Below, one piece after another: positions 1 to 64,000 of a DNA stretch of 64,000 bases. The stretch is from assembly GCA_947259975.1 (NCBI GenBank), contig CAMYOD010000046.1:1-64000 (forward strand), given 5' to 3'. How positions within the stretch are numbered: position 1 is the first letter of the stretch; the number at the start of each line of letters is the position of its first letter. The position numbers were made by a program, and so were the translations under genes. The notes under the pieces were generated by a model that did no database searches, was not told the DNA's origin, and was given only the letters and a program-made list of their open reading frames with translations. This stretch comes from an uncultured Gammaproteobacteria bacterium. GTDB lineage: Bacteria; Pseudomonadota; Gammaproteobacteria; HyVt-429.

Positions 1-12
1 TATCGAGTAAAA

Positions 13-100
13 CCAGATACAAGATACAAGGGGCAAGATACAAGGGCCGAGACGGCATGCGTGTTCTTACTTGTATCTTGAAACTTGAAACTTGTATCTC
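13..100. repeat. Inverted array of 7-bp ACAAGNN units (copy A)
   Basis: The left arm (about 14-46) carries units such as ACAAGAT and ACAAGGG. The right arm (about 69-99) carries the complementary form (CTTGTAT, CTTGAAA), so the RNA can fold into an imperfect hairpin. The array fills the space directly upstream of rpsJ, where the S10 leader would lie. Five similar arrays occur elsewhere in the window. No coding capacity is seen. Confidence 0.8.
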
Positions 101-112
101 TAGGTAAAACAA

Positions 113-430
113 ATGGCAGCTGAAGCACAAAAAATTCGTATCCGGCTTAAGGCCTTCGATCACCGTATGATCGATCGTTCGGCGCAGGAAATTGTCGAGA
201 CTGCAAAGCGCACCGGTGCGATCGTGAAAGGACCGATTCCGCTGCCGACGAAGTGTGAACGCTTTACCGTGTTGCGCTCGCCGCACGTGGACAAGAAGTC
301 ACGCGATCAATTCGAGATTCGCACGCACAAGCGCATCATGGACATCATCGAGCCCACGGATAAGACCGTCGATGCCCTGATGAAGCTGGATCTCGCCGCC
401 GGCGTGGACGTCGAAATCAAGCTTAGCTAA
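113..430 (+). CDS. rpsJ: 30S ribosomal protein S10
   Basis: S10 is a small-subunit head protein; as NusE it also takes part in transcription antitermination with NusB. The 105-residue product has the usual length and the recognisable family blocks ([14 protein letters not shown] near the N terminus, [16 protein letters not shown] in the middle). It is the first gene of the S10 operon. The ATG follows a weak AGGT element, and the upstream space is taken up by a heptamer repeat array, so no L4-responsive leader is recognisable inside the window. Confidence 0.98.
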
Positions 431-455
431 CAAGCACAGATACAGAGCCAATAAG

Positions 456-1115
456 ATGCCAATCGGTGTAATTGCACAAAAGGTCGGTATGAGCCGCGTC
501 TTCACAGACGACGGCGCCTCGGTGCCGGTGACCGTATTCGAGGTCGCGCCGAACCGTGTTACGCAACTGAAAACCGACGCTGCCGACGGATATACGGCGG
601 TTCAGGTGACGGTAGGGTCGCGGCGTCCGCATCGCGTCACCAAGCCCTTGAAGGGCCACTTCGCGAAAGCCGGTGTGGAAGCGGGTCGTTGTGTGCAGGA
701 ATTTCGTGTCGACAGCGACCAATTGGGCGAAGAGTTCGCGCCGGGCGCCGAAATCAAAGCGGACATCTTTAGCGCCGGGCAGATGGTTGATGTCACCGGA
801 AGATCTATCGGTAAGGGCTTTGCCGGAACTATGAAGCGCCACGGTTTCGGCGGTGGGCGTGCCACTCATGGCAACTCCAAGGCCCATCGTAAGCCGGGTT
901 CTATCGGCCAGAATCAGGATCCCGGCCGCGTCTTTCCCGGCAAGAAGATGGCCGGGCATATGGGCAACGCGACCCGCACACAGCAGGGTCTCGAAGTCGT
1001 GCGGATTGATGCCGAGCGCAATCTGCTTTTGGTAAAAGGTTCAGTCCCGGGACCGAAGGGTGCGGATGTTGTCATCAAACCCGCGGTCAAGGGCGGCGGA
1101 CAGGTGAAGGACTAG
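456..1115 (+). CDS. rplC: 50S ribosomal protein L3
   Basis: L3 is an early-assembly protein of the large subunit whose extended loop reaches the peptidyl transferase centre. The 219-residue protein begins with the family signature [16 protein letters not shown] and carries the conserved [11 protein letters not shown] and HRKPGSIGQ blocks, the latter including the Gln that is methylated by PrmB in enterobacteria. It is second in the S10 operon, 25 bp after rpsJ. Confidence 0.98.
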
Positions 1116-1119
1116 AACG

Positions 1120-1740
1120 GTGCAAGTTTCTGTCATCAATGAAATGGGCAAGAAGGCGGGTTCGCCGCTCGAGTTGTCCGACCAGAGCTTTGCGGCCCGT
1201 TTCAACGAGCCGTTGGTGCACCAGATCGTGGTCGCCTTTCAGGCCGGCGCGCGCGCGGGCACGCGGGCGCAAAAGAATCGCTCGGCGGTCAGGGGCGGAG
1301 GTGCCAAGCCGTGGCGGCAGAAGGGGACGGGCAATGCCCGCGCGGGAACCAACCGCAGTCCGATCTGGCGGGGCGGCGGCAAAGTGTTCCCGGCACAGAA
1401 CCGCGACTTCAAACAGAAGGTCAATCGCAAGGCCTACCGCGCCGGTGTGCGCTCGATTTTGTCCGAACTGTTGCGTCAGGATCGGCTGGTGGTCGTCGAT
1501 GCGATCAAGATCGACAAGCCCAAGACCAAGGCGCTGGTCGAGAAGCTCATCGCCCTCGACGCGCCGAACGCCCTCATCGTGACGGATGACTTTGATCTGA
1601 CTCTGGCGCTGTCGGCGCGCAATCTGCCGGGTGTCCACGTGGTCGACGTCATAAACGCGAATCCGGTGGTTCTGGTTGGTTTCGACAAAGTGATTATGAC
1701 CGTGGATGCGGTGAAGAAATTCGAAGAGGTGCTGAAATGA
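1120..1740 (+). CDS. rplD: 50S ribosomal protein L4
   Basis: L4 binds 23S rRNA and lines the exit tunnel; in E. coli it also represses its own operon. The 206-residue protein has the tunnel loop region rich in Arg/Gly ([32 protein letters not shown]). The start is GTG at 1120, four bases after the rplC stop, and agrees with the E. coli-like N terminus. The 3' end overlaps rplW by 4 bp, which suggests translational coupling. Confidence 0.97.
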
Positions 1741-2036
1741 TCGACGAGCGACTGCATCAGATCATTCGGGCGCCGCATATTTCAGAGAAAGCGACGATTA
1801 TTGCCGACGCCCACCAACAATTCGTCTTCGAGGTAATGGTGGATGCCACCAAGCCGCAGATCAGGCGGGCGGTGGAAAAGATGTTCGACGTTGAGGTTGC
1901 CTCGGTGCAGGTCGTAAATGTGAAGGGCAAGATCAAGCGCTTTGGATCGTCGCCGGGCCGCCGCCGCCGCTGGAAAAAGGCTTATGTGCGGCTGAAGCCG
2001 GGCCATGACATCGACTTTGTCGGTGCGCAGAAGTAA
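1737..2036 (+). CDS. rplW: 50S ribosomal protein L23
   Basis: L23 sits at the exit-tunnel rim and docks trigger factor and SRP. The 99-residue product has the family motifs ISEKAT and the basic loop [23 protein letters not shown]. Its ATG overlaps the rplD stop (ATGA). Confidence 0.97.
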
Positions 2037-2048
2037 GGGTACGTTCAG

Positions 2049-2876
2049 ATGCCACTGAAAAAACTGAGACCATCGAGTCCGGGTCAGCGCGGTCAGGTGC
2101 GGGTTGTCAATCGCGATCTGCACAGCGGCCGGCCCCATGCCGGATTGGTCGAGAAAAAATCGAGCATAGACGGGCGCAACAACCAGGGCCGCATCTCTGT
2201 GCGGCATCGTGGTGGTGCGCACAAGCGGCTATATCGCAATATTGATTTTCGGCGTAACAAGGATGGCGTGCCCGGCAAGATCGAACGCTTCGAGTACGAT
2301 CCCAACCGGAGTGCCAACATCGCACTCGTTCTCTACGCCGACGGTGAGCGCCGCTATATCATCGCGCCGCGCGGGATGCAGGTCGGCGATCCGGTGATGG
2401 CGGGCTCCGAGGCGCCGATCAAGCCGGGCAGCGCGTTGGCGTTGCGGGATATCCCGGTCGGTACGACGGTGCACTGTGTGGAAATGAAGCCAGGCAAGGG
2501 CGCGCAAATTGGTCGCTCCGCCGGTGCCGCCCTGCAGTACGTTGCCCGCGAGGGCCATTATGCGCAATTGCGCTTGCGCTCCGGTGAAGTGCGATTCATT
2601 CACCTGGACTGTCGCGCCACCGTGGGTGAAGTGGGCAATTCGGAACATTCATTGCGCAAGCTCGGTAAGGCTGGCGCCAAACGCTGGCGCGGTATCCGTC
2701 CGACCGTGCGCGGTGTTGCGATGAACCCGGTGGATCATCCCCATGGCGGTGGCGAAGGCCGCACCTCGGGCGGTCGCCACCCGGTGAGCCCGTGGGGTGT
2801 GCCGACCAAAGGATTCAAGACCCGTCGCAACAAGCGTACGGATTCGATGATTGTTCGTAAGCGTAAGCGCAAGTAG
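2049..2876 (+). CDS. rplB: 50S ribosomal protein L2
   Basis: L2 is a universally conserved protein needed for subunit association and peptidyl transferase activity. The 275 residues match the family length, with the conserved C-terminal block around [15 protein letters not shown], whose His is the classical functionally important residue, and the basic tail MIVRKRKRK. It lies within the S10 operon, 12 bp after rplW. Confidence 0.98.
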
Positions 2877-2890
2877 CGGAGAACGTACGT

Positions 2891-3163
2891 ATGCCCCGTT
2901 CGGTTAAAAAAGGCCCTTTTGTCGACCACCACCTGGTGGAAAAGGTCGAGAAAGCGAAGTTGGAAAGTAGCCGTAGACCCATTAAGACCTGGTCGCGGCG
3001 ATCAACGATTACGCCGGACTTTGTGGGCTTGACCATTGCCGTACATAACGGCCGGCAGCACGTGCCGATCCTGGTGTCGGAGAACATGGTCGGGCACAAG
3101 TTGGGTGAATTTGCCGTGACCCGCACGTTCCGGGGACATATTGCCAGCAAAAGGGCGAAGTAG
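2891..3163 (+). CDS. rpsS: 30S ribosomal protein S19
   Basis: S19 lies in the 30S head near S13 and tRNA. The 90-residue protein starts [11 protein letters not shown] and contains the [15 protein letters not shown] and [16 protein letters not shown] family blocks. A purine-rich GGAGA precedes the ATG. It is an S10 operon member. Confidence 0.98.
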
Positions 3164-3174
3164 GCAGCAAGAAG

Positions 3175-3519
3175 ATGCAAGTAAGCGCAATAACAAAGTA
3201 CATTCGCATGTCGCCGCAGAAGGTGCGGTTGGTCGTGGACCAGGTGCGCGGACTGTCCGTCGCACGCGCCCTTGACGTGTTGCGCATGAGCAACCGCAGT
3301 GCAGCGCTGCCGGTGCGCAAGACATTGGAATCGGCGATCGCCAATGCCGAGAACAATGAAGGCGCGGACATCGATGAATTGAGCGTTGAGGCGGCCTATG
3401 TGAACGTGGGCCCGACCCTGAAGCGTTTTCGTGCCCGGGCCAAGGGGCGTGGCGCCAGGATTCTCAAGCGCAGCAGCCATATCACCATCACCGTAGGTGA
3501 TGGCCGAGGAGAAGACTGA
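3175..3519 (+). CDS. rplV: 50S ribosomal protein L22
   Basis: L22 lines the nascent-peptide tunnel. The 114-residue protein shows the family pattern [14 protein letters not shown] near the N terminus and the tunnel beta-hairpin region ([18 protein letters not shown]). The stop codon overlaps the rpsC start by one base (TGATG). Confidence 0.97.
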
Positions 3520-4202
3520 TGGGTCAGAAGGTCATTCCAACCGGATTCAGGTTAGGAGTCATTAAGGACTGGAACGCCCGCTGGTATGCCGGCGGTACCC
3601 AGTATGCGCAGCATTTGACCGACGATCTGAAGGTACGCGAATACCTCAAGAAGCGCCTGGCGAACGCGGCCGTCAGCCGGGTTGTGATTGAGCGGCCGGC
3701 GCAGAACATGAATATTACCGTCTATACGGCGCGCCCCGGCATTGTCATCGGCAAGAAGGGCGAGGATATCGAGCGTCTGCGCGGCGAAATCCGCAAATTG
3801 ACCGGATTGCCGGTGCAGGTATCGATCGAAGAGGTGCGCAAGCCTGAATTGGACGCCACGCTGGTCGCGGAGAACATTGCGCAGCAGCTGGAAAAGCGAA
3901 TTATGTTCCGGCGCGCGATGAAGCGCGCGGTGACCAACACCATGCGTCTCGGCGCCAAGGGCGTTAAGGTAATGGTCGCAGGTCGGTTGAATGGCGCGGA
4001 GATCGCCCGCACGGAATGGGCCCGCGAGGGACGTGTCCCGCTGCATACCCTGCGCGCGGATATCGACTACGGATTCGCCGAGGCAAGCACGACTTACGGT
4101 GTCATCGGCGTAAAGGTCTGGATCTTCAAGGGCGAGATTTTTGAGGAGGCGGAAGAGGCCGTCGCCGCGCCCGAGGCCGAAGCTGCGACGGCAGGTGCCT
4201 GA
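3519..4202 (+). CDS. rpsC: 30S ribosomal protein S3
   Basis: S3 forms part of the mRNA entry pore and has helicase-related activity with S4 and S5. The 227-residue protein contains a KH type-2 domain with the GXXG-type loop ([15 protein letters not shown]) followed by the S3 C-terminal domain and an acidic/Ala-rich tail. Its start overlaps the rplV stop. Confidence 0.98.
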
Positions 4203-4213
4203 GGGGATCAAGC

Positions 4214-4627
4214 ATGCTGCAACCGAAAAAAACCAAATTCCGTAAACAGCAGAAGGGTCGCAATCGTGGTATTGCGACGCGCGGCAACAAGGTGAGTTTC
4301 GGCGAGTACGGGCTCAAGGCGATCACGCGTGGGCGCCTGACGGCACGTCAGATCGAGGCCGCACGCCGAGCGATTACGCGTTATGTGAAACGTGGCGGTA
4401 AGGTCTGGATTCGGGTATTTCCGGATAAGCCGATTTCCAAGAAGCCGCTGGAAGTGCGTATGGGTAAAGGTAAAGGCAACCCCGAGTATTGGGTGGCCCA
4501 GATTCGGCCCGGCATGGTGCTGTACGAGATGGAAGGTGTGAACGAAGACATCGCGCGTGAGGCGTTTCGGTTGGCAGGCCGCAAGCTTGCGGTACAGACA
4601 ACATTTGTTAAGCGGCAGGCGGCATGA
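4214..4627 (+). CDS. rplP: 50S ribosomal protein L16
   Basis: L16 contacts the A-site tRNA elbow and is a late-assembly protein. The 137 residues start [19 protein letters not shown] and include [12 protein letters not shown], both typical. The end overlaps rpmC by 4 bp. Confidence 0.98.
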
Positions 4628-4824
4628 TGGACGCGAAAGAAATGAGATCCAAGTCGGGCGACGAGTTGCGTACTGAGCTGATGGGGCTGCTGCGCGAGCA
4701 GTTTAATCTCCGCATGCAGCGGGCAACCGGACAGCTGGGCAACCATGCGCAAATACGCAAGGTACGTCGCGATATCGCGCGCGTACGAACCATTATGAAT
4801 GAAAAATCGAGAGCTGGATCATGA
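4624..4824 (+). CDS. rpmC: 50S ribosomal protein L29
   Basis: L29 is a small two-helix protein at the tunnel exit. The 66-residue product carries the family core [19 protein letters not shown] and ends with the RVRTIMNEK helix. Two consecutive ATG codons (4624 and 4627) could start it; 4624 overlaps the rplP stop. Its 3' end overlaps rpsQ by 4 bp (ATGA). Confidence 0.97.
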
Positions 4825-5081
4825 GTGAGGCGGCGAAACAGGCGCGGACCGTTACCGGCAAGGTCGTTAGCAGCAAGATGGATAAAACCATCACGGTGCT
4901 GGTGGAACGCCGGGTGATGCATCCGCTCTACCATAAGTACATTCGGCGCTCGACTAAGTTGCATGCCCATGACGATGCTAACGAATGTGGCGACGGCGAC
5001 ACCGTAATGATCGAGGAGTGCCGTCCGCTGTCGAAGATGAAGAGCTGGCGTTTGGTCAAAGTGTTGGAAAAAGCGAACTGA
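4821..5081 (+). CDS. rpsQ: 30S ribosomal protein S17
   Basis: S17 is a primary 16S rRNA-binding OB-fold protein. The 86-residue product has the motifs [18 protein letters not shown] and the conserved [13 protein letters not shown] block. It is the last gene of the canonical S10 operon; rplN follows after 19 bp. Confidence 0.98.
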
Positions 5082-5100
5082 CACGCGCGGAGATGACCCA

Positions 5101-5469
5101 ATGATCCAAATGCAGAGCATATTGCAGGTTGCCGACAACAGCGGCGCGAAGAAGGTCCAGTGCATCAAGGTGCTGGGCGGTTCCAAGCGTCGCTATGCGA
5201 ATATCGGTGACATTATCAAGATCAGCGTGAAAGAGGCGCTGCCGAACAGTCGCGTCAAAAAGGGCGACGTGTTCAATGCAGTTGTCGTGCGCACCCGTAA
5301 GGGCGTGCGTCGCGGTGACGGTTCGCTGATCCGGTTCGACAGCAATGCCGCGGTGCTGCTCAATCCACAGCATCAACCGTTGGGCACTCGTATCTTCGGC
5401 CCTGTGACCCGTGAGCTGCGGACCGAGCGTTTTATGAAGATCATCTCGTTGGCGCCGGAAGTATTGTGA
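5101..5469 (+). CDS. rplN: 50S ribosomal protein L14
   Basis: L14 is a beta-barrel protein forming an intersubunit bridge. The 122-residue product starts [17 protein letters not shown] and contains [20 protein letters not shown], both diagnostic. In E. coli this gene opens the spc operon; here no separate promoter is obvious in the 19-bp gap. Confidence 0.98.
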
Positions 5470-5482
5470 GGTCAATTGAGAA

Positions 5483-5800
5483 GTGAACAGACTTAGAAAA
5501 GGTGATGAAGTGATCGTGCTTGCCGGGCGGGACAAAGGCAAACGCGGCAAGGTGTTACGTGTGCTGGAAAACGATCGGCTCTTTGTCGATAACGTAAATC
5601 TGGTCAAGCGTCACACCAAACCCAACCCTAACAAAGGGGTTGTCGGCGGTATCATCGAGAAAGAAGCCTCGATCCATACCTCCAACGTGGCGTTGTATAA
5701 CCCCGCCACCAAGAAGGCGGACCGAGTCGGCTTCAAGATACTCGAAGACGGCCGCAAGGTACGGGTGTTCCGATCCAATGGTGAAGTAGTTGACGTTTAA
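5483..5800 (+). CDS. rplX: 50S ribosomal protein L24
   Basis: L24 is an assembly initiator that binds 23S rRNA. The 105-residue protein holds a KOW motif ([20 protein letters not shown]) at residues about 7-26 and the [14 protein letters not shown] block. The start is GTG at 5483; a GAGGT element lies about 10 bp upstream. Confidence 0.97.
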
Positions 5801-5815
5801 TGACGGTCTAGCGAG

Positions 5816-6355
5816 ATGTCCAGGTTAAAAGACTTTTATTCCGAAACCGTTGTGCCGAAGCTCATGGAGCAGTTCGGCTATGACAGCGTGATGTTGGTAC
5901 CGCGGATGAGCAAGATCACTCTCAACATGGGTGTAGGCGAGGCCATCGGCAACAAAGCGGTTCTCGAGCACGCGGTTGGCGATCTCGAGCGGATCAGCGG
6001 CCAAAAGGCGGTAATCACCCGCGCGCGTAAATCGGTCGCCGGTTTCAAGATTCGCGAGGGTTGGCCGATCGGCTGCAAGGTCACCTTGCGGCGTGAGCGC
6101 ATGTTCGAATTTTTTGATCGTCTGGTCACGATCGCGATTCCGCGGGTGCGGGATTTCCGCGGCCTGCCGGCGAAGTCCTTTGACGGGCGCGGTAATTATT
6201 CGCTCGGCTTGAAGGAACAGATCGTGTTTCCCGAGATCGATTACGATCAGATCGATGCGTTGCGTGGACTGGATGTGACCATAACGACGACTGCGCGTAC
6301 TAACGAAGAGGGCGAGGCGTTATTGCGCGCTTTCAATTTTCCGCTGCGAAGCTGA
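5816..6355 (+). CDS. rplE: 50S ribosomal protein L5
   Basis: L5 binds 5S rRNA in the central protuberance. The 179-residue protein has the motifs [15 protein letters not shown] and the C-terminal block [19 protein letters not shown]. The length equals that of E. coli L5. Confidence 0.98.
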
Positions 6356-6364
6356 GGACGACTC

Positions 6365-6670
6365 ATGGCAAAGAAATCAATGATTGCGCGTGAGGCCAAA
6401 CGGGCAGCGACCGTGCAACGATTTGCACAGAAACGTGCCGACATCAAGGCGCGGATTGGCGACCCGAACTTGAGTCTCGAGGAACGCCGTGCCGCGATTG
6501 TCGAGCTGCAAAAGCTGCCGCGCGACGCGAGTCCGTCGCGGATGCGCAATCGCTGTAAATTGACCGGTCGCCCACGGGGCTACTATCGAAAGTTCGGACT
6601 CAGCCGCAGCAAGTTGCGTGACGTCGTCATGCGCGGCGAGGCACCGGGAGCAAAGAAAGCGAGTTGGTAA
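6365..6670 (+). CDS. rpsN: 30S ribosomal protein S14 (zinc-free form)
   Basis: S14 lies in the 30S head. The 101-residue protein is the long form without the CXXC pairs of zinc-type S14; the conserved [20 protein letters not shown] core is present. It is an spc operon member. The usual short gap to rpsH is enlarged to 108 bp by a repeat array. Confidence 0.97.
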
Positions 6671-6672
6671 TT

Positions 6673-6767
6673 ACAGATACAAGATACAAGACGCAAGATG
6701 CAAGCAAGAGCGATCGGCATGCATCTGAATCGCCGCATTTACTTGTATCTTGAATCTTGAGACTTGG
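6673..6767. repeat. Inverted array of 7-bp ACAAGNN units inside the spc operon (copy B)
   Basis: The left arm (about 6674-6705) has ACAAGAT-type units. The right arm (about 6741-6767) has the reverse complement (CTTGTAT, CTTGAAT, CTTGAGA). The array separates rpsN and rpsH, genes that are normally almost contiguous. The transcript can form a long imperfect hairpin just upstream of the rpsH start. Confidence 0.82.
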
Positions 6768-6778
6768 AACTGAATTTA

Positions 6779-7174
6779 ATGAGTATGACTGACCCCATCG
6801 CGGACATGTTGACCCGCATCCGGAACGGCCTGAAGGCCGAGAAGGTTTCGGTGACCATGCCGGCGTCGAAAGTTAAACGTGCCATCGCCGAGGTCTTAAA
6901 GGCCGAAGGCTATGTCGGTGACGTCTCCGAAAGGGAAGTCGACGGCAAGCCGGCGCTGGAGATCGAGCTGAAGTATTACGAGGGCAAGCCCGTGATCGAT
7001 AAGATCGATCGTGCGAGCACCCCGGGGCGTCGCTACTATGTCGACAAGGAGTCGCTGCCGTCGGTACTCGGTGGTATGGGCGTGGCGATCGTGTCGACCT
7101 CCAAGGGCATCATGACCGACCGCGCCGCGCGCGACTCGGGTGTCGGTGGCGAAGTCATTTGCACTGTATATTGA
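6779..7174 (+). CDS. rpsH: 30S ribosomal protein S8
   Basis: S8 binds the central domain of 16S rRNA and is the translational repressor of the spc operon in E. coli. The ATG at 6779 ([16 protein letters not shown]) gives 131 residues and matches the family. A TTG at 6764 in the same frame would run back into the repeat array and is unlikely. The conserved C-terminal block [13 protein letters not shown] is present. Confidence 0.97.
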
Positions 7175-7187
7175 TGAGCGTATAGCC

Positions 7188-7721
7188 ATGTCCAGGATAG
7201 CTGACACACCCATCGCGATTCCCTCGAATACCGAGGTCAATATTCAGGGCGACGTGATCACCGCCAAGGGTCCCCAGGGGCAGATGACATTCACGCGTCA
7301 TGCACTGGTTGATGTGAAGGTGGACGGAGATCAGTTGACGTTCGCACCGAGGGACCGCAGCAAGCATGCCAACGCGCTGGCCGGCACCAATCGCGCCATC
7401 GTCAACAATATGGTTAAAGGCGTGACCGAAGGTTTCGAGAAAAAGCTGACGATTATCGGTGTCGGCTATCGGGCCCAGGCTCAGGGCAAGAAGTTGAACC
7501 TCAGCCTCGGTTTCTCACATCCGGTTGATTATGCGGTGCCGGAAGGTGTCACCATCGAGACGCCCAGCCAGACCGAAATCGTCGTCAAGGGTGCCGACAA
7601 ACAGAAGGTCGGTCAGGTGGCGGCGGAGATCCGGAGTTATCGTCCACCCGAGCCGTATAAGGGCAAGGGTGTGCGTTACACCGACGAACATGTGATTCGC
7701 AAACAGGCGAAAAAGAAGTAA
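7188..7721 (+). CDS. rplF: 50S ribosomal protein L6
   Basis: L6 sits at the base of the L7/L12 stalk near the sarcin-ricin loop. The start at 7188 ([14 protein letters not shown]) gives 177 residues, equal to E. coli L6; an in-frame start at 7140 would overlap the end of rpsH. The conserved C-terminal motif [13 protein letters not shown] is present. Confidence 0.97.
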
Positions 7722-7776
7722 CGCCGCGCGAGTTTGACTTTCCCGGCACGGTCCGGGTACGAGATAGATCGAGACA

Positions 7777-8133
7777 ATGATTCGTAAACAGACACCTCGG
7801 AAGAGACGATCACAGAAAACACGGGCGCGTATTCGCGAGGCACGGGTAGAGCGCCTCAGCGTGTATCGCACGCCGCGTCATATCTACGCGCAGATCTTCG
7901 ATGCTTCCGGTGAGCGCGTTGTCACCAGCGCGTCGACCGTTGAGCCGGAGGTCCGCAAGAGCCTGAAGAACGGCGGCAATGTCGACGCGGCCAAGCTGGT
8001 GGGCGCGCGTATTGCCGAAAAAGCGAAGGCTGCGGGCGTTGAGCGCGTGGCGTTCGATCGTGCCGGATTCAAATATCATGGGCGGATCAAGGCGCTTGCC
8101 GATGCGGCGCGCGAGAAAGGTCTGCAGTTTTGA
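7777..8133 (+). CDS. rplR: 50S ribosomal protein L18
   Basis: L18 binds 5S rRNA. The 118-residue protein has the basic N terminus ([15 protein letters not shown]) and the C-terminal family block [23 protein letters not shown]. It lies 55 bp after rplF, within the spc operon. Confidence 0.97.
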
Positions 8134-8143
8134 GGGGTAAGTC

Positions 8144-8662
8144 GTGGCGGTAATGCGGAAACAGAGTGACACTGCAGCGGATTCAAATCAGGAAAAGCTG
8201 ATCGGGATTCGTCGCGTGGCGAAGGTCGTGAAGGGCGGTCGGCAGTTCGGCTTCTCGGCACTGACCGTGGTTGGCGACGGCAATGGACGCGTCGGCATGG
8301 GTATGGGCAAGGCGCGGGAAGTGCCCATCGCGGTACAAAAAGCGATGGAAGAAGCGCGCAAATCCATGGTCGCAATACCGCTCAATAAGGGCACCTTGTT
8401 CAACAGCGTGACGAATGTGCACTGTTCGACCAAAGTGATCATGCGTCCGGCCCCCGAGGGTACCGGCATCATCGCCGGCGGTGCCATGCGCGCCGTCTTT
8501 GAGGTCGCGGGTGTGCGTGATGTCATTGCCAAGTGCATCGGATCCACCAACCCGATCAACGTGGTAAAGGCCACCATTGAGGGCCTGAACTCGATTCGCA
8601 GTCCGGAGCAGATTGCCGCCAAGCGCGGTAAATCGGTCGCGGATATTCTGGGTAGCAAGTAG
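8144..8662 (+). CDS. rpsE: 30S ribosomal protein S5
   Basis: S5 helps form the mRNA entry channel and affects decoding accuracy. The 172-residue protein contains the dsRBD-like N-terminal domain ([19 protein letters not shown]) and the C-terminal [13 protein letters not shown] block. GTG at 8144 is preferred over ATG at 8153 because a GAGGGG ribosome-binding site lies 6 bp upstream of it. Confidence 0.97.
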
Positions 8663-8672
8663 GGCGCGGACG

Positions 8673-8861
8673 ATGGCGACGAAAAAATCCGTAAAGGTCA
8701 CCCTGGTGCGCAGTCTCAGCGGGCGCGGACGCAAGCATATTGCCTGCGCGCATGGCCTGGGTCTGCGCAAGATGCACCGCACGGTGATCGTTGACGATAC
8801 GCCCGAGAATCGCGGCATGATCAACAAGATTTCGTACATGCTCAAGTTCGAGGATGCATGA
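8673..8861 (+). CDS. rpmD: 50S ribosomal protein L30
   Basis: L30 is a small large-subunit protein. The ATG at 8673 ([17 protein letters not shown]) gives 62 residues, close to the E. coli length, with the family motif [17 protein letters not shown]. An upstream in-frame start at 8613 lies inside rpsE and is rejected. Confidence 0.96.
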
Positions 8862-8862
8862 C

Positions 8863-9297
8863 ATGCGACTGAATACATTAAGTCCGGCGGACGGCTCACA
8901 AAAGGCGCGTAAGCGCGTCGGTCGTGGCTCGGGTTCCGGTGTGGGCAAGACCTGTGGTCGCGGCCACAAAGGTCAGAAGTCCCGTTCCGGCGGTTATCAC
9001 AAGGTCGGCTTCGAAGGCGGCCAGATGCCGCTGCAGCGGCGTCTGCCCAAGCGCGGCTTTCGCTCGCACATGCGGCGCTCGCGTGCCGAGGTTCGGCTGC
9101 ATGAATTGAACGGACTGGATGTCGACGTGATCGACCTGGACGCGCTGAAGAAGGCGCGTATCGTGCCCAAGGAGACCGAACGGGCCAAGGTTATCGCCAG
9201 CGGTAAACTTGAGAAAGCGGTAACCCTGCGCGGCATCGCGGCGACCAAGGGTGCCCTGGATGCGATCAGCAAGGCTGGGGGCAAGGTAGAAGGCTGA
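8863..9297 (+). CDS. rplO: 50S ribosomal protein L15
   Basis: L15 is a late-assembly 23S rRNA-binding protein. ATG at 8863 gives the canonical N terminus [22 protein letters not shown] and 144 residues, as in E. coli; the in-frame ATG at 8854 overlaps rpmD. The Gly/Arg-rich N-terminal extension is typical. The stop overlaps secY by one base. Confidence 0.97.
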
Positions 9298-10637
9298 TGG
9301 CCAAGGCGAGCGCGCCGGGAGTCGGCAGTCTCGGGCAGTTGACCGAGCTGAAGCAACGGATCTTTTTCCTGTTGGCGGCCGTGCTGGTCTATCGGATCGG
9401 TACCTTCGTGCCGGTGCCGGGCATCGACGCGGCGGCCCTGGCGGAACTGTTCGATCAGACGCGCGGTTCCATCGTTGACGTGTTCAACATGTTCTCCGGT
9501 GGTGCGCTGGAGCGTTTGTCGGTCTTCGCGCTGGGCGTGATGCCCTATATTTCCGCCTCCATCATCATGCAGATGATGACCGCGGTGGTTCCGAGCCTGG
9601 AGCAACTGAAGAAGGAGGGCGAGGCCGGGCGTCGCAAGATCACTCAGTATACGCGCCGTGCGACGGTGGTGTTGGCGGCGTTTCAGGCACTGGGTATCTC
9701 CATCGCGCTGGAGGGTCAGCAGGTCAGCGGCGAGTTGGTGGTCCTCAACCCGGGACTGCAGTTCAAGATCACGGCGGTGGTGACCCTGGTCGCCGGCACC
9801 ATGTTTTTGATGTGGCTGGGTGAACAGGTTACGGAACGCGGCATCGGCAACGGCATCTCGATGATCATCTTTGCCGGTATCGTCGCCGGGCTGCCATCCG
9901 CAATCGGCGGTACGCTGGAGCTGGCGCGCACCGGCGCATTCAGCCCGATCGGCGTGCTGACGCTGTTTGTGGGCGCCATTGTGATCACCGGAGTGGTGGT
10001 GTTCATGGAACGCGGGCAGCGGCGGATCACGGTAAATTACGCCAAGCGTCAACAGGGCCGGCGCATGTACGCGGGGCAGAGCAGTCATTTGCCGCTGAAA
10101 TTGAACATGTCGGGGGTAATTCCGCCGATCTTTGCGTCGAGCATCATTTTGTTTCCGGCCACGCTGGGTAGCTGGTTCGGGCAGCAGGAAGGCTGGACGT
10201 GGTTGCGCGACATAGCGACGACACTGTCGCCGGGTCAGCCGGTGTATGTGTTGGTTTATGCGGCGCTGATTATATTTTTCTGCTTTTTCTATGCGGCCTT
10301 GATTTTTAATCCGCGCGAAATGGCGGATAACCTGAAGAAATCCGGCGCCTTTGTGCCGGGCATACGTCCAGGTGAGCAAACGGCCAAGTATATCGATACA
10401 GTGATGACGCGGCTGACGTTCTGGGGGGCGATCTATATCGCCGTCGTATGCCTGATCCCGGAATTCTTGATCGTGAAGTGGAATGTGCCATTTTATTTCG
10501 GCGGCACATCTTTGCTGATCATCGTGGTGGTGACCATGGACTTCATGTCCCAGGTCCAGTCACACCTGATGTCGCGGCAATATGAAAGCCTTCTGAAGAA
10601 GGCAAAACTCACAGGTGGTATGGGAGTACCGCGCTAG
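9297..10637 (+). CDS. secY: Preprotein translocase subunit SecY
   Basis: SecY is the pore subunit of the SecYEG channel in the inner membrane, used for Sec-dependent export and membrane insertion. The 446-residue protein shows about ten hydrophobic segments and the SecY signatures [29 protein letters not shown] near TM2 and the cytoplasmic loop [19 protein letters not shown]. It is translationally coupled to rplO (TGATG), the usual position at the end of the spc operon. Confidence 0.98.
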
Positions 10638-10692
10638 GTTTCGTGTCGGCGCCGTAATGGGGCGGGCGCGATAGAGTCTGGAGTTACAGGAA

Positions 10693-10806
10693 ATGAAAGT
10701 CAGAGCATCAGTGAAGAAGATCTGCCGGAACTGCAAGATTATCCGGCGTCACGGCGTGGTCCGGGTGATCTGCACGGATCCGCGGCACAAGCAGCGGCAG
10801 GGGTAA
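10693..10806 (+). CDS. rpmJ: 50S ribosomal protein L36 (zinc-ribbon form)
   Basis: This is a 37-codon gene between secY and rpsM. The product starts [19 protein letters not shown] and has the zinc ribbon Cys11, Cys14, Cys27 and His33, so it is the zinc-binding form. AGG precedes the ATG. It is the last gene of the spc operon, as in E. coli. Confidence 0.96.
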
Positions 10807-10823
10807 GCATGTTCGGCAAGCTA

Positions 10824-10852
10824 TTGATTAATCCGGCTTATCCCAGTATCCT
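10824..10852 (+). promoter_or_regulatory. Candidate sigma-70 promoter of the alpha operon
   Basis: TTGATT (10824-10829) and TATCCT (10847-10852) are separated by 17 bp, in the 91-bp gap between rpmJ and rpsM. In E. coli the alpha operon also has its own promoter at this point. The hexamers are imperfect, so this is a prediction. Confidence 0.5.
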
Positions 10853-10897
10853 TGCGCGTTTTTCGCCGCTCGCGCACTCGCTAGGAGAGAACTAGGC

Positions 10898-11254
10898 ATG
10901 GCCCGTATCGCCGGCATAAATCTGCCCAATGCCAAGCATCTGGATGTCGCGCTGACCTCCATTTATGGGGTCGGGCGCTCGCGCGCACGTAATATCTGCC
11001 AGTCCGTCGGCCTCGAGCCGACCGTGAAGGTCAAGGATCTGACCGAGGCCGACGCCGAAAAACTGCGTAAAGAGGTCAGCAAGCTCACTATTGAGGGTGA
11101 CCTGCGGCGTGAGATCACCAGCAACATCAAGCGCCTGATGGATCTCGGCGCCTATCGTGGCTTGCGCCATCGGCGCGGGTTGCCGGTACGCGGGCAGCGC
11201 ACCAAGACCAACGCGCGCGGTCGTAAGGGCCCGCGTAAGCCAATCAAGAAGTAA
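10898..11254 (+). CDS. rpsM: 30S ribosomal protein S13
   Basis: S13 contacts P-site tRNA and the 50S subunit. The 118-residue protein starts [19 protein letters not shown], has the helix-two-turn-helix region ([12 protein letters not shown]) and ends with the basic tail [18 protein letters not shown]. It is the first gene of the alpha operon and has a GGAGAG ribosome-binding site. Confidence 0.98.
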
Positions 11255-11263
11255 GGTCCAGTC

Positions 11264-11653
11264 ATGGCAAAGACACCGACGAAGACGAAAAAGCGCGTCA
11301 AGCGTAATGTCACCGAAGGCATTGCGCACATTCACGCTTCGTTCAATAACACGATCATCACCATCACCGATCGACATGGGAATACCCTGTGCTGGTCGAC
11401 GGCGGGAATGGCCGGATTCAAAGGTTCGCGCAAGAGCACCCCGTTTGCCGCCCAGGTCGCGGCGGAGCGTGCCGGACGCGCGGCCCAGGAATTCGGCCTC
11501 AAGCATCTGGATGTTCGGGTGAAGGGTCCGGGGCCTGGTCGTGATTCGGCGGTGCGCGCACTCAACGCGGTTGGGTTTGAAATCAGTAATATCGATGATG
11601 TTACGCCCATTCCGCATAACGGCTGTCGCCCGGCAAAACGGCGTCGCGTCTAG
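11264..11653 (+). CDS. rpsK: 30S ribosomal protein S11
   Basis: S11 lines the platform and interacts with mRNA in the E site. The 129-residue protein has the blocks [17 protein letters not shown] and [14 protein letters not shown] and the invariant [12 protein letters not shown] terminus. Confidence 0.98.
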
Positions 11654-11669
11654 CTGCGGAGAAGATTAA

Positions 11670-12296
11670 GTGGCACGTTATATTGGTCCAGTTTGTCGCT
11701 TGTGTCGTCGTGAGGGCGGCAAGCTTTATTTGAAAGGCGAAAAGTGCTTCACGGACAAATGTCCGGTCGAGAAGCGCAATTATCCGCCCGGGCAACACGG
11801 TCAGCGCCGTACCCGTGTATCGGATTACGGTCTGCAGTTACGCGAGAAGCAGAAGCTGCGTCGTATTTATGGCCTGCTCGAGAATCAGTTCCGCTCGTAT
11901 TACGAAGAGGCGGATCGCCGCAAAGGTGCGACGGGCGAAAATCTGTTGCAGATTCTGGAGGGTCGACTCGATAACGTCGTTTATCGAATGGGCTTTGGCA
12001 TCTCCCGCACCGAGGCGCGTCAGCTGGTGCGCCATGGCGGGGTCCTGGTCAACGGCCGACGGGTAACCATTCCGTCCTACCAGGTGCAAGCGAACGACGT
12101 CCTGGAAGTGTCGACCCGTGCCAGCCAACAGCTTCGGGTCAAGGCCTCGATCGAGGCTGCCGAGCAGCGTGGTGTCCCTGAGTGGCTCGACGTTGACTTC
12201 CAGCACTTAAAAGGCACCTACAAGGCGCCGCCCGGACGTGAGGACCTCCCGTCCGAGATTGATGAGTCGCTCGTTGTAGCGCTCTATTCGAAATAG
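11670..12296 (+). CDS. rpsD: 30S ribosomal protein S4, four-cysteine form
   Basis: S4 is a primary 16S rRNA-binding protein and, in E. coli, represses the alpha operon. The 208-residue product starts with GTG at 11670 and contains the S4 RNA-binding domain (residues about 97-160). Unlike E. coli S4, its N terminus has Cys9, Cys12, Cys26 and Cys31, spaced as in zinc-binding S4 proteins. The rest of the protein, including [11 protein letters not shown], is ordinary. Confidence 0.97.
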
Positions 12297-12323
12297 TCGT
12301 CGGTATTCTAACGAGGAACTACC

Positions 12324-13358
12324 ATGTCGGAATCAGTTGCCGAGTTTCTTAAGCCCCGCCTGGTGGACGTTCAGCAAGTGGATGCCACCCATGCGCGCGT
12401 GACGCTCGAACCCCTGGAGCGGGGATTCGGGTATACGCTCGGGAATGCCCTGCGTCGCATCCTGTTGTCGTCGATGCCGGGTTGCGCCGTCACCGAGGCC
12501 AAGATCGCCGGAGTGCAGCACGAGTATTCGTCCATCGAGGGTGTACAAGAGGACGTGATCGAGATTCTTTTGAATCTCAAGACCCTGGCCCTGCGCATGC
12601 ACGGTAGTCGTGGCGAAGCGGTATTGTCCCTCAAGAAAAAGGGCCCGGGCGCGGTCACCGCCGGTGATATCCAGGAAGAGCATGACGTCGAGGTTGTGGA
12701 TCCGGGCTACGTGATCTGCAACCTGACCAAGGACGGCAATATCGAAATGGAGCTGACCGTCACCAGCGGACGCGGTTACCAGCCGGTCGAGGCGCGCATC
12801 AGCAAGGATGAAGAGAGCAAGGAGATCGGGGTTGCCCGACTTGATGCCTCGTTCAGTCCGATTCGTCGCGTCTCCTACAGCGTGGAGAACGCGCGCGTCG
12901 AGCAGCGCACCGATCTGGACAAGCTGATCATCGATATTGAAACCAACGGTGCGATTGATCCCGAAGAGGCGATTCGCCGGGCGGCGACGATCCTGCATGA
13001 CCAGGTCTCGGTATTCGTGAACCTGGAAGAAACCGCCGCCGAGGCTCCGACCAAGGAAGAGCCCGAGGTTGATCCGCTGTTGTTGCGGCCGGTCGACGAT
13101 CTGGAGCTGACGGTGCGTTCCGCCAACTGCCTCAAGGCGGAGAATATTTATTACATCGGTGACCTCATTCAACGCTCCGAGGTGGAATTGTTGAAAACGC
13201 CTAACCTCGGCAAGAAGTCGCTTACGGAAATCAAAGACGTGTTGGCAACACGCGGTTTGTCCCTGGGGATGAAACTCGAGAATTGGCCGCCGGCCTCGCT
13301 CAAGGTTCCGCCCGAGGAATCGACACCGCCGGTGCCGACGGAGCAATTGGGGTCATAA
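12324..13358 (+). CDS. rpoA: DNA-directed RNA polymerase subunit alpha
   Basis: RpoA dimerises to nucleate RNA polymerase; its C-terminal domain binds UP elements and activators. The 344-residue protein has the N-terminal assembly domain ([19 protein letters not shown]) and a C-terminal domain with [19 protein letters not shown] and the helix-hairpin-helix [16 protein letters not shown]. It is about 15 residues longer than E. coli RpoA because of a Pro-rich tail. It has a GAGGA ribosome-binding site. Confidence 0.98.
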
Positions 13359-13361
13359 GCC

Positions 13362-13802
13362 ATGCGCCATCGTAAAAGTGGTCGCAAACTGAACCGGACC
13401 AGCGCGCACCGCAGCGCGATGTTCCGCAACATGACGGTATCCTTATTCCGTCACGAGCAGATCCGCACGACCCTGCCGAAGGCCAAGGAGCTGCGGCGCG
13501 TGGCCGAGCCCTTGATCACGCTCGGCAAGAGCCCATCGGTGTCGAATCGTCGCCTGGCGTTTGCGCGTCTGCGCGATCGTGAGATGGTCGGTAAGCTGTT
13601 TTCCGATCTGGGTGCGCACTACAAGGATCGGCCGGGCGGTTATCTGCGCATACTCAAATGCGGCTTCCGAGCCGGTGATACCGCACCCATGGCCATCGTT
13701 CAGTTGGTGGATCGACCGCTCGGCGAAAGCGCCGCGGAGGAAGCCGAGACGTCGAAGAAGGACAAGCCCAAGCGCAAATCGAAAGAGGCCGCCGCGGCCT
13801 GA
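13362..13802 (+). CDS. rplQ: 50S ribosomal protein L17
   Basis: L17 lies near the tunnel exit. The first about 120 residues match the family ([17 protein letters not shown]), followed by a Lys/Glu/Ala-rich tail that makes it 146 residues, somewhat longer than E. coli L17. It is the last gene of the alpha operon, three bases after rpoA. Confidence 0.98.
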
Positions 13803-13831
13803 ATTGCCGCGCGTCACCGCGAAGAAGTAAC

Positions 13832-13860
13832 GAAGGCCCGCATTGCGGGCCTTCTTTTTG
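13832..13860. terminator. Strong intrinsic terminator after the ribosomal supercluster
   Basis: This is a perfect 10-bp stem (13832-13841 with 13845-13854) with a 3-base loop, followed by five T residues. It ends the alpha operon on the plus strand. Because the stem is symmetrical and the acyltransferase gene ends at 13872 on the other strand, it may stop both converging transcripts. Confidence 0.93.
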
Positions 13861-13871
13861 TGCACCTGCGT

Positions 13872-14822
13872 TTACCGCGCGTACAGCCGTGTGGCGCCCG
13901 CGGGTGGCGTGCGGAAACGTTTGTAACACCACTGGTACTGCTCGATGCGCTTACGCACACAAGCCTCGACTGCGCCATTGATCCTCGCCGTGGCCGCGGC
14001 CAGGGAAAGATTTCCGAAATCCGCCGCCACCGGCTCGAAGTGCAGGTGAAATCCCGCCGCGTTCTCCAGGCGCTCGGCGAAGCCGACGACGACACGGGCA
14101 CCGGTGTGGCGCGCAAGACGCGCGGGCAGGGTGGTGGTTTTCGCCGGCACACCAAAGAAGGGTGCGAACAGACCGCTGCCGCGGGTGCCCGGATCTTGAT
14201 CCGGCAGCAGGCCCACCACACCGCCGTCAGCCAAGGTTCGATACAGGCCGCGCACGCCCGCTGCATCGGGGGTCGCCAGGCGTGCGCCGTAGCGGGCGCG
14301 CACCTGTTGCAGGAATTCGTCGAGGCCGGCGAAGCGCGGCGGCGCGTAGAGCACCGTCATCGGGTAGTGGGCCGAGCAATACAGGCCGGCCAGCTCCCAG
14401 GCACCCATGTGCGGCGTGGCCAGCAGTACGCCGTGACCGGTGCGCAGGGCGTCTGTGACCGCCGCCTCGCCGCTGGTGCTGCGCACCAGGGCGAGGGTCG
14501 GGGCGCGATCCCACAGCCACAGGGGGCCGATCTCCGTCGCGGTCTTGCCGGTTTCGATCAGGCTGCGGCGCAGGAGGCGGCGGCGTTGCGTTGCCGTCAG
14601 TTCCGGGCAGCAGCGCGCGAGATTGATACGCGCCGTACGCCGAAGATCATTGGGTATGATCGCCAGCAGGTGGCCGATGCCGGCGCCGAGTGCCTGCACC
14701 CGGCGCAGGGGCAGCCGCGCCAGGACGCGCAGCAGGAAACGAATGACCGGTGTGGCGCGGCCGGTGAATTGCAGCCGGCGCCGTCCGGCGACGCGTCGGC
14801 TGAGTGTGGCCGCATCACGCAC
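13872..14822 (-). CDS. Lipid A biosynthesis-type acyltransferase (LpxL/HtrB family)
   Basis: This is a membrane-associated lysophospholipid/lipid A acyltransferase of the inner-membrane cytoplasmic face, expected to add a secondary acyl chain to Kdo-lipid A. The HMGAWE sequence is the family HX4E catalytic motif. The GTG at 14822 overlaps the stop of the upstream glycosyltransferase by 8 bp and gives about 316 residues, the normal family length. A longer reading frame to 14975 would run through the glycosyltransferase 3' end. A hydrophobic, basic N-terminal helix follows the start. It is the last gene of the minus-strand LPS operon. Which acyl position it modifies cannot be told. Confidence 0.88.
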   Translation of the reverse strand: MRDAATLSRRVAGRRRLQFTGRATPVIRFLLRVLARLPLRRVQALGAGIGHLLAIIPNDLRRTARINLARCCPELTATQRRRLLRRSLIETGKTATEIGPLWLWDRAPTLALVRSTSGEAAVTDALRTGHGVLLATPHMGAWELAGLYCSAHYPMTVLYAPPRFAGLDEFLQQVRARYGARLATPDAAGVRGLYRTLADGGVVGLLPDQDPGTRGSGLFAPFFGVPAKTTTLPARLARHTGARVVVGFAERLENAAGFHLHFEPVAADFGNLSLAAATARINGAVEACVRKRIEQYQWCYKRFRTPPAGATRLYAR

Positions 14823-15897
14823 AGAGTTCCCGATACAGCCGGAGGTTGCCCGCCACCATGGCTGCGATGGAGAACTCCTGTTCGACGATACGCCGCCCGG
14901 CGGTGCCCATCTGCGCCGCCTGTTCCGAATCTTCCAGCAAGGCGAGCACCCGATCGGCGATGGCGGCCGCGTCACCGGCCGGTGTCAGGTAACCGTTGAC
15001 ACCGTGGCGCACGACTTCGGGAATCCCGCCGGCATCGGCGCCGACGATGGGGACGCGCGAGGCGGCGGCCTGAAGTAGTGACACGCCCAGGCCCTCGAGT
15101 TCCGCCGGGTGAATCATGATGTCCACGCAGCCGAGAATCCGTTCCAGGTCGTTACGGAATCCGGCGAAGTGCACATGGGCGGAGATATTCAGGCGCGTAC
15201 ACACCTCACGCATCTCCGACTCCAGGGGCCCCTTGCCGAAAAACAGGAAACTGACCGATGGATAGCGCGCCACAATTGACGGTATGGCATCGAGCAGATG
15301 ACGATGACCCTTGCGCTCGATGAACTGCGCGACAATCACGCACACCTTGTGGTCATGCGCGATATTAAACTCACGCCGAAACCAGGTGCGTTCGCACGCC
15401 CCCGTGTAGCGTTCCGTGTCCACAGCGCTGTGAACCAGCTCAACACGTTCGCCGGCGAGACCTTCACGCAACAACACGGTACGTATCGCCTCCGAGATGG
15501 TAACGATACGATGGTAGAGCGGGTACTTGATGCGCACCAGCCAACCGGATTCCGGATTATCGACCCGTCGCGTCAGCACGGTCTTGGCGCCCGCCAGACG
15601 CGCGGCAATGCCGCCGAGGACATCGGCCCCGCGCCGACTGTGCAGGTGCACGACATCCGGACGCTCACGGCGCAGAATACGCCACAGCCTGAATACGAAC
15701 AGGAAATCCAGGTCGCCGCGCATTGGTAGCGGGTAGACCGCATCGGCGGTCGTGGCGGCAGCCGCGGCAATCTCGCTGGCGCTGGGACAGACGAGCACAT
15801 TCTCGCAGCCGTGCTGCTGCAGGCCGTTGATCAGATAGAGCACTTGCAGAGCGCCCCCATACAGATTGCGGCCGGTTTCGACGTGGACGATTTTCAT
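14815..15897 (-). CDS. Glycosyltransferase family 4, LPS core type
   Basis: The 360-residue product has a GT-B fold. The N terminus MKIVHVETGRNLYGGALQV has the acceptor-side glycine loop. The C-terminal half has the nucleotide-sugar site with FGKGPLESEM and the EX7E region HPAELEGLGVSLLQAAA. It is probably a cytoplasmic enzyme adding a hexose to the LPS inner core (WaaG-like). It overlaps its upstream neighbour by 4 bp and the acyltransferase by 8 bp, so the three genes are likely one operon. Donor and acceptor cannot be assigned. Confidence 0.88.
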   Translation of the reverse strand: MKIVHVETGRNLYGGALQVLYLINGLQQHGCENVLVCPSASEIAAAAATTADAVYPLPMRGDLDFLFVFRLWRILRRERPDVVHLHSRRGADVLGGIAARLAGAKTVLTRRVDNPESGWLVRIKYPLYHRIVTISEAIRTVLLREGLAGERVELVHSAVDTERYTGACERTWFRREFNIAHDHKVCVIVAQFIERKGHRHLLDAIPSIVARYPSVSFLFFGKGPLESEMREVCTRLNISAHVHFAGFRNDLERILGCVDIMIHPAELEGLGVSLLQAAASRVPIVGADAGGIPEVVRHGVNGYLTPAGDAAAIADRVLALLEDSEQAAQMGTAGRRIVEQEFSIAAMVAGNLRLYRELCA

Positions 15898-16961
15898 GAC
15901 CCGGTCGCGGTGTCGTCGACTAATGTGCGGGCGGTCGCAAACACCTCAGCGGCGGTGATGTCCCGCATACAGGTGAACGCTCCGTCGCAAGTGGGGTGGC
16001 GGCGGCAGGGCGAGCACGGCAGGTCTTTATAGATGATCTGTGCGCGCGGACTGCCGGTATCCAGATAGGGGCGCGTCGACCCGAATAACGCGACACTGGG
16101 AACGTCGAAGGCGAGCGCGGTGTGGGTCATGCCGGTGTCGACTCCGATTAACAGGCGCGCCGCCTTGATGACCGCGGCGCTTTGCCGCAAGGTGCTGCAC
16201 CCGGCCAGGTTGATGCCGCGGGTGGTCCGGGCGACCAGTTCCGCGGCCGCGGCCGCATCACCCGGCCCACCGAGCACCACCACCGCCAGGCCCAGTTCGG
16301 ATTCGAGCCGATTCGCCAGCTGCACCCACTGTTCGCCGAACCAGTGTTTCTGCGGCCGCGTGGTGTAGGGACACAACACCGCGTATTCACCTGCCGGCAG
16401 CTGCGCCTCGATCAGTGCGCGGGCATGGCGCTCGTCGTCCTCGTTGACGGCCACAGACATCGGAAAGTCACCCGCCGCCAGGCCCAGGGCTTCGATCAAG
16501 GCACGGTATTCGGAGCCGATGCGCGGATCGCCGCCGGGTGATGTCACCACCTGTGTCATGAGCGCACCGCTGCCTTCCCGGCAATCCAGGCCGATGCGCG
16601 TGGTCGCACCGCTGAGCCGCGCCCATAGCGCACTCTTTAACAGGCCCTGAATATCGATCACCGTGTCGAAGCCCGCCTGGCGCAATTCGCGCACAAAGCG
16701 CTTTATTTCCCGTGCCAGGGTAATGAAGCGGCGGGCGCGCAGCAGTGTGGTCCATTGCCGGCGCGGCCACTCGATCACAGTGTCGAGTCCCGGGTGGGCG
16801 GCGAGTAACTCGCTGAATTCCGCTTGCACCAGCCAGCCGATCTTCGCTTCCGGATAAGCGGATCGCAGCACGTCGATAATCGGTGACGCCATGACGAGAT
16901 CGCCGATTGCGCTCAATCGGATGATTAGTATTTTTTCGGGATGCGCGATGGCCGGGGTCAT
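15894..16961 (-). CDS. Glycosyltransferase family 9 (LPS heptosyltransferase)
   Basis: This 355-residue enzyme is of the ADP-heptose:LPS heptosyltransferase type. The N terminus ILIIRLSAIGDLVMASP is the family signature. Also present are FDTVIDIQGLLKSALWAR, the donor-site motif GVDTGMTHTALAFDVPSVALFG and a Cys-rich C-terminal segment (CSPCRRHPTC) common in GT9 proteins. The IQGLLKSA block resembles WaaC more than WaaF, but the specificity is not certain. It heads a three-gene overlapping LPS operon. Confidence 0.9.
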   Translation of the reverse strand: MTPAIAHPEKILIIRLSAIGDLVMASPIIDVLRSAYPEAKIGWLVQAEFSELLAAHPGLDTVIEWPRRQWTTLLRARRFITLAREIKRFVRELRQAGFDTVIDIQGLLKSALWARLSGATTRIGLDCREGSGALMTQVVTSPGGDPRIGSEYRALIEALGLAAGDFPMSVAVNEDDERHARALIEAQLPAGEYAVLCPYTTRPQKHWFGEQWVQLANRLESELGLAVVVLGGPGDAAAAAELVARTTRGINLAGCSTLRQSAAVIKAARLLIGVDTGMTHTALAFDVPSVALFGSTRPYLDTGSPRAQIIYKDLPCSPCRRHPTCDGAFTCMRDITAAEVFATARTLVDDTATGS

Positions 16962-17084
16962 AGGGTCGGCGGCCCGGCGGGTCCTCGCATCGACGCCGTC
17001 AGGCGGCGATCGGACGGGCGGGCCGGGTTTTCGTGAATTCTATCAGATCTGCGCCGGCGCAACGGGTTTTGCCCGGTGACCCGG

Positions 17085-18908
17085 TCAGGAGATGAACGTC
17101 AGTGGATCTGCGTCAGGCGCGGGTCGGCTGCCGTCGCCCTCGATAAACAGTCGATGCCACACGGCAAATTGCAGCAGGGTCCATAAGGGTCGCGTGTGTC
17201 TGCCGCCGCTGCGCTGGGCCGCGATCAGGCGCTTTACGCCGGCGGTATCGAACCAGGTGCCGACGCCGGCGCTGTCGGACAAGCTTGCCGCGAGCCGATC
17301 GAGCAAGGCGGAATCCTGCATCCAGCGTCCTACCGGTACATAAAAGCCGCGCTTGCGCCGCCACAGGGATTCCTTCGGCAGATAGGCTTCCGCCCAGCGG
17401 CGCAGGAAGGCCTTGCCCTGTCTGTTTTCGATCTTGAGTTTGTCCGGCAGGGCCAGGCCGAACTCAACCACGCGGTGGTCGAGGAGGGGGACACGACCCT
17501 CCACCCCCCAACCCATGAGCATGCGGTCGACCTTGACCAGCAGGTTGTCCGGCAGCGCCGTGACCAGGTCGGTGTATTGCATCTTCTGTAGCGTCGACCA
17601 TGTGTCGGGTGTGTCGCCCCAGGCGTCGACGATGGGCGCACGCCAGTGACGCGCCGCCTCCCGCAGGTTGGGTGCGAACAAGCGGCCCGGCCAGGCGCCG
17701 CGATATATGCCGCGTACGCGAAAGCCGCCGGTGCCGCGCGCGAGCAGGCTGCGTGCGGCGCGTTCCAGCGCCGGCATCCGGTAGCGACCGTAACCGGCAA
17801 AGACCTCGTCGCCACCCTCACCGGTGAACACGACCTTGAGTTCGCGCCCGGCATGTTCGGCAAGCATGGCGGTGGGCAGGTTGGCGAAGTCCTGCATCAA
17901 CTCGTCCGCTGCCCATACACATGCCGGCAGCCGATTGAGCATTTCGGCCGGATCGGGCCGCAGGACACTGTGGTCGCTATCAAAGTCCCGCGCCATACGT
18001 TCGGCGTTGGGTAATTCGTCGGCGACTTGCCCCTTGGGAAAGCCCACCGAAAAACTGCGTATCGGCAACTCGCTGAAGCGACTCAGCAGGGCCAGCAGGA
18101 CCGAAGAGTCGACACCGCCGGACAGAAACAGACCGTAGGGCACATCCGTGCGCATGTGTTGGCGCATGACCGTATGCATCAGGTCATCGAATTGCCGACT
18201 GGCGGTGGCAAAGTCTATGTCCGTCGGTTCGATATTGCGGGCGGACCAGTATTGCCGGCGGCTGATTGTCAGATCCTTACTATCGAGACATACGATCTCG
18301 CCCGGCAGTACCCGCTCCACGTCGGCAAGCACCGTGCCGCGCCCGCTGGTGAATTGGGTCTGCAAATATTGCCCCAGGCCCTGCGGGTCGATCTGCGGTT
18401 GGTAACCGGGCAGGGCGTGCAAGGCCTTCAATTCGGAGGTGAATGCGAACCCATCGGTTAAACGGGCCAGGAACAGGGGTTTGATGCCGAGACGATCGCG
18501 CGCCAGCACGACGCGGGCCGCATTCCTGTCATACAGGGCGAAGGCAAACATGCCGACGAGACGATCGACACAGTCGAGGCCGTACTCCGCATAGGCGTGC
18601 ACGATGGTCTCGCAGTCAGAGTGGGTGGCGAAGCGGTGACCGCGCGCTTCCAGCTCGGCGCGCAGCTCGACATGGTTGTAGATCTCGCCGTTAGCGACCA
18701 CGACGATGTTCTTGTCCGGCGAGTAGAGGGGTTGTTGGCCACCGGCGACGTCGATGATGGACAACCGCGTATGCGCCAGGCCCACGCGGCGATCGACGTA
18801 GGTACCGTGTTCGTCCGGGCCGCGATGGGTCAGGCGCTGCGCCATCGCTCGCAATACCGTGTTATCCGCCGGTCGCTCGCGATTAACTACGCCGCTGATG
18901 CCGCACAT
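17085..18908 (-). CDS. asnB: Asparagine synthase-type glutamine amidotransferase
   Basis: The 607-residue protein starts MCGISG; Cys2 is the class II (Ntn) glutaminase nucleophile. Residues about 1-200 are the glutamine amidohydrolase domain (NGEIYNHVELR) and about 235-570 the ATP-pyrophosphatase synthetase domain with the P-loop LFLSGGVDSSV. The chemistry is Gln plus ATP giving amidation of a carboxylate. The family makes asparagine, but members in polysaccharide clusters can amidate sugar carboxylates. Its position between a heptosyltransferase and an O-antigen ligase favours the second possibility, as inference. Confidence 0.92.
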   Translation of the reverse strand: MCGISGVVNRERPADNTVLRAMAQRLTHRGPDEHGTYVDRRVGLAHTRLSIIDVAGGQQPLYSPDKNIVVVANGEIYNHVELRAELEARGHRFATHSDCETIVHAYAEYGLDCVDRLVGMFAFALYDRNAARVVLARDRLGIKPLFLARLTDGFAFTSELKALHALPGYQPQIDPQGLGQYLQTQFTSGRGTVLADVERVLPGEIVCLDSKDLTISRRQYWSARNIEPTDIDFATASRQFDDLMHTVMRQHMRTDVPYGLFLSGGVDSSVLLALLSRFSELPIRSFSVGFPKGQVADELPNAERMARDFDSDHSVLRPDPAEMLNRLPACVWAADELMQDFANLPTAMLAEHAGRELKVVFTGEGGDEVFAGYGRYRMPALERAARSLLARGTGGFRVRGIYRGAWPGRLFAPNLREAARHWRAPIVDAWGDTPDTWSTLQKMQYTDLVTALPDNLLVKVDRMLMGWGVEGRVPLLDHRVVEFGLALPDKLKIENRQGKAFLRRWAEAYLPKESLWRRKRGFYVPVGRWMQDSALLDRLAASLSDSAGVGTWFDTAGVKRLIAAQRSGGRHTRPLWTLLQFAVWHRLFIEGDGSRPAPDADPLTFIS

Positions 18909-18968
18909 CGCCTCAGCCCTGGCATGCCGTGGCTACGGCGGCGTGGTATCGATAATCCGCTGCGTGCT

Positions 18969-20273
18969 TCAAGTCGTTGCGTCCGTGCGCAAATGATAGG
19001 TATACGCGAGACCGCCGAACAACAGCCACAGGAAACGCCAATCGGAATGAATCATACGAAAGTCCGTGAAACTGGTCAGTGCCAGCAGCCACAGGACGCC
19101 GACCAGATAGAGATGAATATCCTCCGCCATGGTGCCCGCGCGCCGCGCGGCGCGCAGCGCGCGCAGCAAATACCAGACACCGATAGCGAGGATAATGAGG
19201 CCGACCAGACCGAGCCGCACCAGGACCTCGAGATAACTGTTGTGCAAATGATTCCACCGATGCAGTGCCTCGATTTCATGGGCGTCGATAAGCGGTTCAC
19301 TGGCACCCGGGCCCCAGCCCAGCAGTGGACGTTCGCGCCATTTCGCCCAACCATAGCGATACAGATGGAAGCGTACGCCGGAACTGCTGCCCGCATCATG
19401 TCGTACCTGCGCCGGATCGAGCCGTGCAATCGAGGCGATGGTCTCGGCCTCCCAGCCAAAGCGCGTCTTGAGGGTGTCCATGTTGCCGTAGATAAACAGG
19501 GAGGCGATCAAGGTCACGGCGACGATTACCGGCGCCAGCCGACGGCCGGTTTTATGCTCGGCGCGCGGCTGCCATTGACGCAGTCGGAACCAAACCAACG
19601 GCGGCGCGAGCAGTAGCATGGCCAGCCAGCTGCCGCGGGAGCCCGACAGAATCAGGCCCTGGCTCAAGCCAAGCAATAGCACCACCCAAAGGGCGAGGCG
19701 CAGATAAAAACGTGTGCCGCGCCGCGGTCGACCCCAAAACCGGGGTGCGAGCATGAGCAGGCCGAGCACGCCGACACTGCAGTACAAACCGAAGGGCAGG
19801 GCGGACATGCCGAATCCGGAACGCCCGATGGTTGCCACCCGTTGCACATCTTCGGCGTCGATGCGGTAGAAAAAATTCAGCACGAAACCGGCCAGCGCAA
19901 GACCCAGGACCCATAGTGCGCGTCGGGTATCGGCGCCCAGCCACCAGGCAACCACCACGAACAACCATAACTGTGCCAGGTCGACCGCGTCCGCCAGGTG
20001 CAGGTCGCGGTGCTGTGGAAACTCGATGACCGCCAGGAGTGTGCGGGCGACCAGATAGATGAGGAAGACCAGCGCAACCCACAGCAAGGGCTCGCGCCGC
20101 AGGCGACGCCAGATCGTACCGATGCGCGCGATCGCACCCAGCTCCATGAGGAACAGGCCGAGATAGGCCGCCGAGGGGGCGAGACGTGCCGCGAACGCAA
20201 ACAGGTACAAGCCGCTCGTCGCGACGCGTGTTATCCGTGCCGGCCATCGTTTCTCTGGGGAGGCTGTGGTCAC
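18969..20273 (-). CDS. O-antigen ligase family membrane protein (WaaL-like)
   Basis: The 434-residue protein has about ten to twelve hydrophobic segments and the Wzy/WaaL signature region: GLILSGSRGSWLAMLLLA and, in the large periplasmic loop, RPLLGWGPGASEPL followed by WNHLHNSYLEVLVRLGLVG, which holds the conserved His. WaaL proteins join O-antigen or other glycans to lipid A-core at the periplasmic face. Wzy polymerases look alike, so the ligase call rests on the LPS-core neighbourhood. Confidence 0.85.
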   Translation of the reverse strand: MTTASPEKRWPARITRVATSGLYLFAFAARLAPSAAYLGLFLMELGAIARIGTIWRRLRREPLLWVALVFLIYLVARTLLAVIEFPQHRDLHLADAVDLAQLWLFVVVAWWLGADTRRALWVLGLALAGFVLNFFYRIDAEDVQRVATIGRSGFGMSALPFGLYCSVGVLGLLMLAPRFWGRPRRGTRFYLRLALWVVLLLGLSQGLILSGSRGSWLAMLLLAPPLVWFRLRQWQPRAEHKTGRRLAPVIVAVTLIASLFIYGNMDTLKTRFGWEAETIASIARLDPAQVRHDAGSSSGVRFHLYRYGWAKWRERPLLGWGPGASEPLIDAHEIEALHRWNHLHNSYLEVLVRLGLVGLIILAIGVWYLLRALRAARRAGTMAEDIHLYLVGVLWLLALTSFTDFRMIHSDWRFLWLLFGGLAYTYHLRTDATT

Positions 20274-20395
20274 GTTGTCGTCGCTAATGGGCGTATCCGG
20301 CTGGAGTTGGGGACGTCAGGGCCGCGTGCGGCGTTGTCTGTGGTGGCCTGTATGGTACACAGCGCGCGTTGCGAGCGGAAGCCACGGCGCGGCTT

Positions 20396-21514
20396 TCACG
20401 ACACCCGCGTCGCCAGGCCCAGTGCGGTCAGATAGGCGTCGGTGCTGTGTTCGATCTCGTAGGGCCGCGCCGCTTGTTGCAGCGTTGCCCTGGGTAATGG
20501 GTCCGCCAGTACCGCGATGATCCCTGCCGCGATGGCGTCGGTGTCGCCCATCGGTACCAGCGGGCCATAGCGCCCGTCGGCGAGAATCTCCCGTGGTCCG
20601 CTGGGACAGTCGGTGACGGCCACCGGCGTGCCCAGGGCGAGGGCCTCGATGATCACGAAGCCGAGTCCCTCCAGGCGCGAAGTGTGCACAAATACATCGG
20701 CGGCGGCCATGTAGGCGTAGGGGTCGTCGACAAAGCCGGGTAGTGCAAAATCCTGATCGACTCCGAGTCGCCGCGCCAGATCGAGAAGATGTTGGCGACG
20801 TTTGCCCTCACCGAGGATGACGAGCCGCATGGCGCGCTGTTCGCGTGCCCTGGCAAACGCACGGACCAGGGTTTCATAATCTTTGCGGTCATTTAATTCG
20901 CCGACGCCGAGGACCACAGGCACATCGTGTTCGCGAAACCACGGATGATCCGGCGGTGACGGCGCGATATCAAACAGCTGTTCTGGAATTACCGGGCTTG
21001 GCACTACTTTGATGTGCGCACGTTCGAGCCCGGAGTAATCCGCCATGTCGTCCGCAACACCCTTCGAGGTTACGATGACACCTGCGGCGCGTGGATAGAG
21101 ATAGCGCATCGACAATGTCTGCAGCGTACGCTCGACAGGTCCGCGATCCGCGAGGTCGACGGATACGGTGGTACCGGTGCTGACGTAGAACTTCGTCGGC
21201 ACCCTGGCGATGGCGCGCGCCACCAGGGCGGTGCGATTGACCCGATCCTTGTCGGACAGACATACGGCCGGGCGTGCCCGGCGCAAATACCGCACCAACG
21301 CGGGCAGGCTCGAGTACACGTGCGCGGCGCCGAGCTCGATCTCGCGCACCCGCGGGTGCGCTTCCTGCAGCCACGGTCCGTGTTTGCGCACACGCAGCAG
21401 GTCGACATTGTAGCCCCGCTTGGCCATCGCCGGCACAAGATACTGCATGGCGCGATCGACGCCGCTATGACCCGAGGTGGCAAAAAACAGGGCGATCGTA
21501 GGCGGTTGGGGCAT
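20396..21514 (-). CDS. Glycosyltransferase family 4 (paralogue 1)
   Basis: This is a 372-residue GT-B glycosyltransferase. The N-terminal domain starts with the glycine-rich loop FFATSGHSGVDRAMQ. The C-terminal domain has VVLGVGELNDRKDYETL, VILGEGKRRQHLL and the donor motif SRLEGLGFVIIEALALG. The final block DCPSGPREILADGRYGPLVP is shared nearly word for word with the two plus-strand GT4 genes at 21660 and 22885. It probably builds the outer core or a surface glycan. Sugar specificity is unknown. Confidence 0.87.
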   Translation of the reverse strand: MPQPPTIALFFATSGHSGVDRAMQYLVPAMAKRGYNVDLLRVRKHGPWLQEAHPRVREIELGAAHVYSSLPALVRYLRRARPAVCLSDKDRVNRTALVARAIARVPTKFYVSTGTTVSVDLADRGPVERTLQTLSMRYLYPRAAGVIVTSKGVADDMADYSGLERAHIKVVPSPVIPEQLFDIAPSPPDHPWFREHDVPVVLGVGELNDRKDYETLVRAFARAREQRAMRLVILGEGKRRQHLLDLARRLGVDQDFALPGFVDDPYAYMAAADVFVHTSRLEGLGFVIIEALALGTPVAVTDCPSGPREILADGRYGPLVPMGDTDAIAAGIIAVLADPLPRATLQQAARPYEIEHSTDAYLTALGLATRVS

Positions 21515-21553
21515 GGGTTTGGTGTGTGACGAGACCCGAATTCGAGTGCCATC

Positions 21554-21562
21554 TGTTATAAT
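21554..21562 (+). promoter_or_regulatory. Candidate extended -10 promoter
   Basis: TGTTATAAT contains a perfect TATAAT preceded by the TGN extension. It lies about 98 bp upstream of the plus-strand GT4 gene in the 145-bp divergent gap. No good -35 hexamer is visible, as is acceptable for extended -10 promoters. Confidence 0.45.
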
Positions 21563-21659
21563 TTCACGCTTATATGCGGCGCAGGTCTATCCCAAACGAC
21601 GAAGCATTGATTCCAATGGTCGCCGGTGAATCTACGTCCGGATAATACTGCCCAATCCT

Positions 21660-22775
21660 ATGCCGCACAAACAACGTCTCTGCATTTACGCACCCAGTTA
21701 CGATGATGGCGGTGTGGGCCGCATGCTGGCCAATCTGGCGCGCGGCATCGTGGCACGGGGTTATCCGGTGGACTTTCTGGCGCAGCCGCGCTGGGGCCCC
21801 TTTAAGGACAGTCTGCCGGCACAGGTGAACATCATCGATGCCGTGCGCGAATTCTCGAGCGCCGCGGTGCCTGACTTAACGGCATACTTGCGTGCGCATG
21901 AGCCTGCGATAGTCATTTCGGCGAAGGAGCGCGCCGACAGCGTTGTGGTCGCCGCCGCCCGCGCCGCGGCCGGCGAGACCCGGGTGGCGACGATCATCGG
22001 CACCGATCACGTGCAGCGCTTTCGCGGGGCCAACGTACTCCGGCGCTGGCGCGCCTATCGACGACTGCGCCGCCTGTATCGACAGGTCGATATCCTGATC
22101 GCAGTGTCCCAGGGCGTCGCCGATGCGCTCGCGCACATCACGGGCGTGGCGCGGGAGCAGATCTTTGTCGCACCCAATCCGACAGTGGGTGCGGAGTTTT
22201 TTGCACTCGCCAAACAGCCGCCGCAACACCCATGGCTGAACGATAACAAGACCTGCCCCGTGGTACTTGGGGTCGGACGGCTCGGTACGGTCAAGGATTT
22301 CGCGACCCTGATCCGCGCCTTCGCGCGGGTGCGCAAAGAAATGGCCGTGCGTTTACTTATTATCGGCGAAGGCCGCCGACGCCGACGCCTGGAAAAACTT
22401 GCGCGGCGTCTTGATGTGCAGGATGACGTGTCGCTGCCCGGATTTGCCGACAATGCGTACAGCTGCATGGCGCATGCGGATCTGTTTGTATTGTCTTCGC
22501 ACCGCGAAGGCTCACCCAACACCCTGATCGAAGCGCTGGCGGCGGGCACTCCGGTGGTGTCGACGGACTGTCCCAGTGGGCCGCGGGAGATTCTCGCCGA
22601 CGGGCGCTATGGACGCCTGGTGCCGGTGGGCGACGTCCGCGCCATGGCGACAGCAATGCGAGAGGCGTTGGCCGAACCCCGGGGCGCGCGGGACAGTCGC
22701 GCCGCGGTCCGGCAATTCGAGATCGATGCGAGTACGCAACGGTATCTCGAGATTTTTGGGTGGGAAGAAGAATAA
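21660..22775 (+). CDS. Glycosyltransferase family 4 (paralogue 2)
   Basis: This 371-residue GT-B enzyme has the N-terminal acceptor loop YAPSYDDGGVGRMLANLARG. The nucleotide-sugar domain includes VVLGVGRLGTVKDFATLIRA, LIIGEGRRRRRLEKLARRL and SSHREGSPNTLIEALAAG. It is closely similar to the gene that follows and to the divergent gene at 20396-21514. It ends immediately before a heptamer repeat array. Its role in surface glycan synthesis is inferred from the family and the cluster. Confidence 0.88.
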   Translation: MPHKQRLCIYAPSYDDGGVGRMLANLARGIVARGYPVDFLAQPRWGPFKDSLPAQVNIIDAVREFSSAAVPDLTAYLRAHEPAIVISAKERADSVVVAAARAAAGETRVATIIGTDHVQRFRGANVLRRWRAYRRLRRLYRQVDILIAVSQGVADALAHITGVAREQIFVAPNPTVGAEFFALAKQPPQHPWLNDNKTCPVVLGVGRLGTVKDFATLIRAFARVRKEMAVRLLIIGEGRRRRRLEKLARRLDVQDDVSLPGFADNAYSCMAHADLFVLSSHREGSPNTLIEALAAGTPVVSTDCPSGPREILADGRYGRLVPVGDVRAMATAMREALAEPRGARDSRAAVRQFEIDASTQRYLEIFGWEEE

Positions 22776-22866
22776 ACAAGTCACAAGTTACAAGTTACAA
22801 GTTACAAGTTACAAGGCTCACCTCTTTATTGTTTTATCTTGTATCTTGCAACTTGAAACTTGCAAC
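22776..22866. repeat. Inverted array of 7-bp ACAAGTT units (copy C)
   Basis: Starting one base after the stop of the GT4 gene there are about six ACAAGTT-type units, an AT-rich loop, then the reverse-complement units (CTTGTAT, CTTGCAA, CTTGAAA, CTTGCAA). The array fills the gap between two GT4 paralogues. Confidence 0.82.
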
Positions 22867-22884
22867 TACCGTTTGCTACAGAAT

Positions 22885-23997
22885 ATGAATTCGCCAAGAG
22901 AAAAGATTGCGATTTTCGTTTCGTTCTCCGGCCAGGGCGGCGTCGAGCGTATGATCGTCAACCTGTTGCAGGGCATGGTGGATCGTGGCGCGCAGGTCGA
23001 CCTGGTATTGGTCAAGGCGGTCGGTGCCCACGCCAAGGCGATTCCGCCGGGCGTCAACGTGGTACGGCTCAACGCCCGCCACACCTTGACCAGTTTGCCG
23101 GGTCTGGTGTGTTACCTGAGGCGTGCGCGGCCGCAGGCGGTGCTGGCGGTGAAAGACCGGGCCGGCAAAGTGGCGGTGTTGGCACGTTGGTTGAGCCGTG
23201 TGCCGACCCGGGTCGTGATTCGCATCGGCACCACCGTCTCCGCGGCGCTGGCAGGCCGCGGGCGGCTGAAGCACAGCGCATGGTATGCGCCCATGCGCGT
23301 ATTCTATCCGCGCGCCGATGCGATAGTGGCGGTATCCGAAGGTGTCGCCCGTGACATCATGGCGATTACCGGGCTCGCAACAGAGCGGGTGGCGGTGATT
23401 CGCAACCCGGTGGTGTCGGATGAACTCCATCGCATCGCCGCCGGGCCGGTAAGCCACCCCTGGTTTCGTGACGCGGAGCCACCCGTTATCATGGGCGCCG
23501 GTCGCATTACCCGGCAGAAGGATTTTGCGACGCTGATCCGCGCATTCGCCCGCGTGCGCGCGCAACGTCCCTGCCGCCTGGTGATCTTCGGTGACGGCGC
23601 CGAGCGGGTCGACTGCGAGGCGCTGGCGCACTCTCTGGGGGTGGCCGACGATGTGGCGTTTCCCGGTTTCGTCACGGACCTGGCCGCCTACACCGCGCGA
23701 GCGCGTCTGTTTGTATTGTCGTCGCGCTGGGAGGGTTCGCCGAACGTGCTGACCGAGGCCCTGGCGTTGGGGGTGCCGGCGGTGGCCACCGATTGTCCCA
23801 GTGGGCCGCGGGAGATTCTTGCCGATGGACGTTTCGGCGCTTTGGTGCCGGTCGGTGACGCGGAGCAATTGGCGCGCGCCATCAGTGACGCCCTGGAGGC
23901 CCCGCTGGACTCGGCGGTATTGCAATCGGCGGTCGCCGACTACACGGTGGCGGTGAGCACCCAGCGCTATCTCGAAGTGCTCGGTGTACAGGTATAG
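22885..23997 (+). CDS. Glycosyltransferase family 4 (paralogue 3)
   Basis: The ATG at 22885 (MNSPREKIAIFVSFSGQGG) gives 370 residues. A longer reading frame would begin inside the preceding gene and read through the repeat. The GVERMIVNLLQGM acceptor loop, IMGAGRITRQKDFATLIRA and the donor site SSRWEGSPNVLTEALALG place it in GT4. The block DCPSGPREILADGRFGALVP is common to all three paralogues, pointing to local gene duplication. Confidence 0.88.
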   Translation: MNSPREKIAIFVSFSGQGGVERMIVNLLQGMVDRGAQVDLVLVKAVGAHAKAIPPGVNVVRLNARHTLTSLPGLVCYLRRARPQAVLAVKDRAGKVAVLARWLSRVPTRVVIRIGTTVSAALAGRGRLKHSAWYAPMRVFYPRADAIVAVSEGVARDIMAITGLATERVAVIRNPVVSDELHRIAAGPVSHPWFRDAEPPVIMGAGRITRQKDFATLIRAFARVRAQRPCRLVIFGDGAERVDCEALAHSLGVADDVAFPGFVTDLAAYTARARLFVLSSRWEGSPNVLTEALALGVPAVATDCPSGPREILADGRFGALVPVGDAEQLARAISDALEAPLDSAVLQSAVADYTVAVSTQRYLEVLGVQV

Positions 23998-24032
23998 CCA
24001 TTTGAGCGCGTACCACGCGCGAGGATTTTGTT

Positions 24033-24683
24033 TTGTTGCTTTCGATTAAACACAACTTCCTGTTCGTTCACATCGCCAAGACCGGCGGCACCAGTGTTCG
24101 TGCCGCCCTCACGCGGTGGCGCTGGAGCGATCCGATGTACGTGCCGCAGTTTCTCTGCAGTAAACTCAGCGGCCTGACCGGTCACCGCATCGGTGCGAAA
24201 TTCCCGCGCCACGCCAAGGTGATCGCGGCCAAGGAGATGCTGCCGCATGAACTGTTCGACAAACTGTTCAAGTTCGCGTTTGTGCGTAATCCATGGGATC
24301 TACAGGTCAGTTCGTTTCACCATATCCGTCGCGAGCGGCCGCATCTGCTGCAGCACATCGACGACTTCGAAGCATTCCTGCGCTGGAAGCTCGACCCCGC
24401 GCGGCCCTACCAGTTTCATGTTGACACTTCGATCCAGCTGCAGACCGACTACCTGGTCGATCTCAATGGCGACACCATCGTCGATTTCGTCGGCCGCTAT
24501 GAAAACCTGCAGGCGGATTTCGATAGCGTATGCGAGCGAATCGGGATCCCCCGGCAGACGCTGCCGCGCCGGCGTGAGGCGAAAGACCGCGCGGCCTACC
24601 GTGAATACTATAAAGACGCCACGCATGAATTGGTTGCGCAGCACTTCGCCAAAGACATCGCCGCCTTCGGTTACACCTTTTAG
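24033..24683 (+). CDS. Sulfotransferase family 2-type protein
   Basis: The 216-residue protein has the PAPS 5'-phosphosulfate-binding loop HIAKTGGTSVRAAL near residues 11-24 and the 3'-phosphate motif FVRNPWDLQVSSF, the two hallmarks of carbohydrate sulfotransferases. The start is a TTG (24033, or 24036) with GAGGA 7 bp upstream. The cytoplasmic enzyme would transfer sulfate from PAPS to a sugar hydroxyl. Directly after three GT4 genes, its likely acceptor is a surface glycan. The exact substrate is unknown. Confidence 0.82.
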   Translation: MLLSIKHNFLFVHIAKTGGTSVRAALTRWRWSDPMYVPQFLCSKLSGLTGHRIGAKFPRHAKVIAAKEMLPHELFDKLFKFAFVRNPWDLQVSSFHHIRRERPHLLQHIDDFEAFLRWKLDPARPYQFHVDTSIQLQTDYLVDLNGDTIVDFVGRYENLQADFDSVCERIGIPRQTLPRRREAKDRAAYREYYKDATHELVAQHFAKDIAAFGYTF

Positions 24684-24690
24684 TAAGATC

Positions 24691-24725
24691 GGGGCCAGAC
24701 TAACGCAGAGCGTTGCTCTGACCCC
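24691..24725. repeat. 35-bp hairpin repeat (copy 1)
   Basis: An imperfect palindrome starts GGGGCCAGAC and ends GTTGCTCTGACCCC. It lies just after the sulfotransferase stop and before the converging gene at 24738. The same 35-bp form occurs at 32039 and 32091. It resembles REP-type intergenic hairpins and could help end transcription. Confidence 0.75.
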
Positions 24726-24737
24726 ATGAGTTTCGAC

Positions 24738-25247
24738 TCAGCGCTGGTATTTCGCCATCGCCGCGCGCCGCTCCAGCTCTACCTGACCCTCGTGCACGAA
24801 GCGGTGCAGTTCCGCGGCGTCACTGCAATTGCGGTCGGGCATAGGATCGGCAGTGCCCTGCGCGGGCGTCTGCCATTGCTCCAGCAGCGCCTGACCCTCT
24901 TCGTGCCGCCGCGGATACACCAACGCATATTTACCATAGAATTCGGTCAGGCGGCGCGCGTAGCCTACACAGGCCGGGACTTCGCTAAATGCCGTGAGGC
25001 GTATCTGCGGGTACAGGGCGGCGGCCTCGGTGTACAAGCTTGCGGGCAGTTCCGCCGCGGCCCGTGCGCGGACTTTGCGATCGCGGTGGTCATTCCACAG
25101 AATCGCGCCGAGGATGAGCACGACTGTCAGCATCAGCACGGCGCTGATGCGCAGGTGCGGTCGGCTGGGGCGAACAAAACCCACATACGCCGACAACAGG
25201 GCGGTGACGAGCAGTCCAATCAGAATGATCCTTAATAATAGCAGCAT
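24738..25247 (-). CDS. Hypothetical protein with two N-terminal membrane helices
   Basis: Start 25247 (MLLLLRIILIGLLVTALLSA) gives 169 residues; a longer frame would begin in the heptamer array. Two hydrophobic helices (about 1-22 and 30-48) are followed by a soluble, mainly helical region with three Cys, one of them in the segment VPACVGYARR. No family was recognised. It lies in the inner membrane if both helices insert. It converges with the sulfotransferase gene. Confidence 0.7.
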   Translation of the reverse strand: MLLLLRIILIGLLVTALLSAYVGFVRPSRPHLRISAVLMLTVVLILGAILWNDHRDRKVRARAAAELPASLYTEAAALYPQIRLTAFSEVPACVGYARRLTEFYGKYALVYPRRHEEGQALLEQWQTPAQGTADPMPDRNCSDAAELHRFVHEGQVELERRAAMAKYQR

Positions 25248-25280
25248 GGTTGTTCTATCGGTGGCGCGGTGTTCTGGGAA

Positions 25281-25346
25281 GATACAAGGTACAAGATACA
25301 AGATACAAGGGGTTTTGCTTGAAACTTGTGCCTTGAAACTTGTAAC
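25281..25346. repeat. Inverted array of 7-bp ACAAGNN units (copy D)
   Basis: The left arm (25281-25310) has four ACAAG units. The right arm (about 25317-25346) has CTTGAAA, CTTGTGC, CTTGAAA and CTTGTAA. The array lies between two divergently transcribed genes. Confidence 0.8.
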
Positions 25347-25422
25347 TTTGATTTTCTGCTGCCGGATCCTTTGTTACCCTAATTCGCAAACATACAGCGA
25401 CCCAATTGGCTATACTGCCACT

Positions 25423-26190
25423 ATGATTGTCCTATTCACCGATTTCGGCGCTGGCGACCCCTATGTGGGTCAAATGCATGCGGCAATTGCCAAACATGCG
25501 CCGAATGTCCCCATCATCGATCTATTGCACGAGGTGCCCCGCTTCGATGTGCGCTCCGCGGCGTATCTGCTGGCCGCCTACGTCGAGGAATTTCCGCCCG
25601 GTACGGTCTTCTGTAGCGTGGTGGATCCGGGCGTCGGAGGGGCGCGTAAGCCGGTCATGCTGCAGGCCGATGGGCGCTGGTTCGTGGGCCCGGACAACGG
25701 TCTGTTGAGTATTGTCGCGCGCCGTAGCAGCGAGCAGCGCGGCGCGGAAATCCTCTGGCAGCCGCCACAGCTGTCGATGAGCTTTCATGGCCGCGATCTG
25801 TTTGCGCCGGTGGCGGCGCGTCTCGCCGCGGGCGAGGTGCCTGAGTCCCGTCCCTGTGAATTGACTCTGCCGGAAGGTACCGACTGGCCGGACGATTTGC
25901 ATCGCGTGATCTTTATCGATCACTACGGCAACGCCATGACCGGTGTGCGCGGCAGCACCGTCGCGGACGACAAGGTGCTGCTTATCGGCAACCATCGGCT
26001 GCGCTATGCGGCGACCTTCAGTGCCGTGCATCCGACCGTCTGCTTCTGGTATCGCAATGCCAACGACCTGGTGGAGATTTCCGGCAATCAGACCGATGCC
26101 GAACAGAGTCTGCGTCTGTACCTCAAACAGGGTTTTGAATTCGTCGCCCCGGAAACGGTTCAGTTGCGCGGCGCAAGAGAAATCGGTTGA
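25423..26190 (+). CDS. SAM hydroxide adenosyltransferase (DUF62 family)
   Basis: Family enzymes hydrolyse S-adenosylmethionine to adenosine and methionine and are related to fluorinase and chlorinase. The ATG at 25423 gives 255 residues. All family landmarks are visible: DFGAGDPYVGQMHAAI at the N terminus, VDPGVGGARK, GPDNGLLS, FHGRDLFAPVAARLA and the C-terminal-domain motif IDHYGNAMTG. It is probably cytosolic. The physiological purpose in bacteria is not settled. It is followed by a 340-bp gap holding a long heptamer array. Confidence 0.92.
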   Translation: MIVLFTDFGAGDPYVGQMHAAIAKHAPNVPIIDLLHEVPRFDVRSAAYLLAAYVEEFPPGTVFCSVVDPGVGGARKPVMLQADGRWFVGPDNGLLSIVARRSSEQRGAEILWQPPQLSMSFHGRDLFAPVAARLAAGEVPESRPCELTLPEGTDWPDDLHRVIFIDHYGNAMTGVRGSTVADDKVLLIGNHRLRYAATFSAVHPTVCFWYRNANDLVEISGNQTDAEQSLRLYLKQGFEFVAPETVQLRGAREIG

Positions 26191-26227
26191 TGGGGTAGGG
26201 CGGTATTCCGGCCGCCGCATAAAAACA

Positions 26228-26362
26228 GTTGCAAGGTACAAGGGACAAGATACAAGTAAAAATCCTTGTCCCTTGTCCCTTGTCCCTTGTCCCTTGTCCC
26301 TTGTCCCTTGTCCCTTGTCCCTTGTCCCTTGTCCCTTGTCCCTTGTCCCTTGTCCCTTGTCC
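26228..26362. repeat. Heptamer array with 14 perfect tandem CTTGTCC units (copy E)
   Basis: A short left arm (about 26228-26256; GCAAGGT, ACAAGGG, ACAAGAT, ACAAG) faces a greatly expanded right arm: CTTGTCC repeated 14 times without a mismatch from 26265 to 26362. This is the only copy with long homogeneous expansion and looks like a microsatellite-type locus. It occupies most of the 26191-26524 gap, whose remainder holds no recognised gene. Confidence 0.93.
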
Positions 26363-26524
26363 CCGGCCTTGATGACGGCTTCATCTGCCGGGCTGGCCCA
26401 TAAAAAAAATTAATCGACGTATAAAAAGGGCTAGCAAAGGATGAACCGCAGGCGCATGATGTCACTCAAACCCTATGACACAGCACGCCGCGTCGCGGCA
26501 TCGGAAAAGAACTAGGAGGGCTTC

Positions 26525-27037
26525 ATGAAACGACGGCTCTATTTTCTCTTACCCAGTGTTGAAGTCACCGCGCGCGCCCACGATGAATTGTTGTTGGCGC
26601 GCATCGAAGAACGCAACATTCATGTCATGGCCCGCGAGGGCACCGACCTGGGCGATCTGCCGCAGGCCGATCTTCTGCAAAGTAGCGACATCCTGCACGG
26701 CACGGAAATGGGCCTGTTTATCGGCGGGCTTACCGGGGCGCTGGCGGGACTGGCGGTGATGTATTTTCCGCCGGCCGGTTTTGAGGTCGGGCTGTGGGTG
26801 GTATTGGGTTGCGCCCTGGTCGGCGCGGTGTTCGGCGCCTGGGTATCGGCATTGATCGGTACCGATGTGCCCAATACCCAGTTGGCGCGCTTCGTGCCGG
26901 CGATGAACGACGGCGATATTCTCATCATGGTGGATGTCCCCAAGGACCGGGTCGACGAAATCTCCGCCATTATAAAAAAGCACCATCCGGAGGCGGATAT
27001 GCAGGGCACCGAGCCCACGATCCCGGCCTTCCCCTGA
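26525..27037 (+). CDS. Small membrane protein, DUF1269-like
   Basis: The 170-residue protein has a soluble N-terminal alpha/beta domain (about 1-60), two to three hydrophobic segments rich in Gly (GLFIGGLTGALAGLAVMY, VVLGCALVGAVFGAWVSA) and a C-terminal alpha/beta region with DILIMVDVPKDRVDEI. This soluble-membrane-soluble layout is seen in DUF1269-type proteins. No function is known. A GGAGG ribosome-binding site lies upstream and an intrinsic terminator follows. Confidence 0.75.
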   Translation: MKRRLYFLLPSVEVTARAHDELLLARIEERNIHVMAREGTDLGDLPQADLLQSSDILHGTEMGLFIGGLTGALAGLAVMYFPPAGFEVGLWVVLGCALVGAVFGAWVSALIGTDVPNTQLARFVPAMNDGDILIMVDVPKDRVDEISAIIKKHHPEADMQGTEPTIPAFP

Positions 27038-27057
27038 GTTGGTGTGCACTCGAGTCG

Positions 27058-27088
27058 AAAAAAAGCGCCCGGACGGGCGTTTTTTTTA
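27058..27088 (+). terminator. Intrinsic terminator of the DUF1269-like gene
   Basis: A GC-rich stem (CGCCCG with CGGGCG, about 27067-27080) is flanked by an A-run and eight T residues. A second perfect hairpin (10-bp stem TACAGCGGCC, 27088-27110, loop AAA) follows directly but lacks a T-run in either direction. Confidence 0.85.
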
Positions 27089-27116
27089 CAGCGGCCAAAG
27101 GCCGCTGTAAAAAAGC

Positions 27117-27189
27117 TGCAAGGGACAAGTTACAAGACTTGAATCCGTGCTTTCTTTAACTTGTATCTTGCACCTTGTAACTTGTAGCT
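27117..27189. repeat. Inverted array of 7-bp ACAAGNN units (copy F)
   Basis: The left arm (27117-27142) has GCAAGGG, ACAAGTT and ACAAGAC. The right arm (about 27158-27189) has CTTGTAT, CTTGCAC, CTTGTAA and CTTGTAG. It lies between the terminator above and the 3' end of uvrA. Confidence 0.8.
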
Positions 27190-27193
27190 GAAT

Positions 27194-30052
<2,859 letters not shown>

Positions 30053-30131
30053 GGGTTCCCGGATTCCGGTGAAAAACTGAACCTGCTACTATACTGCGCT
30101 TCGGTTTCACCAAGCAAAACGACCGCCCCTT

Positions 30132-31523
30132 TTGAGACGCAATCCCCTCACAGCCATCGAGCGCCGCGCTATCGGCACGCTCGCAGGCATCTTCAGCCTG
30201 CGCATGTTCGGCCTGTTCCTGATCATGCCGGTGTTTGCCCTCTATGCGAAAGGTGAATTGGCCGGCACCACGCCGCTGTTGATCGGCGTGGCCCTGGGCG
30301 CCTACGGCCTGACCCAGGCCGTGTTTCAGATCCCCTACGGCATGCTCTCGGACCGGATCGGGCGCAAGCCCATGATCGCCATAGGGCTGTTGATCTTCGC
30401 CGCCGGCAGCGTCGTGGCGGCGCTCGCGGAGTCCATTCACGGGGTCATCCTAGGGCGCGCCCTGCAGGGCACCGGCGCCATTGCCGCGGTGGTCATCGCG
30501 CTGGCCGCGGATCTGACCCGCGAAGACCAGCGCACCAAGGCCATGGCGCTCATCGGCGTGACCATCGGCGCCACCTTCCTGCTGTCCCTGATCCTCGGGC
30601 CGGTGTTCAACACCTGGATCGGCGTGGACGGCATCTTCTGGCTCACCGCCGTCCTCGCGCTGGCCGGCATCGGCGTGCTCTACCTGTGGGTGCCGACCCC
30701 GGTGGCCATGGCCCACGACCGCCGGATCAAGCCCGTGCCGCGCCAGTTCGCCGAGATCCTGCGTGATCTCACCCTGTTGCGCCTGGATTTCGGCATTTTC
30801 ATGCTGCATCTGGTGCTCACCGCCCTGTTCGTGGTGGCGCCTATCGTGCTCGTGGAGCAGGCCGGGGTCGCCGCGGAGCGCCTGTGGACCGTGTATCTGC
30901 CGGTGATCGTGCTGGCCGTGGTGGGCATGGTGCCCCTGGTCCTGCTCAGCAGCCGCAGGGGCATGGTACGGGGCGTTTTCGCCTTCAGCGTGGCCTTGCT
31001 ATTGGCGGCCCAGGGCGTGCTGTATGCCGCCGATGGGCGGCTGCCGTGGCTGTTTGCCGGGCTGTGGGTGTTTTTCGTCGGCTTCAACGTCCTCGAGGCC
31101 CTGCTGCCGTCACTGATATCGCGCCTGGCACCGGCCCAGAGCAAAGGCACCGCCATTGGCGTGTACAATAGCTTCGAATTCTTCGGCGCCTTCCTCGGCG
31201 GGGTGCTGGGCGGCGCGGTCTACGGCGCCTACGGCCTCGAGGGGGTGTTCGTGTTGTGCGCCGGCTTGCTCGCAATCTGGTTCCTGGTCGCGCTGCTGAC
31301 CCCGGCGTTCACGCTGCTCGACAGCCATACGCTCAAAATCGGTGTGCAGGCGGAAGACGAGGCGCGAGCCCTGGCGGCAAGATTATCCGATCTGCCCGGG
31401 GTGGCCGAGGCGATCGTGATCGCCGAAGAAGGGGTGGCCTATTTAAAGGTCGACCGCAAGATCGTGGACATGGCGCAACTGGATGAGGTCGCCATGGCAG
31501 CGAGTCAGCGGGCCGCCGTCTGA
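30132..31523 (+). CDS. MFS drug/proton antiporter with C-terminal YAM domain (YajR-like)
   Basis: The 463-residue protein has 12 hydrophobic segments. The MFS motif A GMLSDRIGRKPMIAIG lies in the TM2-TM3 loop and GRALQGTGAIAAVVIALAADLTR in the TM4-5 region. Residues about 395-460 form a small soluble ferredoxin-like domain (LKIGVQAEDEARALAARLSD...VAYLKVDRKIVD), as in E. coli YajR. The start is TTG at 30132. The uvrA / MFS / ssb order is common in gammaproteobacteria. The transported compound is unknown. Confidence 0.88.
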   Translation: MRRNPLTAIERRAIGTLAGIFSLRMFGLFLIMPVFALYAKGELAGTTPLLIGVALGAYGLTQAVFQIPYGMLSDRIGRKPMIAIGLLIFAAGSVVAALAESIHGVILGRALQGTGAIAAVVIALAADLTREDQRTKAMALIGVTIGATFLLSLILGPVFNTWIGVDGIFWLTAVLALAGIGVLYLWVPTPVAMAHDRRIKPVPRQFAEILRDLTLLRLDFGIFMLHLVLTALFVVAPIVLVEQAGVAAERLWTVYLPVIVLAVVGMVPLVLLSSRRGMVRGVFAFSVALLLAAQGVLYAADGRLPWLFAGLWVFFVGFNVLEALLPSLISRLAPAQSKGTAIGVYNSFEFFGAFLGGVLGGAVYGAYGLEGVFVLCAGLLAIWFLVALLTPAFTLLDSHTLKIGVQAEDEARALAARLSDLPGVAEAIVIAEEGVAYLKVDRKIVDMAQLDEVAMAASQRAAV

Positions 31524-31568
31524 GCCCGTTGTCACCAACGTAACCATAAACTTTAGAGGAAAGGGAAA

Positions 31569-32024
31569 ATGGCGCGAGGTATCAATAAAGCAATCATCGT
31601 CGGACATCTTGGCAGGGACCCGGAAGTCCGTTATTCCGCGAACGGCAGTGCGATCGCAAACGTGAGCGTGGCCACCACCGAGGCGTGGAAAGACAAGAAC
31701 ACCGGGGAGAAACAGGAACGCACCGAGTGGCACCGGGTGGTCTTCTTCGGACGCCTCGCCGAGATTGCCGGCGAATACTTGAAGAAGGGCTCGCAGGTCT
31801 ATGTGGAAGGCCGCATCCAGACCCGCAAATGGGAAGACAAAGACGGCAACGACCGCTACACCACCGAGATCGTCGCCAACGAAATGCAAATGCTTGGCGG
31901 CCGTTCCGGTATGGGTGCGCCTGCGGACGACTACAGCCAGGCCCCGCCCAAAGAACCGGCCGCCGCATCTGGCGGCGGTAGTAGTAGTGGCGGCGCCGAC
32001 TTCGACGACGACATCCCGTTTTAA
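31569..32024 (+). CDS. ssb: Single-stranded DNA-binding protein
   Basis: SSB coats single-stranded DNA in replication, repair and recombination. The 151-residue protein has the OB fold ([20 protein letters not shown]...[24 protein letters not shown]), a Gly/Ser/Pro linker and the C-terminal DFDDDIPF tip used for partner binding. A strong purine-rich ribosome-binding site is present. Two 35-bp hairpins follow the gene. Confidence 0.98.
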
Positions 32025-32038
32025 TTTTTAGATGGAAA

Positions 32039-32073
32039 GGGGCCAGACCAACGCGCAGCGTTGCTCTGACCCC
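32039..32073. repeat. 35-bp hairpin repeat (copy 2)
   Basis: GGGGCCAGACCAACGCGCAG continues to GTTGCTCTGACCCC, nearly the same as the copy at 24691. It lies 15 bp after the ssb stop and may act as a transcript end or mRNA stabiliser. Confidence 0.8.
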
Positions 32074-32090
32074 TTAACAAGATGTACGAC

Positions 32091-32125
32091 GGGGACAGAC
32101 CAATGCGCAGCATTGCTCTGTCCCC
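32091..32125. repeat. 35-bp hairpin repeat (copy 3)
   Basis: GGGGACAGACCAATGCGCAG continues to ATTGCTCTGTCCCC. Differences from copy 2 are compensatory (GGGGC/A with T/GCCCC, AACG/AATG with CGTT/CATT), so stem pairing is kept. It is tandem with copy 2, 17 bp apart. Confidence 0.8.
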
Positions 32126-32152
32126 TCATCTCCCCAACCAAGGGAGGAGGAC

Positions 32153-32377
32153 ATGGAACCAGACGGAATTGAAGCAGGGAGACGTGCCCACCTCAGCGCG
32201 CGTGACAACCGTCGTGCGCCGCACGAACTTTTTGGCCGAGTATCCGGCGATAGCTTTCCGAGAATGCTACACCGCTATCCAGCGGCGCTATTGAACACTA
32301 ATACCCTGAAAACAAACAACACCGGAATGCTACACCGCCAATCGGCCGCATTTCGAGCCCACTATTGGGCCGCATAA
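32153..32377 (+). CDS. Doubtful small reading frame
   Basis: This 74-codon frame has a good ribosome-binding site (GGGAGGAGG, 4-5 bp upstream) but no recognised family, and its composition is not clearly coding. Two short direct repeats, GAATGCTACACCGC at about 32261 and 32323, lie inside it. The 32126-32426 stretch otherwise holds no gene; this may be degenerate sequence at the edge of the cassette island. Confidence 0.25.
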   Translation: MEPDGIEAGRRAHLSARDNRRAPHELFGRVSGDSFPRMLHRYPAALLNTNTLKTNNTGMLHRQSAAFRAHYWAA

Positions 32378-32379
32378 TT

Positions 32380-32397
32380 TAAGTTATGCAGCACGCA
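32380..32397. promoter_or_regulatory. Possible operator palindrome upstream of hicA
   Basis: GCATAA and TTATGC arms surround a 6-base AT-rich centre (TTTAAG), about 30 bp upstream of hicA. TA operons are usually autoregulated through such palindromes, but no protein has been tied to this one. Confidence 0.35.
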
Positions 32398-32426
32398 CCC
32401 GGAATATTGACTAACAGGTAACTACA

Positions 32427-32615
32427 ATGAAGGTCAGGGACTTGATCAAGCTATTGGAAAAGGACGGCTGGTATTTAGTCAGGACCCGGGGAAGCCACCG
32501 TCAATTCAAACACCCATCGAAAACGGGTAAGGTAACGGTGGCCGGAAAGCCGGGCGTGGAGATGCCGCCCGGCACCCTGAATGCGGTACTGAAACAGGCC
32601 GGTCTCAAAGAGTGA
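32427..32615 (+). CDS. hicA: HicA family toxin (mRNA interferase)
   Basis: The 62-residue protein has the dsRBD-like HicA fold. MKVRDLIKLLEKDGWYLVR leads into the conserved RGSHRQFKHP motif, with the catalytic-type His24, then GKVTVAGKPGVEMPPGTLN. HicA toxins cleave mRNA and tmRNA. It is followed 9 bp later by hicB in the usual toxin-first order. The pair lies immediately before an attC-like site, a typical position for TA modules in integron cassette arrays. Confidence 0.92.
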   Translation: MKVRDLIKLLEKDGWYLVRTRGSHRQFKHPSKTGKVTVAGKPGVEMPPGTLNAVLKQAGLKE

Positions 32616-32624
32616 GGTAACGCT

Positions 32625-32837
32625 ATGCGATATGCCGTCGTCATCGAAAAGGGTGAGTCAAGCTATGGCGCCTACGTGCCCGATCTTCCGGGCTGTGTCG
32701 CGGCCGGTGACACAAAGGATGAAGTGATGCGCCTTATCCAGGAAGCCATCGAATTCCACATCGAAGGACTTAAGGAAGAAGGTCTCAACGTGCCGCCCCC
32801 GTCATCGAGCATCGAATTCGTCGAAGTTGCTGCATAA
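32625..32837 (+). CDS. hicB: HicB family antitoxin, short form
   Basis: The 70-residue protein has the HicB partial RNase H-like fold (YAVVIEKGESSYGAYVPDLPGCVAAGDT, then the helix EVMRLIQEAIEFHIEGLKEEG). It would neutralise HicA. It is short: the C-terminal HTH or ribbon-helix-helix domain of longer HicB proteins is absent, so direct autorepression is uncertain. Its stop codon lies inside the R''-like end of the following attC-like site. Confidence 0.92.
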   Translation: MRYAVVIEKGESSYGAYVPDLPGCVAAGDTKDEVMRLIQEAIEFHIEGLKEEGLNVPPPSSSIEFVEVAA

Positions 32838-32913
32838 CAACGCGCTCGAGGCCGTTCGCTGCGCTCACTCGGACCGCGCGAAGCGCGCGGCCGCCTCAGC
32901 TTAACCGTTAGCT
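32832..32913 (+). other. attC-like integron recombination site 1
   Basis: The outer ends carry AAC (GCATAAC) and GTTAG. The inner L''/L' arms GCTCGAGGC (32844-32852) and GCCTCAGC (32893-32900) pair with one extra base on one side, the extrahelical base expected of attC. A GC-rich variable hairpin fills the centre. The ends deviate from the RYYYAAC / GTTRRRY consensus at single positions. No integrase gene is in the window. Confidence 0.75.
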
Positions 32914-32947
32914 TCCATAAAACTATAAAGGCCAGGGGATATTGAAT

Positions 32948-33334
32948 ATGAATGATACAAAAATGTTTTTACCTATTTGGGTATGGGTAATCGTAATTTT
33001 ACAAATTGGCTTAGTACTTTTCTTTTCTGCTGGCACAGCCATGAATCCAGCGCAGTTCATTCCCGATGTAACTAACTTAAATTATGTTACTCAACTCTAC
33101 ATTACACGAAACGTAACAGTGGCCTTAGGAATAATAATCGCATTGCTACTCAAATCTCATAAGGCTCTTTTATTAATACTCATTGTGCGGTTACTTACGG
33201 ACATAGCTGATGTTGTTACAGTTTATGCCTTAAATGTAGAAGTCATTAAAGAAAGCGTGCCAATGGTTGTCGTCCTACTTATTCTCCCTGCTCTCGCTGC
33301 TGTTGGTTACTTATTTAAGCGTACTAATCAATAA
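32948..33334 (+). CDS. Hypothetical four-helix membrane protein, AT-rich cassette gene
   Basis: This is a 128-residue protein from ATG 32948; AGGGG lies 9 bp upstream, so ATG is preferred over TTG 32942. It is hydrophobic, with about four membrane helices (near 10-30, 48-65, 70-92, 105-122), and has no recognised family. Base composition is clearly AT-richer than the flanking chromosome. The gene occupies the whole interval between two attC-like sites with no promoter of its own visible, which is the structure of a mobile integron cassette. Confidence 0.75.
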   Translation: MNDTKMFLPIWVWVIVILQIGLVLFFSAGTAMNPAQFIPDVTNLNYVTQLYITRNVTVALGIIIALLLKSHKALLLILIVRLLTDIADVVTVYALNVEVIKESVPMVVVLLILPALAAVGYLFKRTNQ

Positions 33335-33358
33335 GTCATATCATTATGTTTGCAAAAA

Positions 33359-33419
33359 AGCTAACAATCAGCTCCAGCGGTCGCACCAAAGGCGCGCGCC
33401 GCTGAGCAAGGCGTTATCC
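33359..33419 (+). other. attC-like integron recombination site 2
   Basis: The site starts AGCTAAC and ends GGCGTTATCC. The L''/L' arms GCTCCAGCGG (33371-33380) and CCGCTGAGC (33399-33407) pair with one extra C on one side, as in site 1. The AAC...GTTA outer boxes are intact. It follows the cassette gene stop by 24 bp. Confidence 0.75.
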
Positions 33420-33436
33420 TGAAAAATCAAATAGAG

Positions 33437-34192
33437 ATGTATTCTATGGAAGGAATTGAATATTTATACGAATTATGCGAAGCGTTGCCACGAAGTGGTC
33501 CTGGTGACAATGTATCCACCAGGCGCGCGTTTTATTCTATTCCCCGACCCCAAAACCAACCCTTCATCCTGGACATCGGCTGCGGTCAGGGAATGCAGAC
33601 CATAGAATTAGCACGAATCTCCGATGGAAATATCATTGCGCTGGATAATCATCAGGGATTTCTCGATCTGTTGATGGAGAAAGCAAGGAAACAAGGGCTC
33701 GAAGACAAGATAATCCCGCAAAATTTGTCCATGCTGGATATGGATTTCGAGGAAGAAACCTTCGATATCATCTGGTCAGAAGGTGCCTTGTATTTCATGG
33801 GATTTCAGAACGGATTGAGGCGATGCCATCAGCTTTTGAAAGACAACGGCTGCTTGGCTGTGACCGAACTTGTATATACCGTTACTGATCCACCTAATGC
33901 CGTTGTCGAATATCTTGGAACCGAATATCCTGACATTAAGAATGTCGCAGAAAACATCGAACTAATTGAGAAAGAAAGGTTTAATCTGATCGCAAATTTT
34001 ACATTGTCCGAATCGGCGTGGCTGGATAACTACTATATCCCGATCGACAAAGAGCTGCCTCGTCTGACGAAGAAATATCAAGGGAATGAAGTCGCACAGA
34101 CTATTTTTGAGGGTTTCAAACACGAGGTAGAGTTCTATCGGAAGTACTCGAAGTTCTACGGTTACGAATTTTTTGTAATGCAAAAACGTTAG
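33437..34192 (+). CDS. Class I SAM-dependent methyltransferase
   Basis: The 251-residue protein has SAM-binding motif I FILDIGCGQGMQTIELA near residue 40, the acidic motif II region IIALDNHQG, and FDIIWSEGALYFMGFQNGLR around motif IV. The small-molecule methyltransferase fold is clear but the substrate is unknown. ATG 33446 is an alternative start. Codon use and AT content resemble the preceding cassette gene rather than the chromosome. It lies directly after attC-like site 2; no third site was found downstream. Confidence 0.85.
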   Translation: MYSMEGIEYLYELCEALPRSGPGDNVSTRRAFYSIPRPQNQPFILDIGCGQGMQTIELARISDGNIIALDNHQGFLDLLMEKARKQGLEDKIIPQNLSMLDMDFEEETFDIIWSEGALYFMGFQNGLRRCHQLLKDNGCLAVTELVYTVTDPPNAVVEYLGTEYPDIKNVAENIELIEKERFNLIANFTLSESAWLDNYYIPIDKELPRLTKKYQGNEVAQTIFEGFKHEVEFYRKYSKFYGYEFFVMQKR

Positions 34193-34273
34193 GATTACCA
34201 AGCGTCAGCATCGTGCAAGCAACATATAGCTAGACAATCGAGGTGACGCCATACCCGCCGCTCTGGCCAGGAT

Positions 34274-34837
34274 ATGGCGCCCCTCAACTCAATCGTCAGT
34301 CGCAACGACATCACAAGCAGTATGGAAAAAACAGGTGTAAACATTGCCGGCATCTATCCGGCTGAAGCCAGGCGGCTGAAAATCATCCTCGTAATTACAT
34401 CTTTGCTCTTGGGCGCGGGTCTGGTGGCGCCGATCATTACCTTGAAAAAATTTGTGCTGGTCGAAAGTACTTTCTCTGTCCTTAATGGCGCTATAGGGTT
34501 ATTAAAAGAAGGGCAGATCTTCCTGTTTATCGTGATTACCGGTTTCAGCATCATTCTTCCAGTGCTGAAGATTGGTGTGTTGGTCAAGTTGCTCAACGTC
34601 CGCGAGAACAAAGTAGTTAATCTGGATAGATACTTACATTGGATGCATTTATACGGAAAGTGGTCGATGTTGGATGTCTTTGTGGTGGCAGTGTTGGTCG
34701 TCACATTGAAGCTTGGAGTGATCGCCAGCGTGGAGATGCGGTTTGGGCTGTATTTGTTTGCCGCAGCGGTGGTCTTGACGATGTACGTAACGGCAAGAGT
34801 CGTGAGTCTGAGCGATCGCGTAAAAAACGGCGGCTAA
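34274..34837 (+). CDS. PqiA-domain membrane protein
   Basis: The 187-residue protein has four predicted membrane helices and the PqiA family layout: GAGLVAPIITLKKF after TM1, FSVLNGAIGLLKEGQIFLF, VLKIGVLVKLL, and LYGKWSMLDVFVVAVLV. In E. coli PqiA and YebS partner with MCE proteins (PqiB, YebT) in envelope lipid transport; no MCE gene is adjacent here. ATG 34322 is an alternative start that removes a poorly conserved N terminus. It is single-domain, half of an E. coli PqiA. Confidence 0.82.
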   Translation: MAPLNSIVSRNDITSSMEKTGVNIAGIYPAEARRLKIILVITSLLLGAGLVAPIITLKKFVLVESTFSVLNGAIGLLKEGQIFLFIVITGFSIILPVLKIGVLVKLLNVRENKVVNLDRYLHWMHLYGKWSMLDVFVVAVLVVTLKLGVIASVEMRFGLYLFAAAVVLTMYVTARVVSLSDRVKNGG

Positions 34838-35030
34838 AATTACCCGCACCTTGGCGGCATCGCTTGCGGTGAAGCTGATCGAAAGGCTGCGCGCCCGAAA
34901 GTCCTGAAGTGAGTCAGGGTCAGGAAGAACGAGCCAGGGCACAATTGACGCGAATAGTTGCGTTAGGTTTCTGCCGGCCCCGGCGTCCCGATCATCCGAC
35001 GCCCGCCTTTTGTCTGTTGCGTGCTGCCCG

Positions 35031-36074
35031 CTACTCGAATTCCATGACCTGAAACACCCGCCCGGCATTGCGTTTGGCGAGATACTCGAACGTGGGTAAA
35101 TGGGCATACTCCGACTGATCGACCTCATAGGCCTCCTGTAGCGAGCCGCCGCTTTCGATGACCGCGGCGACCTTGGCGCGCAGGTCCACCAGGTAATCCC
35201 GGGTATAACGCGTCACCTCCGCCATATTGGTCGGCCCGCCGTGACCGGGAATGACGATTTCCGCATCGAGGGCGGCAAACTTATCCCAGGTCTCTACCCA
35301 GGCCGCGGTATCGGTGTGCTCGAAAATCGGCAACAGGCGCTGATGAAAGGCCATATCACCGGAGATCACCAGCCGCTTTGCGGGCAGCCAGACAATGATA
35401 TCGCCCGGGCTGTGGGCCGGACCCAGATTGAGCAGCTCGATCCGTTCGCCGCCCAGCTCGATCACGCGCCGGTCACCGAAGGTTTCGTCGGGTAGCACCA
35501 CGCGGGTGCCCTCGGCCTGCTCCTTGATACGTTCCCGGCTGCTGTCCAGCAGCGCGGCCTGGTTTTCGTCGATTTCGTGGGCCGCGTCTTCGTGGGCGAT
35601 CACGATGGCACCCTGTTCCTGCCAGTAGTTGGACCCCAGCGCGGCGTGCGCCTGGCCGTTTTCCAGCACCACGTACTTGACCGGTTGTTCCGTGACCTTC
35701 TTGATCTCCTCGTGCAAGGCCTTGGCCAGCAGATAACTGCCGCCGGCATTGACGACCAGCACGCCCTCGGAAGTGATGACAAACGACAGATTGTTATTGT
35801 GGCCCGCGTTTTCATAGGTCGGCGGCGCCGTGGCGCCGATGGCCGACCAGACGCCATCGATGACCTTTTGTGGTTTGTCGTAGAGCATCGAATCCGGCGC
35901 CTTGTCGCTGGTATACAAGGCTTCACCGGTGAGCTCCGGCGTCGTCTCTGCGGCAACCGGTGCCGCAACCGCCTGTGGCTGCACTTTCGGCTTCGGCGGT
36001 GATTGACCTGATTCACAGGCCGACAGCAATGCGACCGACAAAAGCAGCGGCAGAATCAGTGGCTGTTTATTCAT
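35031..36074 (-). CDS. Metallo-beta-lactamase-fold lipoprotein with altered metal motif
   Basis: The 347-residue protein has a lipoprotein signal peptide with lipobox LLSAC (Cys about 20). The MBL fold follows with VITSEGVLVVNAGGSYLLA, GPAHSPGDIIVWLP, LVISGDMAFHQRLLP and the C-terminal VIPGHGG. The HXHXDH metal motif expected after the second strand is replaced by NGQAHA (in VVLENGQAHAALGSNYW), so the usual site-1 ligands are missing, although the later His and Asp positions are kept. SoxH-like MBL proteins are the nearest type recognised. It may bind one metal or be non-catalytic. Confidence 0.82.
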   Translation of the reverse strand: MNKQPLILPLLLSVALLSACESGQSPPKPKVQPQAVAAPVAAETTPELTGEALYTSDKAPDSMLYDKPQKVIDGVWSAIGATAPPTYENAGHNNNLSFVITSEGVLVVNAGGSYLLAKALHEEIKKVTEQPVKYVVLENGQAHAALGSNYWQEQGAIVIAHEDAAHEIDENQAALLDSSRERIKEQAEGTRVVLPDETFGDRRVIELGGERIELLNLGPAHSPGDIIVWLPAKRLVISGDMAFHQRLLPIFEHTDTAAWVETWDKFAALDAEIVIPGHGGPTNMAEVTRYTRDYLVDLRAKVAAVIESGGSLQEAYEVDQSEYAHLPTFEYLAKRNAGRVFQVMEFE

Positions 36075-36238
36075 AATTGAGGTGTCCGCGGGTTTGATGG
36101 CTAAATAGGTGACACGCTGTCTGCGCAGCGTAGCAGCCTATTGGCTGTAAAAAAACCAGGGCGATCGAGCCAGAGCACAATTCATTCTAAAATTGGCTTC
36201 GCTTGCTCTTCGCTTGTCGGCTCGGAAGAATCGTGACC

Positions 36239-36424
36239 ATGAAAAAATCCGCGCCTGGCGTATCCAGGCCGAATAGAATCTCGGTGGAAGGCTTGCGACG
36301 GCTCGAGCAACAGCTGCAATCGGGCGCGAAGATGAGTCAGCCGGTGCTCGATCAGTGGATTGCCCGCTATGGCGAGCCGGCGCGGAATATCATCGAAAAG
36401 TATAAGATAAAGGGGTCGGAGTGA
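36239..36424 (+). CDS. Small hypothetical protein ending inside a palindrome
   Basis: This 61-residue basic protein (MKKSAPGVSRPNRISVEGLR...) has no recognised family; its central part LRRLEQQLQSGAKMSQPVLDQW is predicted helical. The last six codons (KIKGSE) and the stop lie within the left arm of the 34-bp palindrome, so the native C terminus has probably been replaced by the inserted element. The ATG is preferred over the upstream start at 36203, which has no ribosome-binding site. Confidence 0.55.
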   Translation: MKKSAPGVSRPNRISVEGLRRLEQQLQSGAKMSQPVLDQWIARYGEPARNIIEKYKIKGSE

Positions 36425-36485
36425 TTTATTTTTGAGCAGCGAGTAAATAATTGCTCAAAAATAAATCACTCCGACCCCTTTATCT
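36405..36485. repeat. 34-bp perfect inverted repeat (palindromic element)
   Basis: The left arm 36405-36438 and right arm 36452-36485 are exact reverse complements over 34 bp, with a 13-base loop. Each arm contains GGGGTCGGAGTGATTTATTT. It is a compact mobile-like palindrome sitting at the convergence of a small plus-strand gene and the minus-strand peroxidase gene. It could also end transcription in both directions. No transposase is encoded here. Confidence 0.93.
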
Positions 36486-36491
36486 CTTTAT

Positions 36492-38066
36492 CTACTCATA
36501 ATCCTCGTTCAAGGCCTTGAGAAAGGCGGTCAATGCGTCGATGTCGGCGGCATTAATGTGCATGCGATTCAGTTGTGGGCCGGCATTGCGAAGTTTGTTT
36601 GCGCGCGCCAGCTCTGACACCTGCAGATAGTGATTCACCACGTCCGCCAGGCGATCCAGGCCCCCGTCGTGCATGTAGGGGGCGGAGTGTCCCAGATCAC
36701 GCAGGGTCGGGGTGCGGAAACGGGCCACCGATGTGTTCAGTAGCTTGGCATCAGCGCAGTCCTTCTGCGCTGCGCCATCACAGAGTAAGCGACGCAGTTT
36801 AGCCTGCGGTCCCGGCATGTCCGCGTTGGCAAATACGTTCCATAACCCGAGGTCGGCGTAGCCGGGTTTGTCCTGCTGCACGTGACCGCGAAAACGACCG
36901 CTGGCCGCCGGATGCCGTGCGCTGGCGGGCAGAAAATCGTCGTGTTTTGCGGTACGTGTTGGCAGATCCGGAATAGCGAGTTTGGCGAAGGCGCCGGCGC
37001 CGTGTACGGCATCGTAGCTTAGCTGGCTACGGCCCGTGTTGTGGAACTTGCCGTCGCTAAATTCGGGCGCCTGGTGACAGGTCACGCAATTGCCCGCCTT
37101 GTTGTCGAAGAAGACCTTCATGCCCGCCAGTTCTTTGGCACCGAAAACAAAAGCCTGGGAATGGGTTTCGAATTCCCCGTCTTCACTGGTGACAAACTTG
37201 GGCGCCGCGAGGTCTGCCAGTAACTGCCGCAGGCGGGCACTGTAGTCGGCGGCGTTCTCACCGGTGTCCGGCTCTGCCGGCAGGTGGTTCTTTTTCAGGA
37301 AGGCATCGTAGGGTGATGCCTTTTCGAAGGTGAGGTCATCCACGTACACGGCGATCAGACGCGTCACCGCAGCGAAAATTTCCTCATCACTGGCGGCGGC
37401 GACATCGAGCCGGTACTCGGCAGGCAATATCAGTGTTTCGGGCAGCGCTTTATCGGTCGCTTTCAACACCCGGGCATAGGCACCACCAAATTCCACACCG
37501 AGCGCATCGTCGCCCGTATCCTGGCGAATGATGTTGGCCACATGCCGGATCGCCTGCTGTCGTTCGCCCGGCAGCCAGCCGTAGTTGCGGCCGGTTAGCG
37601 TAGCCTTGACCAGGTCGGCCATGGTGGCGAATTCACCGTCGGTGTGCAGTACGGCGCTGTTGCCGCTACCCAACAGGCTCTGGGAATTGCGTGGCGTTAA
37701 CGTGGCGCCGTCGGCGCGCTGCGGGATGGGGCTGTGGCGCGCATAGTCACTGTAACTGCGCATGCCGGCCCGTTCGTTATCGGCGTGCTCATCCACCATG
37801 TGACAGGCGCGGCAGTTCATGGTTTGGCCCTTGAAGGGACCGGGCAGCGTGCCGGCAACTGTAACCGTCGCGTCCATCACGGGATCCGCCTTGTCCGGTG
37901 ATGCCACATGGTGCTGGGCGAAACGGGTTTCCAGAAACAGGCGCTCGCCGATCTGAATTTCTGCCGGGTCTTCTTCTTCATGCGCATAGCCAGAAAGCGT
38001 CAACAGCAAGCCGCACAGGAACAGGGAGACATTGCTGAATATTCGCTTGTGGCTAAAAAATTTCAT
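36492..38066 (-). CDS. Di-heme cytochrome c peroxidase / MauG family protein
   Basis: The 524-residue exported protein has a signal peptide (residues 1 to about 28, ending SGYAHE). Heme sites are CRACH near residues 84-88 and CVTCH near 327-331, and the family C-terminal block RFRTPTLRDLGHSAPYMHDG is present. Family members reduce H2O2 or carry out long-range oxidations in the periplasm. The protein is longer than classical CcpA (about 340), with an enlarged N-terminal half. It is the last gene of the Fur-controlled operon, 67 bp after the cytochrome gene. The substrate is unknown. Confidence 0.87.
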   Translation of the reverse strand: MKFFSHKRIFSNVSLFLCGLLLTLSGYAHEEEDPAEIQIGERLFLETRFAQHHVASPDKADPVMDATVTVAGTLPGPFKGQTMNCRACHMVDEHADNERAGMRSYSDYARHSPIPQRADGATLTPRNSQSLLGSGNSAVLHTDGEFATMADLVKATLTGRNYGWLPGERQQAIRHVANIIRQDTGDDALGVEFGGAYARVLKATDKALPETLILPAEYRLDVAAASDEEIFAAVTRLIAVYVDDLTFEKASPYDAFLKKNHLPAEPDTGENAADYSARLRQLLADLAAPKFVTSEDGEFETHSQAFVFGAKELAGMKVFFDNKAGNCVTCHQAPEFSDGKFHNTGRSQLSYDAVHGAGAFAKLAIPDLPTRTAKHDDFLPASARHPAASGRFRGHVQQDKPGYADLGLWNVFANADMPGPQAKLRRLLCDGAAQKDCADAKLLNTSVARFRTPTLRDLGHSAPYMHDGGLDRLADVVNHYLQVSELARANKLRNAGPQLNRMHINAADIDALTAFLKALNEDYE

Positions 38067-38133
38067 GGCAATTTTCTTATTTGGAAACCGATGTTGGCAC
38101 GCATACCGTAGGCTAGTATGCCATCGTTAACCG

Positions 38134-38625
38134 CTATTCAAGATCAAATACCGGCGAGGGCGCGGACCTGGGTGCCTTGGGCAGCACGATAAAGGCATGA
38201 TCGTTTTTCACATGGCAGTCCATACAGGCGGCGCGCAAATCCGCGAACGCTTTACCGAACCGTGACCTATCCCCGGAGCCCGCGGCCTCGATAATGGCCG
38301 GGTAGCTGGCATCGAGAAATTCCTGTGCGGTAGCAGCCCGTTTCGGTCGGGTGATCTGGAGGGTCTCCACCAGGTCTTTCATCTCCTCGGCCTGATATTC
38401 CGCGAATTCCCATTGATCTTGCTTGGCGGCCCAGTACAGGTTGCGGTAACGATCGCCCAACTGCAGCATCAGGTTGGAGGCCCCGGGCATCACCTTGACC
38501 AGGCGTTCGACCTTGTCTTCAGTATTTGCGGTCTTGCGCCAGTCGTTCGCCCCCTTCGAGTCCGCTTGCGCACCAATCCACACAGAAAGACTTATTAACG
38601 CCGCAAGTAAAACTGCTCGCTTCAT
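38134..38625 (-). CDS. Exported mono-heme c-type cytochrome (cytochrome c'-like layout)
   Basis: The 163-residue protein has a signal peptide (MKRAVLLAALISLSVWIGAQA) and one CMDCH heme site near residues 134-138, after a long helical region. A C-terminal CXXCH after helices is the layout of class II cytochromes (c', c556). It likely shuttles electrons in the periplasm. The start overlaps the PepSY gene stop by 4 bp, so translation is coupled. Confidence 0.8.
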   Translation of the reverse strand: MKRAVLLAALISLSVWIGAQADSKGANDWRKTANTEDKVERLVKVMPGASNLMLQLGDRYRNLYWAAKQDQWEFAEYQAEEMKDLVETLQITRPKRAATAQEFLDASYPAIIEAAGSGDRSRFGKAFADLRAACMDCHVKNDHAFIVLPKAPRSAPSPVFDLE

Positions 38626-39422
38626 GCTCGTACTCCGAGTTTCAATTGATGTTTACGATGTTGGCGGCGTTTACGATTCTGCTGCCACCACAGCCACACC
38701 CCGCTTGCCGCTAATAATAAGAGAATGATTGCTGCCGCATCCATGACATAGACGCCATAGCGGCCAAAGAACCGACCGCTGTGTAGATCCAACATCACAC
38801 GTTCCAGCGGCAGTATGTTGTATCGCTGCTCGCGTTGTAATTGATCACCCAGGGCGGCAGGCAGAACCGTGGGCGTGGCCCACTTTATCGCTCGATTACC
38901 CTGCCATGATGACCATTGCAGTAAATCGGCGTCGGCCCGGTATACCGCGTCGCCCGCACGTACCAGGAGGGTGCCCCGTGCACCCAGACCCATCGCGGTC
39001 AATTCCCCCGGCATGTTCTGGCGGATCATCACGCGATCGATCACCCGACCTTTTCGGGTCAATAGCAGCACGGTATCCGGCAGCCCGATCGCGATGATGG
39101 GTCCGAGGCCAACCGCGCCGACCATAGGCATATACCCACCCGGCACCTTGTGCTGGTCCACATATAATGACTCGGCGAACTGCGAGATATAGCTTTCACC
39201 CACCTTATACGCACTCGCTCCCTGAGATGCCTCGATACCGTACCAGTCCAGCACCAGGTCGGAACGAATGTACCGGCTGTCCAGGTTTAACATTTCGGTA
39301 CGATTCAATACCAGGCCGGTGACGCTCAAAATAAACACCAGTACCGCGGCGGCGAGACCGAGATAACGGTGCCACAGATAGATCGACTTCGGCTTGAAAT
39401 GGCGGCGCTTATGGCGAGTCAT
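38622..39422 (-). CDS. PepSY-associated transmembrane protein
   Basis: The 266-residue protein has a basic N terminus, TM1 at about 17-40 (YLWHRYLGLAAAVLVFILSV, with a WHRYLG motif typical of PepSY-TM proteins whose His may bind heme), and a periplasmic domain. Near the C terminus a conserved LERVMLDLHSGRFFG block precedes TM2 (VMDAAAIILLLLAASGVWLW). PepSY-TM proteins include PiuB-type, iron-regulated and flavin-linked electron-transfer proteins. It overlaps the FMN-binding gene by 14 bp and the cytochrome gene by 4 bp. Confidence 0.82.
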   Translation of the reverse strand: MTRHKRRHFKPKSIYLWHRYLGLAAAVLVFILSVTGLVLNRTEMLNLDSRYIRSDLVLDWYGIEASQGASAYKVGESYISQFAESLYVDQHKVPGGYMPMVGAVGLGPIIAIGLPDTVLLLTRKGRVIDRVMIRQNMPGELTAMGLGARGTLLVRAGDAVYRADADLLQWSSWQGNRAIKWATPTVLPAALGDQLQREQRYNILPLERVMLDLHSGRFFGRYGVYVMDAAAIILLLLAASGVWLWWQQNRKRRQHRKHQLKLGVRA

Positions 39423-39942
39423 GCGCGCGGTTAACCTCTTGATGCAGAAACAGCGCCATGCGCGAGAGCTTTGTCAGGGCGCGCACCGAGAGTGTGGCCC
39501 CGGTGATGCCATCGATATGCCGGTCAAGCGTCAGGTCCGTACCCAGACTAGCGCCGATAAACTGTTTGGTAAAAAACGGATGGCGAACTTCCCAACCACG
39601 GCTCTCGCGAAAGATTAATACTTTGAGCAGCTCGATGCGGTCATCATCCACTACGATACCCACGGTAATCGGCTGCTCCTTGCCGATGGCCTCCAGCACC
39701 CAGGCACTACGCGCGCCTTTAAGCCAGTAGCGCACGCGCAGGCTGCCATACTCGTGGCCGAGCACACGTTTTACCCGGTCACCGACCTCACCGGTCAACC
39801 ACACCACCTGCGGCGCCGGCGGACTGCCGGCGAACACCTCGGCCAGGAAATCCTCGGGTTCCTGATAGATGCCCCTGGCCAAAGCGACCGACGACAGCCA
39901 GCACACGACAAGAAATAACACTATGCGTTGGCGCTTCATCAT
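39409..39942 (-). CDS. Exported FMN-binding domain protein (covalent flavinylation motif)
   Basis: Start 39942 or 39939 (consecutive ATGs) gives about 177 residues with a signal peptide ending ALA. The FMN-binding domain as in NqrC/RnfG is indicated by IDGITGATLSVRALTKL, the ApbE-type motif in which the Thr of TGATLS receives FMN. With no C-terminal membrane anchor, the protein is likely periplasmic. It lies between the porin and PepSY genes; the porin gap contains a hairpin. An electron-carrier role is inferred. Confidence 0.85.
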   Translation of the reverse strand: MMKRQRIVLFLVVCWLSSVALARGIYQEPEDFLAEVFAGSPPAPQVVWLTGEVGDRVKRVLGHEYGSLRVRYWLKGARSAWVLEAIGKEQPITVGIVVDDDRIELLKVLIFRESRGWEVRHPFFTKQFIGASLGTDLTLDRHIDGITGATLSVRALTKLSRMALFLHQEVNRAHDSP

Positions 39943-39967
39943 CCGGTTGTGTGCCTCAATCAATAAA

Positions 39968-39992
39968 GGCACGGCCCGAACCGGGCCGTGCC
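39968..39992 (-). terminator. Attenuator-like hairpin between porin and FMN-binding genes
   Basis: A perfect 11-bp GC-rich stem (GGCACGGCCCG and its complement) has a 3-base loop. On the minus strand it is followed by TTTATTG, a weak U-tract. Partial termination here would make porin mRNA exceed that of the downstream redox genes. Confidence 0.7.
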
Positions 39993-40019
39993 AAATTGTT
40001 TACAGATTAGGATTAAGGA

Positions 40020-41255
40020 TTAAAATTGATAACCGACACCGACATTAAAGCCATCCTGGTTCTTGCCACTGTCATGATCCTGGCTTTGATAGTCGGCTTT
40101 GATCACCACATCCGGATGCGGCCACCAGTTCATGCCGATATCCCATTGGGTCTTTTCGCTGCCGACACTATCACCGGCCTGATTGTCCCATTGGTTGTAG
40201 CGCGCGAACAGGCCCAGCTTTTCATTCACTTTGAATGACGGCTCCACATACCAGCCGGACTGTTCATCCGCCCCTACACCGGCAGGCCCGGTGCCGTCCA
40301 GATCCCAATGGGCGTATAGCGCCCGCAATCCGAATGGCCCGCGGTTGAAAATACCATGGGCCTCGAACAGGGTGGCGCTGCCGGCGGTGGGGTCCGACCC
40401 CTGGGTGATATCACCCTGGTGCTGGACGGTACCGGCGAGTTCCATGCCGGGACGCCCGGTCCACTTTACCCGTCCGGTGACGGCCAGGTCGCTGGCCTTG
40501 GCCTTGGCGGTTTTTTGGCGGCCCTTGCGTATTGCGTAGTTACTCCCGGCGGAGGTGTTCAGACCTTCGTGTACTGCAACGTCGTAACTCCAGCCCGGAG
40601 CCAGTTCGCCCTGCAGTGCCGCACCACCGGCCCACCAGGTGCTGGGGATGATGTCTTTCTCCACCGGGTTGCGCTCGACACCGTAGAAGGTATTCGGTTC
40701 GTGGGTCTCATTGAGAATGCCCGCGGGAATCAGGAATATGCCGGCCCTGGCGCGATGGGTGTCGTTCAGATCGAATTCGATGTAGGCCTGTTCCAGTTCC
40801 ACCTCGCCGGGACCGCTCCCGTCGTCGGTGTCCTCGACCAGGGCATGTTCCAGCTCCAGTTCGGAGTGAAACCGCACCTTGTCGTTAAAATCATGTCCGA
40901 AGAACAGCACGAAGCGATGGAAGTCCAGCTCATCCTTGTCCTTGGCGCCGCCTTCACCGTCCAGGTTGTTGTAGTGCAGCTCGCCGTAGCCGCCAACACG
41001 GGTGCGTTCCGCCCAGGCCGCCTTGGTGGGTTTGGTGTCCACCGCCTTTTCCGCAGTTTCCACCGCGACCTCGGCCTTCTGGTCGGTCTGCTGGAGCTGG
41101 GACTTGAGGACCTTGATCTCGCGCTGTTGTTGCTGGATCAAGCGCCACATCTCCTCGACGGATGGGGTGCCGGGAGCCCCGGCCATGGCCGGGGATATGG
41201 ATAACGAAAGGGCCCCGGCTATAGCCGGGGCCGCCAAGTACTTTAAGGATTTCAC
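40020..41255 (-). CDS. Outer-membrane porin with N-terminal coiled coil (OprP/O-like)
   Basis: The GTG at 41255 has an AGGAG ribosome-binding site and gives 411 residues; the frame to 41285 lacks one. The signal peptide ends MAGA. Residues about 30-70 are a Gln/Lys-rich coiled coil (EEMWRLIQQQQREIKVLKSQ), as in trimeric phosphate-selective-type porins. The rest is a beta barrel with alternating patterns (VGGYGELHYNN, VRFHSELELEHAL, AYIEFDLN) and a C-terminal Phe (NVGVGYQF). It is the first gene of the Fur-box operon. The solute is unknown; an iron chelate or phosphate are possibilities. Confidence 0.88.
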   Translation of the reverse strand: MKSLKYLAAPAIAGALSLSISPAMAGAPGTPSVEEMWRLIQQQQREIKVLKSQLQQTDQKAEVAVETAEKAVDTKPTKAAWAERTRVGGYGELHYNNLDGEGGAKDKDELDFHRFVLFFGHDFNDKVRFHSELELEHALVEDTDDGSGPGEVELEQAYIEFDLNDTHRARAGIFLIPAGILNETHEPNTFYGVERNPVEKDIIPSTWWAGGAALQGELAPGWSYDVAVHEGLNTSAGSNYAIRKGRQKTAKAKASDLAVTGRVKWTGRPGMELAGTVQHQGDITQGSDPTAGSATLFEAHGIFNRGPFGLRALYAHWDLDGTGPAGVGADEQSGWYVEPSFKVNEKLGLFARYNQWDNQAGDSVGSEKTQWDIGMNWWPHPDVVIKADYQSQDHDSGKNQDGFNVGVGYQF

Positions 41256-41296
41256 CGTAATCTCCTGACGACAGTCTGCGTTCAAAAAGAGCCGGG

Positions 41297-41346
41297 ATTC
41301 TATTTACATACGAATACAAATGCAAATCATTCGCATTTGTATTCGT
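41297..41346 (-). promoter_or_regulatory. Fur box overlapping a sigma-70 promoter
   Basis: The 19 bases AATGCAAATCATTCGCATT (41319-41337) match 15 of 19 positions of the Fur consensus. They sit in a 37-bp near-perfect palindrome (41310-41346, one mismatched pair). On the minus strand TTGCAT (41325-41320) and TAGAAT (41302-41297), 17 bp apart, form a promoter for the porin operon, so bound Fur would cover the -35 element and repress when iron is plentiful. Confidence 0.85.
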
Positions 41347-41471
41347 TATGGGGATGACAGGGCCCCTTATGGGCGATGTTTTTCGGAGGTGGGTCGGCGC
41401 CTAGCTTGGGGGCAAACGAGATCAGGACCGATCGAAATTTGCGGCCCGCAGACACAACCGTGCCACGCCCC

Positions 41472-42401
41472 CTACATGGGTGCGCGGTTTTGGTGCTGGT
41501 CGAGGCGCCGCAGGCCGCAGCGCCGTGCGACCGCCAGCGCCTCACCATACTCGTCACGGGTCAGCGGGCGATCCAGGGATTCGTATTCATCGGCGCGGTA
41601 ACAGGGGTGATATTGATCCATCAAGTTCAGATAGGTGTTGGAGGAGATTTCCCGGGCGAGGAATTCCAGTACAGCCTCGGTGCCGGCCAGGCCATTGGGC
41701 AGGACCAGGTGGCGCACCAGCAGCCCGCGTTGGGCAACACCGTTCGCATCAATGACTAGATCGCCGACCTGTCGATGCATCTCTTTGACCGCAGCCCGAT
41801 TCGCGGCGACATATTCCCGCACCTTGGAGTATTGGCGTGCAATCGTGGCATCGCCGTACTTCATGTCGGGCATGTAGATATCGACGATACCGTCCAGCAG
41901 GGTGAGGGCCTCGGGGCTGTCGTAGCCGCCGGTGTTGTAGACCAGGGGCAAGTGCAGGCCACGCTGCGCCGCGAGGTAGACCGCCTTGATGATCTGGGCC
42001 ACGACATGGCTGGGGGATACGAAATTGATGTTGTGGCAACCCTGGGCCTGCAGGCTCAGCATCATGTCGGCGATCTCCTCGGGCTCCGTTTCGCGCCCGA
42101 CGCCCTTGTGGCTGATCTCCCAGTTCTGGCAGAAGACGCAGCGTAGATTGCACCAGCTGAAGAAAATGGTCCCCGAACCATTCCGACCGCGCAGCGGATC
42201 CTCCTCACCCTGATGCGCACCGAAGCTGTGCACCACCGCCCGTTCGCCGGTGCGGCACACCACGCCCTTGAGGGTCTGCAGGCGATTGACATGGCAGTAG
42301 CGCGCACAAAGATCGCAGTCCTCGAGACGGCGCCAGGCGGCCTCGACCCGCGCCGCGAGACGCCCGTCGTGCAGTAAATCGATGTAGGCTGCCTGGAACA
42401 T
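41472..42401 (-). CDS. Radical SAM protein, PflX-like (COG1313 type)
   Basis: Start 42401 (MFQAAYIDLLHDGRLAARVE) gives 309 residues; the longer frame reads into the divergent rtcA gene. The N-terminal Cys-rich segment (CDLCARYC, VVCRTGE) is followed by GSGTIFFSWCNLRCVFCQNW, with the CX3CX2C motif binding the radical SAM 4Fe-4S cluster. It is related to pyruvate formate-lyase activating enzymes but no glycyl-radical partner is adjacent. It is divergent from rtcA with a 50-bp gap. Confidence 0.87.
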   Translation of the reverse strand: MFQAAYIDLLHDGRLAARVEAAWRRLEDCDLCARYCHVNRLQTLKGVVCRTGERAVVHSFGAHQGEEDPLRGRNGSGTIFFSWCNLRCVFCQNWEISHKGVGRETEPEEIADMMLSLQAQGCHNINFVSPSHVVAQIIKAVYLAAQRGLHLPLVYNTGGYDSPEALTLLDGIVDIYMPDMKYGDATIARQYSKVREYVAANRAAVKEMHRQVGDLVIDANGVAQRGLLVRHLVLPNGLAGTEAVLEFLAREISSNTYLNLMDQYHPCYRADEYESLDRPLTRDEYGEALAVARRCGLRRLDQHQNRAPM

Positions 42402-42437
42402 TAGGATCGGGCTCGGGGAACAGTTAACGTTACTATA

Positions 42438-42447
42438 GAAACAATTG
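42438..42447. promoter_or_regulatory. 10-bp palindrome in the pflX-like / rtcA divergent gap
   Basis: GAACAATTGTTC-like sequence (core AACAATTGTT) lies centrally in the only 50 bp between the two divergent genes. It might be an operator. Promoter hexamers are not clear. Confidence 0.3.
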
Positions 42448-42451
42448 TTCC

Positions 42452-43504
42452 ATGACCCAAGGTATGCAGATGGCGTCGAGCCAGCCCCTGATGATCGATG
42501 GCGCCATGGGCGAGGGCGGCGGCCAGGTATTGCGGTCGTGCTTGACGCTGGCTCTGTGTCTCGGGCGGCCATTTCGCATGGTCAACATTCGCGCGGCACG
42601 TTCCCGGCCCGGGCTGCAGCGTCAGCACCTGGCGGCGGTGACGGCCGCTGCCGAGGTAAGCGGCGCACGGGTGGGCGGGGCGGAACTGGAGTCGCGGAAC
42701 CTGCTATTCGTGCCGGGCGCGGTGCAGGGCGGTGACTACCGTTTCGATATCGGTACCGCCGGCAGCACAACCCTGGTACTGCAGACCGTGCTGCCGGCAT
42801 TGCTGCGCGCGGAGATCCGTTCCGACGTGATTGTCGTGGGCGGCACTCACAATCCCCTGGCGCCGCCCTACGAGTTCCTGGCGCAGGTCTTCATTCCGTT
42901 ACTCAGGCGCATGGGCGCGGATGTGCGCATCACCTTGCAGCGGCGCGGGTTCTATCCCGCCGGCGGCGGCCAGATCGATGCGCGCGTCACGCCGGTCTCC
43001 GAGCTGAAACCCTTGCACCTGCCCGCGCGCGGAGCGATCCAGGAATTGCGCGCCGAAGCCGTGGTGTCGCGGTTACCCGAGCATATCGCGCGGCGGGAAC
43101 TGGATATGCTGCGCGACAAACTGGCATTGGACGATGCGGCGTTGGAACTGCGACGGGAACAGCGCGCGCCCGGGCCCGGTAACGTCGTCATGGTGATCAT
43201 ACGCAGCGAACACATCACCGAAGTATTCACCGGCTTCGGGGAGCGGGGACTGCGCGCCGAAACCGTCGCCCGACGACTCGTCGGACAAGTGCAAGCCTAT
43301 CTGGATGCCGACGTACCCGTCGGCCGCCAGCTTGCGGACCAACTCCTGGCCCCAATGGCCCTCGCGGGCGGTGGCAGTTTCCTCACCCAGACGCCCAGTG
43401 GGCACACCACCACCAACATGGAGGTCATCAGACGGTTCATGGAGATCCGAATCGGCTGCGAACAGGTGGCGGCAAAACAGTGGCGTATCCAGATCGGCGC
43501 ATAG
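42452..43504 (+). CDS. rtcA: RNA 3'-terminal phosphate cyclase
   Basis: RtcA converts RNA 3'-phosphate to a 2',3'-cyclic phosphate using ATP through a covalent His-AMP. The 350-residue protein starts IDGAMGEGGGQVLRSCLTLA (residues about 15-34), has DIGTAGSTTLVLQTVLPALL, and the C-terminal TPSGHTTTNMEV with the nucleophilic His. The start may be ATG 42452, 42464 or 42470; the last two would give a more family-like N terminus. No rtcB or rtcR gene is nearby. Confidence 0.93.
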   Translation: MTQGMQMASSQPLMIDGAMGEGGGQVLRSCLTLALCLGRPFRMVNIRAARSRPGLQRQHLAAVTAAAEVSGARVGGAELESRNLLFVPGAVQGGDYRFDIGTAGSTTLVLQTVLPALLRAEIRSDVIVVGGTHNPLAPPYEFLAQVFIPLLRRMGADVRITLQRRGFYPAGGGQIDARVTPVSELKPLHLPARGAIQELRAEAVVSRLPEHIARRELDMLRDKLALDDAALELRREQRAPGPGNVVMVIIRSEHITEVFTGFGERGLRAETVARRLVGQVQAYLDADVPVGRQLADQLLAPMALAGGGSFLTQTPSGHTTTNMEVIRRFMEIRIGCEQVAAKQWRIQIGA

Positions 43505-43667
43505 CGCACCAGGAATCCGGGCCAACGAAGAAAAGAGGTCACGACGAAGCAAAGGGATCATGCGAAAAACCGGGTCAGAGAACAATAGTTGCTAATTCTC
43601 GCATCAATCATTCTCTGGGCTGGCCATCATTTTGTTATATTGTTGTCTGTAATTACGAGGGCATGGC

Positions 43668-44102
43668 ATGAGCGAAGACGCCAATTGGCTGGTCCATGAT
43701 CACCGCAAGTATGACGCCGCGCTGGACGAGTGTGAGCTGGCCGCCGGCGCGCAGGAATGGAAGGCCGCGATCGCGCTATTCAAGGAGTTTGTAAAGGATC
43801 TCGAGCTGCACATGCGTATGGAGGATGAGGTGCTGTATCCGTTGTTCGCCCAGGAAACGGGCGATCCGGAGGGCGAGATCGAACTCTTGACCGATGAGCA
43901 TGAGAATATTGCCCGCCTGCTGCAGGATTTGGCCATCATCATCAAGACGAAAAACTTCGATCACTTCGAGGACTCGCTGCACCCTTTGCACCGCATCATG
44001 AACGAACACAACGTGCATGAAGAAGCGGCGTTTCGCCGTCTCGGCAGCGATTCGTTGCTGATGCGCCGCGATGAAATCATGGCGCGCCTGAAGGCTGTGT
44101 AA
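43668..44102 (+). CDS. Hemerythrin-like HHE domain protein
   Basis: The 144-residue, all-helical protein has the His/Glu pattern of a di-iron HHE domain: HDHRKYDAALDE, LELHMRMEDEVLYPLF, LTDEHENIARLL and MNEHNVHEEAAF. Such proteins bind oxygen, NO or iron. A GAGG site precedes the ATG at 43668; an ATG at 43663 is out of frame. The upstream 43505-43667 gap is otherwise empty. Confidence 0.88.
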   Translation: MSEDANWLVHDHRKYDAALDECELAAGAQEWKAAIALFKEFVKDLELHMRMEDEVLYPLFAQETGDPEGEIELLTDEHENIARLLQDLAIIIKTKNFDHFEDSLHPLHRIMNEHNVHEEAAFRRLGSDSLLMRRDEIMARLKAV

Positions 44103-44417
44103 CAGAGAAATAATCAGCACGTAATCAAGAAGGGGACGAAGGGATCAATTTCCAATCCCTCCGCTCTGCTTTCTAGTGCAGTTCTGGCCCGTACGCCTTC
44201 GTCCAGTTGGGTCTATTCGTCCGACACGTCAGTTGGCATGGTTCGTGCTCTTTGCAGGAGAGGTCTCCAGCGCGGATGGCCCAACAACGTCGATTAGGGC
44301 GAAATTGCAATACTCGCAGCCTGTTTCCGCGCAAGCGGACGGCGGCAAGGAATGCAGAAAAAATGTGACCCGGCGCGCTGCACCAACCCAGGCGGACCCC
44401 GCACAACAAAGGTGCAA
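44103..44417. other. Gene-free interval before the glutaminase gene
   Basis: No convincing gene, promoter or repeat is seen in about 315 bp. A short imperfect hairpin, AGGGAT with ATCCCT, lies near 44135-44156. Open frames on both strands here have no family features. Confidence 0.5.
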
Positions 44418-46283
44418 ATGTATATGGACGGAACATTGACCCAGAACCTTGTCGAGTCACCGATTCAGCGCTACCTGGACGCTCTCTATGAGCGCTTCCT
44501 GCCGCTGCGCGATGGCAATGTGGCCGATTACATCCCCGAACTCGCGACGGCCGACCGGGACGCGTTCGGTATCGCCCTGGTCACGGTGGACGGCCATGTC
44601 TACCAGGCCGGCGACACGCGCCAGCCATTCACGATTCAATCGATTTCCAAAGCGCTGGTCTACGGCCTGGCCCTGGAGGATAACGGCGTCGATGCGGTCA
44701 CCGCGAAGATCGGGGTGGAACCTTCGGGGGATGCCTTCAACTCCATCAGCCTCGAGGATGGAACCGGACGACCGCTCAACCCCATGATCAACGCCGGCGC
44801 AATTGCCACCACCGGCCTGGTGCACGGCAAGGATCGCAACGAAGTGCTGGCGCGTATCCTCGCCCGTTTCGGTCAATACATGGGTCACGAGCCGGAAGTA
44901 GACGGAGTCGTCTACGCGTCGGAGCGGGATACCGGACACCGCAATCGGGCGATCGCCCATATGTTGCGCAACTTTGACATTCTGGAAGGCGATCCGGAGG
45001 ACGCCCTCGATGTCTACTTCCGGCAGTGTTCCATTAATGTGACCTGTCGCGACCTGGCGCTGGCGGCGGCTACGCTGGCGAATCGCGGTGTTAATCCCAT
45101 TACCGGTGTGGTGGCGCTCAAGCGCGACCTGGTGGGCAAAGTGCTGAGCGTGATGAGTACCTGCGGCATGTACGACTATGCCGGCAGCTGGATCTATGAG
45201 GTGGGCCTGCCGGCCAAGAGTGGCGTCGGCGGCGGCATCATGGCGGTATTACCGGGGCAGCTCGGTCTGGGTGTGTTTTCACCGCCGCTGGACGCGCGCG
45301 GCAACAGCGTGCGCGGTATCCGGGTATGTCAGGAGATATCAAAGGAGTTCGACCTGCATCTGTTTAATGCGGCACGAATCGCGCCCTCCGTGATCAGGGC
45401 GCGCTACGACGGCAGCGGTGTGCGTTCCAAGCGCGCTCGCACGCGCGAACAAAGTGAAAAGCTGGACGAGGCGGGCAAACGCCTGCGCATCTACGAACTG
45501 CACGGTGATCTCGCTTTTGGCACCACCGAGATCGTGATTCATGATGTGACGAGCGCCATGACCGATACGGACTACCTGATTCTGGATTTTCGGCGTGTAT
45601 ATTCGGTCGATGGCGCGGCCGGCAAGCTTTTGCTGCGACTGTGCGAGGATTTTGAGACCGCAGGCAAACAGATTGTGTTTACTCACACCGGCAATAAATT
45701 TGAACTCGAGCGACTGTTGCGTCGTAGTCTTGAACGCGAGACGGCGGACCGGATACTGAGATTTGCCGATCGGGATCGTGCGTTGGAGTGGTGCGAGAAT
45801 GAACTTCTCGGACAATCGGCATCCGATCTGGAACTCTCCATGTCGGCGGGTTTCACCGGGCAGGAATATCTCGACGGGCTGGCGCCCGATCAGTTGGCGC
45901 GACTGGAATCGCTTCTCGAAAAGCGTCGCTACGCAGCGGGCGAGTTAATTGCCCACAAGGGTGACCCGGCAAATGAGATATTTTTTCTGACCCGAGGTGC
46001 AGCGAGCATTTCCCTGCCGCTGGTGCACAACGCGCGTACGCGGCTGGCGACCCTATCGGCCGGCATGGCGTTCGGCGAGTCGGCACTGATCGGCGACTCA
46101 CACCGAACCGCGGATGTACGGGCGGAGACCGATGTGGAGTGCTACGTGCTGCTGGCAAGTGAACTGGCGGACGTTGACGATCCGGAACTCACACAGATAC
46201 GCGCGCGGTTGATCGAAAACCTCGCCTGCGGCCTGGCCGACAAACTGCGCAGCGCCAACCTGGAGATCCAGTCCTTGAGTTAG
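44418..46283 (+). CDS. glsA: Glutaminase fused to STAS and cyclic-nucleotide-binding domains
   Basis: ATG 44418 gives 621 residues; the upstream extension to 44352 is not family-like. Residues about 10-310 are a serine-dependent glutaminase hydrolysing glutamine to glutamate and ammonia: QSISKALVYGLAL holds the SXXK Ser and Lys, with NPMINAGAIATTGL, STCGMYDYAGSW and KSGVGGGIMAVLPG also present. Residues about 345-455 are a STAS domain (LRIYELHGDLAF...LILDFRRVYSVDGAAGKLL) and about 490-610 a cNMP-binding domain (GELIAHKGDPANEIFFLTRG, AFGESALIGDSHRTADV). The architecture suggests regulation by a nucleotide ligand and partner binding. Confidence 0.9.
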   Translation: MYMDGTLTQNLVESPIQRYLDALYERFLPLRDGNVADYIPELATADRDAFGIALVTVDGHVYQAGDTRQPFTIQSISKALVYGLALEDNGVDAVTAKIGVEPSGDAFNSISLEDGTGRPLNPMINAGAIATTGLVHGKDRNEVLARILARFGQYMGHEPEVDGVVYASERDTGHRNRAIAHMLRNFDILEGDPEDALDVYFRQCSINVTCRDLALAAATLANRGVNPITGVVALKRDLVGKVLSVMSTCGMYDYAGSWIYEVGLPAKSGVGGGIMAVLPGQLGLGVFSPPLDARGNSVRGIRVCQEISKEFDLHLFNAARIAPSVIRARYDGSGVRSKRARTREQSEKLDEAGKRLRIYELHGDLAFGTTEIVIHDVTSAMTDTDYLILDFRRVYSVDGAAGKLLLRLCEDFETAGKQIVFTHTGNKFELERLLRRSLERETADRILRFADRDRALEWCENELLGQSASDLELSMSAGFTGQEYLDGLAPDQLARLESLLEKRRYAAGELIAHKGDPANEIFFLTRGAASISLPLVHNARTRLATLSAGMAFGESALIGDSHRTADVRAETDVECYVLLASELADVDDPELTQIRARLIENLACGLADKLRSANLEIQSLS

Positions 46284-46391
46284 TTGACGTTAGTGCGCGG
46301 GGTTAATCACTGAATCTTGCATTCATGGCAGCACCCGGCAAAATCGCGTAGTGCGATTCCAATACGCAACAAGCTCATGGGCTGCCACACT

Positions 46392-47030
<639 letters not shown>

Positions 47031-47149
47031 GCTCGCGCGCGAGTAGAATCGGTGATAGAGGCGAATCAGATCAAGGTTTGATTGCCTTCAGGTTGGCCGA
47101 TTTCTGATCGGTTAACGATTACACCCACCCCGATGCAGAGGACGCAGAC

Positions 47150-48160
47150 ATGGAGTATGCCGATTATCCCCCCACCGCCGTTGCAGACGTTGCGAGATTG
47201 CGTCGGCGCATCGAGCAAGCCAACATTCCGCAAAAGTTGGTGGACCGAAATCTTATCGTCGGCACCTGGAACATTCGTGGTTTTGGCGACTTATATGAAG
47301 CGTGGGATGAAAACGACGACAGCCCCAAGCGCAATCTGCGCGGATTGGCCTGTATCGCCGAGATTGTCAGGTGCTTCGATGTCATTGCGATTCAGGAGGT
47401 CAAGCGCGACACCACCGGCATTCGCAGACTATTGGACGACTTTCTGGGGCCGGACTGGGATCTCGTGATCAGTGACGTCACCGCCGGAAGCAAGGGTAAC
47501 TCCGAGCGTCTGGCCTATATCTATGACAAGCGGCGGGTGCAACCGTCCGGGTTGGCGGGTGAAATTGTGTTGCCGCCCACGGCTACAGGCGACCCGGTGG
47601 AGCAGTTCGATCGCACGCCCTACATCGTCGGCTTCCGTGCCGCCGGTGAAAATTTCGCGTTGTTGAGCGCCCATATTCGCTACGGCGAGGATGCCGCGGA
47701 TCGGCTGCCCGAGATACAGACTATGGCCGAGTACATCGCCGCGGAGATTCGCGACCGGGTGGGTGCCAGTACCGAGGCCAATAATTTGATCGTGCTCGGT
47801 GATTTTAATATCGATGAGCGGGGCGAAAATCAATTGTTTCAGGCCTTCGTCGCCACCGGCCTGTTCGTGCCGCCGGCCTTGTTGAACCAGAAGACAACGT
47901 ATAGCTCGACACCGAAGTTCTATGACCAGATCGCCTGGTTTATGGGTGGCCTGGATCTATTGTCGAGCAATGCGGCGGGCGTGATCGATTTTGCCGGCGC
48001 GGTGTTTCAGGAACTCACGCCGCGACAAATGACCTATCGGGTGTCGGACCACTTTCCACTGTGGGTGGAGTTCATTATCGATCGCAGTACGGAGCAGATG
48101 GCGGCAACCCTGGGCGTGGATCCGGCCATGCCGGATCCGTTGAGCGTGGTGCCCGACTGA
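47150..48160 (+). CDS. Endonuclease/exonuclease/phosphatase family protein
   Basis: The 336-residue protein has the EEP fold: VGTWNIRGFGDLYEAW (Asn), VIAIQEVKRD (metal-binding Glu), FALLSAHIRYGED, IVLGDFNIDERGEN (Asp/Asn) and YRVSDHFPLWVEF (Asp-His pair). All catalytic positions are present, so it is probably an active DNase or phosphodiesterase. There is no signal peptide. Specificity is unknown. Confidence 0.87.
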   Translation: MEYADYPPTAVADVARLRRRIEQANIPQKLVDRNLIVGTWNIRGFGDLYEAWDENDDSPKRNLRGLACIAEIVRCFDVIAIQEVKRDTTGIRRLLDDFLGPDWDLVISDVTAGSKGNSERLAYIYDKRRVQPSGLAGEIVLPPTATGDPVEQFDRTPYIVGFRAAGENFALLSAHIRYGEDAADRLPEIQTMAEYIAAEIRDRVGASTEANNLIVLGDFNIDERGENQLFQAFVATGLFVPPALLNQKTTYSSTPKFYDQIAWFMGGLDLLSSNAAGVIDFAGAVFQELTPRQMTYRVSDHFPLWVEFIIDRSTEQMAATLGVDPAMPDPLSVVPD

Positions 48161-48201
48161 AGACGCTCTCGCAAACACGCCCCCTATAATTCTCCGGCAC
48201 G

Positions 48202-48564
48202 CTATTTTGCCGCCCGCCAGGCCTTCTTGAAGTCGGTCTCCTGGAAGCCGACGGTGGCACGCTTGCCGTCGGTGACCAGGGGACGCTTGATCAGTCGGCC
48301 GTTACCGGCCAACAGTTTCACGATATCCGCCTCATGCAACTTCGGCAGCCTATCCTTGATCTTCAGTTCCCGGTACTGCACGCCGCTGGTGTTAAAAAGT
48401 TTCCTGGGCTCCACGGCCGCCTGCTTTATTATTTGCTTGAGAGCGGCCGCACTCGGTGGCGTTTCGGTGATGTCGATAAACTCATATTTGATCTTGAGAC
48501 TTTCCAGGGCCTTTTCCGCCTTACGACAGGTGCCGCACTTCTTATAGCCATAAAACTTCAGCAT
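48202..48564 (-). CDS. ArsC/Spx family thioredoxin-fold protein (YffB-like)
   Basis: The 120-residue protein begins MLKFYGYKKCGTCRKAEKAL, a thioredoxin-fold N terminus with CXXC at residues 10-13. RPLVTDGKRATVGF near the C terminus carries the Arg-Pro cis-proline-type motif of the family. It may be a glutathione- or thioredoxin-linked reductase. No other arsenic genes are adjacent, so arsenate reduction is not assumed. Confidence 0.87.
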   Translation of the reverse strand: MLKFYGYKKCGTCRKAEKALESLKIKYEFIDITETPPSAAALKQIIKQAAVEPRKLFNTSGVQYRELKIKDRLPKLHEADIVKLLAGNGRLIKRPLVTDGKRATVGFQETDFKKAWRAAK

Positions 48565-48802
48565 TGTGATCTCCAGCAGTCAGCGGGTCCGCGCACCGTT
48601 TTCACCCATCACGTCAAGGCGCTGCGCGGCGAAATCCCATTGTACTGGATTCACTTCGCTGTCATTGATACCCGCGTCGCAGGAGCGGATAATGTCTACC
48701 ACAGGTGCTGCGGTCCGAATGTGGAGTAGGCGCCGATGTGCCGGCCCCGTGTGGACGGCCGTGCACGCCAAAAGAAACAGTAAATCAAAGGAGGCGTACG
48801 CA

Positions 48803-49774
48803 ATGAACATACGTCGTAGAACGCTGTTTTTTGTCGCCGTCGCATTGGTTGGCGGAACCTTCTCTATCCCCTCGCATACGTTTGCCGCGAAACGCATTGT
48901 CTTCGGTGGCGGCCCCGCCGGCGGGACCTTTCAGGTCGTCGCCAATTCCATCCAGACCTACGATCCGGTCAAGGCGGCGAAAGATTATCGGGTGCGGGCG
49001 CAATCCTCCGCCGGTTCTGTGGAGAACCTGCGCAAGGTGAACCAGGGCAAGATGCACTTCGGCGTGGTCTATTCCGGGCACGTGTACCTGGGCCGGGAAG
49101 GACAGCTGAAAAACGATCCCAACAAGTACGAAAACGTCATGGCGGTCGCCTTCCTCTACGGCGCGCCCGCCCAATTGGTGGTACGCAAGGGTGCGGGAAT
49201 TACGAGCACCCGGGACCTGGTCGGCAAAAAAGTCGGTGTCGGCAATGCCGGCTCCGGCGCCTTCGCCAACTGTGAGCTGTTCTTTACCCATATGGGGGTA
49301 TGGGACAAGATCGAGCGCAACGCCATGGGCTACAATGACGCCGCCGCCGCCTTCGGTAACAATCAGCTGGACGCGTTCTGGTTGTTCACTGCGTTTCCCA
49401 GCGGCGCCGTGATCATGGCCGCGCAGACCAACGACATCGAGCTGATTGATCTCGGCAAGGATGCGCAGGCGAGCGGTTTTTATGACAAGTATCCCTACTT
49501 CTCCAAACTCACGGTGCCGATGGGTACCTACAAGGGCGTCGACAAGGAGGTGCCGTCGTTTCAGGACTCCGCGCTGTGGGTGGCCAACGCCGATGTGTCC
49601 GCCGATATCGTTTATGACCTCTTATCCAAGATCTACACCGACGAGGGCCTCGCCTACATGAGGGGCCAGAAAAAGACCTTCAAGGCCATGTCCATCAAGC
49701 GCGGTGCGGACGGGATCGTCACCCCGCTGCATCCGGGGGCGGAGAAGTTCTGGAAGGAACAAGGGGTTCTCTGA
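48803..49774 (+). CDS. TAXI-family TRAP transporter solute-binding protein
   Basis: ATG 48803 with a GGAGG site gives 323 residues, with a signal peptide ending TFA. Family blocks are GGGPAGGTFQVVANSI, SAGSVENLRKVNQGKMHFGVVYSG and GKKVGVGNAGSGAFANCELFF. The periplasmic receptor captures a carboxylate, perhaps an amino acid or C4 compound. It is followed by the fused permease gene after a 79-bp gap with a hairpin. The ligand cannot be assigned. Confidence 0.92.
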   Translation: MNIRRRTLFFVAVALVGGTFSIPSHTFAAKRIVFGGGPAGGTFQVVANSIQTYDPVKAAKDYRVRAQSSAGSVENLRKVNQGKMHFGVVYSGHVYLGREGQLKNDPNKYENVMAVAFLYGAPAQLVVRKGAGITSTRDLVGKKVGVGNAGSGAFANCELFFTHMGVWDKIERNAMGYNDAAAAFGNNQLDAFWLFTAFPSGAVIMAAQTNDIELIDLGKDAQASGFYDKYPYFSKLTVPMGTYKGVDKEVPSFQDSALWVANADVSADIVYDLLSKIYTDEGLAYMRGQKKTFKAMSIKRGADGIVTPLHPGAEKFWKEQGVL

Positions 49775-49795
49775 TCCCGATTAACTGATTCATTG

Positions 49796-49825
49796 CAACG
49801 GGGCCTGTTTGGCCCCGTTGTTTTT
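49796..49825 (+). terminator. Attenuator hairpin between TRAP receptor and permease genes
   Basis: A perfect 10-bp stem (CAACGGGGCC with GGCCCCGTTG), 5-base loop and five T residues form a full intrinsic terminator. Because the permease gene lies just downstream with no clear promoter, it probably works as a partial terminator that keeps the receptor in excess. Confidence 0.85.
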
Positions 49826-49853
49826 CCACGGACCGAGGGCGGCGAGAGCGTAT

Positions 49854-51575
49854 ATGTTCGAACGACTTCACTGGCTCGAGCAACGCCTGTTCGACGTGCT
49901 GGCCCTGGGGCTGGTGCTGTTCTATTCCTATTCCGCGGTGCTCGCGCCCGCCGCCACCCAATATCACCGCGGCATCTATGTCCTGGTCACCTATGTGCTG
50001 GTGTTGCTGCTGTACCGCTCCAAGGGTCCCCTCGGGCGGGTCATCGACTACGTTTTAATCGCCGTATCGGTGATCTGTGTCGGTTACTGGATGGCCAACT
50101 TCGAGGCCATCAACTATCGCGCCGGCCTGGAGACCACCCTGGACAAATGGATCGCCATGGCGGGTGTCCTGGTCGGGGTTGAGCTGGCGCGCCGTGTGAT
50201 CGGCAACATCTTCGTTATCCTCGGCGCCGTCATGCTGGTCTACGGTGTCTATGGCGATTATGCCCCGGAGTTGATTGCCCACGCCGGCGATACCTTTCCC
50301 GATCTTTGCACCAGTATCTTCTACAAGAGCGACGGTGTGTTCGGCATCATGGCCAACGTGCTGGCGACGTATATCCTTTTGTTCGTCATCTTCGGCGCGT
50401 TTCTGGAAAAGAGTGGGGCGCAACGATTCTTTATCGACTTTCCCCTTGCCGCGGTGGGTCACAAGATCGGCGGGCCGGGCAAGGTGTCGGTAATCGCCAG
50501 CGGCCTGTTCGGGTCCATCTCCGGCAGTGCCATTGCCAACACCGTTTCGACCGGGGCGTTCACCATACCCATGATGAAGAAGGCGGGCTTCAAGCCGCAT
50601 GTGGCCGGCGGCATCGAGCCCGCCGCCTCCATCGGCGGCATGTTCATGCCGCCGATCATGGGTGCGGGCGGTTTTATCATGGCGGAGCTGACGGGCATGC
50701 CGTACTCGCAGATCATGCTGGTCGCGGTATTTCCGGCGCTGATGTATTTTTTCAGTGTCTTCATGATGGTCCATTACGAGGCCAAGCAGCACAACATCGT
50801 CGGCGAGAAGACCGAGTCCAGCGCGCTCGATATTTTCAAGCGCGAATGGTTCTACGTACTGCCGTTGGTGATCATCACTATTCTGATGCTTATGGGCTAC
50901 TCGCCCGGTTACTCGGCAATCCTGGGTATCGTCACCTGCATCGTCGTGAGCTGGTTCCGCAAGGACACCCGCATCGGCCCGCTGCGCTTTGTCGAGGCGG
51001 CGCGGGCCGGCGCCGAGAGCAGTCTCAAGATCGGCGCCACCGTGGGCGTGATCGGCATCATCATCGGTGTGCTGACCTACAGCGGCCTGGTGCTGACCTT
51101 CGCCGATATTGTCATCGAACTCGCGGATGGGCGCTTGTTCCTGACCATCCTGCTCATCGCGCTGGCCTCGCTGGTGCTGGGCATGGGGGTGCCGGTCACG
51201 GCCGCCTATCTGATTACCGCGGTGGTGGCGGTGCCGGCGCTGACCCATCTCGGTGTCAACGAGATCGCCGCGCACATGATCGTCTACTGGCTGTCGCAGG
51301 ACTCCAACATCACGCCGCCGGTGTGCATCGCCGCCTTCGCCGGCGCCACCATCGCCAAGGCCAACATGTGGAAGACCGCCTTCACGGCGTTCAAGTTTGC
51401 AAAGTTTTTGTATCTGGGCCCGTTTCTGTTCGGTTATGTGCCGGGCTTTTCGCTCAACGGCAGTGCCCGCGACATTGTCGTCGCGTTTGTATTGATCTTC
51501 GTCGGTACCTGGGCCTATTCCTGGTTGCTCAGCGGTATCTGGCTGAAGTATTTCCGTCGCACGGCCAACGCCTGA
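49854..51575 (+). CDS. TRAP transporter fused permease (DctQM type, TAXI family)
   Basis: From ATG 49854 the 573-residue protein has about 16 hydrophobic segments: a small N-terminal DctQ-like four-helix part and the large DctM part with SGSAIANTVSTGAFTIPMM, PPIMGAGGFIMAEL and the repeat LGMGVPVTAAYLITAVVAVP. It drives ion-coupled uptake with the receptor encoded upstream. The fused form is usual for TAXI systems. Confidence 0.92.
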   Translation: MFERLHWLEQRLFDVLALGLVLFYSYSAVLAPAATQYHRGIYVLVTYVLVLLLYRSKGPLGRVIDYVLIAVSVICVGYWMANFEAINYRAGLETTLDKWIAMAGVLVGVELARRVIGNIFVILGAVMLVYGVYGDYAPELIAHAGDTFPDLCTSIFYKSDGVFGIMANVLATYILLFVIFGAFLEKSGAQRFFIDFPLAAVGHKIGGPGKVSVIASGLFGSISGSAIANTVSTGAFTIPMMKKAGFKPHVAGGIEPAASIGGMFMPPIMGAGGFIMAELTGMPYSQIMLVAVFPALMYFFSVFMMVHYEAKQHNIVGEKTESSALDIFKREWFYVLPLVIITILMLMGYSPGYSAILGIVTCIVVSWFRKDTRIGPLRFVEAARAGAESSLKIGATVGVIGIIIGVLTYSGLVLTFADIVIELADGRLFLTILLIALASLVLGMGVPVTAAYLITAVVAVPALTHLGVNEIAAHMIVYWLSQDSNITPPVCIAAFAGATIAKANMWKTAFTAFKFAKFLYLGPFLFGYVPGFSLNGSARDIVVAFVLIFVGTWAYSWLLSGIWLKYFRRTANA

Positions 51576-51615
51576 TCCCGCAGCCCGGGCAACTATTCTA
51601 CGGGTCGGCGCGCGC

Positions 51616-51738
51616 CGCCTGGACAACCCGCCAAGCTTAATCTCGCGCTACGTCCCTGTAGCGCTCGAATCGCGGCCTTGCGCTTTGCTGTCCCTGCGTC
51701 GCGCAAGGCCGGACGACGCTTGGTGGGTTGTCCAGGCG
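51616..51738. repeat. Nested inverted repeat with cloverleaf-like fold
   Basis: The outer arms CGCCTGGACAACCCGCCAAG (51616-) and their complement (51718-51738) match at 20 of 21 positions. Inside are two more hairpins: CGCTAC with GTAGCG around 51646-51663, and CGGCCTTGCG (51673-51682) with CGCAAGGCCG (51702-51711). Both inner loops contain GTCCCTG. It looks like a non-autonomous mobile element or a structured RNA. No gene is seen. Confidence 0.8.
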
Positions 51739-51778
51739 ACGCGATAGACACTGCGCTACTAGCGTCCCGGCATAATAC

Positions 51779-51807
51779 TTGACCAAAATAATCAACAATA
51801 TTAGAAT
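51779..51807 (+). promoter_or_regulatory. Sigma-70 promoter of the TusE/DsrC-like gene
   Basis: TTGACC (51779-51784) and TAGAAT (51802-51807) are separated by 17 bp in an AT-rich tract. Predicted start near 51814 gives about 80 nt of leader before the ATG at 51895. Confidence 0.65.
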
Positions 51808-51894
51808 AGTAGTGTATTCTGTTACAAATCCGCGGGCCCAGCGAGGCCAGGGCGATCGCCGGCGCGGTATTCTTAAGTTAGTGCGGAGATTGTT

Positions 51895-52227
51895 ATGCAA
51901 TTATCAGAGTTTGATCGCGATGGCGATGGGTTCCTCAAAAATCTGGATGACTGGACGCCGGAGTTCGCCCGCCTGGTGGCGGCGGACGAGGGAGTCGATT
52001 ACAACGACGCCCTGGATGGCGTCATCACCTGGGCGCGCGGATTCTTTGACGAATATCAGATGGCCCCGAAGATTGCGGACTTCAAAAAGGGGTTCTACGA
52101 CGTGGGCGACTTCGAGGAGACCGGACGCAAGGCGGCGGCCAATTATCTTGCCCGCCTTACCAACGGCTCGGGTATGAAGCGGATCGACAAAATCGCCGGC
52201 TTGCCCAAACCCACCGGCTGCGTATAG
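51895..52227 (+). CDS. TusE/DsrC-family sulfur-carrier protein with only the terminal cysteine
   Basis: The 110-residue protein ends GLPKPTGCV, the C-terminal arm of DsrC/TusE with the penultimate reactive Cys109. The second Cys of true DsrC, ten residues earlier, is Asp here (RIDKIAGLP), so the trisulfide chemistry of DsrC is not possible. It suits sulfur relay (TusE) or a DsrC-like regulator. The N-terminal LDDWTPEFARLVAADEGV and central YQMAPKIADFKK regions match the family. It has its own promoter and a bidirectional terminator. Confidence 0.88.
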   Translation: MQLSEFDRDGDGFLKNLDDWTPEFARLVAADEGVDYNDALDGVITWARGFFDEYQMAPKIADFKKGFYDVGDFEETGRKAAANYLARLTNGSGMKRIDKIAGLPKPTGCV

Positions 52228-52234
52228 CCAGTAT

Positions 52235-52266
52235 TAAAAAAGGCCCTGCAAGCAGGGCCTTTTTTG
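52235..52266. terminator. Bidirectional intrinsic terminator
   Basis: An 8-bp GC-rich stem (AGGCCCTG with CAGGGCCT) is extended by five A-T pairs on each side, giving a U-run in either direction. It separates the converging TusE/DsrC-like and BI-1 family genes. Confidence 0.92.
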
Positions 52267-52286
52267 TCATTCCCGTCTATTCGAGC

Positions 52287-52958
52287 TCAGTCTTCGCCGC
52301 CGAAGATGCCGAGCAGGTGCAGCAGGCTGGTGAAGAGATTGTAGATCGCGATGTACAGCGTCACTGTGGCCATGATGTAGTTGGTTTCGCCGCCGTGGAC
52401 CATGGCACTGGTCTGGTACAGAATCAGCCCGCACATCAGCAGCACGAACATGGACGATACCACCAGCGACAGCAGCGGGATCGCCAGGAAAATGTTGGCG
52501 ATCGCGGCGACAAACGCCACCAGGATGCCGGCGACCAGAAACCCGCCCATGTAACTGAAATCCTTGCGCGAGCTCAGCGCATAGGCGGACAGGCCGATGA
52601 AGATCGCACCGGTGGCGCCAAAGGCATAGGCCACCAACTGGCTGCCATTGCCGAGATTACTGATGTAAAGATTGAGGACCGGACCCAGGGTATAGCCCAT
52701 GAAGCCCGTCAGCGCGAATACCGACACCAGCCCCCAGGCGCTGTTGCGTAACATATTAGTGAGAAACAGCAGCCCGAAATAGCCACCCAGTACCAGCCAC
52801 ACGTTCAGCATCGGCGCGTTGCTGAGCAGGGCCATGGTGGCGGTCGCCGCACTGAACAACAAGGTCATGGATAGCAGGAGATAGGTATTACGGATGACGC
52901 TGTTGGTGGCGAGTACAGCCTCCTGGCGACGTGCAACCGTGTTCGGGAACTGGGACAT
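52287..52958 (-). CDS. Bax inhibitor-1 / YccA family membrane protein
   Basis: The 223-residue protein has seven hydrophobic segments and the BI-1 landmarks: RNTYLLLSMTLLFSAATA (TM1), GFMGYTLGPVLNLYI (TM3) and the C-terminal VTLYIAIYNLFTSLLHLLGI with the conserved acidic tail. E. coli YccA modulates FtsH. The start at 52958 follows the family. Its exact role is unknown. Confidence 0.93.
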   Translation of the reverse strand: MSQFPNTVARRQEAVLATNSVIRNTYLLLSMTLLFSAATATMALLSNAPMLNVWLVLGGYFGLLFLTNMLRNSAWGLVSVFALTGFMGYTLGPVLNLYISNLGNGSQLVAYAFGATGAIFIGLSAYALSSRKDFSYMGGFLVAGILVAFVAAIANIFLAIPLLSLVVSSMFVLLMCGLILYQTSAMVHGGETNYIMATVTLYIAIYNLFTSLLHLLGIFGGED

Positions 52959-53075
52959 AATAAGCCTCTCGGTCGTGTGGATTCGTAAACTGACGCTAGT
53001 ATAACAGGGTGTGCTCGGGACCTGCAGGCAAGCGTATCAATGGGGGTGCAGCCGGGAATATGCTATTAAGGTCTT

Positions 53076-54446
53076 ATGGAATACGACGTTGTTGACGCCA
53101 TCGTGGCCCCGGAAGGGCAGCTCGACCTGTTATCGAAGATGGAGGTGGGCAAACTGCTGGATACCAGCCAGGGCGGTCTGTTTACTATCTTCCGAAACTG
53201 CTCGCTCGCGGTGCTCAATTGCGGCAATTATCTCGACGACGGTAAAGAGCTGCTGGAGCGATATAAGTCGTTCGATATCCGCGTGGCTCCGGTCGAGCGC
53301 GGGATCAAGCTGGAATTAAAGAACGCGCCGGCGAGCGCCTTTGTCGACGCCAAACTGATCAAGGGCATCAGCGAGCACCTGTTCGCGGTGCTGCGGGATG
53401 TCATCTATGTCAGCGAAAAGATCAATGACAATCCAAACATCGACCTCACGCAGTCGGACGGCGTCAGTAACGCGGTATTCCATATCCTGCGCAACGCCGA
53501 GATTCTGCGCCCGCTGACAGACCCGAAGCTGGTCGTGTGCTGGGGCGGACATTCGATCTCGCGCCATGAGTATGACTACACCAAAGAGGTCGGCTATCAG
53601 ATGGGGCTGCGCGGCCTGGATATCTGTACCGGCTGCGGTCCGGGGGCGATGAAGGGGCCCATGAAGGGCGCCACTATCGGTCACGCCAAGCAGCGCATTC
53701 ACAGTGGACAATACCTGGGTATCTCCGAACCGGGTATTATCGCCGCCGAAGCACCCAATCCCATCGTCAACGATCTGGTCATTCTGCCGGACATCGAGAA
53801 ACGGCTGGAGGCGTTTGCGCGGGTCGGCCATGGCGTGGTGGTATTTCCCGGCGGTGTCGGTACCGCGGAGGAGATCCTGTTCCTGCTGGGAATCCTGCTG
53901 CACCCCGCGAACGATGAGATACCTTTCCCGCTGATCATGACCGGCCCGGCCAGCGCGGCAGAATACTTCAAACAAATCGATCAGTTCATCGTCGATACCC
54001 TGGGTGAGGAAGTACGCAAATACTATCGCATTATCATCGATGATCCGGCGCGCGTGGCGCGGGAAATGCGCGACGGGCTCAAGGAGGTGCGCAGCTATCG
54101 TAAACACATCGGCGACGCGTACTATTTTAATTGGCGTCTCAGGATCGACGAAGAATTTCAGCGCGCGTTTGTACCCACTCACGAAAATATGCGCAACCTG
54201 GAACTGCACAAGGATCAGGATCGCCATCTGCTGGCAGCCAATCTGCGTCGCGCCTTCTCGGGCATCGTGGCCGGCAACGTCAAGGATGAGGGCATACGCG
54301 CGATCGAGGAGCATGGCCTGTTCGAGATCCGCGGCGACAAAGGACTGATGGAAAAGCTGGATGCGTTGCTCGCCTCCTTTGTTGCGCAGACGCGCATGAA
54401 ACTGGAGGGCGAGGCGTACACGCCTTGTTATCGTATCGTTAAATAA
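53076..54446 (+). CDS. ppnN: Nucleotide 5'-monophosphate nucleosidase (PpnN/YgdH)
   Basis: The 456-residue enzyme splits purine and pyrimidine nucleotides to base and ribose 5-phosphate and is stimulated by (p)ppGpp in E. coli. The LOG domain has CWGGHSISRHEYDYTKEVGY, the TGCGPGAMKGPMKGA loop and FPGGVGTAEEILF, the GGXGTXXE catalytic motif. The N- and C-terminal PpnN-specific domains are present and the length equals that of E. coli PpnN. Confidence 0.95.
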   Translation: MEYDVVDAIVAPEGQLDLLSKMEVGKLLDTSQGGLFTIFRNCSLAVLNCGNYLDDGKELLERYKSFDIRVAPVERGIKLELKNAPASAFVDAKLIKGISEHLFAVLRDVIYVSEKINDNPNIDLTQSDGVSNAVFHILRNAEILRPLTDPKLVVCWGGHSISRHEYDYTKEVGYQMGLRGLDICTGCGPGAMKGPMKGATIGHAKQRIHSGQYLGISEPGIIAAEAPNPIVNDLVILPDIEKRLEAFARVGHGVVVFPGGVGTAEEILFLLGILLHPANDEIPFPLIMTGPASAAEYFKQIDQFIVDTLGEEVRKYYRIIIDDPARVAREMRDGLKEVRSYRKHIGDAYYFNWRLRIDEEFQRAFVPTHENMRNLELHKDQDRHLLAANLRRAFSGIVAGNVKDEGIRAIEEHGLFEIRGDKGLMEKLDALLASFVAQTRMKLEGEAYTPCYRIVK

Positions 54447-54480
54447 GCGACCGAAGAGAATTGATTGGTCTCAAAACGGT

Positions 54481-54545
54481 GCCCCGCGACTCACGATCCG
54501 CGCCGTTCTCATCGCATCTCACCTGAGTGGGGCGGCGGTTTTTTG
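54481..54545 (+). terminator. Possible terminator after ppnN
   Basis: GCCCCGCGACTCA pairs imperfectly with TGAGTGGGGCGGC across a 30-base loop, followed by GGTTTTTT. The long loop lowers confidence. Confidence 0.45.
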
Positions 54546-54631
54546 ATCGCGAGCGGAGATGGTAGTCTCATGCCGCGCCATTACCGCGTGCCACAGCAAT
54601 GTTGAAGAACCTCGAGGGGGTCAAGAAAAAA

Positions 54632-55803
54632 ATGGCTAGTTTCGTTGGTACCGTATCGTCATTCATCACGGTCATTACATTAACCTTATTCACCGGTGCC
54701 GGGGTCCTCGCGCAATCGGAACCGGCACCCCTGCACCTTGAGGGCTCGGCCGCCACCAGCCCGTGGAAGCGCTACGCGGCGTGGACCGAGCGTCGCTTCG
54801 ACAAATTCAGCTCGCGGGCCGCACACTGGCATTCGATCGGTCACGGGGCGGCAGCTGCGTCGCCTGTCATATCCTTGGCGAGAGCACGCCGGAGTTTCCC
54901 GGCAACGTCGGTCCGGATCTATCCACCCTGGGCGCGACGCGGGACCCGCAAATGATGTTTGCCTATACGTACGATGCGCGCAGTTTTTTCCCGTTAAGCA
55001 TCATGCCGCCCTGGGGTACGCACGGCCTCTACACCACCGAGGAGCTGGTCGATATCGTCGCGTTTCTGGCCTCCCTCAAGACGCCGATGAAGTTCAAGGA
55101 CGAGCTGGACGATCCTACCAAGCGCATCGTCCCCAAGGAGACCCGCGACAACCTGGATGATTTCGAGAATCCCGGCATGGATGTGGTGCCGGAGGGCAAA
55201 AAGTTGTTTGCAGCCCGGGGTCCGAAAAACAAGTCCTGTCTGGATTGCCATGCGGCGCCCGAACAAGCGTTCAAAACCTGGGCGGCACGCATGCCCAGAT
55301 ACGAGCCGCGACTGCAGAAGGTGTTGGGCGTGGAGGAGTTCGTGACGCGCCATGCCATGGCCACCACCGGCGACGCCCACCTGATGGAAAGCGAACAGAA
55401 CATCGCCTTGTCTGTCTATCTGAAGTTTCTCGCCAATGGTGCGGTCATCGATGTCGATGTGGCAAGCCCGGAAGCAAAGGCGGCGGCGGAGCGGGGTCGC
55501 GCCTTGACCCAGCGCAAGATCGGCCAGCTCAATTTCGCCTGTACCGATTGTCATGAGCGCGCCGCGAATCGTTGGATCCGCGGCCAATGGCTGACTGGCA
55601 TGCGCGGGCAGGTCGGACACTTCCCGACCTGGCGCAACGGTCGCGGCGAGGTCTGGGACCTGCGCAAACGGTTCCAATGGTGTAACGTGGCCATACGTGC
55701 CAATGAGCTGCCACCCGATGCACCGGAATACGGCGATCTCGAACTCTACCTCACCTCGTTGAGCAACGGCCTGACCCTGAGTGTTCCCGGGATTCGCAAT
55801 TAG
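54632..55803 (+). CDS. soxXA: Fused SoxX-SoxA c-type cytochrome with interrupted reading frame
   Basis: SoxXA starts thiosulfate oxidation by linking thiosulfate to SoxYZ in the periplasm. The frame from GTG 54763 to 55803 encodes a SoxX-like part (CVACH heme, PGNVGPDLSTLGATRD, SIMPPWGTHGLYTTEELVDI), then a diheme SoxA-like part (EGKKLFAARGPKNKS, CLDCH, CTDCH, WCNVAIRANELP with the distal Cys ligand, ELYLTSLSNGLTLSVPGIR). The signal peptide (54632, or 54599; VITLTLFTGAGVLAQ) is in another frame. A TGA at 54739 blocks upstream extension, so one base appears to be missing between about 54742 and 54830. No soxYZ or soxB is nearby. Confidence 0.82.
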
Positions 55804-55814
55804 ACCGCAAAACG

Positions 55815-55847
55815 CCGGCGCGCGCTCCACGGTAAATCGCGCGCCGG
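55815..55847. other. GC-rich hairpin after soxXA
   Basis: A 10-bp perfect stem (CCGGCGCGCG with CGCGCGCCGG) has a 13-base loop. It has no T-run, so it is at best a weak or Rho-assisted end of the soxXA transcript. Confidence 0.5.
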
Positions 55848-55939
55848 TCCCACTTGCATGTCCGTCAAGCCGCGGGCCGGGCTTCCGGTTCCGTATCAGG
55901 ATCAAGGCCTCGGCCTGAGTGGCGACTAGCGGGCGACGC

Positions 55940-57547
55940 ATGCACGAAAAACATTCCCATCCACAGGCAACCCGGGCCATGCGCCCGTGGAGCCTGTTGT
56001 TCTTTCTCATCTATGCGGTACAGAAGACGGCGAACCATTTCGAAGGTATCGCCAAGTACCCGGTGCGCAAATTCCTCAAGGCCCCGGAGGCCGAGGGTGG
56101 CCTGGGGCTGACGCCGGAAAAGGCCGGTGCATTTCTGACCGACACGGCGCTGGGTTGGTACATCAAGGCGCTGTTCGGCTTGCTCACCGACAACCTGCCG
56201 CTGTTCGGCTACCGGCGCAAGTCGTGGCTTATTATTTCTTCCTTGTTATGCGGGCTCGCGTGGTTCTGGGTCGCCATGAACGGCACCACCGTGCAGACCC
56301 TGCTGGTAGGCCTCGTGATTGTGAACGTGCTCATCGCCTTCAGCGATGTGGTATGCGATGGCCTGATGGTCGAAACGGCGCAGCGTTTCGAGCACGTCTA
56401 CGGGCTGCCGGAGGGCACCGCCAATCGCCCGCTGCAGGCGGCGCAGTGGTCCGGCGCCATGATCGCGGTGTTTGTTGCCAGCATCGGCGGCGGCATCATC
56501 GCGCAGTTTTTCACCTTGCGCACGGCGGCGATGGTTTCGGGGATCGCACCCCTGTTGCTCACCATCGCCGTGGCCGTCATCGTCAAGGAAGACAAGGTGG
56601 CCTGGGACTGGCGCCGGGCCAACAAGGGTTGGGTCACCATCGGCGTGATCGTTGCGGTGGCCTACGCCATCCTGTGGCTGAAGGATATGGCCGTGGGCAA
56701 CCCGTTCAAACCCTTCGAGCCCATCATCTCGGCGCTGCTGATTATCGGTTGCCTGCTGGCCATGGTGCGCATACCGCGCAGCCTGACCGCACCCGTTATC
56801 CTGGTGTTCCTGTGGCAGGCCACGCCCTTCGATACCAACGCGCAATTTGTGTATCACTATTTCACCCGCCACAACACCGAATTCGTCGCCGTCCTCGCGC
56901 AAGGCAATACCCTGACCGAAGTGCTGCGCGGCGTCGTCGCCTGGTTTGGTGTTGCGGATGCGCAGAATATGAGCGGTGGTGCGTTCGTGGAACTCTACTG
57001 GGGCTCGGTAATTGGTACCGTCAACGCCTTATTCGCGGTCATCGGCGCCCTGTTCTTTCGCCGTTATTTGCAGACCATCCCGTTTGCACGCCTGTTTGCC
57101 GCCTGCATTGCTGCACAGGCGACGGTCATTGCGTGTTTTTTGTCATTTTCGCAGCTACGTATCGCGAGTCCCGATTGGCTCATGGGCCTGATGGCGGCGG
57201 AAGGCTTCGTGTTCATGATCGCGACCCTGGCGGTACTCGGCTACGCCGCCAAGCGCACCCCGGAAAATAACCAGGCGTCGATCTTCGCGTTCTTCATGGG
57301 CATGTATAACCTGGGCCAGATCCTCGGCCGCGAGCAGGTGGGCAGCCGCATCTATACTGCCGTGGCGGAACGATCCGTGGACGGCTTCGTCGCGGTTCCC
57401 GGATCGATGCCGCAGCCGCACGCGGGCATGACGGTCACCGTCGGCCTCGCGCTGGTCTGGTTGTGTCTGGTCTATGCCTTAATACATTACATGATTCGTC
57501 ACGGCCATATCGTCACCCATGCCGAAGACGCGCAGCACCGTTTCTGA
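55940..57547 (+). CDS. BT1/folate-biopterin-type MFS transporter
   Basis: From ATG 55940 the 535-residue protein has about 12 membrane helices. The family motif region is KALFGLLTDNLPLFGYRRKS in the TM2-TM3 loop, and FSDVVCDGLMVE in TM4 carries the paired Asp of BT1 proteins. BT1 transporters move folates or pterins in protists, plants and cyanobacteria; the bacterial substrate is not established. It lies after soxXA in the same direction, 136 bp away. Confidence 0.82.
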   Translation: MHEKHSHPQATRAMRPWSLLFFLIYAVQKTANHFEGIAKYPVRKFLKAPEAEGGLGLTPEKAGAFLTDTALGWYIKALFGLLTDNLPLFGYRRKSWLIISSLLCGLAWFWVAMNGTTVQTLLVGLVIVNVLIAFSDVVCDGLMVETAQRFEHVYGLPEGTANRPLQAAQWSGAMIAVFVASIGGGIIAQFFTLRTAAMVSGIAPLLLTIAVAVIVKEDKVAWDWRRANKGWVTIGVIVAVAYAILWLKDMAVGNPFKPFEPIISALLIIGCLLAMVRIPRSLTAPVILVFLWQATPFDTNAQFVYHYFTRHNTEFVAVLAQGNTLTEVLRGVVAWFGVADAQNMSGGAFVELYWGSVIGTVNALFAVIGALFFRRYLQTIPFARLFAACIAAQATVIACFLSFSQLRIASPDWLMGLMAAEGFVFMIATLAVLGYAAKRTPENNQASIFAFFMGMYNLGQILGREQVGSRIYTAVAERSVDGFVAVPGSMPQPHAGMTVTVGLALVWLCLVYALIHYMIRHGHIVTHAEDAQHRF

Positions 57548-57742
57548 CTGAGGAGCACCAGGATCTGGGATCTCCGGGCTGGGTCCTACGTGTCACCCAA
57601 AATACCTATCGCCACGCTATCGGGCAGGCTATCAGGGCATTCGCTCAGCCAATAGCCGCGCGGTCTGTTCGCTCGCTTGCTTAGCATTTCACCGCTTGTC
57701 GGCTAATACGGCACGCGCGTAGAAACCCACCATTTGTCGCGT

Positions 57743-57771
57743 TGACTCGTCTCTTGCGCTCCGATATGTTG
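57743..57771 (+). promoter_or_regulatory. Sigma-70 promoter of the secreted protein gene
   Basis: TTGACT (57743-57748) and TATGTT (57766-57771) are spaced by 17 bp. The leader to ATG 57870 is about 90 nt. The rest of the 57548-57869 gap holds no recognised gene. Confidence 0.55.
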
Positions 57772-57869
57772 CGCCACGGCATTCCGTTGGTCTACACGCC
57801 GACTGAATGCGTTGCATACCAATAAACAATCAACAATCTCGATTACACGGATAAGGACGGGACGTAGTC

Positions 57870-59648
57870 ATGGCAATGAATAATCGCACAATCCCCTGGA
57901 AGAAATTTCTCATTCTATGCGCGACGCTGCTGTTCGTTGCGCCGAGCTATGCCGCCTCCAAGGGCACGATCAGCGGCCAGGTCGTCGATACCGACGGCAT
58001 TCCCATCGCCGGGGTCAGCGTCAGTGTCGAGGGCGGGCCCAGTGGCATCACCGATCCCGGCGGGCTGTATGTCCTGACCGACGTGAAACACCAGACGCGC
58101 ATCGTCGTCACGTTCGAGAAGGACGGCTATGTTCTGACCCAAGGCGCAGCCAACCTGGGGCCGAAAAAGATTAAAAAACCCAAGAAGCCCAAGAAGCGCG
58201 ATAGCGATAGTGACAGCGATAGTGACAGCGGCGAAAAAGGGGATAGCGATAGCGACAGTGACAGTGGCGGCAAGGGTAAAGCCAAAGGCAAGAAGCGCTT
58301 CGAGGCCACGCTCAATCGCACCATGCTCGAGAACGGCGCCGTACAGATTCTCAACAGCGAAACCGGCGGCGAGATAATGGAAGGCGGCTTCAAGGTCACC
58401 TTCGATCCTGACACCCTGACCGTGACCGGCGATGTGGAGGTCGTGATCTCCCCGCTCGACGTGTCCGGCAACCAGATCGCCGCCGCGCCCGGTGACTTCA
58501 CCGCCAACACATTGAGCGGTGAGGCGGTATTGCTCGAATCATTTAGCATGGTAGACATTACGCTCATGCAGAACGGTCTGCCGGTAAACCTGGGCCCCGG
58601 TGCGACGGCGGAGATCGAACTGCTGTTACCGGAGACCACGTCGCTGGTGGTGGGTGACACCACGCCAATGTGGTTCTTCGATGTCACCACCGGGCGCTGG
58701 CAGGAAGAGGGTGTCGGCACGGTGGGAGATTCCACCGTAATCCCCGGCCGCCTCGCGATTTTCGCCACCGTGAGTCACTTCACCTGGTGGAACAGCGATC
58801 AGAGAATCAACACGACGACCGTGACGGGCACCGTGATCGACGGCAACGGCAACCCCGTCGCCGGCGCCAGTGTCGCGGGCACAGGCGTCGACTACGCCGG
58901 GCGCAGTTATGCGGTGCCGACGGATGTGAACGGCAACTACTGCCTCAATGTGCGCAGCAGTTCGACGACCGAGTTGATCGCAAGCATTACCGCAGGGGGC
59001 CTTTCCTTCACCTCGGTGCCCTTGCTGGTCGCGTCCGGCCCGACCCAGGCGAACTGTGCGGATGATGGTGGCGTCCAGACCGTGCCGGACATCGTATTGA
59101 TCAACACGCTGTCTTGCGTCGAAGGTGATGTGCTCGATGAGAGCGACCAGCCGGTCGTCGGCGCTACGGTGTTTTCAACTGTCGGCAGCTATACCGCCAC
59201 GGACGCGAACGGTATGTTTTCGCTGCTGGCGCCGGAAAACACGTCGGTCACTGTACTCACCACCGGGTTCCCGGCGGTCACAGTCACCACGCCGGCAAGC
59301 GACAGTGGCTGCGCGAGCGCACCCATTCGACCGGGCACCTCAGGTGGTGGCCTCGCTTGTATCACAGGCCTGGTGTTCCAATGCGGTGTTAATAATCCTT
59401 ACCCCGGCATCACGGTTGAGGCGTTCGGCGCACCGGACACGCCGCCGCTGGGTGTCTCAAACACGACCGGCGCCGACGGTGTGTATTGCATCGACGGCCT
59501 GCCCGAAAACACGGCCGTGCAACTCATACCAATTCCGGAGAACTCGCAGTCTTTCGGTGACATCATTGGCAGTACGGGACCGGGCGGCGGCACCTGCGCC
59601 ACCAACACCTGTAACCCCGGTCCGGGGGTGGATGTGTATTGTTTCTAG
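57870..59648 (+). CDS. Secreted multi-domain protein with carboxypeptidase regulatory-like repeats
   Basis: The 592-residue protein has a signal peptide ending PSYA (28). Beta-sandwich units of the CarboxypepD-regulatory type (TISGQVVDTDGIPIAGVSV; TVTGTVIDGNGNPVAGASV; VEGDVLDESDQPVVGATVF; a fourth near ACITGLVFQCG) flank a Lys-Pro and Ser-Asp repeat linker (about 96-143) and a central beta-rich part. The SD repeats give strong negative charge and may bind calcium. Eight or more Cys lie in the C-terminal third. It is probably extracellular; binding target unknown. Confidence 0.8.
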   Translation: MAMNNRTIPWKKFLILCATLLFVAPSYAASKGTISGQVVDTDGIPIAGVSVSVEGGPSGITDPGGLYVLTDVKHQTRIVVTFEKDGYVLTQGAANLGPKKIKKPKKPKKRDSDSDSDSDSGEKGDSDSDSDSGGKGKAKGKKRFEATLNRTMLENGAVQILNSETGGEIMEGGFKVTFDPDTLTVTGDVEVVISPLDVSGNQIAAAPGDFTANTLSGEAVLLESFSMVDITLMQNGLPVNLGPGATAEIELLLPETTSLVVGDTTPMWFFDVTTGRWQEEGVGTVGDSTVIPGRLAIFATVSHFTWWNSDQRINTTTVTGTVIDGNGNPVAGASVAGTGVDYAGRSYAVPTDVNGNYCLNVRSSSTTELIASITAGGLSFTSVPLLVASGPTQANCADDGGVQTVPDIVLINTLSCVEGDVLDESDQPVVGATVFSTVGSYTATDANGMFSLLAPENTSVTVLTTGFPAVTVTTPASDSGCASAPIRPGTSGGGLACITGLVFQCGVNNPYPGITVEAFGAPDTPPLGVSNTTGADGVYCIDGLPENTAVQLIPIPENSQSFGDIIGSTGPGGGTCATNTCNPGPGVDVYCF

Positions 59649-59686
59649 CTGATGGACTAGCTTCGTAGCGATATCGGCTACAATTG

Positions 59687-59716
59687 AAAACGGGCACATG
59701 ATGTGCCCGTTTTCTT
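59687..59716 (+). terminator. Intrinsic terminator
   Basis: A perfect 12-bp stem (AAAACGGGCACA with its complement) with a 3-base loop ends in TTTTC. It serves the secreted protein gene and perhaps the converging gene at 59735. Confidence 0.85.
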
Positions 59717-59734
59717 TGCGCCCCTTGTTCCTGT

Positions 59735-60313
59735 CTACTCGGCGATCAAGGTACAGCAATTGCCCAGCGGGCTCGTGTTAGGCGCCACAATCGCGAAGTT
59801 TCTGCCGCGTCTCAGGTCATGCAGGTTGGCCTGGAAGCGGTAACCGATAAAGGCGTTCGGATCGACCTTGATCTTGTAGGTATTGCCGGTGACATTGTCG
59901 CGCGCAGTCACCTGCTTCTTGCCGCCGTGCGTGGACGCAATGGTGTAGCGACCGCCGCCCGCTTGTGCGCCGGCGTTCTTCCAGCCACCTTTCGGCGGCT
60001 TGCCGCCGCCCTGCTGCAGCGTCGCGTTGGCCATGCGGGCGTTTCTCGCACCGGTCGCGGAGAACTTCTGGCCGTGTTTCAACTGACCGATGTCGCCGGC
60101 ATCGAACTGTAGGCCGTTAAAGGCACTGATCGGCAGTTTGAACTTGACCTGTTGGCCGCTGGCCATTTCCTTGGCGGTGACCATCCAGCTGTTGGGATTA
60201 ACGGCCACCACCTGGTAATCCAGCACCTGATGTGGGGCTTGCGCAAAGGCGCTGCCGGCACAAAGGAGCAGGCCGGGCAGCAGCGCAAATACGTTGTGTA
60301 CTAAGCGTGTCAT
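59735..60313 (-). CDS. Exported hypothetical protein
   Basis: ATG 60313 with an AGGAGG site gives 192 residues; the longer frame to 60580 has no ribosome-binding site. The signal peptide ends AFA (about 24). The mature part has short beta-rich stretches (QVLDYQVVAVNPNSWMVTAKEM, TYKIKVDPNAFIGYRF), a Gly/Lys linker and a CC pair near the C terminus. Two similar halves (VTAKEMASGQQVKFKLP and VTARDNVTGNTYKIKV) suggest an internal duplication. No family is recognised. Confidence 0.7.
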   Translation of the reverse strand: MTRLVHNVFALLPGLLLCAGSAFAQAPHQVLDYQVVAVNPNSWMVTAKEMASGQQVKFKLPISAFNGLQFDAGDIGQLKHGQKFSATGARNARMANATLQQGGGKPPKGGWKNAGAQAGGGRYTIASTHGGKKQVTARDNVTGNTYKIKVDPNAFIGYRFQANLHDLRRGRNFAIVAPNTSPLGNCCTLIAE

Positions 60314-60626
60314 GATTGCCTCCTGCGACGATCCCCTGCGGATCAACGCGGCGCCAGCGTGTGTACAGACGAAAGGCTGACGCCTATATTTGCCATATAT
60401 GCACCGTAACACATCGCATTTACCGGTTCCTTGATCTTGATGGTTGACCAACGCCGCGGCATAGGCGTGCTTTATCCCTGCGTACCAGGGTACCGCAGCG
60501 AACCTGCCCGCTGGAATGCGAATGAGAATCACGAACAAGTCGGCTCGCGCCCCTGCCTGTAACAGGACGCGGGGCGACATGCGCAGGGAGGGAGTGACTG
60601 GTTCTTATTCTGGCGATCGTGTTGCG
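60314..60626. other. Gene-free interval
   Basis: This gap of about 313 bp lies between the exported protein gene and the PEP-utilising enzyme gene, both on the minus strand. No convincing gene or repeat is seen; it must hold the promoter of the exported protein, but hexamers are not clear. Confidence 0.5.
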
Positions 60627-61904
60627 TCAGCACGCGGCGCTGCTTTCCTGCTGATAGATCGATTCGCGCACGTCTGCCGAACTGCGGCGGGCGGCGCAGA
60701 CCTTGGCTGCCAGGGAACGTGCCGTATCCATCGACGTGGCGGCGATGGTTCGGCGCATGTGGTCGAGGGACGCCGCCTCCACGGAAAATGCCCGGTAGCC
60801 CAGGCCCAGCAGCAGCGGCAGGATGCCCGGCAGTTGCGGCAACACGCCGCACAGTTGCACACGGTGCAAATTGTCGCTTGCCGAGTCCGCCGCCTGTCTA
60901 AGGAAGCGGTACAAGGACGGCGCATAAGGATCGAGATAACCCCGCAGTTCCGGCCGGTCGCGGTCGGCGCCGAACAGGCATTGCATCAGGTCGTTACAGC
61001 CCACGGCGACGAAGTCCACGGTCGCAAGCCAGTCGGCGATCTGCAGGGCCGCCGCCGGCGTCTCCGCCATGGCGCCGAGAGGGATCGACGCGGCCAGCTC
61101 CCCGTGTATGCGTTCCGCCCACACGCGCAGCTCGTCCTCGTTGGAAACATAGGGCAACAACACGCGCAAATCGAACTCGCCGGCGAGATTGTCGATGGCG
61201 GTGAGCTGGGCGCGGTACACGCCGCGCACCGGTTCCTGGTCGAATAGACGCACCCCCTGCAGACCGAGGGTGCCGGTCTGGTCCGCGGGCAACGGCAGCC
61301 AGGCCGGGTGTTTGTCGCTGGCGATATCGATGAGCCGGAAGGTCACCGGCAAAGGCGCGGCGGCCTCGCACAGCGCGCGAAACTCGCGGCGGTAAAAATC
61401 GGTGTCGGGAATGCCGCCGTCCGCGGGCAGCAGAAATTCCGTGCGCACCAGCCCGATGGCCTGCGCCTCAGCTGCAGCCGCCCGCCGTGCCGCGGCGGCA
61501 TCCCGCACGCTGACCCGGAGTTGCACCTCGGTAGCGTCCACTGTGATGTTCGTGGTGCCGCGCGCCGGCGGTGCACGCAATTCGAGGCCGGTCGTGTCCG
61601 CGGTTATGAGGCCGCGACTGCCGTCGAGCGCGACTTCCAAGCCGTCATGCAGCGCCACCGCCTGTGCCGCGTCCACGATGACCGTGGGCACGCCGCTGGC
61701 GAGCAGGGGAATCAAGGCGTGGGAGAACGGCGCCACATCAATCAGTATGAACCCGGCGGGCAGTGATGTCAGTGGACCCAGTTCCGCCTGCTTTAATATG
61801 ACAATACGATCCGCGACGTCCGTGTCCCAGCCACGACACAACACCCCGCGGGCCTGCCCGGGGACATAGGGCAACCCTGTCAGTTGTACGCCCCCCGCTG
61901 CCAT
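60627..61904 (-). CDS. PEP-utilising enzyme, EI-like without the HPr-binding domain
   Basis: The 425-residue protein has a phosphohistidine swivel domain (FILIDVAPFSHALIPLLASG, with the active-type His) and a PEP-binding TIM barrel with enzyme I landmarks: LVRTEFLL, FRLIDIASDKHP, RGVYRAQLTAI, LGAMAETPAAALQIADWL, VGCNDLMQCLFGADRD and LCGVLP. Arg, Glu, Asp and Cys equivalents are present, so PEP chemistry is plausible. The enzyme I HPr-binding domain is absent, so the acceptor must differ. It ends the two-gene unit with the DUF502 gene, 6 bp downstream of it. Confidence 0.83.
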   Translation of the reverse strand: MAAGGVQLTGLPYVPGQARGVLCRGWDTDVADRIVILKQAELGPLTSLPAGFILIDVAPFSHALIPLLASGVPTVIVDAAQAVALHDGLEVALDGSRGLITADTTGLELRAPPARGTTNITVDATEVQLRVSVRDAAAARRAAAAEAQAIGLVRTEFLLPADGGIPDTDFYRREFRALCEAAAPLPVTFRLIDIASDKHPAWLPLPADQTGTLGLQGVRLFDQEPVRGVYRAQLTAIDNLAGEFDLRVLLPYVSNEDELRVWAERIHGELAASIPLGAMAETPAAALQIADWLATVDFVAVGCNDLMQCLFGADRDRPELRGYLDPYAPSLYRFLRQAADSASDNLHRVQLCGVLPQLPGILPLLLGLGYRAFSVEAASLDHMRRTIAATSMDTARSLAAKVCAARRSSADVRESIYQQESSAAC

Positions 61905-61910
61905 ACCCTG

Positions 61911-62510
61911 CTACAGGTTCGCCGTATTCGTACCGGTGACCCCGGCGGTGAGGGTGAAGCGCATCGCTTCCTCCATGCTCATGTCGAGGGGCCGCACCGC
62001 ACTGCGTGGCAGCAGAATCGTGTAGCCGCCGATCATGTAACTGAGCGGCAGGTAGACCAGGACGCGGTCGTCGGCGCGCAAACCTTCCGGCAGCCGCTGC
62101 CCGGTCGCCTGGGTGACGAAACCGACCAGTTCCACGGGCGGGTCGCCGAGGGTGACCGCCACCACCTGCTCGAATTCCTTTTTCGTGGTCGGGACGATGA
62201 AATCGAAGAAGTCGCGCATTGCCCGGTACACGGAGTTGATCAGGGGCATGTGGTAGAACACCGCCTCGCCCTTGGCGAACAACCAGCGCACCACGTAGGC
62301 ATGCATGAGCAGGCCGATGATAAACACGACGATGAGACCGGCGATCACCCCCATGCCGGGCCAGTAGCTGCTCGCCGGCAACACCTGGCGAATCATGCCG
62401 CCCAACACCGCCTCCATGGAGATCACCAACCAGTACAGCAGGTAGATTGTGAGTATGACCGGCAGGATGGTGACCAACCCGGTGAGAAAGGTTCTGCTGA
62501 TGGATTTCAC
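61911..62510 (-). CDS. DUF502 family membrane protein
   Basis: The 199-residue protein has two membrane helices (about 8-32, 52-75) with FLTGLVTILPVILTIYLLYW at the N terminus. The family block MPLINSVYRAMRDFFDFI is followed by a soluble beta-rich region with LVGFVTQATGQ and PLSYMIGGYTILLPRSAVRPL. DUF502 proteins are widespread inner-membrane proteins of unknown role. It lies 6 bp upstream of the PEP-utilising enzyme gene in the same direction. Confidence 0.92.
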   Translation of the reverse strand: MKSISRTFLTGLVTILPVILTIYLLYWLVISMEAVLGGMIRQVLPASSYWPGMGVIAGLIVVFIIGLLMHAYVVRWLFAKGEAVFYHMPLINSVYRAMRDFFDFIVPTTKKEFEQVVAVTLGDPPVELVGFVTQATGQRLPEGLRADDRVLVYLPLSYMIGGYTILLPRSAVRPLDMSMEEAMRFTLTAGVTGTNTANL

Positions 62511-62645
62511 TGTGTAGACTCCCGTGGCAAGGGTTAGCGGTGTCAGAGTAAATGGCCGGGTGGGGTCAAGTCTACGCCTTGCGCGCTATTGTTTCTTAAC
62601 CGGCGCCGTGACCGCTGTCGTCGATAGCAATGGGTTCGATTCGTT

Positions 62646-63251
62646 ATGCGCAACTATCTCCTACCCGTGATTGGCTTGTGGACCGTCTGCCAGAGCAGTG
62701 TTGCGGTGGAACGACAGACCGGGGTCGACGAGCAGTCACAGTTGCCATACTGGCAGATCAGCGACCAAGGCATGTCGTTGCGGTTGGTGCAGCGTCTGCC
62801 CGCGCAGACCCGGGGTTTCTTTCTCGCCCGCGGCTTCACTGCGGAGCAGGCGGAGCGTATCGCCCAGAGCTGTGTCTTTCAGACCGTGTTCAAGAATGTT
62901 TCCCACGACACAGCAAGCCCGAGCCCGCTGAGCTACGACCTGCGTGATTGGGTCGTCACGTACGCGGGTCAGCCGCAGGGCATGAAAGTACGTGAAGACT
63001 GGGCCAAAGAGTGGCAGGCGGAAAAGGTAAGCAAGCCGGTCCAACTCGCCTTCGAGTGGAGCCTGTACCCTACGCAACAGGAGTACAAACCCGGCGATTA
63101 CAACTGGGGCATGTCCATCTTCAATCTCATGCCCGACGCCGAGTTCGATCTGAAAATCGTATGGCGGCAGTTCGGGGAGACACGGCACGAAACGATCGAG
63201 AAAATGAAATGCGCCGCCGACATCGAACTGCCACCTGCGGAGCCTTTTTAG
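62646..63251 (+). CDS. Exported hypothetical protein upstream of a TlpA-like gene
   Basis: The 201-residue product has a short signal peptide (MRNYLLPVIGLWTVCQSSVA). The mature part includes MSLRLVQRLPAQTRGFFLARGF, a single Cys in AQSCVFQTVF and a beta-rich C-terminal half (QLAFEWSLYPTQQEY, DYNWGMSIFNLMP). No family is recognised. It lies one base before the TlpA-like gene and likely shares its transcript; a periplasmic partner in redox or cofactor handling is possible. Confidence 0.75.
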   Translation: MRNYLLPVIGLWTVCQSSVAVERQTGVDEQSQLPYWQISDQGMSLRLVQRLPAQTRGFFLARGFTAEQAERIAQSCVFQTVFKNVSHDTASPSPLSYDLRDWVVTYAGQPQGMKVREDWAKEWQAEKVSKPVQLAFEWSLYPTQQEYKPGDYNWGMSIFNLMPDAEFDLKIVWRQFGETRHETIEKMKCAADIELPPAEPF

Positions 63252-63252
63252 T

Positions 63253-63801
63253 ATGAAACGCATCCTTCTTTTGTCGTTGTTCGTGCTAACAGTTGCGGGC
63301 GGCACCCAGGCCTCTGCGGCGGACAAACAGACCTTGCCTGTTTTGGCGAACCCGTTTCCCGCGCCGGACTTTGAGCTGAAGGGGGAGGACGGCGACACCT
63401 ATCGTTTGTCCGACTACCGCGGCCAGGTGGTGGTGATGAACTTCTGGGCCACCTGGTGCCCGCCCTGCCGCGAGGAGATGCCGGCCATGGAGCGCCTGTG
63501 GGGCAAGGTCAAGGACAAGGGGATTGTGATATTGGCGGTGAACGTCGGCGAAGACGCCGATACCATCTTCGAATTCACCGGCCATTACCCGGTGAGTTTT
63601 CCCTTGCCCATGGACCAGGACGGTAAAGTGATTGCCGACTATCCGGTCAAGGGTCTGCCGACGACCTATATTGTCGATCCAGCAGGCAGGGTGACCCACC
63701 GCGCCGTGGGCAGCCGCGCGTGGGACGATCCGAAGTTAATCGCGGTGTTAATGAGAATGAGAGCGCAGGGTGCGGGCGGGCCTGTCCGCCTCGAACCTTG
63801 A
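63253..63801 (+). CDS. TlpA/ResA-like periplasmic thioredoxin
   Basis: The 182-residue protein has a signal peptide ending ASAA (about 24), then the AhpC/TSA-Redoxin-type fold with FELKGEDGDTYRLSDYRGQ and NFWATWCPPCREEMPAMERL. The CPPC pair (about 69-72) is the family redox site. The cis-Pro block GLPTTYIVDPAGRV is intact. Such proteins reduce apocytochromes or other Cys pairs, which fits a genome rich in c-type cytochromes. Confidence 0.93.
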   Translation: MKRILLLSLFVLTVAGGTQASAADKQTLPVLANPFPAPDFELKGEDGDTYRLSDYRGQVVVMNFWATWCPPCREEMPAMERLWGKVKDKGIVILAVNVGEDADTIFEFTGHYPVSFPLPMDQDGKVIADYPVKGLPTTYIVDPAGRVTHRAVGSRAWDDPKLIAVLMRMRAQGAGGPVRLEP

Positions 63802-63808
63802 AGCCCGT

Positions 63809-63994
63809 CTAGCTAAACATCCGGCGCCAGCGCTGCCGGAGGGCGGACTCGCAATCCGCCAGGCCCTTGCTGGGCGAACCGGCGTTTTCGAGTTCGATCA
63901 GGCGATCGGAATAATAGGCAACCTCGCGAACGAGTTGGTCTTTTTGGCCGCCGTCTCGGTCGGACGGTTGCGGCGATGGTTTGCGTGGGCTCAC
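63809..63994 (-). CDS. Small hypothetical protein at the window edge
   Basis: This 61-residue frame (GTG 63994) has a predicted helix VREVAYYSDRLIELEN and a basic C terminus ESALRQRWRRMFS. No family is recognised, and a start beyond the window is possible. It converges with the TlpA-like gene. Confidence 0.5.
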   Translation of the reverse strand: MSPRKPSPQPSDRDGGQKDQLVREVAYYSDRLIELENAGSPSKGLADCESALRQRWRRMFS

Positions 63995-64000
63995 TAACGC

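Follow-up and report, generated by a model that had tools for sequence, protein, structure and literature searches.

A porin–FMN_bind–PepSY gene core behind a Fur-like site: a candidate reductive iron-assimilation operon in Gammaproteobacteria

The window analysed here (a stretch of 64,000 nucleotides from the draft genome, in 78 contigs, of an uncultured gammaproteobacterium) contains a row of five genes on the minus strand, for which the ORF positions and the Pfam assignments agree: a porin of the Porin_O_P family (40020-41255), a periplasmic FMN_bind protein (39409-39939), a PepSY_TM membrane protein (38622-39422), a periplasmic mono-haem cytochrome c'-like protein (38134-38625) and a di-haem protein of the CCP/MauG superfamily (36492-38066). 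This same-strand row had been described in an earlier, sequence-only reading of the window, along with overlaps of 14 bp (FMN_bind/PepSY) and 4 bp (PepSY/cytochrome), both of which are correct. Its further claim of a near-perfect Fur palindrome over the promoter also held. A 37-bp inverted repeat (41310-41346), formed by 18-nt arms of 94% complementarity and a 1-nt spacer, contains a Fur-like 19-mer, AATGCAAATCATTCGCATT (41319-41337), which agrees with the consensus at 14 of 18 positions, is the top-scoring site of the whole window and was equalled in none of 200 resamplings of the stretch upstream of the porin. The 19-mer overlaps the -35 element of a sigma-70-like match on the minus strand (TTTGCA-18-TAGAAT, 41326-41297; 9/12 matches), which is weak by itself, such matches occurring near chance frequency.

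The porin scores above the Pfam cut-off (PF07396). In the ORF list it spans 41285-40020, with an upstream TTG taken as the start; the true start is probably the GTG at 41255, which has an AGGAGA 5 nt upstream of it. The protein carries a Sec signal, and its predicted structure is a barrel of 16 strands with a coiled coil at the N-terminus. The fold resembles OprP and general porins (OprP, 2o4v, was the second-best fold match), a PDB sequence search with the porin gave no match, and a plasmid search found nothing beyond distant porin homologues. The Porin_O_P profile and the 16-strand barrel are common to this protein and OprP/OprO, whereas identity is low (15%) and the conserved inward residues are here mainly Glu, His and Asp. 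As judged by strand parity, conserved and probably inward-facing positions include Y100, E102, H104, D121, H123, E142, E144 and E146; As to the arginine ladder that makes OprP/OprO selective for phosphate, R124, R253, R256 and R362 are invariant here, with most of the conserved inward residues being acidic or His. A constriction motif, NETHEP..FYGVERNPVE, is strongly conserved.

Two known types of outer-membrane protein were considered and rejected for this porin. LbtU of Legionella is likewise an outer-membrane barrel with an N-terminal coiled coil, and the NCBIfam LbtU model (NF033652) had no match here, nor in one search any in the control genomes. For an outer-membrane conduit of the MtrCAB kind the 16-strand barrel is too small, and the adjoining cytochrome is mono-haem, not multi-haem.

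The FMN_bind domain (PF04205) scores 29.9 bits against a cut-off of 22; the ORF list gives 39972-39409, within which the ATG at 39939 is the likely start. All 21 FMN_bind sequences compared share the ApbE flavinylation motif D..[ST]GAT.S (DGITGATLS in the window), and the source genome encodes one ApbE, at C13, as well as Fur and FeoB, the latter lying outside the operon. Because the motif is invariant and ApbE is present, covalent attachment of FMN to this protein appears likely. The PepSY_TM protein matches both PF03929 (54.7 bits, cut-off 28.8) and PF16357 (40.2, cut-off 27). Its structural model (pLDDT 94.7) has two long helices around a beta-rich, propeller-like periplasmic domain, for which a fold search returned weak propeller matches alone (E ~2e-3, TM ~0.33). 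All 64 sequences compared have H18 and H214; position 41 is His in 63 of the 64 and Arg in the window protein. This His is a likely haem ligand.

The cytochrome, with a single CxxCH, scores 19.6 bits with PF01322, below the cut-off of 26.5, and is called c'-like because of its C-terminal CMDCH and weak matches to cytochromes c' in the PDB. The di-haem protein has two CxxCH motifs and 35.9 bits with CCP_MauG (PF03150; cut-off 25.6).

To survey the first three genes we used FMN_bind homologues as the anchor, in 95 relatives and in 369 genomes sampled evenly across the class. Homologues were found in 22 of the 95 relatives and 77 of the 369 class genomes (63 of 272 genera), as a single copy in each of these 77, together with 80 named GTDB loci. 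The porin gene lies immediately upstream of FMN_bind in 80 of the 81 loci with enough sequence, and a PepSY gene immediately downstream in 92 of 96; four near-duplicate records are included in these counts. Among the four PepSY exceptions, FMN_bind and PepSY share one ORF in two (L068 and L132), a third carries an insert of ~1.2 kb (L112), and in the last (L044) no PepSY gene was found. The comparison thus makes porin–FMN_bind–PepSY a well-established three-gene core. L132 is from Pelagicoccus, which suggests transfer outside the Proteobacteria.

The idea of a five-gene operon, and of its gene order recurring elsewhere, stands only for this core: it is conserved and widespread, whereas the cytochrome and MauG genes are optional and separately associated with Fur-like sites, and no second instance of the exact five-gene set was present in the genomes surveyed.

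A terminator-like hairpin (39968-39992, minus strand), strong and absent from the earlier reading, separates the porin from FMN_bind in the window, and 45 of 85 loci of relatives have a similar hairpin 3' of the porin, as against 2% of random stretches. The hairpin probably lowers expression of the genes downstream of the porin; its position after the porin gene and its retention in these loci suggest overproduction of the porin relative to the reductase.

The Fur-like sites of the relatives were scanned with a fixed consensus (no fitting) in the region around the porin start, in 80 non-duplicate loci. A site of at least 13/18 was found in 62 of the 80, compared with 4.2% of random 400-bp segments taken from these loci, and one of at least 14/18 in 48, compared with 1.7%. 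Fur-like sites upstream in other genomes, which the sequence-only reading had named as a check, are thus frequent, and the conservation of these predicted sites supports Fur control of the core. Among the remaining loci, L109 and L130 have a Fur-like site beyond the scanned stretch, and in L041, where the porin is separate, the site precedes the FMN_bind gene instead.

A gene for an Fe(III)-type ABC binding protein, FeoB, ferritin, a TonB receptor or ApbE lies within 5 kb of the core in 23 of the 96 loci; the ABC binding proteins match general SBP families in Pfam, and their Fbp-type label comes from sequence and operon layout. The clearest case is L120, in which one strand carries, in order, ApbE, a cytochrome, an FbpA-type protein, porin, FMN_bind, PepSY and an FbpB-type permease, with a Fur-like site before the cytochrome gene. 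The core is directly followed by FbpA-type genes in L117, L121 and L127, by ApbE in L132 and by a ferritin-like gene in L085 and L097. In two Shewanella a TonB-dependent receptor gene precedes it, and some genomes have a flanking gene for a TonB receptor of the ferric-citrate type. Iron genes plus A-type Fe-S genes number 10.2 per 100 kb in the 2.5 kb nearest the core and 1.6 at 5-7.5 kb, a figure that shows closeness and is not an unbiased test, the families having been picked after the neighbourhood was viewed and the loci not being phylogenetically independent. Overall, an iron-linked neighbourhood of the core is well supported. Fur control and a role in iron, as originally proposed for this locus, are likewise well supported by comparison, through the conserved upstream sites and the iron-transport and iron-storage neighbours.

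We consider the best explanation of the locus, which we judge to be moderately probable, to be a Fur-repressed reductive iron-assimilation operon with a dedicated porin. Several observations count against it: a dedicated iron gene is missing within 5 kb in 73 of the 96 loci, the module is absent from the three other genomes compared of the window's own family, the window PepSY protein has Arg in place of the His at position 41, and the source genome is a draft. Fur control would fit equally with an iron-sparing envelope redox system, in which the flavin protein would replace an iron-containing periplasmic carrier (in respiration or in thiol or peroxide reduction), the porin would provide general nutrient supply, and the module would respond to iron while not handling it. 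Recurrent redox neighbours, such as a thioredoxin-like protein in L063 and a Tpx-like gene in L100, speak in favor of such a role. We regard it as unlikely, however, given the direct linkage of the core to Fbp-type, Feo, ferritin and TonB-receptor genes; a purely internal redox function would leave the near-constant porin unexplained, and the haem proteins added in the window are the opposite of sparing iron.

For the iron-assimilation operon, reductive iron release is the best available mechanism, and from the gene content we infer the following course. Under iron shortage Fur would leave the palindrome, and the porin, with the hairpin after its gene, would be produced in excess over the rest and would let a small iron compound, probably a weak chelate of ferric iron, into the periplasm. 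The PepSY_TM protein would carry electrons out of the inner membrane to the FMN covalently bound on the FMN_bind protein, and the latter would reduce ferric iron to Fe(II) for uptake by FeoB; in relatives the iron may be handed to the neighbouring Fbp-type ABC transporter. The mono-haem cytochrome would serve as an extra electron carrier in the source genome, and the MauG-like di-haem enzyme would, probably as a peroxidase or oxidase, guard against Fenton chemistry or process the chelate. While the gene set, the conserved core and the Fur-like sites are well supported, flavinylation, the direction of electron flow, iron reduction, what the porin carries and what the cytochrome and MauG-like proteins do are presented here as conditional parts of this scheme.

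Both accessory genes are rare. Cytochrome homologues occur in 10 of the 369 class genomes and MauG orthologues in 7, mostly apart from the core, and for this reason we rejected the view that all five form a single ancient operon. The cytochrome gene adjoins the core in at least five other loci (L067, L110, L111, L120 and L167), comes after a TonB receptor in L170, L172 and L054, and in L173 stands alone behind an 18/18 Fur box; L054 also retains a broken PepSY remnant. A MauG homologue lies directly 3' of PepSY in L104. Among the six MauG genes of the class sample outside the window, five are stand-alone genes with a Fur-like site just upstream (18/18 in L162, 17 in L163 and L165, 15 in L164 and 13 in L056), each being the best or tied best in its stretch of 8-14 kb, and the sixth (L166) has none just upstream. 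The cytochrome and MauG genes are, by these predicted sites, separate Fur-regulon additions to the conserved core, and in our view three pieces of the Fur regulon have come together in the window operon. Supplying the cytochrome and MauG with their three haems is costly under iron shortage, and this too counts against iron assimilation.

The MauG-like protein opens two further explanations. The best NCBIfam model for it is the MbnH family (TIGR04039), with 63.3 bits, far under the cut-off of 362.85; copper chemistry of the MbnH/MbnP kind was rejected on this score and because the operon has no MbnP-like gene. The same top-scoring model, the strict porin linkage, the conserved, probably inward-facing Glu and His residues and the constriction motif would all agree with a porin acting as receptor or channel for one specific siderophore or ferric chelate, whose iron would be freed by the PepSY/FMN pair and whose ligand, or a periplasmic partner, would be oxidatively broken or modified by MauG, as MbnH does with MbnP. 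This seems to us quite improbable, since the MbnH score falls so far short, the operon lacks a siderophore synthesis gene as well as an MbnP-like one, the LbtU siderophore-porin model has no match, and almost all loci are without MauG. The adjacency of a two-CxxCH CCP_MauG protein and a mono-haem carrier could alternatively point to a cytochrome c peroxidase branch fed by the PepSY/FMN chain, with peroxide defence in iron shortage as its main output. We give this very little credence: nearly all genomes with the core have it without the cytochrome and MauG genes, and the sequence here does not separate a peroxidase from a MauG-like oxidase.

A broader form of the iron-assimilation reading can be put forward tentatively, as possible rather than probable. 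The core may be a distinct and widespread TonB-independent system of reductive iron uptake: a dedicated porin would supply ferric chelates to a reductase with covalently bound flavin, and attachable Fur-regulon modules (cytochrome, MauG) would handle chelate or peroxide. If this is true, a porin paired one-to-one with a flavin electron-transfer pair would constitute a second iron route besides TonB receptors, with environmental carriers such as the Thiogranum, Shewanella, Thalassotalea and Methylophaga loci.

A search of the open-access literature found no paper on the combination of an FMN-binding protein, PepSY, a porin and iron, although some such clusters may be listed in the supplementary tables of PMC8238504. 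The porin–FMN_bind–PepSY module therefore appears to be undescribed, in agreement with the sequence-only reading, which knew of no system with exactly this gene set; yet Fur-repressed PepSY-type flavinylation clusters have been known since 2021 (PMC8238504). The core occurs in about one fifth of the sampled class genomes, in single copy, with near-absolute linkage and a Fur box, with no published description found.

Among known systems, the two-haem siderophore reductase FoxB and the PepSY protein HiuB, which is required for xenosiderophore iron and is encoded in a Fur-regulated iron operon (PMC12424826), share the PepSY_TM membrane protein. Both have two His-ligated haem sites, and the partner of HiuB is a TonB-dependent receptor, whereas the window protein has two long helices, two invariant His and the propeller-like domain. 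The four conserved His of a FoxB-type reductase are not all present in the window protein: H18 and H214 are invariant and the third His (41) is Arg. The iron-starvation locus BT2473-2482 of Bacteroides thetaiotaomicron, which is iron-induced and encodes a thiol oxidoreductase as well as a porin (PMC10434189), is a loose parallel, but it has peptidase M75 and CcsA proteins, and FMN_bind and PepSY are not listed for it. SO1188-SO1189-SO1190 of Shewanella oneidensis is an operon of three genes that responds to iron, is linked to Fur and encodes a PepSY_TM protein of the inner membrane; the accounts consulted describe no porin there, and the likeness rests on the PepSY_TM gene and the regulation. 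Meheust et al. 2021 (PMC8238504) described PepSY-like flavinylation clusters with a PepSY_TM gene beside a flavinylation substrate, a linkage to iron transporters and Fur repression in Shewanella and Caulobacter. The window has the features of such a cluster (a PF03929/PF16357 protein, a partner with the flavinylation motif and a genomic ApbE). In contrast to those clusters, the substrate is here FMN_bind instead of the usual DUF2271 or DUF4198, ApbE is mostly encoded elsewhere, and a Porin_O_P gene nearly always comes first, while porins go unmentioned in the text of PMC8238504. Because these defining features are shared, we place the module among the PepSY/flavinylation iron systems, from which it is set apart by its fixed porin partner and its FMN_bind substrate.

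Fur boxes, the best of them a perfect site (18 of 18 consensus positions), were found immediately 5' of stand-alone MauG-like genes in five loci from other genomes compared with the window (L162 at 6037, L163 at 6478, L164 at 7756, L165 at 6256 and L056 at 7055). Judged from sequence, the stand-alone MauG-like protein would be a di-haem enzyme putatively under Fur control in its own right. A cytochrome c'-like gene likewise stands alone in the compared locus L173 (6288-6870), where it is preceded by a perfect Fur box and lies divergent from an A-type Fe-S gene. Near the cytochrome gene of another such locus, L170, short repeated ORF fragments (FNPHPARRPGAV / SILTRREGRVL; 10348-13717) look like a CRISPR array. 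The module itself appears to be decaying in L054, where the PepSY gene behind a TonB receptor is reduced to a broken remnant and the cytochrome gene that follows is intact (8988-12300).

In the window, residue 41 of the PepSY protein (38622-39422) is Arg, the position being occupied in 63 of 64 sequences by His, a probable haem ligand; since a single base change suffices for the His to Arg replacement, an assembly error at this codon is possible. Directly past the MauG stop codon sits a perfect 34-nt inverted repeat with a 13-nt loop (36405-36485; motif AAAGGGGTCGGAGTGA), abutted by a short ORF (36240-36425) ending in the same motif. The repeat resembles mobile elements of the REP/MITE type, and transcription of the five-gene operon may end there as well.

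The metallo-beta-lactamase-fold protein encoded at 35031-36074 of the window has 'quinoprotein relay system' hydrolases as its nearest models, scoring under their cut-offs. Homologues of the porin (33-38% identity), annotated as hypothetical proteins, are carried by plasmid records of Candidatus Manganitrophus (CP114554, CP114559) and Ideonella dechloratans (NZ_CP088082).
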